From the IMG/VR virus record IMGVR_UViG_3300046459_000148, positions 1-33,701 of that record: a stretch of DNA of 33,701 bases. One strand, written 5' to 3'. The notes beneath the pieces are model-generated. The model did not search any database. It was not told where the DNA came from and worked only from the letters and a program-made list of their open reading frames with translations. Each line of letters starts with the position of its first letter. The stretch's first letter is position 1. This document shows positions 1 through 33,701 of the stretch, piece by piece. Origin of the DNA: a virus. The translations under genes and the position numbers were made by a program.

Positions 1-132
1 ATCGACGACGTCCCGACGTCGGACTGGTCCCTGGACGTCTGTAGTAAGCGCCTGGCCGGCTGTCGCTGCCGGTTCGGGGCGAATAACCCAATCCCTTACG
101 GCGGGTTTCCTGGCGCTTCGGTATCGCACTAA
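1..132 (+). CDS. Phage minor tail protein L-like, C-terminal end (partial)
   Basis: Only the last 43 codons are present; the gene enters from the left edge in frame 1 and stops with TAA at 130-132. The visible part reads CSKRLAGCRCRFG followed by NNPIPYGGFPG, which is the typical C-terminal signature of the lambda gpL family. In lambda, gpL is a tail-tip protein whose C-terminal cysteines bind an iron-sulfur cluster, and three such cysteines are visible here. The stop overlaps the next start (TAATG), as expected in an L-K-I-J tail-tip operon. The family call is secure from the motif and the neighbours; the upstream part cannot be judged. Confidence 0.85.
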   Translation: MDDVPTSDWSLDVCSKRLAGCRCRFGANNPIPYGGFPGASVSH

Positions 133-857
133 TGAACGACGACACTCGAGCAAAAGCACTGGCGCACGCGAAGCGCGAAGCACCGCGCGAAGCATGCGGC
201 CTGGTCGTCGTCATCGGCCGGCGCGAAGACTATGTCGCATGCCGCAACATCGCGCCAGGCGCGGACCAGTTCGCGATCGACCCGCACGACTGGGCCGCGG
301 CCGAAGACCGCGGCGATATTGTCGCGATTTTCCATTCGCACCCTGGCGCCGGTCCGGAACCGTCGGAAGCGGATCGCGCGGCATGCGAGGAAACCGGCCT
401 GGCCTGGCATATCGTCGGACTTCCGACCGAACGCTGGGCGACGCTCGAGCCGTCCGGCTACGTTACGCCGCTGATCGGTCGCGAGTTCTCACACGGCGTC
501 CTGGACTGCTACGGGCTGATTCGGGATTATTACAAGCAGGAATGCGGCGTCGCTTTGCGCGATTTCCAGCGGCTAAATGATTGGTGGTCGCAAGGCGGAA
601 ACCTGTACCTGGAAAACTTCGCGGCGGCCGGGTTTGTTCGCGTCGATTTGGATAAAGACTTTTCGATGCGTCAACACGACGTTTTGCTAATGCAGATAGC
701 GGCGCCGGTCCCTAATCATGGGGCGGTGTATGCGGGCGATGGTACAATCCTGCATCATCTATACGGCCAATTATCCAGCCGTGTTGTCTACGGCGGATAT
801 TATCGAAAGCATACGACGCATGTCCTACGCTACACGGGCGGAAACGCCGCAACTTAG
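132..857 (+). CDS. Tail tip assembly protein K-like (JAMM + NlpC/P60 peptidase)
   Basis: The 241-residue protein has two catalytic modules. The N-terminal MPN/JAMM metalloprotease domain carries a complete HxH-x7-S-x2-D motif (H68, H70, S78, D81). The C-terminal NlpC/P60 cysteine peptidase domain has a DCYG nucleophile at C126 and an NHGAVY histidine at H196. This is the architecture of lambda gpK, needed for tail-tip assembly and thought to cut peptidoglycan or process the tip during DNA entry. The ATG overlaps the gpL stop as TAATG, so translation is probably coupled. All key catalytic residues seem present. Function is inferred from family and position. Confidence 0.9.
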   Translation: MNDDTRAKALAHAKREAPREACGLVVVIGRREDYVACRNIAPGADQFAIDPHDWAAAEDRGDIVAIFHSHPGAGPEPSEADRAACEETGLAWHIVGLPTERWATLEPSGYVTPLIGREFSHGVLDCYGLIRDYYKQECGVALRDFQRLNDWWSQGGNLYLENFAAAGFVRVDLDKDFSMRQHDVLLMQIAAPVPNHGAVYAGDGTILHHLYGQLSSRVVYGGYYRKHTTHVLRYTGGNAAT

Positions 858-1746
858 AAACGTTTTGTTGTCCGGCGAACTGGGGAAAAAGTTCGGCCGG
901 CGTCATCGGTTCGCCGTCAATTCACCCGCGGAAGCTGTCCGCGCGCTGTGCGCTAATTTTCCAGGGTTCCAGGAACACGTCGTCGCCAGCGGCGAACGCG
1001 GCGTCGGATATCGCGTCCTGGCCGGGAAAAGCGCGGTCGCGCTGGATGAAATCGGGCACCCTACAGGCGGAAGCGACATTCGAATCGTGCCGATTGTGTC
1101 CGGCGGAAAGGGCGGTATCTGGATGGTCGTCGCCGGCGTCGCGCTGATCGCGGCGTCGTTCATTCCTGGTCTTAACGTCGCGGTATGGGCCGCGGCCGGC
1201 GGCGCCGCCGGCGCGATTACCTATTCCGGGATCGCGCTGGGGATCGGCATGTCGCTTTTGCTGGGCGGCATTACGCAAATGCTGTCGCCGCAACCGAAGA
1301 CCAGCAACACGACGAAACAGACGTCCTATGAGTTTTCCGGCGCGGTCAATTCAACGCAGCAGGGCCTACCGGTCCCGGTCGGTTACGGCGAACTGATCGT
1401 CGGAAGCGCGGTAATCAGCGGCGGCGTTACGGTCGACCAGATCCCGACCAACGTTACGGGACCGCAAAACCTGGCGGCGATCGTTACGCAGAACATCGGC
1501 GCCGGCGGCGTCGTTTCCTATGTTCTGACGTCGACCTGGACCGCGGCCGGCCAGGCGACCGCATACGACGTCACAGTCCAGGGTCCAGGGTTCGGTCCTG
1601 TCACGCTGGCGCGCACGACGGGAACGACCGTGCTCGAGGCGGTTCCGGGTCCTGGCCCGTATTCCGTCGTCGTAAATCCGGTCGAATCAAACGGGAAGTA
1701 TGGTCCGACCGCGTCCTGTCTCTCTCAATACGTCCCGGCGGGCTAA
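820..1746 (+). CDS. Tail assembly protein I-like with C-terminal extension
   Basis: Residues from about 15 (LLSGELGKKFGRRHRFAV) to about 200 match the lambda gpI pattern: a ubiquitin-like N-terminal half, then a Gly/Ala-rich hydrophobic stretch (GIWMVVAGVALIAASF onward), then PVPVGYGELIVGS. Lambda gpI has about 220 residues; this product has 308. The extra 80 or so C-terminal residues (from about NIGAGGVVSYVL) look like a beta-sandwich or Fn3-like domain. I chose ATG 820, which overlaps the gpK gene by 38 bp; a TTG at 865 is the alternative, and starts before 820 would overlap gpK further. gpI acts with gpK, gpL and gpJ in tail-tip assembly. The extension's role is unknown. Confidence 0.85.
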   Translation: MSYATRAETPQLRNVLLSGELGKKFGRRHRFAVNSPAEAVRALCANFPGFQEHVVASGERGVGYRVLAGKSAVALDEIGHPTGGSDIRIVPIVSGGKGGIWMVVAGVALIAASFIPGLNVAVWAAAGGAAGAITYSGIALGIGMSLLLGGITQMLSPQPKTSNTTKQTSYEFSGAVNSTQQGLPVPVGYGELIVGSAVISGGVTVDQIPTNVTGPQNLAAIVTQNIGAGGVVSYVLTSTWTAAGQATAYDVTVQGPGFGPVTLARTTGTTVLEAVPGPGPYSVVVNPVESNGKYGPTASCLSQYVPAG

Positions 1747-1750
1747 AAAT

Positions 1751-4700
1751 ATGGCACGAGATAAAGGCGTCCCGCTGGTCATCGGCGCGAAAGGCGGCAA
1801 AGGCGGCGGAAGCGGCGCGATCGAGGATTCCGATACGCTCGCCAGCCGGGCCTATGCTCAGGTCCTGGACCTGATTTGCGAAGGCGAGGTCGAAGGGCTG
1901 GTCGGCGGAATGCAGGGCGTCTATTTGGACGGAACGCCGCTTCAAAACCCGGACGGGTCGTTCAATTTTTCCGGCGTTTCGTTCGCGTTCCAGCCGGGTT
2001 CGCAAGGCCAGAACTATATCGCCGGCTTTTCCGAAATCGACACGGAATACAGCGTCGGACTAGTCGTCCATCAATCGTCGCCGATCGTCCGCACGATCAC
2101 GAATACGGACGTCGACGCGGTCCGCGTCGTTATCGGCGTCCCGCAACTGACAAGCCAGGACGTTAAGACCGGCGACATTCACGGAACGTCTTTCGACGTG
2201 GCGATCGACGTCCAGACGGCCGGCGGCGGATACGTCCAGCGGCTATACGACACGGTTTCCGGAAAGACGTCGAACTATCAGCGCGCCTATCGGATCGAGC
2301 TATACGGCGCCGGTCCCTGGGATATCCGCGTTCGCCGGATCACGGCCGACAGCGTCGTTTCGGCGCTGACGAACGCCTTTAACTGGGCGACCTATACGGA
2401 AATCATCGACGCGAAACTGACCTATCCGAACAGCGCGATTGTCGCGCTTCGCATGGATAGCGCACAGTTCCAGTCGATTCCCCAGCGCGCCTATCGGATG
2501 CGCCTGTTACGCGTCCAGGTTCCGAGCAATTACGACCCGGTCACGCGCGCTTATTCGGGCGCCTGGGACGGGACGTTCAAAATCGCCTGGACCAACAATC
2601 CGGCATGGTGCTTTTACGACCTGTTGACCAACGAGCGTTACGGCCTGGGCGAATTCGTTTCCGCCGGCCAGGTCGACAAATGGGCGCTGTATCAGATCGG
2701 CCAGTATTGCGACGTCATGGTCCCGAACGGGTTCGGCACGCAGGAACCGCGCTTCGCGCTTAACTGCTATATCCAGAATTACGCCGATGCGTTTAAGGTC
2801 GTCCAGGACCTGGCGTCCTGTTTTCGCGGAATGCCATTTTGGACGACGGGCACGGTTACGGCGGTCCAGGACGCGCCGTCGTCGCCGGTCGCGCTATTCA
2901 CGCAGGCGAACGTCTTAAACGGCGCGTTTAGCTATTCGGGAAGCAGTCTAAAAGCGCGACACACGGTCGCACTTGTTACCTGGTTCAATATGGACGACAT
3001 GGCGCGTCCATATGTCGAATACGTCGAAGATACGGAAGGCATCGCGCGGTATGGCGTCATCCAGACGCAGGTAACGGCGTTCGGATGCACTTCGCGGGGC
3101 CAGGCGCACCGCGTCGGGAAATGGCTCCTGTACAGCGAGCGGTCGGAAGCTGAAACGGTCACGTTCCGGACGGGCCTCGAGGGCGTCCCTGTGCGTCCCG
3201 GCGACGTTATCAAGGTTTCCGACGCCATGCGCGCCGGCCAAAGCCTGGGCGGCCGGATTTCGGCGTCTGACGGGCTAAACACGGTCACGATTGACCGGGA
3301 CCTGGTCGACGTCAACAAGGCCGCCGTCAATCCGATCGGCGCGTCCATCAACATTGTTTCGATCGACGGCGCCGTCCGGACCGGAAGCATTACCGGCGTC
3401 AACGGCCGGAAACTGACGGTCGCGAGTAATCAGGGCCTGGCGAACATGCTGTCCGGCGTCCAGGCGCAAGCGCTTTGGGTCATCGAGACGAGCGGAATCG
3501 CCGCGCAACTATTCCGCGTCATCCAGGTAACGGAAGCGGACCGCGGCCAATACGACATAACGGCCGTCGCGCACAATCCGAGCAAATACGACGCGATCGA
3601 ATACGGCCTGGCGCTCGAGGTCCGCGACATTTCCGACCTGTCGACGCGGCCGTCGGCGCCGACGTCCGTCCAGGTTTCGGAAAACCTGTACCTGTACCAG
3701 TCGAACGTCTTTTCGCTGATGACGATTTCCTGGCCGTCCGTCATCGGCGCGACCGCGTACAAAGTCGGATACAGCAAAGACGGCGCCAACTGGGTTTTCG
3801 AAAACACGCCGGCGAACGAACTGGAAATCCGCATGGCGGCGCCGGGATCCTATGACGTCCGCGTATGGACGATCGGCGCTTCGCAGCTTACGTCATCGGC
3901 GTACGCCGAAACGGTCCAGTCGATCCTGGGGAAGTTTGCGCCGCCGGCGGACGTCCAGGGCCTGACGTTCGGGATCGACCAGAACGCCGGCGCGAAGCTG
4001 GCCTGGGCGCCGAATACGGACGTCGACCTGTACGCGTACGAAGTCCGCAAGGCGACCAGCGGGACCGATTGGGCCAGCGCTACGTCGCTGGGTCAAATCA
4101 AGGCGACCGCCTTTACGATCGGCGTCCAGGGATGCGTCGGAACGTACCTGGTCAAAGCGATCGATACAAGCGGGAACTACAGCGTCAACGCGGCAACGGT
4201 CGCTGTAACTATGCCGGTCGCGCCGGCGCCGGTCGTCGCGGGCGTTTTCAGCGGTCCTAACTACAATCTGACCTGGAATCAGGTCTTAGGGAACCTGGCG
4301 ACGGACCATTACGAGATCCGCACGGACCTGAATTTCGGCCAGACGGCCGGGCTTATCACGACCCAAAAAGGGACGTCCTATTCGGCGAAGGTCAACTGGT
4401 CCGGAACGGTCGTTTTCTACGTCGCCGCGGTCGACATTGGCGGGAACTACGGCGGCGCCGGCCAGGCGACGCTGGTCGTCAACGCGCCTATTCTGCCGGT
4501 CATCACCCAGCAGGTTATCGACAATAACGTTTTGCTTCGCTGGACCGCGGCGAATGCGACGCTACCGCTAGACCATTACATCGTCGCGCGCGGGACGACG
4601 TTCGCCGGCGCGACCGTGCTCGGGACGATTTCCGGGACGTTCGACGTCATTTTCGAAACGACGCCGGGAAGCTTTACATACTGGATCGCAGGCGTCGATT

Positions 4701-5908
4701 CGGCGGGCAACCAGGGACCGGCGGCCAGCGTTACGGCGTTCGTCAATCAACCGCCGGACTATGTCTTGCGGTACAACTACGACGCATTTTTCGACGGGCT
4801 GATCGACGACTTTCGCGCCGGCGCAATCAATGCTGATTTCACCGTAAGCGGGGCCACGATGGCGGCCGGCGCCGGGATGACGCTGACCAGCACCGGCACG
4901 AATCCGCAACTGATCCGCACCTGGCAACTGATCGAGAATCACCCGAACGGATGCGAATATCCGATCGTCCGCGTCAAGCTGACGCGCGTCGCCGGATCCG
5001 GCTGGACCGGGAAGGCCTACTGGTCGACGGCCGGTCACGGATTCACGACTGGCTATTACCAGACGAACGCGACAAACCCGGCGATCGGCGCGCAGGTCAC
5101 TATAGATTGGGACATGCGCGCACCGACGGCCGGCGGCACGGACTACATGATGAACGCGCTGTCCGGGATCCGCCTGGACCTGGGCGCGACCGCGGCCGAC
5201 GTCTTCAGAATCGACTATATCGAGCTGGTCCCGTTCCTGTCGACGAACGTCGTCGAGGACGTCGACAGGTCGCTGGTTATGCCGGTCAACACGACGGAAA
5301 CATTCCAGCAGCATTTCGACAGTCACACCTGGGCGGCGCCGTCGAACCAGGTCGCCGCCGGCTATCCGATTTTCATCGAGCCGGGCCTGACGACGTCGAC
5401 GTATGTCGAATACATCGATTACGGAACCGTTTTGCCGGCGACGCGCGTTTCGGTCACGCCGACGTATGTCGTCATCGACGGGGCGCCGTCGCTGTCCGTC
5501 ACGATCGAAGTATCGACGGACGGCGTAACCTGGACGACGTACGCCAACACGACGGCCGTCTATGTCACCAATTTCCGTTACGCGCGATATACCGTCACAG
5601 TTACAGGCGCCGGTCACGATTTGTTGCGCCTGCAGGGCATCAATTACCGTTACGACGTCAAGCTGAAAAACGACGCCGGCACCGTCCAGGCGCTGTCGAC
5701 AGATACGAACGGAACGCCGGTAACATTCGCCGTCGGATTTATCGCTGTAACATCGATCACGGTAACGGCGAACACGACGTCGCCAGTTTTCGCGGTTTAT
5801 AATTTCGACGGTAGCAAACCAAATCCGACCGGTTTTACGGTCATGATTTTCGACAAAAACGGAAACCGCGTCGCCGGGCAAGTGTCCTGGTCCGCGAAGG
5901 GAGTTTAA
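1751..5908 (+). CDS. Tail tip / host specificity protein J-like
   Basis: The protein is 1385 residues, slightly longer than lambda gpJ (about 1130). The N-terminal section (GAIEDSDTLASRAYAQVLDLICEGEVEGLVGG) is the hallmark of gpJ, the central tip protein that contacts the receptor. It is followed by the hub-like part and several Fn3-like repeats at roughly residues 640-1020. A jelly-roll-like segment (about 1040-1170) and further beta-rich C-terminal modules follow, and the C-terminus is where receptor binding usually lies. ATG 1751 was chosen because it begins the conserved MARDKGVPLVIGAKGGKGG segment and follows the gpI stop by 4 bp. Family assignment is firm; domain limits are approximate and the receptor cannot be predicted. 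Confidence 0.92.
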   Translation: MARDKGVPLVIGAKGGKGGGSGAIEDSDTLASRAYAQVLDLICEGEVEGLVGGMQGVYLDGTPLQNPDGSFNFSGVSFAFQPGSQGQNYIAGFSEIDTEYSVGLVVHQSSPIVRTITNTDVDAVRVVIGVPQLTSQDVKTGDIHGTSFDVAIDVQTAGGGYVQRLYDTVSGKTSNYQRAYRIELYGAGPWDIRVRRITADSVVSALTNAFNWATYTEIIDAKLTYPNSAIVALRMDSAQFQSIPQRAYRMRLLRVQVPSNYDPVTRAYSGAWDGTFKIAWTNNPAWCFYDLLTNERYGLGEFVSAGQVDKWALYQIGQYCDVMVPNGFGTQEPRFALNCYIQNYADAFKVVQDLASCFRGMPFWTTGTVTAVQDAPSSPVALFTQANVLNGAFSYSGSSLKARHTVALVTWFNMDDMARPYVEYVEDTEGIARYGVIQTQVTAFGCTSRGQAHRVGKWLLYSERSEAETVTFRTGLEGVPVRPGDVIKVSDAMRAGQSLGGRISASDGLNTVTIDRDLVDVNKAAVNPIGASINIVSIDGAVRTGSITGVNGRKLTVASNQGLANMLSGVQAQALWVIETSGIAAQLFRVIQVTEADRGQYDITAVAHNPSKYDAIEYGLALEVRDISDLSTRPSAPTSVQVSENLYLYQSNVFSLMTISWPSVIGATAYKVGYSKDGANWVFENTPANELEIRMAAPGSYDVRVWTIGASQLTSSAYAETVQSILGKFAPPADVQGLTFGIDQNAGAKLAWAPNTDVDLYAYEVRKATSGTDWASATSLGQIKATAFTIGVQGCVGTYLVKAIDTSGNYSVNAATVAVTMPVAPAPVVAGVFSGPNYNLTWNQVLGNLATDHYEIRTDLNFGQTAGLITTQKGTSYSAKVNWSGTVVFYVAAVDIGGNYGGAGQATLVVNAPILPVITQQVIDNNVLLRWTAANATLPLDHYIVARGTTFAGATVLGTISGTFDVIFETTPGSFTYWIAGVDSAGNQGPAASVTAFVNQPPDYVLRYNYDAFFDGLIDDFRAGAINADFTVSGATMAAGAGMTLTSTGTNPQLIRTWQLIENHPNGCEYPIVRVKLTRVAGSGWTGKAYWSTAGHGFTTGYYQTNATNPAIGAQVTIDWDMRAPTAGGTDYMMNALSGIRLDLGATAADVFRIDYIELVPFLSTNVVEDVDRSLVMPVNTTETFQQHFDSHTWAAPSNQVAAGYPIFIEPGLTTSTYVEYIDYGTVLPATRVSVTPTYVVIDGAPSLSVTIEVSTDGVTWTTYANTTAVYVTNFRYARYTVTVTGAGHDLLRLQGINYRYDVKLKNDAGTVQALSTDTNGTPVTFAVGFIAVTSITVTANTTSPVFAVYNFDGSKPNPTGFTVMIFDKNGNRVAGQVSWSAKGV

Positions 5909-5912
5909 AGCT

Positions 5913-7157
5913 ATGGCGGCGGATTGGAGCCAACCAACAATAGGGACGCCGTACGCGACATTGCTCGCCGCATTGCTCGCGCGCGACGTCGACAGCGCGA
6001 CGATGTATCAGTCCGGCGGGACGGCGACAAACGTCCCGGATAAAGCGGTTCGCTGGAACCCGGCGACGAATTCATTCGAGCAATACAGCCTGGCCGGCGG
6101 GACCTGGTCGCAAATGATGGCAAACGGCCTGGCCGTTCCGTCCGTCACGGTCGCGAACGCGCCGACGACCGCGGCGCATGCGACGCGGAAAGACTACGTC
6201 GACGGCCAGGTTACGGCCGTTTCGACCGTCGCGAATGCGGCGCTTCCGAGGTCCGGCGGCACGATGAACGGGTCGCTTTACGTGCAGTCCGGCGGCACGA
6301 CAAACGGATTTGAAAACGGTAACGGCGACGCGGCAAGTTACGGAACCTATAACTTCGCGATGCGCGGCTGGAATGGTATGGGGATGCGATCGTTTGATAA
6401 TACGATCAATGGTTATTACGATTTCCGCGCCGGAAAATGGGACACGAAGGGCGGATTTTACGTTAATGGCGTTCGCACCTGGGATTACACGAATTTTAAT
6501 CCGGCGAATTATATCCCTACCTGGGGCGGATCGATCACCGGCCAGCTTACTATGGCGAATTCGCAGAGTCTGGCGCTACAGGGAACTGGATACACCGGAT
6601 ATATGCGAGGCGACCAAGCCGGCCTGGTCGGATTTATCAACCAGGCGCAAAACGCGTGGAATTTCCAGATTACGGACGGCGGGAACGTCAACGCGCGCGG
6701 CGTCGTATATGCCGGCGGAAGCGGCGGCGCCTATCTGAATACCGACGGGAATATTTGGGGCACCGCATGGGGCGGCTGGCTGAGTAATTCAATAGCGGCA
6801 AAGGCGAACGCCTGGCATTCTGGCTGGGGTAATTCCGGGTATGTCGTAACGGATACGTCGAATATCGCGAAAATCAATTGGGACGGGTCGAATACGCTTC
6901 TGTACATCGATTCGACTTACCAGGGCGCATTGATTAACCATAACAATTATGGAAGTTGGTGCGCACCGCGATCGATTATGGACCAGGGCGGCGTCGGGTC
7001 TTATGCGATTCGCGGGACTGTAAGTTCATACGACACGCCGAACAAAGCGTCGGATAGCGGCTGGTCGGCTTATGCCGGCGGCTGGCGCGCACAAGACCAG
7101 GTCAACGTCGGCGGGAATAACACTCAATACGTAAGACTTTGGCAGAGGACGTCATGA
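5913..7157 (+). CDS. Tail fibre protein
   Basis: This 414-residue protein is rich in Gly, Asn, Ser, Thr and Trp. It contains repeated phrases typical of phage fibres: ATRKDYVDGQV, LPRSGGTMNGSLYVQ and GSITGQLTM, the recurring 'GG.M.G.L' pattern of collar/fibre stalk repeats. A C-terminal part has many WxxW/NxxG segments and ends in NTQYVRLWQRTS, like receptor-binding tips. A good ribosome site (AGGGAG) sits about 9 bases before the ATG. It lies directly after gpJ and overlaps the chaperone gene by ATGA, which fits a side-tail-fibre role. Base composition is a little more AT-rich than gpJ, which may reflect exchange of fibre modules. Confidence 0.85.
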   Translation: MAADWSQPTIGTPYATLLAALLARDVDSATMYQSGGTATNVPDKAVRWNPATNSFEQYSLAGGTWSQMMANGLAVPSVTVANAPTTAAHATRKDYVDGQVTAVSTVANAALPRSGGTMNGSLYVQSGGTTNGFENGNGDAASYGTYNFAMRGWNGMGMRSFDNTINGYYDFRAGKWDTKGGFYVNGVRTWDYTNFNPANYIPTWGGSITGQLTMANSQSLALQGTGYTGYMRGDQAGLVGFINQAQNAWNFQITDGGNVNARGVVYAGGSGGAYLNTDGNIWGTAWGGWLSNSIAAKANAWHSGWGNSGYVVTDTSNIAKINWDGSNTLLYIDSTYQGALINHNNYGSWCAPRSIMDQGGVGSYAIRGTVSSYDTPNKASDSGWSAYAGGWRAQDQVNVGGNNTQYVRLWQRTS

Positions 7158-7708
7158 TTACCGTACCAACACAGGCAGAAATCGCCGCGGCCGAAGCACT
7201 GAGCAAAGCCGCGTCCGAAGCGGTCGCGGCCGTTCCGGCCGGACCCGCCGTCGCGCCCGCGGTCGACCAACCGGCCGCGATCGAGGCGAAGGCGCCGGCG
7301 AAGCCGTTTGAAATCGGCGTCGTCACTAATCCGCGCTGGGCCGACACGGCGCAAACCGCGATTATCTGTACCGTCACGTTTCCGAATCACCCGATGGGGT
7401 ACACAGAGCCGCACCAGTTCCTGGCCTGGCCGGGCGACGTCGAAGCGCACGGCCGCGAACTATTCGCGCGCTGCAAGGCTGGCGAATTCGGCACCGTCGC
7501 GCCGTATGTCGTCGACCTGGTCGCGCTGGACGCGCAGATGCGACACGATCGCGACATGCTTTTGCGGCAAACCGACTGGTCGCAATTGCCGGACGTCGGC
7601 GAAGCGCGCCGGGCCGCATACGCTGGCTATCGCCAGGCGCTTCGCGACTTGCCAGCGACGGCCGGCTGGCCGACGTCGATCGTCTGGCCGGACCTGCCGA
7701 AAGTCTAG
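7154..7708 (+). CDS. Phage tail assembly chaperone-like protein
   Basis: The 184-residue protein has an Ala/Pro-rich N-terminal stretch (residues 1-50), a middle beta region, and a conserved C-terminal block: DRDMLLRQTDWSQLPD, then AYAGYRQALRDLP, then GWPTSIVWP. This C-terminal block is the signature of the small phage tail assembly chaperone family found just after tail fibres (Pfam Phage_tail_APC type). Such proteins are thought to help fold or attach the fibre. The ATG at 7154 overlaps the fibre stop as ATGA and has GAGG upstream; a TTG at 7139 would add five residues. It ends the structural operon, followed by a strong terminator. Confidence 0.75.
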   Translation: MITVPTQAEIAAAEALSKAASEAVAAVPAGPAVAPAVDQPAAIEAKAPAKPFEIGVVTNPRWADTAQTAIICTVTFPNHPMGYTEPHQFLAWPGDVEAHGRELFARCKAGEFGTVAPYVVDLVALDAQMRHDRDMLLRQTDWSQLPDVGEARRAAYAGYRQALRDLPATAGWPTSIVWPDLPKV

Positions 7709-7760
7709 CCGGCGCGCGCGGCGCACTTCGCGCAGCGAACAAGCTATCCAGACGAGAACG

Positions 7761-7802
7761 AAAAATCCCGGACCGCATGTCGACGCGGTTCCGGGATTTT
7801 TT
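7761..7802. terminator. Rho-independent terminator after tail operon
   Basis: A long stem pairs AAAAATCCCGG-ACCGC with GCGGT-TCCGGGATTTTT across a short loop, with one bulged base. It has an A-run on the left and a T-run on the right, so it can work in both directions. It separates the tail operon from the lysis cassette. Confidence 0.9.
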
Positions 7803-7879
7803 ATTGGTCCGCCGTCGCCGAACGACAACAGCAATCCAGAGGGACGAAACACCGCCGGCATTTTGTAAATTATGCGTGC

Positions 7880-7906
7880 TAACATCGCGTTTGTAATTTC
7901 TACAAA
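7880..7906 (+). promoter_or_regulatory. Candidate lysis-cassette control site (TGTA-N5-TACA dyad)
   Basis: A 17-bp dyad, TTTGTA-ATTTC-TACAAA (7890-7906), lies 11 bases before the ATG at 7918; its TGTA-N5-TACA core (7892-7904) ends 13 bases before it. A -10-like TAACAT (7880-7885) sits 6 bases before the core, the same spacing as at 32.8 kb. No good -35 is seen, which would suit activator-dependent transcription. Three other TGTA-N5-TACA sites occur in the window. The remaining part of the gap 7709-7917 shows no gene. Confidence 0.5.
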
Positions 7907-7917
7907 GGCCGCATGCC

Positions 7918-8139
7918 ATGCCGGATAAAGAAAACGTCGTCGAACACGCTGTCGCATTCGCATTGCTTCGCCAGGAAGTCGCCGCGCTGACGGAAGCGCA
8001 CAGGAAAACGGACGAGCAAATCCAGGGCCTTCTGGACGCCTGGAACGCGTCGAAATGGGTCGTCCGATCCGTCGCCGCGATCGCGGGTTTCGCCGCCACT
8101 GTGGGCGGCATTTACGCCGCCTGGCGGGGCATCAAATGA
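7918..8139 (+). CDS. Small membrane protein, XhlA-like, probable holin component
   Basis: The protein has 73 residues. Residues 1-45 are charged and predicted to form a coiled coil (VVEHAVAFALLRQEVAALTEAHRKTDEQIQGLLDA is heptad-like). One membrane segment follows (about 49-68), with a short basic tail ending RGIK. This layout matches haemolysin XhlA-type phage proteins that act beside a holin. The gene starts the lysis cassette and its stop overlaps the endolysin start (ATGA). Function is inferred from topology and position, and the protein could also be an anti-holin. Confidence 0.6.
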   Translation: MPDKENVVEHAVAFALLRQEVAALTEAHRKTDEQIQGLLDAWNASKWVVRSVAAIAGFAATVGGIYAAWRGIK

Positions 8140-8651
8140 CGACGTTTTCCGATGCATTCGCGATCGTCGTCGGCGTCGAAGGCGGGTTCCAGAACGACCC
8201 GCGGGACAATGGCAACTGGACCGGCGGAAAGGTCAACGTCGGCGCCTGCAAAGGCACGAAATACGGTATCAGCGCGGCGGCATTTCCGAACGAAGATATC
8301 GCCGGCCTGACGCTCGAGCGCGCGCAAGCGCTCGCGAAGACGCGTTACTGGGATCCGCTGAAGCTGGACCAGGTCGACCCGCGGATCGCGTTCCAGGCGT
8401 TCGACACTGCATACAACGGCGGATACACCGCCAAATGGCTACAGCAAGCGGCCGGGATGACGGGATCGCAGGTCGACGGAAACATTGGCCCGGCTACGCT
8501 GGCGGCGCTTAACGCATTGGATCCGGACAAAGTAATCATGCGGTTCGACGCGTCCCGGCTGGAATACCTGACGGACTGTCAGACCTGGCCGACCTATTCG
8601 CGCGGCTGGACCAAGCGCGTCGCCGCAAACCTTCGCCGCGCAGCGGCATAA
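8136..8651 (+). CDS. Endolysin, glycoside hydrolase 108-type
   Basis: The 171-residue protein begins with a GH108 signature: VVGVEGGFQNDPRDNG, with the presumed catalytic Glu at residue 15. KYGISAAAFPNEDIAGLTLERAQ and YWDPLKLD follow, and then a C-terminal peptidoglycan-binding-like part (QVDGNIGPATLAALN). It has no signal peptide, so it would need a holin to reach the cell wall. GH108 enzymes cleave the glycan strand as N-acetylmuramidases. The ATG at 8136 overlaps the previous stop and has a GGGG ribosome site. An upstream in-frame extension would run through the membrane-protein gene and is rejected. Confidence 0.9.
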   Translation: MTTFSDAFAIVVGVEGGFQNDPRDNGNWTGGKVNVGACKGTKYGISAAAFPNEDIAGLTLERAQALAKTRYWDPLKLDQVDPRIAFQAFDTAYNGGYTAKWLQQAAGMTGSQVDGNIGPATLAALNALDPDKVIMRFDASRLEYLTDCQTWPTYSRGWTKRVAANLRRAAA

Positions 8652-8666
8652 CAACAGGGGAACACC

Positions 8667-9245
8667 ATGTCGGGAATTCAGACCGCGATATCGACCGTCG
8701 CGAAGTTTGCGCCGACCGTCGCAAGCATGCTGGGCGGGCCGCTGGCCGGGACCGCCATTTCGGCGCTGGAATCGCTCCTGGGCCTGTCGCCGGCGCCTGG
8801 CGCGTCGACCGACGACCGGGCGAGCGCAGCGGCGGCGGCCGTCGCCGGCGCGACGCCGGACCAGGTCCTGGCGCTGAAGAAAGCGGACTACGATTTCCAG
8901 GTCCAAATGGCGACAATCGCCGCCGGCGTCACGAACGCGCAAGTCGCCGCGGACGGCGACCAGGTCGACCAGGTCAATCAAACCATGCGCGCGGAGTCCG
9001 CGGCCGGTAAGGGCGCGACCTGGCGCGAGGCGTGCGGCTGGGTCCTGGCGATCGCGTCGTTTGTGTCGGTCCTGGGCGTCATCGGCCTGTTTTACGTCGC
9101 GCTGGTCCTAAAGGATATGACCGCGATAAACATGGTCCCGGTCCTGACTATGTCGATCGTCGGCGTCCTGACTGTACCGGGCGCGGCCGTCGGGATCACG
9201 GCCTGGCATCAAGGCGTAAGGGACCGGATCGCGGCCGGCCAATAA
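8667..9245 (+). CDS. Holin of the 3-TM type
   Basis: This protein has 192 residues. An N-terminal hydrophobic/amphipathic segment (about 10-42) is followed by an Ala-rich charged stretch with QVLALKKADYDFQVQMATI. Two clear membrane helices lie at about 115-140 and 145-172, and the tail is TAWHQGVRDRIAAGQ. The LKKADYDFQ and two-helix C-terminal arrangement is typical of the 3TM holin family (also found in gene transfer agents). It would form the membrane lesion that releases the endolysin. The ribosome site ACAGGGGAAC precedes the ATG. No spanin gene is recognisable nearby. Confidence 0.75.
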   Translation: MSGIQTAISTVAKFAPTVASMLGGPLAGTAISALESLLGLSPAPGASTDDRASAAAAAVAGATPDQVLALKKADYDFQVQMATIAAGVTNAQVAADGDQVDQVNQTMRAESAAGKGATWREACGWVLAIASFVSVLGVIGLFYVALVLKDMTAINMVPVLTMSIVGVLTVPGAAVGITAWHQGVRDRIAAGQ

Positions 9246-9251
9246 CGCGGA

Positions 9252-9272
9252 AACCCTTGCCTGGCAAGGGTT
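9252..9272 (+). terminator. Stem-loop after holin gene
   Basis: The sequence AACCCTTG-CCTGG-CAAGGGTT forms an 8-bp stem with a 5-base loop. Only TTT follows a few bases later, so it is a weak terminator or a processing/attenuation site between holin and the Acb2-like gene. Confidence 0.45.
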
Positions 9273-9307
9273 CGCCGTTTGTTCGATAACTTCTATTACG
9301 TCAAGTC

Positions 9308-9595
9308 ATGCAAAACCAGCACGAAAAAATCAAGGGTTATCGCGACCTGTCACAGCACGAAATCGACCTGATGAACGCTATCAAAACGGCCGGCGAAAAG
9401 CTGGACCAGCTTTGCGGCCTGGTCGACGATCACCTGGCGGCGCAATTCACCGCGGCGCACCAGGCGAAAGGCGCCGGCGAAATTGACCGTCTGTCGTCCG
9501 CGGCGCCGTCGTCCTGGCTGAATGACGCGCGGCGCGACCTGCAGGTCGGCGTTATGAAGCTGACGCGCGCGGTCGCACAGCCGACGACGTTCTAA
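9308..9595 (+). CDS. acb2: Acb2-like anti-CBASS cyclic nucleotide sponge
   Basis: The protein has 95 residues, the usual length of Acb2. It matches the family at both ends: IKGYRDLSQHEIDLMNAIK near the N-terminus, and WLNDARRDLQVGVMKLTRAVAQPTTF at the C-terminus. Acb2 oligomers bind and sequester the cyclic di- and trinucleotides that activate CBASS (and related) effectors, blocking abortive immunity. Tyr11 and Lys26, which I recall as ligand-binding residues in the Pseudomonas phage PaMx33 protein, fall at the same positions here. The ATG at 9308 has no clear ribosome site, and no other in-frame start exists after the stop at 9287. The gene stands alone between a stem-loop and a terminator. 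Confidence 0.88.
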   Translation: MQNQHEKIKGYRDLSQHEIDLMNAIKTAGEKLDQLCGLVDDHLAAQFTAAHQAKGAGEIDRLSSAAPSSWLNDARRDLQVGVMKLTRAVAQPTTF

Positions 9596-9613
9596 GTCCC
9601 TGCCCTACCCTGC

Positions 9614-9640
9614 AAAAACCCGGCCGCGGCCGGGTTTTTT
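9614..9640. terminator. Bidirectional terminator at convergent gene ends
   Basis: A near-perfect palindrome, AAAAACCCGGCC-GCGGCCGGGTTTTT, has an A-run and a T-run on opposite sides. It lies between the rightward Acb2-like gene and the leftward recombination operon and can end both transcripts. Confidence 0.92.
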
Positions 9641-9984
9641 CATCGCTGCGCGGCGATCGCGGCGCGCCTTCGCGCCATTTCCGCGACCAACCATTCGACC
9701 GCGTCGTCCGGATTCCCTAGTTCGCCCGTTACTCGCCGGCGCGCATTCATCGCGCCGGCCTGGCGCATAGTGATTTCGACGGCGCCGGCATCGACCGCCA
9801 GCGCGCGCTTACTGAGCGCGATATCGTAATGGCTGCCGCTCGTCTTCTGCGGATCCTGCCACCAGCGGCGCGCGACGCCGATCCGGCCGGCCATTTCGTG
9901 CAATTCCGCGTCGGTATCGGCCAGCATATGACACATCACCATGCGCCCAAACCGGGCGCGCATGTCGTCGACATAGACTGTCAT
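9640..9984 (-). CDS. DUF4031 domain protein
   Basis: This 114-residue product begins MTVYVDDMRARFGRMVMCHM. It continues with ADTDAELHEMAGRIGVARRWWQ and SHYDIALSKRALAVDAGAVEIT, which is the full DUF4031 pattern found in many phages and bacteria. The biochemical role is not established; the conserved Asp, Arg and His residues suggest an enzyme or a nucleic-acid-binding role. The start overlaps the preceding stop (ATGA at 9981-9984). It is the last gene of the leftward operon and ends on the terminator. A longer upstream reading would run through the DksA-like gene and is unlikely. Confidence 0.85.
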   Translation of the reverse strand: MTVYVDDMRARFGRMVMCHMLADTDAELHEMAGRIGVARRWWQDPQKTSGSHYDIALSKRALAVDAGAVEITMRQAGAMNARRRVTGELGNPDDAVEWLVAEMARRRAAIAAQR

Positions 9985-10217
9985 CGTTTCGCGAACAGCC
10001 TGGAACGAGTGTCCGCGCGTTCCTGGCAACAGACGCAGCGCGTCGCGCGCATGGCGACCCGGACGTCCGGTAACGCGTCGTCGCAGTCTTCGCAGTCCGT
10101 TACAGCCGGGCCAGCATCGGCCGCGCGCTTCGCTGCCTCGAGCGCTCGAGCGCGTAACAGCGTTTCGATTTCGCGCGATGCGAGTTCGTTCGCCAGGTCG
10201 ATTGTGTCCGCGATCAC
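9981..10217 (-). CDS. DksA/TraR-family zinc finger protein
   Basis: The 78-residue protein has an N-terminal helical part and a C4-type zinc finger: CEDC at residues 42-45 and CVCC at 61-64, with the ALPDVRVAM linker seen in this family. Short TraR/DksA homologues bind the secondary channel of RNA polymerase and can change promoter use without a DNA-binding domain. I chose the GTG at 10217, which overlaps the previous stop as GTGA; there is no ATG at the conserved position. Its place in the recombination operon suggests a role in host or phage transcription control, but that is inference. Confidence 0.8.
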   Translation of the reverse strand: MIADTIDLANELASREIETLLRARALEAAKRAADAGPAVTDCEDCDDALPDVRVAMRATRCVCCQERADTRSRLFAKR

Positions 10218-10708
10218 GACAGCACCCCAGCATGGCCGGCCGGCACCGCCAGCGACGTAATACCGCGCCAGCGGAACGCCGGGACCCCTACTTCTACATT
10301 CGCCGTCAATCCGCCGTCAATGAACCAGCGCTGACCGTCCCAATAGTCCGGTTCGGCCTGGCATTCCAGCGCGGGATATTCGCGCACGTAATGACCCGGA
10401 TACGCCGGCGCGACGTCGGCGTCGAACCATTCTGTAAAGACCGCTTGCCAGGCGTCGCCGGGTTCCGTGCCGAAGCTGGGCGCATACGCCGGCACGTCGC
10501 CGCGGAAACGCCATTGCTGGCCGTCCCAATACCGGCGCACGATCGCCGCGGCGCCGGCATACCTGGCGAAGTAATAGCCGGGCACCGGCGGCGGCGTCTG
10601 GACCGGGAAAAACGGCGTCACGTCGACGCCGGCGACCGGCGCGGCGGTCGCCAGCAATTCCGCGAACGAGCGGACCAACAGCGCGGAACGGATGGCGGAA
10701 TCGATCAT
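10214..10708 (-). CDS. Hypothetical protein with two WDGQ-W repeats
   Basis: I do not recognise a named family for this 164-residue protein. After a short helical N-terminus it contains two related units. The first has GYYFARYAG, then RRYWDGQQWRFRGD; the second has GHYVREYPA, then DYWDGQRWFIDGG. The WDGxxW motif is a small aromatic beta-hairpin seen in several phage and bacterial proteins. The start ATG at 10708 has GGAG nine bases upstream and overlaps the previous stop (ATGA). The stop overlaps the next GTG. Being inside the recombination operon, it may be an accessory DNA-metabolism protein, but no function can be assigned. Confidence 0.7.
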   Translation of the reverse strand: MIDSAIRSALLVRSFAELLATAAPVAGVDVTPFFPVQTPPPVPGYYFARYAGAAAIVRRYWDGQQWRFRGDVPAYAPSFGTEPGDAWQAVFTEWFDADVAPAYPGHYVREYPALECQAEPDYWDGQRWFIDGGLTANVEVGVPAFRWRGITSLAVPAGHAGVLS

Positions 10709-10899
10709 CTTAAATTTTCTCCAACATGGAAGCCGCGGCACTTGCGGCACGAATACGGATGGACGGCGGCGTCGCGATGGCGACGGATATTCTTTGCGGC
10801 GAAGGCGGCGGCGGACCATTGTGTAAAGCGCTTTTTGCCTTCGCATGATTCGGCGCGTCCGACGGTCCGACTGGCGTTTGGATTGAGGGACGCGCGCAT
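10705..10899 (-). CDS. Small zinc-finger protein
   Basis: This is a basic 64-residue protein with a C-terminal CRKCRGFHVG, a CxxCxxFH zinc-binding knuckle common in small phage proteins found next to recombination genes. The N-terminal half contains a conserved-looking EGKKRFTQWSAAAFAAKNIRR basic helix. The start at 10899 lies 3 bases after the Sak4-like stop, so translation is probably coupled; longer in-frame starts would overlap that gene. It may bind nucleic acid or a partner protein, which is inference from charge and motif. Confidence 0.65.
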   Translation of the reverse strand: MRASLNPNASRTVGRAESCEGKKRFTQWSAAAFAAKNIRRHRDAAVHPYSCRKCRGFHVGENLR

Positions 10900-10901
10900 G
10901 G

Positions 10902-11885
10902 CTAGACCGGGCTGTCGTCTGTCGCCGCGGCGACTTGCGCCTGAAGCGCGGCGACGCCGGCCGGCGCGTCGTCGGACTTGCTCGAGGCGCGCGCCTGGTC
11001 GAATGCTCGAGCGCTCGCGCGCACTGTCTCGAGCCAATCGGAACCCAGCGCTTTCTGGACTTTCGCCGGCACCTTTGCAATGCAGCTATCGATATGGGCC
11101 AGTCCGCCTTCAGCGTTCGACCGGAGTCGGTTCCGGAAGCGTTCGACGTCCGGATCCAGTTCGATTCCGCCGGCGACCCATTGGCGAAGCGCGAAACCCA
11201 TGTCCGGAGTTAGATACCCTTTTTGCGGGCCTTTCTCGCCGAAAATCGGAATCAGGTCTTTCGGGCATTTGATGACGTCGCGCGCGCGGCCGGCGTCCTG
11301 CAGCAACATGGACGCCGTCGCTTCAAACATGAAATTCTTTTCCTGGATCGGCTGAATCCCAAGCGACACAGGTTTTTTCGGGTCCGTGAAATCCGTTTTT
11401 TCGCGCGCGCGCACGCAGAAAATAATATGCATGTCGCACTGAAGCGCGGCATTCATGAACGACTTGTGAAGGCGCTTCGCTTTTTTCCAGTCGGCGAGGC
11501 GTCCCGACGTATCAGCGGCGATTTCCTCACAACCGCCCGTCCCTTCCCATTCGTGCGTCGCGCTGTCGACGACCAGCGCTTCAACGCCGGCCGCCTGGAA
11601 TTCGAGAATCGCCGCCTTGTAACGGTCCGGCGAAAACGGCGGTTCCAGGTCGCCAATTAGAAACGGGACGTCCGTCGCCGGCGACGTCGCTTTCAGTTCA
11701 TCGGAATACAGCGAGCCGCGGCCGTTTTCGGTATCCAGGAACCCTACTTTCGCCGCGTCGAATCCGGCCAGACCGTACGCCAGCAGCAACGCCGACAAGG
11801 TTTTCCCGTCGCCAGTCTGGCCGGCCAGGACGATCACCAGGCGCGCGCCGGCGCGCTGGGCTTTTCTGATTTTAAGGACGCTCAT
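10902..11885 (-). CDS. Sak4-like single-strand annealing recombinase (RecA-fold ATPase)
   Basis: The 327-residue protein has a Walker A motif (AGQTGDGKT, residues 21-29) and a core that resembles RecA/Rad51-like Sak4 proteins. VGFLDTENGRGSLY follows the first strand, EALVVDSATHEWEG is the Walker B region, and HIIFCVRAREKTDF is next. Sak4 proteins anneal single strands in phage recombination and usually work with an SSB; an ssb gene lies in the divergent operon. I chose ATG 11885, which is preceded by CTCGAGAACAAA (GAGAA ribosome site) and begins at the conserved region; a TTG at 11906 is possible. The C-terminal 90 residues are variable. Confidence 0.82.
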   Translation of the reverse strand: MSVLKIRKAQRAGARLVIVLAGQTGDGKTLSALLLAYGLAGFDAAKVGFLDTENGRGSLYSDELKATSPATDVPFLIGDLEPPFSPDRYKAAILEFQAAGVEALVVDSATHEWEGTGGCEEIAADTSGRLADWKKAKRLHKSFMNAALQCDMHIIFCVRAREKTDFTDPKKPVSLGIQPIQEKNFMFEATASMLLQDAGRARDVIKCPKDLIPIFGEKGPQKGYLTPDMGFALRQWVAGGIELDPDVERFRNRLRSNAEGGLAHIDSCIAKVPAKVQKALGSDWLETVRASARAFDQARASSKSDDAPAGVAALQAQVAAATDDSPV

Positions 11886-11939
11886 TTTGTTCTCGAGGGC
11901 CAGCAATTGGCCCGGCTGGTTGTTTTTTGACGCTGGCGC

Positions 11940-12905
11940 TTAGAACACCGGCACGACGGGCGATTCGTCCGCGGCAAGCGCGGCGGCCATTCCGATTTCC
12001 GCGAATGCCGGCATTTGCAACGGCTGGATATTGTCCCCATAGCCGGGCCAACGCTCGCGGACAACACAGTCGCGCAGGACGCGCAACAGGCGCTTATATT
12101 CGGCGCGGCCGGCCGCCAGCATGTCTTCAGCGGCGTAATAGAAACCGGACGCGTACGGCGGCGTTTTCTCCCATGCGGCGAACACGAACGGCAATTCCTG
12201 TCCGGTTACGGCTTTGACGCCGTCGACGTAAAACGCCGCGGCGACCCAGTAACGGTAATTCCAGACGGCGCGGCCGAATCCCGCCGGCGACGCGTCAATG
12301 GTCGATTTGACGTCAACGATCGCGCCAGGAATAAGCCAGTCCGGACGGACGCGGCAAAGGATCCCGGTTTCCGGGTCTTCCCAATAGAACGATTGTTCCG
12401 CGACGCCGCCGTTAAGGAACAGCGTCCGCGCCGACGGATGCGAGCGAAGCGACTTCGCGATGGACAGACAGGTATCCATGTCTGCGTCCTGCAGCGCGAC
12501 GCGGTCCGCGACTGCGGCGGCGTACGCGTCGTCGTAAAACACGACGTCGGCGCCGGCGGCGATCAATGACGCCTTAAGTTCCGATTTAGTTCCCGAAACT
12601 TTCAAGCCATGCGCCTTTGCGGCCGCCTTATATTCTTCTGACGATTGCAACGCATTGCCAAGGGTAAAAGCGGACGGCGCGCGGACATACTCGGCGGCGA
12701 ATTTTTCCGGTTCCAGAATCGCGGCATGGATCGCGGTTCCTAGCGTGAAATGCGATTTTTCGCGACGCGCCTGTCGATTTTTTGCGACATACGCCGCCTC
12801 AAAATGCAACGGGGATTGCGCCAGCACCTTAAGCATGCTCGAGCTAACGCCAGGGCCGGAATGGTAAGCCTCGTTTGAGAGGTCGGTATATACGCCTGTC
12901 CGCAT
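11940..12905 (-). CDS. RecE-like exonuclease (PDDEXK, DUF3799 type)
   Basis: The 321-residue protein begins MRTGVYTDLSNEAYHSGPGVSSSMLK, typical of exodeoxyribonuclease VIII-like phage nucleases. It includes LGTAIHAAILEP (the His of the first motif), RVRPDWL and IVDVKST (Asp and D-x-K of the PDDEXK core), and a downstream YRYWVAAAFYVDG helix. Such enzymes resect double-stranded ends to give the 3' single strands used by the annealing protein; here the partner would be the Sak4-like protein downstream. I chose the ATG at 12905, which starts the conserved region. Upstream in-frame codons run into the promoter region. Confidence 0.87.
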   Translation of the reverse strand: MRTGVYTDLSNEAYHSGPGVSSSMLKVLAQSPLHFEAAYVAKNRQARREKSHFTLGTAIHAAILEPEKFAAEYVRAPSAFTLGNALQSSEEYKAAAKAHGLKVSGTKSELKASLIAAGADVVFYDDAYAAAVADRVALQDADMDTCLSIAKSLRSHPSARTLFLNGGVAEQSFYWEDPETGILCRVRPDWLIPGAIVDVKSTIDASPAGFGRAVWNYRYWVAAAFYVDGVKAVTGQELPFVFAAWEKTPPYASGFYYAAEDMLAAGRAEYKRLLRVLRDCVVRERWPGYGDNIQPLQMPAFAEIGMAAALAADESPVVPVF

Positions 12906-12946
12906 GTCAAACCTGTAAAAGATAACGGCATGTCGCCGCGGAACGA

Positions 12947-12976
12947 ATATTAATCTGAATGTACGTTTGCACACAA
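12947..12976 (-). promoter_or_regulatory. Leftward promoter for recombination operon (candidate)
   Basis: On the minus strand, TTGTGT (12976-12971) is followed after 18 bases by TAATAT (12952-12947). The start codon of the exonuclease lies about 40 bases further on. The -35 match is weak. Its -35 overlaps that of the rightward promoter, so one regulator could act on both. Confidence 0.45.
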
Positions 12977-12993
12977 TAAAAATTTGTTACACT
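12966..12993 (+). promoter_or_regulatory. Rightward promoter for helicase/SSB operon (candidate)
   Basis: TTTGCA (12966-12971) and TACACT (12988-12993) are 16 bases apart in an AT-rich island, about 30 bases before the first gene at 13025. Each hexamer matches consensus at four of six positions. This 119-bp gap is the only divergent gene start in the window. Confidence 0.45.
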
Positions 12994-13024
12994 TCAAAAC
13001 ATTATTAAACAGGTGCGGTAAAAA

Positions 13025-13336
13025 ATGCCAAACACAGGCGAATCTTACTATTCTAAGCTGGCGAGTATGGCGGCGAACGCGCGCCTTTCTATCGCCGGGC
13101 TTTGTCGCGAAGCTGGCGTCGCACCGGCGACGGCGACGCGCTGGAAAAGCGGCGTCGCGGCGCCGACAATGCGGATATGGGACAAGCTGGAAAGAAGCGC
13201 GAAGGCGGCGGCCGATCGTCGTAAGTGTCCGCAATGTCACAGCGAAGACACGGAACCCGTCGCGACGGACGCGCACCCGAAAATGCGCGCGTGTTGCGCC
13301 TGTTTTACGTGCTATCTCGAGGGCGAAAAGGAATGA
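13025..13336 (+). CDS. HTH DNA-binding protein fused to a zinc ribbon
   Basis: The protein has 103 residues. Residues 15-50 form a helix-turn-helix of the XRE/Cro type: ARLSIAGLCREAGVAPATATRWKSGVAAPT, with a typical recognition-helix pattern. Residues 68-97 contain a zinc-ribbon-like CPQC and later CCACFTC. It is the first gene after the divergent promoters, the place where phages often keep a Cro-like regulator, and its stop overlaps the helicase start (ATGA). It is the best candidate for controlling the promoters at 12.95 kb, but target sites are unknown. Confidence 0.75.
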   Translation: MPNTGESYYSKLASMAANARLSIAGLCREAGVAPATATRWKSGVAAPTMRIWDKLERSAKAAADRRKCPQCHSEDTEPVATDAHPKMRACCACFTCYLEGEKE

Positions 13337-14856
13337 AGCTTCGCCCGTATCAGGACGACATGGTCGGCGGAATGCGCCAGGCATACGCGCGCCGATTGCG
13401 CGCCGTCCTGGCCGTTTTGCCTACCGGCGGCGGAAAGACATTCACATTCGTTTTCACGGCAAAAGGCGCCGTCGCGCGCGGGTCGCGCGTTTGCATCCTG
13501 GTCCATCGCCGGGAATTGCTGAAACAGGCGTCGCGGTCGCTGGACGCGATGGACGTCCAGCACGGACTTATCGCGCCGGGCCGGCGACAGACGCAGGACG
13601 CCGTCCAGGTCGCCAGCGTCCAGACGCTTATTCGTCGGATCCGCAAATACCAGGACGCCGGCCTGGCGCTCCCGCCGTCGCTGCAATTCGACCTAATCGT
13701 TATCGACGAAGCGCACCACGCGACCGCCGGATCTTGGCGCCAGGTCCTGGACACCTATCCGGCGGCAAAGGTCCTGGGCGTCACGGCGACGCCGACCCGG
13801 TCGGATGGCCAGGGCCTGGGCGCCGACGGCGGCGGCATATTCGATGAAATCGTTATTGGCCCGCAAATCCAGGAACTGATCGACGACGGATACCTGGTCG
13901 ACGCGCGCGTCTATTCGCCGCCTGAAATCGCCGACACGACCGGCTTAAAAGTCGGATCCAACGGGGATTTCCGGCCGGACGATTTGGCCCGGCTGTACAA
14001 CGCGCCGACGGTAACGGGCGACGCGATCGCGCATTACCGGAAGCTGGCGCCGCGCCAGCCGGCCGTCTATTTTTGCGCCGACGTCAAAGCGGCAAAGGAC
14101 CTGGCCGAAGAATTCAACGCGGCCGGATTCCGCTTTGTCGCGCTGGACGGCGGCATGGATGACGCGGACCGCGACGAAGGTTTGCGCGCGATGGGCGCCG
14201 GCGAAATCGACGGGATAACGTCCTGTGACATCGTTTCCGAAGGAACCGACATTCCGCGCCTGACGGTCGCCGGACTACTGCGGAAAACTGAATCGCTGGG
14301 CCTGTACCTGCAGCAAATCGGCCGCGCGCTGCGGCCTGTCTACGCGCCTGGGTTCGACCTGTCGACGCGGGAAGGTCGACTGGCGGCGATCGCGGCCAGC
14401 GACAAGCCTTACGCGATCGTCCTGGACCACTGCGGCAACGTGAAACGGCACGGCATGCCGCAAGCGTTCCGCGAATGGTCGCTGGACGCTGAGGTCGAGA
14501 GCAAGGCCGGCGGCAAAAGCGACAAGGTCCCGCCGGTCATCAAATGCGAAAAGTGTTTCATCGATCGACCAGGCGGCAAAGTCTGTCCGGTATGTGGCCA
14601 CGAAAACAAAGTCGAAGCGCGAACGATCATCGTCGCGGACGGCGAATTGGCCGAAGTCGATCCAGAGGAAATGCGCGAACGCGAGGCAATAAAGACGCGC
14701 GAGCGGGCCGCCTGTCGGACCATCGGCGACTTTTCCCGGTTCGCCAAAAAGTACGGATATAAACCCGGCTGGGCGTTCATGCAAATGAGAATGAGAAGTA
14801 AGCCGGCGCGTAATCTCGAGGTCATCAATGAAGACAACACAGAAGCAGCTTTTTAA
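13333..14856 (+). CDS. SF2 DEAD/DEAH-box helicase
   Basis: The protein has 507 residues. Walker A is LPTGGGKT (about 29-36), motif II is DEAH in IVIDEAHHA (about 121-129), and motif III is TATPTR (about 151). Motif VI is QIGRALRP (about 327). A C4 zinc finger, CEKC...CPVC, follows at about 405-421. This is the common phage SF2 helicase with a zinc-binding C-terminus, likely used to unwind DNA in replication or recombination. The ATG at 13333 overlaps the previous stop and begins MKLRPYQDDMV, the Q-motif region. The earlier in-frame start would sit inside the HTH gene. Confidence 0.9.
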   Translation: MKLRPYQDDMVGGMRQAYARRLRAVLAVLPTGGGKTFTFVFTAKGAVARGSRVCILVHRRELLKQASRSLDAMDVQHGLIAPGRRQTQDAVQVASVQTLIRRIRKYQDAGLALPPSLQFDLIVIDEAHHATAGSWRQVLDTYPAAKVLGVTATPTRSDGQGLGADGGGIFDEIVIGPQIQELIDDGYLVDARVYSPPEIADTTGLKVGSNGDFRPDDLARLYNAPTVTGDAIAHYRKLAPRQPAVYFCADVKAAKDLAEEFNAAGFRFVALDGGMDDADRDEGLRAMGAGEIDGITSCDIVSEGTDIPRLTVAGLLRKTESLGLYLQQIGRALRPVYAPGFDLSTREGRLAAIAASDKPYAIVLDHCGNVKRHGMPQAFREWSLDAEVESKAGGKSDKVPPVIKCEKCFIDRPGGKVCPVCGHENKVEARTIIVADGELAEVDPEEMREREAIKTRERAACRTIGDFSRFAKKYGYKPGWAFMQMRMRSKPARNLEVINEDNTEAAF

Positions 14857-15169
14857 CGGCCGCTTTGTCGACAACGACAGCGAAGCCTGGCGCGAACAAT
14901 GCGAAGCGCAAACCGTTTTGAATTACGCGACGCGCGCGCAACGCTGGGACCATATTCGCCGCGTCGAGGAACGTCGCGGCGAGGCGGCATGCATGCGGTT
15001 ACAGGCGGTCATGGTAAATATGATGACGACCGAACGACAGCGCAATGGCATAATTCAAGCCTTAATGCAGTATCGCGACGCGACATACTGGCGCAAATTC
15101 CGCGAAGTATTGACGTCCGACGACTTCAACAATCCGACGCCGGCGACGGAAAAATCGCTGGCACTCTAA
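14828..15169 (+). CDS. Hypothetical phage protein
   Basis: This is a 113-residue protein of mixed charge with mostly helical character and no recognisable motif. It overlaps the helicase gene by 29 bases in another frame and has GAGG before its ATG. Its place between helicase and SSB in one operon suggests a replication or recombination accessory protein, but I cannot assign a function. Confidence 0.7.
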   Translation: MKTTQKQLFNGRFVDNDSEAWREQCEAQTVLNYATRAQRWDHIRRVEERRGEAACMRLQAVMVNMMTTERQRNGIIQALMQYRDATYWRKFREVLTSDDFNNPTPATEKSLAL

Positions 15170-15183
15170 GGAATTAAATTCAC

Positions 15184-15651
15184 ATGGCAAGCGTCAACAA
15201 AGTAATTCTGGTCGGCAACCTGGGCGCCGATCCCGAAACGCGTTACCTTCCGTCCGGCGACGCCGTCGCAAACATTCGCATTGCGACAACTGAGCGTTAC
15301 AAAGAGAAGGAAAGCGGCGACGTAAAAGAGATCACCGAATGGCACCGGATCGCGTTTTTCGGGAAGCTCGCGGAGATCGCCGGTAAGTATCTGAAGAAGG
15401 GATCGTCCGTCTATATCGAAGGCCGGATCCGGACCCGCAAATGGCAAGCGCAGGACGGCACGGACCGTTATTCGACGGAAATTATTGCCGATCAAATGCA
15501 AATGCTGGGCGGCAAACCGGCGGGCGACAACGACGAAAGGCGCGAACGTTCCGCGCCGGCCGATCGCGGCGAGCAGCGCGGCGCCAGCGGCAAACCGTCG
15601 GCGCCGGCCGGCGAGGGGTTCGACCAAATGGACGACGACATTCCCTTCTAA
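15184..15651 (+). CDS. ssb: Single-stranded DNA-binding protein
   Basis: The 155-residue protein has an OB-fold N-terminal domain: [25 protein letters not shown], then [31 protein letters not shown], as in bacterial SSB. A Gly/Ala/Arg-rich linker (about 115-145) leads to the acidic tip MDDDIPF, which recruits partner proteins. AAGGA upstream of the ATG gives a good ribosome site. It would coat single strands made by the helicase and the RecE-like nuclease and assist the Sak4-like annealing protein. The recognition is secure. Confidence 0.97.
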
Positions 15652-15667
15652 CGAAAGGTATTTGTAA

Positions 15668-16222
15668 ATGCACAGCACCCGCCGACACAATTCCGACCGG
15701 TTTCCGTCCGTCATCGCGCTATGCGGTCGCGCTGGCGCCGGTAAATCGGCCGCGGCCGAATTGCTCGCGCTGCATGGATACAAGACGGTCAAGTTTGCAA
15801 CGCCGCTTAAAAACATGCTCCGCGCGCTGGGCCTGACGGAACGCCAGATCGAAGGCGACCAGAAAGAACAGCCGGCGGAATTGCTGGGCGGGAAAACGCC
15901 GCGCCAGGCAATGCAAACACTCGGGACGGAATGGGGCCGCGGCCTGATCGGCGACGACGTATGGATCCGCGCCTGGTCGCTCGAGGTCGAACGCATTGTG
16001 TCGCGCGGCGGTCGCGTCGTCGTCGACGACTGCCGGTTCGAAAATGAACTGGCGGTCGTCCTGCAGTACGGCCGCGCCGTGCGGATCAATCGTCCCGGCC
16101 TGTATATCGAGTCGACGCACCAGTCGGAAACCGCGCTGGACGCCGTCGACATGCCGCAAGTCTGGAACACCGGGACGCCTGTCGACCTGATGGACTGCAT
16201 TCTGCGGACGGTCACGCAATGA
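15668..16222 (+). CDS. Deoxynucleoside monophosphate kinase
   Basis: This 184-residue protein has a P-loop GRAGAGKS (residues 20-27). KFATPLKNMLRALGL and GKTPRQAMQTLGTEWGR follow, a pattern shared with phage dNMP kinases of the T4 gp1/T5 type, and then VVDDCRFENEL. These enzymes phosphorylate dNMPs, using ATP, to supply DNA synthesis and to cope with nucleotides from host DNA breakdown. Spacing to the SSB stop is 16 bases. The stop overlaps the next tiny gene (ATGA). Confidence 0.85.
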   Translation: MHSTRRHNSDRFPSVIALCGRAGAGKSAAAELLALHGYKTVKFATPLKNMLRALGLTERQIEGDQKEQPAELLGGKTPRQAMQTLGTEWGRGLIGDDVWIRAWSLEVERIVSRGGRVVVDDCRFENELAVVLQYGRAVRINRPGLYIESTHQSETALDAVDMPQVWNTGTPVDLMDCILRTVTQ

Positions 16223-16305
16223 AGCCGACATTTTGGCCGTATGCCGCGATCGGCTTTTCCGTCCTGGCGATGGACGTCCTGTTTTTCCTTCACATCGCGC
16301 CATGA
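16219..16305 (+). CDS. Tiny membrane protein, 28 residues
   Basis: A 28-codon reading frame starts with ATGA overlap to the kinase stop and ends by overlapping the VRR-NUC start (ATGA). It encodes a single hydrophobic helix (FWPYAAIGFSVLAMDVLFFLHIA). The two-sided overlap argues that it is a real gene or at least a translational link between its neighbours. No function can be given. Confidence 0.5.
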   Translation: MKPTFWPYAAIGFSVLAMDVLFFLHIAP

Positions 16306-16649
16306 AAGAAAACGAAGTTACGGCGCGCTGCCGCATTGTCGCCGGTCGCATGCGGACCGTGCTTTTACGGAATCAAATCGGCCGTTACCAGGATTTGCGG
16401 TCCGGCCGATGGATTGCGTACGGCGTCGGCGGGAAGGGCGCCGGCGACTTTCTCGGATGGAAATCCGTCCTGATTACGCCGGACATGGTCGGAAAGACAA
16501 TCGCGCAATTCGTAAGCGCGGAATTCAAAGGCGACGGCGGGCGCGCGACGAAAGAGCAGGTCGCATTCCGCGACGCCGTCAACGCCGCCGGCGGTCGCGC
16601 TGGTATCGTCGCCAGCGAACGCGACATGGCCGAATTACTGAAGGATTGA
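16302..16649 (+). CDS. VRR-NUC domain nuclease
   Basis: The 115-residue protein has a central GWKSVLITPDMVGKTIAQFVSAEFKGDGGRATKEQ segment, where E and K form the ExK part of the nuclease core. It ends in AFRDAVNAAGGRAGIVASERDMAEL, the VRR-NUC pattern seen in small phage nucleases. Family members can cut branched or flap DNA and are suspected junction resolvases. The start overlaps the preceding small gene. It probably resolves replication or recombination intermediates; substrate is not shown by sequence. Confidence 0.82.
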   Translation: MKENEVTARCRIVAGRMRTVLLRNQIGRYQDLRSGRWIAYGVGGKGAGDFLGWKSVLITPDMVGKTIAQFVSAEFKGDGGRATKEQVAFRDAVNAAGGRAGIVASERDMAELLKD

Positions 16650-16653
16650 ACGC

Positions 16654-16863
16654 ATGTCCGTTACGACACAACTCGGCGACCTGACGGCGACTTATGACGG
16701 GCGCGCGGTCGAAATAGACGGGCCAGGAACGGCCGTTATGACAATGGACCTGGCCGGGAACGTTACGGCGGCGACGCTCGAGCCGGACGACCCGGCATAT
16801 CCGCGCATGGTCACGTACGGATTACGCGTCCTGGGATGGAACATCGTCCCGCCGTTCCTGTAA
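16654..16863 (+). CDS. Hypothetical protein, 69 residues
   Basis: A small beta-rich protein with no recognised domain starts 4 bases after the VRR-NUC stop and is therefore part of the same operon. It is acidic and ends GLRVLGWNIVPPFL. There is no clear ribosome site, so reading may be coupled. Confidence 0.55.
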   Translation: MSVTTQLGDLTATYDGRAVEIDGPGTAVMTMDLAGNVTAATLEPDDPAYPRMVTYGLRVLGWNIVPPFL

Positions 16864-16997
16864 ACAGGACGAAAGCTGGACATTTGTATCCTGACCGATT
16901 GGTTAAAATGTAATCAGCACACTTGATTTCGTAATGTCGTATGTACGGGTTCGCACCTATGGAAACGGCGCGACATTGGCGACATTGATTTTTCTGG
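16864..16997 (+). other. Gene-free segment, possible small RNA
   Basis: No convincing gene is present. The segment has a -10-like TAAAAT (16904-16909) without a good -35, a tandem copy of the 9-mer GCGACATTG (16970-16987), and then a strong terminator. A 25-codon frame (16934-17011) reads through but has no ribosome site. A small transcript ending at the terminator is possible. Confidence 0.3.
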
Positions 16998-17022
16998 ACC
17001 CGCTTGCATAGCGGGTTTTTTT
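16998..17022 (+). terminator. Rho-independent terminator
   Basis: ACCCGC-TTGCATA-GCGGGT is followed by six to seven T residues. It ends the helicase/SSB operon or the putative small transcript upstream. Confidence 0.88.
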
Positions 17023-17050
17023 ATGATCCAATCGCCAACGTCGGTACAGC

Positions 17051-17068
17051 CTTTTACAAAAGTAAAAG
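17051..17068. promoter_or_regulatory. Perfect 18-bp dyad upstream of 17101 gene
   Basis: CTTTTAC-AAAA-GTAAAAG has two perfect 7-base arms. It lies 32 bases before the ATG at 17101, where an operator would be expected. No clear -10/-35 pair could be fixed nearby. Confidence 0.4.
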
Positions 17069-17100
17069 CAACGCCGAAACAATTCCAACAGGGGAAAGCA

Positions 17101-17538
17101 ATGACGACGACCAAAAATACACCGTTCGACCTGGCCCGCGCGAAGGCCGGCGACCCGATTTACGCAGGCGAACGCGAACCGGCTGTATTCCTGATGCATG
17201 CGCCGGACGCAGATCCGCGCCAGCGCGTCGTCGTCCGCATTAAGGACCGAATTCGTCTTTTCAGCGAACAAGGAAAAGAGGCGCCGACGCGCGGCCGTCC
17301 GGTAATCCTGACGATGGGTCCGCGCATTGCCTATTTCAATTTGTACCAGGACGCGGACAACGAATGCATTGTCCACGGCCAGCGGTTCGAAACGCTGAAG
17401 GAAGCGGAGGAAGACGCCGCAACCAATCCGCGAAAAGGATTCGTCGCAACTGTCCCGGCCGAAGTCCCGATGACGCCGGCCGCGGCGCACGCACCGACGC
17501 CGGCGCCGACGCCGACGCCGGCACCTGCTACCGCCTGA
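17101..17538 (+). CDS. Hypothetical protein with Pro/Thr/Ala-rich tail
   Basis: The protein has 145 residues. The folded part (1-115) contains RVVVRIKDRIRLFSEQGKEAP and shows no family I recognise; the tail (about 122-145) is made of APTP repeats. The ATG at 17101 is preceded by a strong CAGGGGAAAG ribosome site, the same style as the early genes near 24-25 kb. An earlier in-frame ATG at 17023 would add 26 residues but lacks a ribosome site and lies at the preceding terminator. Function unknown. Confidence 0.7.
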   Translation: MTTTKNTPFDLARAKAGDPIYAGEREPAVFLMHAPDADPRQRVVVRIKDRIRLFSEQGKEAPTRGRPVILTMGPRIAYFNLYQDADNECIVHGQRFETLKEAEEDAATNPRKGFVATVPAEVPMTPAAAHAPTPAPTPTPAPATA

Positions 17539-17592
17539 TGACTGGGACGCCGGCGCCGCCGGCGCGACGAAGCTATGGAGCAAGCCGACACT

Positions 17593-18156
17593 ATGTCCGA
17601 CTTAATCGCCCGTCTAGAACGGGCTTTTTTTGCGCTGCGGAATCCGGCGCCGCCAGCACTGCCGGCACCCGATCGCCAGCCGGAAATCGACGAATTGCGC
17701 GCGAAGCTGGCGGCATCGATCGCGGAAGGCGAAGCAACCCTGGCCCGGCTGGTGGGCGCGGAAAGGGCGCTGGAACTGAATAAAAAGGCGCTGGCGTCCG
17801 CGAACGCCGATATCGAATCCCTGGGCGTCCGGACTGTCGAGTTAAGCCAGCAGGTCGCCGCGCTCGAGCAGGAACGCGACGAAGCGCGGCGCACGGTCGG
17901 CGACCGGGACGACCTGATCGAAACGCTACGGGCTGAAATCGACGCGGCGAACCAGGCGGACCAGGCGGCCGGAAGCGCTGGGCCGGATCCGGCGGCCGTC
18001 GACGCTGCGGCGCTCGAGGCACAAAAAGCGGTCGGCGGGTCGCTCGAGTATGTCGCCGCTGAACGCATGGTCGAATACGCGCGGAAGCTAGTCGCGCTGA
18101 TTCATTCGTCGCCGAATATTGTAGAGGGCACAGAGAATGCAACCCCGTCTGTATAG
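17593..18156 (+). CDS. Coiled-coil protein of unknown function
   Basis: The 187-residue product has an N-terminal MSDLIARLERAFFAL helix, a Pro/Ala-rich linker, and a long coiled coil (about 30-125) with heptad Leu/Ala and many Glu/Arg. A helix (AAERMVEYARKLVALIHSS) lies near the end. I favour ATG 17593, with GGAG 12 bases upstream; ATG 17575 would add six residues. A strong terminator hairpin overlaps codons 6-13, so read-through must occur for expression. Similar proteins are unknown to me. Confidence 0.65.
   Translation: MSDLIARLERAFFALRNPAPPALPAPDRQPEIDELRAKLAASIAEGEATLARLVGAERALELNKKALASANADIESLGVRTVELSQQVAALEQERDEARRTVGDRDDLIETLRAEIDAANQADQAAGSAGPDPAAVDAAALEAQKAVGGSLEYVAAERMVEYARKLVALIHSSPNIVEGTENATPSV
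17608..17631 (+). terminator. Terminator inside the 5' end of the coiled-coil gene
   Basis: GCCCGT-CTAGA-ACGGGC followed by seven T is a textbook rho-independent terminator. It lies within the first 13 codons of the gene at 17593 and encodes ARLERAFF. It may act as an attenuator between 17101 and the downstream gene. Confidence 0.8.
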
Positions 18157-18190
18157 TATTGAAGGCGCACACAGCGCGCGAGGACCAGCC

Positions 18191-18649
18191 ATGCGACCGA
18201 AAACTAAAACGCCGTACGCGATCCCGGTCGGCTATGTCGCGCTGCCGGTCGAACCGACGCGCGAAATCATCGAAGCTTTCGAGGCCGCACAGCCGGGCGG
18301 ATTCCTATCGCTGAAGGGTTACGCCGCGCTGGTCAAGACCGCGCGCGACACGTTCGACCCGGAAGCGGACGACCAGGCGCTGGACCCGGCCGCGATCGCC
18401 GCGACAATTCCGCGTCTGACGCTGACGCAAGCGCGCACCGCGGCGGCGTTCTATGCCGGCCTGGCGCTTCGCGACATGCAGGAACTGTTACCCGTCATCC
18501 AGGGCACGACGCCGGCCAGCGCGGCGGCCGTCAAGCGCGCGCGGGATAAACTCCTGGCGTCTGTCGTCGAACACGCCGACGATATCGTCGAAGCATTGCG
18601 CGCGGCGGCGACGACATTAGAAACTGCAAATGACGACGTCGCCGGTTGA
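18191..18649 (+). CDS. Hypothetical protein, mostly helical
   Basis: The protein has 152 residues, with no domain I recognise. It begins MRPKTKTPYAIPVGYVALPVEPT, and the remainder is Ala-rich helices. The ATG at 18191 has AGGA 6 bases upstream; an ATG at 18137 lies inside the preceding gene. The stop TGA is embedded in the -35 (TTGACG) of the next promoter, so the two are packed tightly. Confidence 0.65.
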   Translation: MRPKTKTPYAIPVGYVALPVEPTREIIEAFEAAQPGGFLSLKGYAALVKTARDTFDPEADDQALDPAAIAATIPRLTLTQARTAAAFYAGLALRDMQELLPVIQGTTPASAAAVKRARDKLLASVVEHADDIVEALRAAATTLETANDDVAG

Positions 18650-18674
18650 CGTACTAAAAACGTTTTAGTACCAT
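18646..18674 (+). promoter_or_regulatory. Early promoter P1 with palindromic operator
   Basis: TTGACG, a 17-base spacer and TACCAT form a promoter. The spacer holds ACTAAAA-ACG-TTTTAGT, and the dyad extends to 9-base arms (18651-18671). The same arrangement occurs at 23962 and 24933. A protein on this dyad would sit between -35 and -10 and block or remodel the promoter. Confidence 0.8.
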
Positions 18675-18703
18675 GCAATCCTCAAACAAAAAAGGGGATT
18701 GCA

Positions 18704-18916
18704 ATGTCGACCGTCGCTCAGATCCAAACCGCTACACCTGTCGCAATCCCGAACGCCGGCGCCGTCAACACGCGCCGGCGTTTGCATATCGGCGCGCGTT
18801 TGCGCTGCACCTGGACGAAAGTCCGTTACAACAAATGGGCGCAACATCTTGCCATTTGGACGACCGCCGGCGCGATCGCGGTTTTCTATGGCTGGCTGGC
18901 GGCGTCCGGCTTCTGA
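18704..18916 (+). CDS. Small membrane protein, early
   Basis: The 70-residue protein has a polar, Thr/Ala-rich N-terminal half with a basic patch (NTRRRLHIGARLR). A single membrane segment follows (LAIWTTAGAIAVFYGWLAASGF). It is the first gene after promoter P1 and has an AAAGGGGATT ribosome site. It could target the host envelope or an early host function; the sequence does not say which. Confidence 0.65.
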   Translation: MSTVAQIQTATPVAIPNAGAVNTRRRLHIGARLRCTWTKVRYNKWAQHLAIWTTAGAIAVFYGWLAASGF

Positions 18917-18923
18917 TTCCGCT

Positions 18924-19139
18924 ATGAACAATCAACCGATGACGGGCGACGAATTGCGCGACGCGCAAGACGCGCTGGACATGGATAACAAGCGTTTCAC
19001 GGACGTTTTCGGCGTAAGCGAAGCGACGCTGTGCAATTGGAAGGCGGACCGGACGAAGGTCCCGGCCGCGGTCGCAATTGCATTGCGTCTTATGATCGCG
19101 ACCGGCGACAACGGCGCGACAGGATCAAAGGCGAAATGA
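18924..19139 (+). CDS. Helix-turn-helix protein (XRE-like)
   Basis: The 71-residue product contains LDMDNKRFTDVFGVSEATLCNWKADRTKVPAAVAIALRLM, a classical HTH with the GVSEATLCNW recognition helix, like small transcriptional regulators or antitoxin DNA-binding domains. It lies in the P1 unit, and its stop overlaps the primase start (ATGA). It is a candidate repressor for the ACTAAAA-N3-TTTTAGT promoters (autoregulation), but this is inference. Confidence 0.75.
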   Translation: MNNQPMTGDELRDAQDALDMDNKRFTDVFGVSEATLCNWKADRTKVPAAVAIALRLMIATGDNGATGSKAK

Positions 19140-21913
19140 CGGAATCGGCGAAGCAATATCCAATGTCGACATGGGCGCGCGCCTATGTCGAAAAATACGG
19201 CCTGTCCGTGTTGCCGTTGCGGCCGAAGACAAAACGACCGTACGCCGACAACTGGGCGAAAAACCCGGACGCCTGGCTGACGGACGCGCAAGCGGCGCAC
19301 GCGCATTACACCAGCAGTCCCGCGGACAATATCGGCGTCGTCCTGGGTCATCCTGGCGGACTGTGTAGCCTGGACATTGACGACGAAGAAAGCGCGCGCC
19401 TGATATTCGCGGAATTCGGCGTCGACCTGGACGACCTGATCGCGAACAATCCGACGATCGTCGGCGCGTCCGGCGGGTTCCGGATCGAATTCCGCGTCCC
19501 GGAAGGGGCGAACCTGACGACGCACGCGCTGGCCTGGCCGACGCAGGACGACCCGAAAAAGCGCTTTACCGTTTTCGAATTCCGCGGCGCCGGCGGCCAG
19601 GACGTTTTCCCGCCGTCGATTCACCCCGACACACTGCGGCCGTACACCTGGCGGACGTCGCCGAAGGACAAGCCGTTCCAGGACCTGCCCGAAGACTTGC
19701 TGTACGCCTGGCAAGGCTGGGACGAAGGGTTCAAGCGCCTTTGCCTCGAGGTCTGTCCCTGGGCGCCGGAACTGACGTACACGGTCCCGCCGGCGAACAA
19801 TGGTCCGGTCGGCGACGGCACGGACACGAAAAGCGTAATCGTCCGCTTCAACGCCGCGCACTCGGTCGCGGAAATGCTCGAGCGCTTCGGATACCAGCAG
19901 CGCGGAAAGCTTTTCCTTTATCCGGGAAGCAAGACGAAGATTCCCGGCGTCCGGATCCTGGACGGGAATCGCGCCTGGTCGCACCACGGAAGCGACCCGA
20001 TGAACGGCACGGAACGCGGCGGCAAGCCGATTAATCCGTTCGACTTGTTCTGTTTTTACGATCACGGCGACAACGTCCCGCGCGCGGTTCGCGCGGCGGC
20101 GCAAGTCCTGGGGATCGCGCACAAGACCAAAGCGGAAAAGGCGGCCGGCCGCTCGAGCGCACCGACGGCGCCGACGTTGCGCGACGGCGAACACCTGGAC
20201 GAAGAAACGGGCGAAATCGCGCCGGCACCGGCGGCGCCCGTCGCGGTTAAATCGACGGTCACGCGCGCCGAACCCGCGGCGCCGGCGTTCGCGGATCCGC
20301 GCCTGCAGTACATGAAATTTCGGCCGCTCGGATACAACAGCGGAACGTATTACTACATGGCGAGCGGGACGCAGCAAATTACCGCGCTGACGGCGTCGCA
20401 ACACTCGAAAGCGAATCTGATCCAGCTTGCGCGCCTGGCCGAATGGGATAAGCATTTCAAGCCGGGCGGGGCGAAGTCCGTCGACTGGGACGACGCGATG
20501 GATACGCTGATGCGCGAATGCGAGTATCGCGGCGTTTTCGATGTTTCGATGCTTCGCGGTCGCGGCGTCTGGTATGACGACGGCCGGATCATGGTTCACC
20601 TGGGCGACCGCGTCCTGGTCGACGGATCCGCGAATCTGCCGGGCCGGGTCGACTCGCGTTATATCTACGAAGCGAAAATCCCGATGCGCGCCAGCGTCGA
20701 CGACCCGCTGACGGCGACGGAAGCGAAGCGGTACGCCGACCTAATCGCAATGGCGGCCTGGGAAAAGCCGCTATCGGCGTCGCTGTGCGCCGGCTGGGCG
20801 GTCGTCGCGCATATCGGCGGCGTCCTGAACTGGCGTCCGCATATTTGGATCATCGGTCGCCGCGGATCCGGGAAAACGCACGTCATGGCGAACATGGTCC
20901 GGCCGGTCATGGGGGATAACGTCCTGCACGTCCAGGGCCACACCAGCGAAGCCGGGATCCGCCAGGACCTGGGCGTCGATTCGCTTCCGGTCCTATTCGA
21001 CGAAGCGGAAGGCGAAGACGCGAAGGCGAACGACCGCCTACAGTCCGTCCTGGCGCTGGTCCGCCAGTCGTCTAGCGAAACCGGCGGGAAAATGCTGAAG
21101 GGCACGACGGCCGGAAAATCGATGCAATTCCAGATCCGGTCCTGTTTCGCGTTTTCGTCGATCACGGCGAACCTGATGCAGCAGTCCGACAAGTCGCGCG
21201 TAACAATCCTCGAGCTAAACCAGGACTATTCGCGCCACGAATTCCAGGCGATCGTCGACGCACAGATCGCGCTTTTGACTGACGACTACGTCCAGCGCTT
21301 CTACGCTCGAGCGCTCGCAATGGCGCCGACGATTCGGAAAAACGCGATCGCATTCGCCGGCGCCGCGGCGACTGCGCTCGGCGAGCAGCGCGCCGGCGAC
21401 CAGCTAGGCGCATTGCTGGCCGGCGCCTATTCGCTCGAGTCCGACGACGAACTGACGGCCGAACAAGCGCGCGCCTGGGTCGAATCGCGCGACTGGTCGG
21501 AACAGCGCGACGAAGCGCGGGGCCAATCGGACGAACAAGCTTGCTGGTCCTACCTGCTACAGCAACGCCTGGCCGTCCAGACGGATCACGGCCGCGAAGA
21601 CCTGCCCGTCGGCGTCTTGCTGGATATCGCGACCGGGAAGTCGAACCGCGGGACCGGCGTCGACCGCCAGCGCGCAGAGGAAATTCTTATGCGCACCGGC
21701 TTTAAGGTTATGCCTGATGAAACGACGGTCGCCGTATCGAATGGCGCCGTCGACATTAAGAAAATGCTCGAGGGGAAACCCTGGGGCGCCGATTGGGGCC
21801 GCGTGCTTAAGCGTTTGCCAGGCGCGGCGCCGTCTTCGGGCATGGTGTATTTCGGGTTCAAGGGAAGCGAAAAGCGCGCGACGCTGGTCCCAATTACTGA
21901 CGCAGAGGAATGA
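19136..21913 (+). CDS. Primase-polymerase / helicase fusion
   Basis: The 925-residue protein has an N-terminal archaeo-eukaryotic primase (prim-pol) domain. It contains LPLRPKTKRPY, the acidic DIDDEESA (about 80-87), and FEFRGAGGQDVFPPSIHP. A linker follows, and then an AAA+/SF3-like helicase with Walker A IGRRGSGKT (about 572-580) and Walker B LPVLFDEAEG (about 616). This combines priming and unwinding for phage DNA replication. The ATG overlaps the HTH gene stop; an upstream start would lie inside that gene. The candidate origin lies about 1 kb downstream. Confidence 0.88.
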   Translation: MTESAKQYPMSTWARAYVEKYGLSVLPLRPKTKRPYADNWAKNPDAWLTDAQAAHAHYTSSPADNIGVVLGHPGGLCSLDIDDEESARLIFAEFGVDLDDLIANNPTIVGASGGFRIEFRVPEGANLTTHALAWPTQDDPKKRFTVFEFRGAGGQDVFPPSIHPDTLRPYTWRTSPKDKPFQDLPEDLLYAWQGWDEGFKRLCLEVCPWAPELTYTVPPANNGPVGDGTDTKSVIVRFNAAHSVAEMLERFGYQQRGKLFLYPGSKTKIPGVRILDGNRAWSHHGSDPMNGTERGGKPINPFDLFCFYDHGDNVPRAVRAAAQVLGIAHKTKAEKAAGRSSAPTAPTLRDGEHLDEETGEIAPAPAAPVAVKSTVTRAEPAAPAFADPRLQYMKFRPLGYNSGTYYYMASGTQQITALTASQHSKANLIQLARLAEWDKHFKPGGAKSVDWDDAMDTLMRECEYRGVFDVSMLRGRGVWYDDGRIMVHLGDRVLVDGSANLPGRVDSRYIYEAKIPMRASVDDPLTATEAKRYADLIAMAAWEKPLSASLCAGWAVVAHIGGVLNWRPHIWIIGRRGSGKTHVMANMVRPVMGDNVLHVQGHTSEAGIRQDLGVDSLPVLFDEAEGEDAKANDRLQSVLALVRQSSSETGGKMLKGTTAGKSMQFQIRSCFAFSSITANLMQQSDKSRVTILELNQDYSRHEFQAIVDAQIALLTDDYVQRFYARALAMAPTIRKNAIAFAGAAATALGEQRAGDQLGALLAGAYSLESDDELTAEQARAWVESRDWSEQRDEARGQSDEQACWSYLLQQRLAVQTDHGREDLPVGVLLDIATGKSNRGTGVDRQRAEEILMRTGFKVMPDETTVAVSNGAVDIKKMLEGKPWGADWGRVLKRLPGAAPSSGMVYFGFKGSEKRATLVPITDAEE

Positions 21914-22158
21914 TGACAAACCAGGAAAACGACCGCGGCGAATGCCGCTCGAGTTATTGCGAATGTCTGCCGGGCCAATGCGCCGGCGGACGCGTCGACA
22001 AGCGCGAAGACGAAGCGGCGCGGATCCGCGCGGCCGGCATGTCGGCGACCGACATACGGTTAATGCAACTGCACGACGAAATAAAGGCGTTTCTGAGCAA
22101 ACGCGACCAGGGGCGCGTCATGGGCGCCGTACGTCGGATCATGCTCGAGCGGACATAG
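21910..22158 (+). CDS. Small Cys-rich protein after primase
   Basis: The 82-residue protein has an N-terminal Cys cluster (CRSSYCECLPGQC, about residues 12-24) that could bind metal, and a helical C-terminal half. Two ATGs (21910, 21913) are possible; GAGG lies just upstream. Its position suggests a replication accessory role. It ends the P1 unit, followed by a terminator. Confidence 0.6.
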   Translation: MMTNQENDRGECRSSYCECLPGQCAGGRVDKREDEAARIRAAGMSATDIRLMQLHDEIKAFLSKRDQGRVMGAVRRIMLERT

Positions 22159-22187
22159 GCCGATCGACGGACCCGCCAGAAACGACT

Positions 22188-22210
22188 AGGCCCGCGTATG
22201 CGGGCCTTTT
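22188..22210 (+). terminator. Rho-independent terminator of P1 unit
   Basis: AGGCCCGC-GTAT-GCGGGCCT pairs in an 8-bp stem followed by a short T-run. It ends the P1 unit, and its T-run abuts the end of the leftward gene at 22214. Confidence 0.85.
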
Positions 22211-22213
22211 GCG

Positions 22214-22798
22214 TTAAACCGGGTCGTCGGCATCGTCCAGCAGCGGGAAGGACGCCTGGGGCGGTTCTAGCCCGTTTGCGATCGATTCCGCGCTATCGCC
22301 GACCAGGGCGCCGCGGATTTGGCCCAACTGTGCGGCGTATAGGGCGCGCTGGGCGCCTTCCGGATGGATTTCCGCTATGCCGGCCAGCTTGTCGAGCGCG
22401 AACCGCGTATCGCCCGTTTTGAGGGTCGCGTTAAGCAAATCCTCGAGCGGGACGAATTCGTCGCCGTGCATGTCGACGAAGACCCGCACGTCGTCGACCT
22501 GGCGGACGGGTTTCGCGCCGACCGACCGAATCACGCGCCGGCCGGCCGCGACCGTCGCGCCGTCCGCGCGCGCGCCGTCCGTGCGCCAGCATCGCGTTAC
22601 ACCGTCCGCACCGCGGCGGACCGCGAACGTCATTCCATGCCGGCGACCGTACGCGTAAGCCGCGACCCGCAAGGCGTCGACGCTTTCCGGCGGGACGACG
22701 AAAGACGTCTGGGGTTCCATCAAAGCAAACGGCCAGGTCGAACGCTTGCCAGTCGACGGACCTATTGGAAACGGCACATTCTTATCGATAGGAATCAT
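22214..22798 (-). CDS. Leftward phage protein with IPIDKNVP N-terminus
   Basis: The 194-residue protein begins MIPIDKNVPFPIGPSTGKRSTWPFALMEP, followed by SFVVPPESVDALRVAAYAYGRRHGMTFAVR and VTRCWRTDG. This pattern is common in small phage proteins of unknown role, often near replication or regulatory genes. The C-terminal half (EFVPLEDLLNATLKTGDTRFALDKL onward) is helical and unfamiliar. It is the only minus-strand gene in this region and reads away from the candidate origin, so its promoter must lie in the repeat-rich segment. The ATG has GAGAA upstream. Confidence 0.7.
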   Translation of the reverse strand: MIPIDKNVPFPIGPSTGKRSTWPFALMEPQTSFVVPPESVDALRVAAYAYGRRHGMTFAVRRGADGVTRCWRTDGARADGATVAAGRRVIRSVGAKPVRQVDDVRVFVDMHGDEFVPLEDLLNATLKTGDTRFALDKLAGIAEIHPEGAQRALYAAQLGQIRGALVGDSAESIANGLEPPQASFPLLDDADDPV

Positions 22799-22896
22799 AT
22801 GTTCTCACACACGTTAATGACAGGCACGATCATAAACGACACATAGGCCGCACACAAGAAACGACGACGGTCCGGTCCTAACGCATGCATTTGTAT

Positions 22897-22932
22897 ATGC
22901 TAAAACACATGCTAAAACACATGCAGGCGCAC
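22897..22932. repeat. Tandem 12-bp repeats
   Basis: ATGCTAAAACAC occurs twice in direct tandem and is followed by a half-match ATGCAGGCGCAC. The CTAAAA core resembles half of the early operator. It forms the left edge of the candidate origin. Confidence 0.75.
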
Positions 22933-22949
22933 ATAAAACGACACACATT

Positions 22950-23216
22950 TCCGAAAGTATCGTAAGGAACTATCAGGACGCTTTCGGGAAATGATAGTAA
23001 AAAGTCCTTTAGAATCAGGCGACTATCAGAACTATCGGAACTATCACCGCGTCACAGACAGCTATAAACAGACAGAAAGAGCTATCACACACAATCTCTC
23101 TCTCTCTTAATCTTTATCTATAAAAAGATAGTTATATTGATAGAAACCTTATCCAGTAAGGCTTTGACCGTCTATCGCAAGGGTTTTGTAAGTGATAGAA
23201 ACGCCGCTATCGATAG
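22950..23216. other. Candidate replication origin with CTATCA/TGATAG elements
   Basis: CTATCA or CTATCG occurs at 22970, 23023, 23032, 23041, 23082, 23172 and 23207, and TGATAG at 22992, 23138 and 23193. The copies at 23023, 23032 and 23041 are exactly 9 bases apart. A CCGAAAG...CTTTCGG dyad spans 22951-22987, and an AT-rich, pyrimidine-rich stretch lies near 23093-23140. The clustered iteron-like elements next to a primase gene and in a gene-free gap (22799-23311) fit an origin, though regulatory use is possible. Confidence 0.55.
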
Positions 23217-23311
23217 CTGAAATCCAATAGCGTCCGATGACCGTCGCCAATCTGCCGGGCCAGATTGACGGCGCCGACGGTACAATTTGCGCAATCACTA
23301 GGGACAATCGC

Positions 23312-23944
23312 ATGCTACAAATCGGCGTCAAATCAACACTGGACCAGGTCCTGGCGGCTGTCGGCGTATTCGACGACAAACAGCTACCGTTTGCGGTATC
23401 GAAAGCGCTTAACGACACGGCGAACCAGGCGCGCGACGCCGTGCGGGCGAAAATGCCGTCCAATTTCACGATTCGCCGCGACTGGGTCGTTAAGGGAATC
23501 CAGGTCGTCCCGGCGACAAAGCAAAGCCTGTCGGCGATCGTCTGGTCGCGCGACGATTACATGGCGCTGCAGGAAACGGGCGGCGATAAAACGCCGTTCG
23601 GGAAATACCTGGCGATCCCGCTTCCGGCGGTCAAGCCGACGGCCGGATCCATAGTCCGCAAGGAGGACTATCCGCGCAACATTCCGGCGACGCTGACGGC
23701 GCCAGGGAAGGGCGGACAACTGACGGCCGTAGTTACGATGCGCAACGGGAAAAAGTTCATCGCGCGCGCGTCGGCGAACCCGACGAAAGGGAAGCGCCTG
23801 GAATTGCTGTATTACCTCATGCCAACGGCGCACCTTAAGCCGCGCCTGAACCTCGAGACAATCACGGACCAGGTTGTCGCGGACAAGTTCGCCGACAATT
23901 TCGAAAAGGCAATCGCGCTGGCAATGTCGACAGCGCGTCCGTGA
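23312..23944 (+). CDS. Minor tail protein Z-like (uncertain)
   Basis: The 210-residue protein has a leading helical part (LPFAVSKALNDTANQARDAVRAKMP) and then FTIRRDWVVKGIQV, YMALQETGGDKTPFGKYLAIPLPAV. The pattern of an alpha-helix followed by a beta-rich 'assembly' region resembles gpZ-type or tail-completion proteins. The position, beside the candidate origin and among early genes, is odd for a structural protein. The ATG at 23312 has AGGGAC upstream; a start at 23237 has no ribosome site. Identity is uncertain. Confidence 0.5.
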   Translation: MLQIGVKSTLDQVLAAVGVFDDKQLPFAVSKALNDTANQARDAVRAKMPSNFTIRRDWVVKGIQVVPATKQSLSAIVWSRDDYMALQETGGDKTPFGKYLAIPLPAVKPTAGSIVRKEDYPRNIPATLTAPGKGGQLTAVVTMRNGKKFIARASANPTKGKRLELLYYLMPTAHLKPRLNLETITDQVVADKFADNFEKAIALAMSTARP

Positions 23945-23961
23945 TTTATTCGCCTGGACTG

Positions 23962-23990
23962 TTGACGTACTAAAAGCGTTTTAGTATTCT
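23962..23990 (+). promoter_or_regulatory. Early promoter P2 with palindromic operator
   Basis: TTGACG, a 17-base spacer and TATTCT. The spacer and first -10 base contain ACTAAAA-GCG-TTTTAGT. The first gene starts about 30 bases after the -10, with the leader ending AACAGGGGAATAAA. Confidence 0.85.
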
Positions 23991-24020
23991 GGTTACGTCA
24001 ACAAAAAACAGGGGAATAAA

Positions 24021-24224
24021 ATGTCGGCATGGGAAAAGCTGGTCGCGCAGGTCGAAAAGGATCACGGAACGCGCGGACCGATGTTTGACGCGGTCATGGC
24101 GGCGGAAGGAAACGCGCCGGCCGGCGACGATAACGCGGCATATGAATCGCTGTCGCTGACGGTAATTTTCGAAGCGCGCGCCGACGTCCGCGCGTATTTC
24201 GAATCGATCGGCTACGCGTATTAA
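24021..24224 (+). CDS. Small early protein, 67 residues
   Basis: This acidic 67-residue protein begins MSAWEKLVAQVEKDHGTRGPMFDAVMAAEG. No known domain is seen. It is the first gene of P2 with a strong GGGGA ribosome site, a typical place for host-takeover proteins. Function unknown. Confidence 0.65.
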   Translation: MSAWEKLVAQVEKDHGTRGPMFDAVMAAEGNAPAGDDNAAYESLSLTVIFEARADVRAYFESIGYAY

Positions 24225-24237
24225 GGGTCGACCGGCC

Positions 24238-24423
24238 ATGCGCACAAACGAACATGTCGACGCGGCCGAAGTCGCGCACCGCGTCGCCGCATATCCGATG
24301 CTTGTCGAGGCGCTCGAGGAATTGCTGTCGTTCCTGGGCGAACCGACCAGCAATGCAGGCGAAGACGAAATCCGCTTCGGGCGCTATGCGCTGGCGCGGG
24401 CCAAATTCAGAAAGGGGGAATGA
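24238..24423 (+). CDS. Small early protein, 61 residues
   Basis: This acidic helical protein contains VAAYPMLVEALEELLSFLGEP and ends RYALARAKFRKGE, similar in layout to short phage proteins of unknown role. It is the second gene of P2, and the stop overlaps the next start (ATGA). Function unknown. Confidence 0.6.
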   Translation: MRTNEHVDAAEVAHRVAAYPMLVEALEELLSFLGEPTSNAGEDEIRFGRYALARAKFRKGE

Positions 24424-24662
24424 TGGAAGTCGAAAAGGGTCGGCGCCGGACGCTGGTCGGAAACCTGACCGTCCAGACGCTGCGCACGCCGCGACAATGG
24501 CTTCAGATCACGCGCGACCCGTCCCGGCGGACATTCACGCTTGCGCGCGGATACGCCGGCGAGGTCCTAGCGCATGCGCGGGAAACCTGGTCGTTTGTGT
24601 CGGTCCCGCACTGGGACGACGCGGTCGAATTGGCTGTCCAACAATTGAAGGATTGGGAATGA
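24420..24662 (+). CDS. Small early protein, 80 residues
   Basis: A basic N-terminus (EKGRRRTLVG) leads into a compact alpha/beta-looking region ending DDAVELAVQQLKDWE. No family is recognised. Both neighbours overlap by ATGA, and AAGGGGGA lies upstream. Function unknown. Confidence 0.6.
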   Translation: MMEVEKGRRRTLVGNLTVQTLRTPRQWLQITRDPSRRTFTLARGYAGEVLAHARETWSFVSVPHWDDAVELAVQQLKDWE

Positions 24663-24856
24663 TGGCGCAAAAAACCTTTAAAGCGCTGACGAAACCGTAT
24701 TCGACGGACGCGCTGATCGGGATGGGGTTCGCGCGCGACGGCGCGCAAATGGTCAAGCGCGGCGCGCGGCGCGTCGATTTGGCGATCGCGTACAGCGCGA
24801 ACGGCGACATATGGCGAATCACGCCGCTGGTCGGTAAGCGGGTCTGGCGACCGTAA
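24659..24856 (+). CDS. Small early protein, 65 residues
   Basis: This basic protein (many Lys/Arg) contains ALTKPYSTDALIGMGFARDGAQMVKRGARR. It is the last gene of the P2 unit, followed by the terminator at 24899. Function unknown. Confidence 0.6.
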   Translation: MMAQKTFKALTKPYSTDALIGMGFARDGAQMVKRGARRVDLAIAYSANGDIWRITPLVGKRVWRP

Positions 24857-24898
24857 TCGATAGGCGTCAAATAATCGACGCGACAATGGCAACACGAC

Positions 24899-24921
24899 GC
24901 CGGCGAAATGCCGGCTTTTTT
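24899..24921 (+). terminator. Terminator of P2 unit
   Basis: GCCGGC-GAAAT-GCCGGC with six T is a strong intrinsic terminator. A similar stem recurs after the P3 unit at 25.7 kb. Confidence 0.9.
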
Positions 24922-24932
24922 GCGTCAATCGC

Positions 24933-24961
24933 TTGCAACACTAAAATAATTTTAGTATTCT
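24933..24961 (+). promoter_or_regulatory. Early promoter P3 with palindromic operator
   Basis: TTGCAA, a 17-base spacer and TATTCT. The spacer carries ACTAAAA-TAA-TTTTAGT (24940-24956). Geometry matches P1 and P2 exactly, although the -35 is weaker. Confidence 0.8.
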
Positions 24962-24992
24962 CTCTACATCGACAACGCAACGGGGAAACGAA

Positions 24993-25220
24993 ATGAACGC
25001 AGCGCACACGACGACTTTCTTGTTCGACAACGGCGAATATTTCGCGGCGCACCTGGACAACGGCGGGGCGCGCGTCGGGATGAATTCCATTGTCGCGCTG
25101 GACGTTCCGGCCGATCACGATTTGTATCCGGCAATTCTGGCGCTCAACGAATCGACCGTCGAGGAATTCATCGACGACCAGATCATGGCCGGCCGAATCG
25201 ACCCGCGCGTTTTTGGCTAA
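24993..25220 (+). CDS. Small early protein, 75 residues
   Basis: The acidic 75-residue protein begins MNAAHTTTFLFDNGEYFAAHLDNGG, then a helix NESTVEEFIDDQIMAGRIDPRVFG. There is no known domain. It is the first gene of P3 with a GGGGAAACG ribosome site, and may be a host-directed early protein. Confidence 0.6.
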   Translation: MNAAHTTTFLFDNGEYFAAHLDNGGARVGMNSIVALDVPADHDLYPAILALNESTVEEFIDDQIMAGRIDPRVFG

Positions 25221-25235
25221 ATCAGCACACCAACC

Positions 25236-25253
25236 GGCCGGCGAAAGCCGGCC
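25236..25253 (+). repeat. Intercistronic GAAA-loop hairpin, copy 1
   Basis: GGCCGGC-GAAA-GCCGGCC is a perfect 7-bp stem with a GNRA loop. It is followed by an ACACTCGAGGGGAACGAA ribosome-site segment before the next ATG. A related unit follows the next gene. Confidence 0.75.
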
Positions 25254-25272
25254 AACACTCGAGGGGAACGAA

Positions 25273-25464
25273 ATGGCGAAGCGCGTACCGATTCGACGGG
25301 CGGAAGGCTGGAAGTTTTGCGGCGCGGCCGGAAAGTTTGCCGTATGGCACGCCGGCAAAAACCTGTATCACGTCACGGACGGCGACCAGGGCGAAATCAT
25401 CGGAACGCGCGACCAGTTCGGCCTGGCGTTTAGCATGGCAAGCCGGCTTTACCTGGCGCGATAA
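25273..25464 (+). CDS. Small basic early protein, 63 residues
   Basis: The basic protein begins MAKRVPIRRAEGWKFCGAAGKFAVWHAGKN and reads on to an aromatic YHVTDGDQGEIIGTRDQFGLAF. No domain is recognised. It is the second gene of P3, with GAGGGGAACG upstream. Function unknown. Confidence 0.6.
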   Translation: MAKRVPIRRAEGWKFCGAAGKFAVWHAGKNLYHVTDGDQGEIIGTRDQFGLAFSMASRLYLAR

Positions 25465-25476
25465 TCAGACAACCAG

Positions 25477-25494
25477 GGCCGGCGGACGCCGGTC
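25477..25494 (+). repeat. Intercistronic hairpin, copy 2
   Basis: GGCCGGC-GGAC-GCCGGTC (one G-T pair) lies in the same place relative to the next start as copy 1. The flanks are also similar (TCAGACAACCAG and CCCTCGAGAGAAACGAAA). This points to a duplicated intercistronic unit. Confidence 0.7.
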
Positions 25495-25514
25495 GACCCT
25501 CGAGAGAAACGAAA

Positions 25515-25700
25515 ATGGAAAACCAGAAAATCGTCGTCAAATACAATCCGCGTCCCTGGCAATCGTTCAAGCGTCCCGTTTGGAGTGACAGCAAACCGTT
25601 TGTTGTGTACGTCGACGGCCAGGTCGCGCTGGACAAGCAAGGCCGGGAACGCCGGTTCGAAACTGAGGCTGGCGCTAAAAAGGCGTTCGGCGTCGCTTAA
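25515..25700 (+). CDS. Small basic early protein, 61 residues
   Basis: The 61-residue protein begins MENQKIVVKYNPRPWQSFKRPVWSDSKP, then FVVYVDGQVALDKQGRERRFE. No known family. It is the last gene of P3, with a GAGAGAAACG ribosome site. Function unknown. Confidence 0.6.
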   Translation: MENQKIVVKYNPRPWQSFKRPVWSDSKPFVVYVDGQVALDKQGRERRFETEAGAKKAFGVA

Positions 25701-25723
25701 TTCGACGCACACCAGCAACACAA

Positions 25724-25746
25724 AAAGCCGGCGCAATGCCGGCTTT
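25724..25746 (+). terminator. Terminator of P3 unit
   Basis: AAAGCCGGC-GCAAT-GCCGGCTTT is a 9-bp stem with a run of A on the left and T on the right. It is the counterpart of the terminator at 24899. Confidence 0.82.
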
Positions 25747-25758
25747 GTAGTTTCTACA
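25746..25758. promoter_or_regulatory. TGTA-N5-TACA dyad upstream of metallophosphoesterase
   Basis: TGTA-GTTTC-TACA ends 13 bases before the ATG at 25772, the same distance as at the lysis cassette. It directly follows the P3 terminator, and no promoter hexamers are clear here. Confidence 0.5.
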
Positions 25759-25771
25759 GTGTCGACGTGGC

Positions 25772-26599
25772 ATGATCGCAAATGTTACAAACTACGTCGA
25801 CGCCAACATGTCCAAAGCACCCGCAAACCAGCTTTATATTCCGCAGGACCGGCGTCGACTGACGTCGGATATTTTCGACGGCGCCGTCGTCTGTTTCAGC
25901 GACGCGCATTACTGGCCAGACGTCGTCACGGTCGCGCACCAGGCGCTGATCGAAGTCTGTCGCGAGATCCAACCGAAAATGGTAATCGCGAACGGCGATA
26001 TCCTGGACGGCGCGCGTATCGGTCGACATGCGCGAATTGGCTGGGAGCATAAGCCGTCGCTGAAACAGGAAATGGACGCCGCGCGCGAACGTATGGCCGA
26101 AGTCCAGGTCGCGACGCCGAAGGCGGTCCGCGTCTGGAACTGGGGCAATCACGACATTCGGTTCGACAGCTACATCGCCAACAGCGCGCCGGAAACGGAA
26201 GGGCTACACGGCGTAAGCCTGGCCGATCATTTCCCGGCCTGGCATTTCGGCTGGTCGCTCATGCTCAATGAATCGCTGATGGTCAAGCATCGCTATCACG
26301 GCGGCATTCACACGGCATACAACAACACCGTTAAAGCCGGCCTGTCCATGATGACAGGGCATACGCACGCGCTCGAGGTCAAACCCTGGGGCGACTACAA
26401 CGGGCGGCGCTACGGGATCCAGGACGGCACACTGACCGATCGCGACGGACCGCAGTTCACATACGCCGAAGACAGTCCGTCGGCACAGAACAGCGGCTTT
26501 GCTGTCGTCACGTTCGACAGCAACGGTTTCATGCTCCCGCCGGAACTGTGCGAGGTCATCGGCGACGCCGCGTTCTTTCGCGGCCAGCGGGTCGTCTAA
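25772..26599 (+). CDS. Metallophosphoesterase
   Basis: The 275-residue protein has the ordered motifs of the family: CFSDAHYW (D-x-H), ANGDILDG (GDxxD), WNWGNHDIRF (GNHD), KHRYHGGIH and TGHTHALE. The two-metal active site appears complete, so it probably hydrolyses a phosphoester. Such enzymes occur in many phages near terminase genes, with substrates mostly unknown. I used ATG 25772; ATG 25808 would drop 12 residues. A TGTA-N5-TACA dyad lies just upstream. Confidence 0.9.
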   Translation: MIANVTNYVDANMSKAPANQLYIPQDRRRLTSDIFDGAVVCFSDAHYWPDVVTVAHQALIEVCREIQPKMVIANGDILDGARIGRHARIGWEHKPSLKQEMDAARERMAEVQVATPKAVRVWNWGNHDIRFDSYIANSAPETEGLHGVSLADHFPAWHFGWSLMLNESLMVKHRYHGGIHTAYNNTVKAGLSMMTGHTHALEVKPWGDYNGRRYGIQDGTLTDRDGPQFTYAEDSPSAQNSGFAVVTFDSNGFMLPPELCEVIGDAAFFRGQRVV

Positions 26600-26916
26600 T
26601 GCGACGCGTCGTCATCCTGGGCGCCGGCCTGGCGCTGGGCGTCGCGCTGGCGGGCGCGCTGGCCGGCCAGTCGCACGGCGTATGCATCGGACCAATCGAA
26701 GACCGCGTCGCTACCATGCGGCCAGCGATCGCGCAAGGGGAATCGTTCGATTCGTGGTTGATATATCAGCGCGACCTAGTGCAAACCCCTATTGACACGG
26801 CCGTTTCGCACCAAAAACGGGCGTTTTGGCCCGTTTCTGCACCATTCCTGTGCATTTTGGGTCCCTCCCCACCCCCGCCCCCCGCGGGTAACGCGCGACC
26901 CCCGACGTTTTCCTAG
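26599..26916 (+). CDS. Small secreted or membrane-anchored protein
   Basis: This 105-residue product starts MRRVVILGAGLALGVALAGALAGQ, a signal-like or membrane segment, then GVCIGPIEDRVATMRPAIAQ. The last 20 or so residues are Pro-rich and encoded by the C-rich candidate cos DNA, so the tail of the gene may be accidental or adapted to overlap that site. TAATG overlaps the previous stop. Function unknown. Confidence 0.55.
   Translation: MRRVVILGAGLALGVALAGALAGQSHGVCIGPIEDRVATMRPAIAQGESFDSWLIYQRDLVQTPIDTAVSHQKRAFWPVSAPFLCILGPSPPPPPAGNARPPTFS
26815..26836 (+). terminator. Stem-loop within the cos-side region
   Basis: AAACGGGC-GTTTTG-GCCCGTTT is an 8-bp stem with a weak T-run. It may end transcription from the P3/metallophosphoesterase side or be part of a packaging signal. 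Confidence 0.5.
26866..26913. other. Candidate cos (packaging) segment
   Basis: A strikingly C-rich run (gggtccctccccac, then a long C/G-rich stretch around CCCGCGGG at 26881-26888, then GACCCCCGACG) lies about 250 bases before the small terminase gene. Such C/G runs with a CCCGCGGGTA-type core are common upstream of terminase genes in cos phages. The cut site itself cannot be fixed from sequence alone. Confidence 0.5.
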
Positions 26917-26933
26917 AGATAAGCGTAAAAGAT

Positions 26934-26975
26934 GGTTGTCAACCTGACAGTTGGCAACCTGTGGAGTTGTCAACC
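26934..26975. repeat. Three GTTGnCAAC dyads upstream of terminase region
   Basis: GTTGTCAAC (26935), GTTGGCAAC (26950) and GTTGTCAAC (26966) are spaced 15 and 16 bases apart, in one tandem array. They could be cosB-type sites for the small terminase or operators for the following genes. Confidence 0.7.
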
Positions 26976-26988
26976 GGGATAAATTACA

Positions 26989-27135
26989 ATGGCGACGGCG
27001 GCACCTGAAAAACGGAAAGACTGGCGCGACTTTTACCCTTGCGCCGGATGCTTCCGAATGCTGAAAATTGGCGTTAGAAGCTGTCCGCATTGCTGGCACC
27101 TTAACGGCGCCTGTCATCGGGTAATTGGCAAATAA
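26989..27135 (+). CDS. Small zinc-ribbon protein, 48 residues
   Basis: ATG at 26989 opens a 48-codon frame: a basic N-terminus (MATAAPEKRKDWRDFYP), then CAGC, then CPHC, spaced as a zinc ribbon, ending GACHRVIGK. It lies between the dyads and the small terminase. The ribosome site is weak (GGGATAAATTACA). Short frames like this are easily missed. Function unknown; it could modulate terminase or bind DNA. Confidence 0.55.
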   Translation: MATAAPEKRKDWRDFYPCAGCFRMLKIGVRSCPHCWHLNGACHRVIGK

Positions 27136-27165
27136 TCGCGGCGACGCGGCACAAATCGAAACCTA

Positions 27166-27855
27166 ATGGCGACTGTTTCCCTTCGCGAATTCGGGCGAAT
27201 GATCGACGTTTCCGGCGAAGCGGTCCGGAAGGCGATCGCGTCCGGCCGCCTGGTCGACAGCGTCCGCCGGGACGACAAGGGCCGGCCGTCGCTGGATCCC
27301 GATATCGCGCTGGTCGAATGGAAGCGGAACACGAATTCCGGCCGCGGATCCGCCAGTCGCGGCGAAGGCGCGGCGATTCCGGCGCCACCAGCCGGGCCAA
27401 AGACTGCGGCGCGTCAAATCCCGAAACCGGACGTTAGCGAGCCGGCCGCGCCGGCACCCGCGCGCGACGCGATCGGCGCGGCGGTCGCCGCATGGGCCGG
27501 CGCCGACATGGAACCGGACTTCGCGCGGCGCGCGCGGGCCGCGGAACGGCGCGCGGACGCCGGCCAGGACGACCAGGACGACGGCGCCGGCGATAAGCCG
27601 GACCTGAATAACTCGCGCGCGTGGAAAGAGCATTACCAGTCGGAACTGGCGCGGCTACAGGTCGAAGAAAAGCTGGGAACGCTGATCGACGCGAAGGCCG
27701 CGGAGGAACGCTGGTCCGCGCTGATCGCGTCATGCAAAACGAAGCTTTTGGCGATTCCGTCGAAAGCGCGATCGCGCCTTCCGAAACTGGACAATTCGGA
27801 CGTCGCGATGCTTGAAAAACTTGTCCGGGAAGCGCTCGAGGAATTGACGCAATGA
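27166..27855 (+). CDS. Terminase small subunit (Nu1-like)
   Basis: This 229-residue protein starts with a winged-HTH: MATVSLREFGRMIDVSGEAVRKAIASGRL, the DNA-binding domain of lambda Nu1-type subunits. A Pro/Ala-rich linker and then a helical region follow (HYQSELARLQVEEKLGTLIDAKAAEERW). The C-terminus is helical (DNSDVAMLEKLVREALEEL), as used to contact the large subunit. It would bind cos and recruit the gpA-like subunit. The ribosome site is weak. Confidence 0.85.
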   Translation: MATVSLREFGRMIDVSGEAVRKAIASGRLVDSVRRDDKGRPSLDPDIALVEWKRNTNSGRGSASRGEGAAIPAPPAGPKTAARQIPKPDVSEPAAPAPARDAIGAAVAAWAGADMEPDFARRARAAERRADAGQDDQDDGAGDKPDLNNSRAWKEHYQSELARLQVEEKLGTLIDAKAAEERWSALIASCKTKLLAIPSKARSRLPKLDNSDVAMLEKLVREALEELTQ

Positions 27856-28214
27856 AAAAATATTACTGGCTCCTGGTCGCGGCCGTCGTCCTGATGGTCA
27901 TCGGTTTTTTGCGTGCGGCGCCGGCGTTTATCCCGGCGGCGCTATGCCTGGCGTTATGGGTCCATGAATGGGTCCAGGACGGCCCGATTCCGCGCGCGCG
28001 CATGCTGGCGCCGCGGGAAGTCCGCGACGCGGACCGCGGCCGGCGCGCGCTCGAGGTCGGACTATGTCCGCGGATCCGCAAGTCGCAACCGGACGAATTC
28101 GCCTGGACGAATCGCGCCGGCGAATTGCTGTCCTGGCGCTGCACTGGCGCGGGCGTCATCGGCCGCGGGCGCGATCGCGTCGAGGCGTTCGACGACTGGG
28201 AGGCGCAACTGTGA
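27852..28214 (+). CDS. Hypothetical protein with N-terminal membrane segments
   Basis: The 120-residue protein has two hydrophobic helices (YYWLLVAAVVLMVIGFL and FIPAALCLALWVHEWV). The rest is soluble and charged, ending in SWRCTGAGVIGRGRDRVEAFDDWEAQL. The start overlaps the small terminase stop (ATGA). It sits between terminase subunits; function unknown, possibly a membrane-linked accessory or moron gene. Confidence 0.6.
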   Translation: MKKYYWLLVAAVVLMVIGFLRAAPAFIPAALCLALWVHEWVQDGPIPRARMLAPREVRDADRGRRALEVGLCPRIRKSQPDEFAWTNRAGELLSWRCTGAGVIGRGRDRVEAFDDWEAQL

Positions 28215-28342
28215 AGACGAAACGCACGGTCGTCGCGCTGATTTGGGCCGGCGTCATCGGCGCCGATGCGCTGCGGATCCCGCGGCCGGCATTCGTCGGA
28301 CTGTCGCCGGCGCCGCTTCGCGTCATCGGGGCGCACGGATGA
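28211..28342 (+). CDS. Small protein, 43 residues, GTG start
   Basis: GTG at 28211 overlaps the previous stop (GTGA); the 43-residue product begins MKTKRTVVALIWAGVIGADALRIPRPAF and has one hydrophobic segment. It ends in an ATGA overlap with the next gene. Both-side overlap supports translation. Function unknown. Confidence 0.5.
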   Translation: MKTKRTVVALIWAGVIGADALRIPRPAFVGLSPAPLRVIGAHG

Positions 28343-28533
28343 ACAAGCGCATTTGCTGGGGCGTTCAATTGGCGCCGGCTGACGACGATACGACCTGTCT
28401 CGCGGAAACGGCGTCCGCATGCCTGGCGATGCTTGAAAAACGGATGGGCGATCCGGCCGGCATTCGGACGTTTTTCGAGAATGGCGCGCGCCTGGTCCTG
28501 GTCGAAGTAACCGAACGGATCATTTCGAAATGA
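28339..28533 (+). CDS. Small protein before large terminase, 64 residues
   Basis: The 64-residue product begins MNKRICWGVQLAPADDDTTCLAE and ends RLVLVEVTERIISK. No family is recognised. It overlaps both neighbours by ATGA. Its position between the terminase subunits suggests it was added to the packaging operon. Function unknown. Confidence 0.55.
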   Translation: MNKRICWGVQLAPADDDTTCLAETASACLAMLEKRMGDPAGIRTFFENGARLVLVEVTERIISK

Positions 28534-30509
28534 CGATCGCGACGGCCGCACCCTGTCGCGAATCGACCCTGGACCGGGTTTTCCGGTCCATCGTCGGACG
28601 CTGGCTACCGCCGAAGAAACTGTCCCTGTCCCAATGGGCGGACGAATACGCGGTCCTATCCGCCGAATCGGCCGCGGAGCCTGGGAAGTGGACGAACATT
28701 CCGTATCAAATCGGCATGATGGACGCGCTAACGGATCCGGACGTCGAACGCGTTACGGTCATGAAATCGGCGCGGGTCGGATACACGAAAATCCTAAACC
28801 ATGCGGTCGCGTTCCATATTCACCAGGACCCATGCCCGATTATGGTCGTCCAGCCGACGATCGAGGACGCGGAAGGCTATTCGAAAGACGAAATCGACCC
28901 GATGTTACGGGACACGCCAGCGCTGGCCGGCGTCGTATCGGAAGCGAAGGCGAAAGACGGCAAAAACACGATCCTGAAGAAGTCGTTTCCAGGCGGAAAC
29001 CTGCTAATGATCGGCGCGAATTCGCCGCGCGGGTTCCGGCGGGTTTCGATTCGATTCGTCGCGTTTGACGAGGTCGACGGATACCCGTTCGAAGGCGCCG
29101 GCAAAGACGGCGACCAGATCCGCCTGGGGATCCGGCGGACGGAATACTACTGGAACCGGAAAATCCTCGAGGGTTCGACGCCGACCGAAGACGAAATTTC
29201 GCGGATCGCGAAGTCGTTCGAAAAGTCGGAACAGCATCGATATTTCGTCCCTTGTCCGCACTGCGGCGAATTCCAGACGCTGAAATGGGGCGGCAAAGAT
29301 AAGCCGTACGGGATCAAATGGCCGGAAGGCGAGCCGGCCAAAGCGTATTACGTCTGTGAGCATAACGGATGCGTTATCCAGTACGTCGACCAACGGCAAA
29401 TGGTCGAGCGCGGCCAGTGGCGATGCGTCAACCCGTCCGGCCGCACGACCCGCCGGCATGTCGGTTATCACATTTGGGCCGCTTACTCGTTTTCGCCGAA
29501 TGCGACCTGGGGCCAACTGGCCGAAGAATTCGAGGAATGCCGCGACGACCCGACGCTTTTAAAGACGTTCGTTAATACGGTCCTGGGCGAAGTCTGGAAG
29601 GTCGACTACTCGAAAAAGCTCGAGGCGGAAGGGCTGGCGTCGCGCGCGCGCGGGTACGCCGAATTTACCGCACCCAGCGGGGCCATATTCCTGACTGTGG
29701 GAACCGACGTCCAGGACGATCGCGTCGCGGTCGTCGTCCGCGCCTGGGGCGACGGCGAAGAATCCTGGCTGGTCCATCATTCGGAACTGTACGGCGACAC
29801 GGCGGAACTGGGCGTCGACCGCGGCGCGGCCGAATATTCCGGAAGCCTGGCGGAAGCGCTGGACGCGCTTATCGAAACGCCGGTCGTCCGGACCGACGGA
29901 TTTATTCTTCCGGTCATGGCGGCCGGTATGGACTCGGGCGACGGCGACACGACGCACGCGGTTTATTCGTTCGTCCGCCAGCGTCAAAAGGAAAAATGGA
30001 TCGCGACGAAGGGCGCCAGCGCGTCGAATCGGCCGGCGATCGGGAAACCGTCGCTGCAGGACGTCAATTACAAGGGCAAGTCCCACAAAAACGGCGTCCG
30101 GCTGTACATGGTCGGAACCGACACGGTCAAAGGCGTTATTTACGCGCGCCTGAAGTCCGAACGCCAGGCGGGCGCCGGCGTTATGCATTTTCACCAGGAA
30201 GCGAGCCAGACCTATTTCGACCAGCTTGTCGCGGAAAAGCAGGTCATTACATACCAGAAAGGTTTCGCGCGGAAATCCTGGGTCAAAGACAAGACGGCGC
30301 GCAATGAAGCGCTGGATTGTGAGGTCTACGCGTACGCCGCACTTCAGCAGGTCTACACCCGAATCAATAAGAAAAATGTCTGGTCGATTGTCGCCAAGCG
30401 ATTGACAAAAAAACCAACATCGGACCCGGTATTTACCGCGCAAAAATTGCAAACGACCCCTGTAAAAAGTACAATCCAGCGAACGACAAATTTCGTCAAC
30501 GACTGGTAG
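28530..30509 (+). CDS. Terminase large subunit (gpA-like)
   Basis: The 659-residue protein has a Walker A-like KSARVGYTK (79-87), matching the lambda gpA K-S-A-R-V-G-Y motif, and a Walker B VAFDEVD (about 177-183). A C-rich zinc-like region (CPHC near residue 239) comes next. The nuclease domain begins with the conserved VGTDVQDDR (about 389-397). It cuts concatemeric DNA at cos and pumps it into the prohead. The start overlaps the previous stop as ATGA. Family and catalytic sites are clear. Confidence 0.93.
   Translation: MTIATAAPCRESTLDRVFRSIVGRWLPPKKLSLSQWADEYAVLSAESAAEPGKWTNIPYQIGMMDALTDPDVERVTVMKSARVGYTKILNHAVAFHIHQDPCPIMVVQPTIEDAEGYSKDEIDPMLRDTPALAGVVSEAKAKDGKNTILKKSFPGGNLLMIGANSPRGFRRVSIRFVAFDEVDGYPFEGAGKDGDQIRLGIRRTEYYWNRKILEGSTPTEDEISRIAKSFEKSEQHRYFVPCPHCGEFQTLKWGGKDKPYGIKWPEGEPAKAYYVCEHNGCVIQYVDQRQMVERGQWRCVNPSGRTTRRHVGYHIWAAYSFSPNATWGQLAEEFEECRDDPTLLKTFVNTVLGEVWKVDYSKKLEAEGLASRARGYAEFTAPSGAIFLTVGTDVQDDRVAVVVRAWGDGEESWLVHHSELYGDTAELGVDRGAAEYSGSLAEALDALIETPVVRTDGFILPVMAAGMDSGDGDTTHAVYSFVRQRQKEKWIATKGASASNRPAIGKPSLQDVNYKGKSHKNGVRLYMVGTDTVKGVIYARLKSERQAGAGVMHFHQEASQTYFDQLVAEKQVITYQKGFARKSWVKDKTARNEALDCEVYAYAALQQVYTRINKKNVWSIVAKRLTKKPTSDPVFTAQKLQTTPVKSTIQRTTNFVNDW
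30461..30473. promoter_or_regulatory. TGTA-N5-TACA dyad inside the 3' end of large terminase
   Basis: TGTA-AAAAG-TACA lies in the last codons of terminase and ends 41 bases before the next ATG (30515). It is the fourth copy of the dyad found at 7.9, 25.7 and 32.8 kb. Confidence 0.45.
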
Positions 30510-30514
30510 GCAAA

Positions 30515-31075
30515 ATGAATATTCCGGGACAAATCACGGCCGGCGATTCGGTTAAATGGACCGACGACAACGTCCTGGACTCAAACGGCGCCGCGCTGTC
30601 GCCGGGCGACTGGACGCTGAATTACGCCATTCGTGGCGCGGTATCGCTGGACCTGGTCGCGACGCCGTCCGGCGCGCAATTCCAAACCGCAATGTCGACC
30701 GCGCAGTCGGCGACGCTGACGCCGGCCGGGACGTTTTACTGGACCGCGTTCGCGACGAACGCCGCCGGCGAGCGGGTCACGGTCGGACGCGGGACGCTGG
30801 TCGTCCTGGCGGACATTACCGCGGCGCCGGCCGGATACGACGGCCGCACGCAGGACGAAAAAGACCTGGTCGCGGTACGCGCGGCAATCAGCGCGCGCAT
30901 TACCGGCGGCGTCATTTCCGAATATTCCATTGCGGGCCGGACGTTGAAAAACGAACCGCTTTCCGCGCTTCGCGACATGGAATCCCGAATCCTGGCGAAG
31001 ATTTCGCGCGCGCGACAAGCGGAAATGATCGCAAACGGCCAGGGCAACCCGCGTCAAATTTTCGTAAGGTTCTGA
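30515..31075 (+). CDS. gpW-like head-tail joining protein with beta-rich N-terminal half
   Basis: The 186-residue protein fills the W position between gpA and the portal. Residues 1-100 read like an Ig or Fn3-type beta domain (LNYAIRGAVSLDLVATPSGAQFQTAM, AFATNAAGERVTVGRGTLVVL). The end (DLVAVRAAISARITGGVISEYSIAGRTLKNEPLSALRDMESRILAKI) resembles the helical gpW fold with its beta-hairpin. gpW seals the portal and links head to tail. Lambda gpW has only 68 residues, so the N-terminal half is extra. Assignment is inference from position and pattern. Confidence 0.6.
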   Translation: MNIPGQITAGDSVKWTDDNVLDSNGAALSPGDWTLNYAIRGAVSLDLVATPSGAQFQTAMSTAQSATLTPAGTFYWTAFATNAAGERVTVGRGTLVVLADITAAPAGYDGRTQDEKDLVAVRAAISARITGGVISEYSIAGRTLKNEPLSALRDMESRILAKISRARQAEMIANGQGNPRQIFVRF

Positions 31076-31076
31076 T

Positions 31077-32753
31077 ATGCGATTCCCGTTTTCCTTTCGC
31101 CGCGCGGCGCCGGCGCTGGCCGTCGTCGAACGGACCGAACCGGCCGTCCGGCGTGAAACGACGTCATCGGTCCGCATGTACAAAGGCGCGGAATTCTCGC
31201 GCCTGACGGCGGATTGGGCGGCGTTCGGGACCAGCCAGGACAGCGAGGTCCGCGGGTCGCTGCGGACGCTGCGGAACCGCTCCCGGTCGCTGGTCCGCGA
31301 TAACGACTACGCGAAAAACGCCGTCCGCCAGGTCCGGCTAAACGTCATCGGGAAAGGCGTCGCGTTTAAGCCGAAATTTAAGCAATTGCGCGGCGGCAAA
31401 CTGAACGAAGCGGCCAACGACCAGGCGGCGAAGCTTTGGAAGCGCTGGACGCGCGCGGAAACCTGCCATACGGGCGGGACGCTGGCATTCGAGGAAATCG
31501 AACGCCTGGCTATTTCGTCGCTGGCCGAATCGGGCGAAGTGATTATCCGGAAGGTCTATCGATCGTTCGGCGGGTCGCGGATCCCGTTCGCGCTCGAGGT
31601 CATCGAGTCGGACCAACTGATCGACGAGCATAACGGCATCGCGGACAACGGCGACCAGATCCGAATGGGCGTCCAGTCGGACGAATGGGGCCGGCCGACG
31701 TATTACTGGTTCTATCCGCGGCACCCTGGCGACTATCAGTTCCAGGGCAACGGGACGGAAAAGTATCTGAAGGTCCCGGCGTCGGAAATCATTCACCTGT
31801 ACATCACGGACCGGCCGGGACAGACCCGCGGGATTCCCTGGATGCATACCGCCATGCAACGCATGCGGCATATGGGCGGATTCGAGGAAGCCGAAGTCGT
31901 CAAGGCGCGGGGCCAGGCGTCAATGATGGGTTTTATCCAGACGCCGGACGGTGAAACGCAGGACGACGGCACGGTCGACGGCCAGCGCGTTTCCGCATTC
32001 GAGCCGGGAAAAATCGAAGCGCTGGGACCGGGCGAAACCTTTACGCCGTTCGCGCCGACGTCGCCGGGCGGATCCTATGATCCGTTCGTCCGATCGATGC
32101 TTCGCGGCGTCGCGGCCGGCCTGGGCCAGTCTTACGCGCCGTTGAGCGGCGATTACAGCCAGACGAATTATTCGTCGTCGCGCCTGGCGCTGATGACGGA
32201 CCGCGACAACTGGCAAACCTTGCAACAGTGGCTGATCGGCCAGTTTCACCAGCGCGTTTTCGAAGGCTGGCTGGACGCGGCGGTCCTGTCTGGCGCGCTG
32301 AATCTGCCGTATTACGAATTGAACAAGGACGACTATGTCGAGCAAGTCCTATGGTCGCCGCGGTCCTGGGGCTGGATCGACCCGTACAAAGAGGCGCAAG
32401 CGTACCGGACGGCCGTCCGCTCGGGCTTTATGACGCTGGAACAGGCGATCCGCGAAAACTCGAATATGTCGCTTGAAGAATACCTGGCGCAACGCGAACG
32501 GGAAGTCGAAATGTGTCGGGAACTGGGGATCGTCCTGGATACGGACCCGTCACAGGTCAACGAAAAGGGCATCGCGCAACGCGCGCCCAATACGATGACG
32601 GACCAGGCGGCGACAGATCCCGGCGCGCTCGAGGCCGGCGCGGATCCGGACGACACGGCCGGCGAGGAAAACGACGACGACAACGGCGCCGGCACGGAAT
32701 CAGAAAGCGACGCGTCGACACTGGATAAACCGCCGGCCAGCGGCGGAACCTGA
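31077..32753 (+). CDS. Portal protein (lambda type)
   Basis: The 558-residue protein begins MRFPFSFRRAAPALAVVERTEP and has the family blocks RNRSRSLVRDNDYAKNAVRQVRLNVIGKG, LAESGEVIIRKVY and SYAPLSGDYSQTNYSSSRLALM, as in the lambda-type portal family. A polar Asp/Glu/Ala-rich tail (about 500-558) follows. It forms the dodecameric gate for DNA entry at the prohead vertex. The ATG has AAGG upstream and follows the gpW-like stop by one base. Family call is firm. Confidence 0.9.
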   Translation: MRFPFSFRRAAPALAVVERTEPAVRRETTSSVRMYKGAEFSRLTADWAAFGTSQDSEVRGSLRTLRNRSRSLVRDNDYAKNAVRQVRLNVIGKGVAFKPKFKQLRGGKLNEAANDQAAKLWKRWTRAETCHTGGTLAFEEIERLAISSLAESGEVIIRKVYRSFGGSRIPFALEVIESDQLIDEHNGIADNGDQIRMGVQSDEWGRPTYYWFYPRHPGDYQFQGNGTEKYLKVPASEIIHLYITDRPGQTRGIPWMHTAMQRMRHMGGFEEAEVVKARGQASMMGFIQTPDGETQDDGTVDGQRVSAFEPGKIEALGPGETFTPFAPTSPGGSYDPFVRSMLRGVAAGLGQSYAPLSGDYSQTNYSSSRLALMTDRDNWQTLQQWLIGQFHQRVFEGWLDAAVLSGALNLPYYELNKDDYVEQVLWSPRSWGWIDPYKEAQAYRTAVRSGFMTLEQAIRENSNMSLEEYLAQREREVEMCRELGIVLDTDPSQVNEKGIAQRAPNTMTDQAATDPGALEAGADPDDTAGEENDDDNGAGTESESDASTLDKPPASGGT

Positions 32754-32765
32754 CGCAGAAAAACG

Positions 32766-32790
32766 ACGGCGCCTTCGGGCGCCGTTTGTA
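32766..32790 (+). terminator. UUCG-loop terminator after portal
   Basis: ACGGCGCC-TTCG-GGCGCCGT is an 8-bp stem with a stable UUCG loop and a short T-run. It divides portal from the protease-capsid gene, which then has its own promoter. Confidence 0.8.
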
Positions 32791-32806
32791 ATTATTTAAC
32801 CTAGTG

Positions 32807-32854
32807 TTGACAGCAGCATATAAAAAATACAAAATCGCGGCTGTAAGTTTTACA
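32807..32854 (+). promoter_or_regulatory. Promoter plus TGTA-N5-TACA dyad before capsid gene
   Basis: TTGACA (32807-32812), a 17-base spacer and CAAAAT (32830-32835) form a promoter. TGTA-AGTTT-TACA (32842-32854) starts 6 bases after the -10, so it covers the likely transcription start. The gene begins at 32872. Confidence 0.75.
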
Positions 32855-32871
32855 ACGCGACCGGGTTAAAT

Positions 32872-33701
32872 ATGAAGCTGGGTTTGCTCTATCGCTTCGC
32901 GCAATTCGACGGGACGACCGTCGACACTGAACAGCGCACCGCACGACTTTCGTTTTCGAGCGAAACGCCTGTCCGTCGCGAATTCGGAAATGAAGTCCTG
33001 TCGCACCGCGCCGGCGCCGTTGATTTGGCCCGGCTGAACAGCGGCGCTCCGCTCCTGTTTAACCATAATCGCGATGACGTCCTGGGCGTCGTCGAATCGG
33101 CCGAAGTCGGCGCCGACGGCCGCGGTTACGCGACCGTACGTTTTGCGAAGACGCAGCGCGGCGACGAAATCATGGGCCTGGTCGCTGACAAGGTCCTGAC
33201 GAATGTGTCGACCGGCTACAGCATCGCGACGATGGACAAGACGGCCGGCGAACGCGGCGGACCGGCGACATTCACGGCGACGAAATGGACGCCGGCGGAA
33301 ATCTCCATCGTCACGGTTCCGGCGGATCCGTCCGTCGGCATCGGGCGCGCTGAAAGCATCGAAGAAATCGAAGTCGCTGTCCGCGACTTGTCCGCGGCAC
33401 CGGCCGCAATCATTACCACAACAGGGAACACTATGACCCCGGAAGAAATCGCGGCGCAGCAAGCAGCGGCACGCCTTGAGGCGCGCGACGCCGAACGCGC
33501 ACGCCAGACGACGCTTAACGTCCTGGCGACGCGCCATGCAAGCGTCGCCGGTATGGGCGACCTGATCCGCCAGCTTCGCGAAAGCGACCAGCCGCTGGAA
33601 GCCTGTCGCGCTGCCGTGCTCGAGAAGCTCGGCGCCGTCCAGGTCCCGGTCGGCGACGGCCAGCGCGACGCGCTGGACCTGACGGACAAGGAAAAGCGCG
33701 C
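32872..33701 (+). CDS. Prohead protease fused to capsid protein (partial)
   Basis: An open frame of 276 codons runs to the right edge with no stop. Residues 1-160 match the HK97-type prohead protease: LLFNHNRDDVLGVV (H65), NVSTGYSI (S113) and ISIVTVPADPSVGIG (D152 region), a plausible catalytic set. After a linker, a helical, Ala/Arg/Glu-rich stretch follows (MTPEEIAAQQAAARLEARDAERAR), like the delta/scaffold region that precedes a capsid domain. A second ATG at 33433 with CAGGGAACACT upstream could give a separate scaffold/capsid product. The capsid end lies outside the window. Confidence 0.85.
   Translation, partial: MKLGLLYRFAQFDGTTVDTEQRTARLSFSSETPVRREFGNEVLSHRAGAVDLARLNSGAPLLFNHNRDDVLGVVESAEVGADGRGYATVRFAKTQRGDEIMGLVADKVLTNVSTGYSIATMDKTAGERGGPATFTATKWTPAEISIVTVPADPSVGIGRAESIEEIEVAVRDLSAAPAAIITTTGNTMTPEEIAAQQAAARLEARDAERARQTTLNVLATRHASVAGMGDLIRQLRESDQPLEACRAAVLEKLGAVQVPVGDGQRDALDLTDKEKR

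Follow-up and report, generated by a model that had tools for sequence, protein, structure and literature searches.

The iterons of phage lambda are located within a replication gene, and its O protein brings in host DnaB by way of P. In the satellite phage P4, primase, helicase and origin recognition are combined in one protein, alpha, and short repeats are found near an AT-rich region. For most tailed phages, we know of no origin. In SaPIs, an iteron origin lies directly downstream of the helicase gene and is read by the C-terminal domain of the helicase, while in SCCmec the C-terminal domain of Cch2 binds direct repeats adjoining its own gene (both according to PMC7581432). A comparable domain layout, Prim-Pol, helicase and a C-terminal winged helix, has been described for PrimPol-PV1; the available text of Kazlauskas et al. 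(2018, PMC5862659) speculates on origin recognition by this winged helix and draws a comparison to STY4665 (2ipq) and to the helicase of SCCmec. Here, we analyze a repeat-rich, gene-free segment of an uncultivated tailed phage. Judged by its sequence and that of its relatives, the segment is very probably the replication origin of this phage, and its hexamer repeats are probably read by the phage's own primase-helicase.

Genome context of the gene-free segment

The window, by which we mean the whole 33,701-bp uncultivated viral record analyzed here, is itself a fragment. Two further IMG/VR records, ~99.96-100% identical to it, overlap both of its ends: the first sister contig contributes 8,402 bp that join the window end to the window start, and the second agrees with 7,416 bp of this bridge with 3 mismatches. 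Window and sister contigs (including L050) close to a map of 42,103 bp; the phage genome is therefore circular or circularly permuted. It encodes a lambda/HK97-type siphophage gene set (terminase, portal, capsid, tape measure, tail tip J, endolysin) and a replication block consisting of a RecE-like exonuclease, an SF2 helicase, an SSB, a dNMP kinase and a 960-aa primase-helicase. A 16,353-bp contig (L222) carries an 86% identical terminase, and its stretch ends short of the origin region. Two palindromes were found elsewhere in the window. The near-perfect AAAACCCGGCCGCGGCCGGGTTTTTT at 9611-9642 is a probable terminator closing the tail/lysis operon. The other, TACTAAAANCGTTTTAGTA, occurs exactly at 18645-18670 and 23961-23986 and with 3 mismatches at 24939-24957, where none would be expected by chance; both exact copies stand in a promoter-like context containing TTGACG, directly 5' of small ORFs (18704, 24021), and the palindrome looks like an operator for a phage regulator.

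The gene-free segment measures 513 bp, assuming that the tail gene starts at the RBS-preceded ATG at 23312 (Table 1). An earlier sequence-only reading of this DNA had described it as a gap of about 510 bp and the longest without a gene; the length holds, but by a simple codon-usage gene call the gap is among the longest and not clearly the longest. On its left, the minus-strand ORF shows better codon usage than an overlapping plus-strand ORF (log-odds +0.15 vs -0.08), and the segment therefore probably sits between divergent genes. The primase-helicase gene, placed about 1 kb upstream by the same reading, is separated from the first hexamer by ~1,057 bp. GC skew had been suggested as a check: its detrended minimum falls near the gap (23483), but there is no sign change, the amplitude is not significant (p = 0.25 by block permutation), and the minimum shifts once the gap is masked. 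For this phage, GC skew does not discriminate and is uninformative as an origin test.

Hexamer repeats around an AT-rich core

Counted on both strands, CTATC[A/G] occurs 11 times within 250 bp (22970-23216), close to the approximately ten CTATCA/CTATCG/TGATAG elements in about 250 bases claimed earlier. When 22870-23240 was dinucleotide-shuffled 2000 times, the motif averaged 0.6 copies with a maximum of 6, and no hexamer of any kind reached 11; the whole window contains only 27 sites. The three elements said to be exactly 9 bases apart start at 23023, 23032 and 23041. The outer base of the hexamers wobbles between T (7) and C (4). Left of the AT-rich core the hexamers lie mostly on the plus strand, whereas orientation on the right is mixed, with the minus strand in excess.

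Other elements of the sequence-only reading were recovered as well. Its AT-rich, pyrimidine-rich tract beside the repeats corresponds to 23090-23146 and contains the lowest-GC 40-mer of the entire 42.1-kb map (15% GC, 23107-23146), flanked by hexamers. Its tandem 12-bp repeats are two copies of ATGCTAAAACAC, and its CCGAAAG...CTTTCGG dyad, with arms at 22948-22957 and 22981-22990, folds better than shuffles (z -4.25). The loop of this hairpin holds one CTATCA and one CGTAAG, the latter being the iteron word of near relatives. A search of the gap against Rfam matched no family, a DNA-level comparison with public phages gave no relatives beyond chance, and no DnaA box (TTWTNCACA, at most 1 mismatch) is present in 22799-23311.

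Table 1. Features of the predicted origin and its surroundings (positions in the window)
Feature	Position	Strand	Basis
Primase-helicase, proposed initiator, 960 aa	19031..21913	+	PF09250, phrog_35358, AF2 model
C-terminal domain, proposed winged-helix iteron reader, aa 806-960	21446..21910	+	AF2, fold matches, covariation
ORF of unknown function, left of predicted origin	22217..22798	-	codon usage
Gene-free segment, 513 bp, with predicted origin	22799..23311	.	ORFs and codon usage
12-bp tandem repeat ATGCTAAAACAC x2	22897..22920	+	repeat search
Hairpin CATTTCCGAAAG..CTTTCGGGAAATG	22946..22993	+	dyad search and folding
Iteron CTATCA	22970..22975	+	hexamer count
Iteron, TGATAG on + strand	22992..22997	-	hexamer count
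Iteron CTATCA, first of three at 9-bp spacing	23023..23028	+	hexamer count
Iteron CTATCG, second of three at 9-bp spacing	23032..23037	+	hexamer count
Iteron CTATCA, third of three at 9-bp spacing	23041..23046	+	hexamer count
Iteron CTATCA, left edge of AT-rich core	23082..23087	+	hexamer count
Pyrimidine run and AT-rich core, predicted unwinding element	23090..23146	.	GC scan and relatives
Iteron, TGATAG on + strand	23138..23143	-	hexamer count
Iteron CTATCG	23172..23177	+	hexamer count
Iteron, TGATAG on + strand	23193..23198	-	hexamer count
Palindromic double iteron CTATCGATAG (23207+, 23211-)	23207..23216	.	hexamer count
Minor tail protein gene, right of predicted origin	23312..23944	+	phrog_1924 E 2e-33; synteny

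Repeat clusters beside the helicase gene in relatives

Searching with the primase-helicase yielded 41 viral loci, and its alignment added 80 more viral loci (partly on the same contigs) and 80 loci from bacterial genomes; together with ten named phages, redundancy removal at 90% left 135 loci, window included. Already in the first set, most loci showed one standout noncoding hexamer cluster, usually right 3' of the helicase gene, with words varying from phage to phage. A significant cluster (score of at least 3) was present in 77 of the 135 non-redundant loci. Its start fell between -100 and +500 of the helicase gene 3' end in 46 of these 77 (5.2% expected if uniform) and within 3 kb in 62. 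Of 74 such clusters in loci from the second fetch, 71 use both strands and 70 lie downstream of the helicase. Same-strand copies in the family are spaced 8-12 bp apart with a mode of 9, as in the window; the lowest 40-bp GC within clusters has a median of 0.17, against 0.57 for the loci, and in 45 of 70 the majority orientation switches across the AT dip. A recurrent layout places two hexamer blocks around a CTCTC/(TA)n element that matches the core in the window, for instance with CTTACR, TTAACR or CTAACR in phages whose helicases are 51-53% identical. In 77 terminase-anchored control loci, clusters appeared in 13, mostly on one strand, and only 4 used both strands; the controls average 7.4 kb in length vs 11.8 kb, and their shortness accounts for part of the difference only. 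The shared type of cluster, mostly found in the same place and rare in the controls, supports the origin suggested by the sequence-only reading.

Synteny extends to the right of the cluster. The same minor tail gene homologue follows it in Pseudomonas phage ZRG1 and in loci L010/L013, L011, L018 and L140, although the predicted origin can be as near to the helicase as about 10 bp or as far away as 4.6 kb. The closest helicase relative (L063, 63%) carries a CTAACR/YGTTAG cluster with 8-bp spacing that flanks an AT-rich core, 4.2 kb away from its helicase gene. In 58 of the 135 loci (43%), no significant cluster was found within the DNA examined, some of these contigs being short; in some of these relatives the origin may lie elsewhere or be too degenerate. 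Bordetella phages with 45% identical helicases have no cluster of the window's kind, and the description of phage phi1422 (PMC3391216) does not mention an origin or intergenic repeats. Pseudomonas phage Turba, which matches the query in the Prim-Pol part only, has no comparable cluster beside its primase. A tandem repeat in L035 (11260-11411, GGGACTGCCACGGCGGGCKATAGC-like unit) contains CTATCG/CGATAG in an apparently coding stretch; the resemblance is probably coincidence, and the repeat was left out of the motif comparison.

A primase-helicase with parts of its C-terminal domain covarying with the motif

The primase-helicase (phrog_35358, E 6e-114) combines an N-terminal Prim-Pol domain (aa 49-221, PF09250, E 1e-21) with an AAA+ helicase C-terminal to it. 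An AlphaFold2 model of the helicase part (aa 401-960, pLDDT 87) shows the Cch/PriRep1/D5 fold in the AAA+ core; its best solved matches are SCCmec Cch (5dgk, Z 15.4), SaPI5 PriRep1 (7ola, Z 13.9), MCMs and poxvirus D5/E5, and 8apl matches with Z 13.2. Cch is not among the PDB sequence hits of the protein at E<=1. For the helicase family, neither a specific Pfam or NCBIfam model nor a described origin was found: DUF927 is not among the listed Pfam matches, DUF5906 matches 15 of 33 members weakly and TIGR01613 (P4 family) two, also weakly. Members are often annotated 'hypothetical protein', even in the cultured phages S-H1, MQ-4 and Acjo_20.

Modelled alone, the C-terminal 155 residues reach a pLDDT of 93 and are predicted to form a winged helix. 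Among the chains compared, winged-helix domains come closest (TcpK with oriT DNA, STY4665, HSF, IRF), with Z of 2.4-4.6, so that these matches are only suggestive; Foldseek gave no match below E 1 for the domain alone.

The words of near relatives, CTAACR, CTTACR and TTAACR, differ from that of the window by one or a few bases and share its outer-base C/T wobble. A strict family consensus fixed before scoring, YGWWRV, fitted just 22 of 74 held-out clusters (30%; ~2.3% expected) and was rejected. The shared motif is therefore loose, and we adopted a looser view in which a conserved YG(T) end is commonly joined to a variable remainder. Motif distance is unrelated to AAA-domain distance (r = 0.00) and to distance over the whole protein (Mantel r=0.05, p=0.18, not significant). 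It correlates with distance in two slices of the C-terminal domain, model aa 531-558 (partial Mantel r=0.177, p=0.0005, surviving a nine-test correction) and model aa 461-505 (r = 0.15, p = 0.004), while model aa 406-440 and 506-530 show no covariation. Covariation between the hexamer motif and parts of the helicase C-terminal domain is weak, yet significant.

Discussion

The data presented here point to an origin with YGATAG iterons that would be recognized by the predicted C-terminal winged helix of the phage's own primase-helicase and opened by this enzyme, which would load itself, a reading to which we assign a probability of roughly 80%. The features of an iteron origin are found together: repeats at regular spacing, an adjoining AT-rich element and an initiator gene close by. 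The helicase itself is the probable reader because relatives share the layout with differently worded repeats. The winged helix would bind the YGATAG repeats (equivalent to CTATCR), which lie ~9 bp apart in arrays and mostly face each other across the AT-rich core. If it behaves like SaPI Rep and SCCmec Cch/Cch2, the helicase would assemble as hexamers on the repeats, melt the core and load itself without a separate loader, and the Prim-Pol domain would prime.

But could another protein read the repeats? Some host factor, or one of the phage's small proteins, might bind this origin and recruit the primase-helicase, as many small ORFs of unknown function lie nearby and the covariation of the motif with the helicase C-terminus is weak. 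We nevertheless consider this unlikely: sequence-similar small neighbours are not common to the relatives, the helicase anchors the whole set, the segment has no DnaA-box match, and proteins of this helicase fold read their own origins. Less likely still is a regulatory region, in which a phage regulator would bind operators and so govern the minus-strand ORF and the tail gene, transcribed divergently. The segment does lie between divergently oriented ORFs, and operator clusters may also be repetitive; however, a promoter scan gave one weak promoter-like site only, the same number as in shuffles, in relatives the cluster comes after the helicase gene while the genes beyond it differ, an AT-rich core within an array fits melting, and it is another palindrome, TACTAAAANCGTTTTAGTA, that has the look of an operator in this phage. 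Very improbable is a site for packaging (pac/cos) or recombination. Intergenic repeats of phages can serve packaging, and a circular or circularly permuted map is seen here, but 4-7 kb separate the segment from the terminase genes, and it is the helicase, not the terminase, that the cluster tracks.

Returning to the origin read by its own helicase, a wider proposal makes speculation enticing: an undescribed, large family of primase-helicases in phages and prophages of proteobacterial and cyanobacterial hosts might use winged helices that co-evolve with adjacent iterons as a fast-diverging origin code. We regard the odds of this as about even. If winged helix and iterons do evolve together, origins, and replication incompatibility between phages, should be predictable from sequence alone. 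From a single gap, the analysis has arrived at a candidate pair of initiator and origin, open to testing, in a helicase family without a specific Pfam or NCBIfam model, and the relatives supply dozens of natural protein-motif pairs for deducing recognition rules.

Finally, we would like to compare this locus with the known systems. Lambda O/ori likewise has iterons adjoining an AT-rich element, but the repeats in the window are intergenic and the helicase is phage-encoded. P4 alpha/ori resembles the proposed system in that a single protein acts as primase, helicase and origin reader, and in its short repeats near an AT-rich region; its motif differs, and TIGR01613 recognizes only the two of 33 family members noted above. 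SCCmec Cch gives the best fold match of the helicase part, whereas the primase is fused to the helicase in the window's protein, unlike in Cch/Cch2, and the putative Cch2 ori has three AAGTG iterons against 11 YGATAG here. SaPI Rep/ori (SaPIbov1 Rep; SaPI5 PriRep1, which matches the helicase fold) likewise has its iterons downstream of the gene for a self-loading (primase-)helicase, whose C-terminal domain reads them. No sequence-level match between SaPI Rep/ori and the window's system was found; here, the carrier is a complete tailed phage, the hexamers occur in both orientations, the motif varies strongly between phages, and the predicted origin lies ~1 kb from the helicase gene. PrimPol-PV1 shares the domain layout, and STY4665 (2ipq) and the SCCmec helicase were matched here too. 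The available portion of PMC5862659 proposes no cognate origins, whereas we propose them for one helicase family; they are candidate targets for the origin recognition by C-terminal winged helices of mobile-element primases on which that paper speculated.
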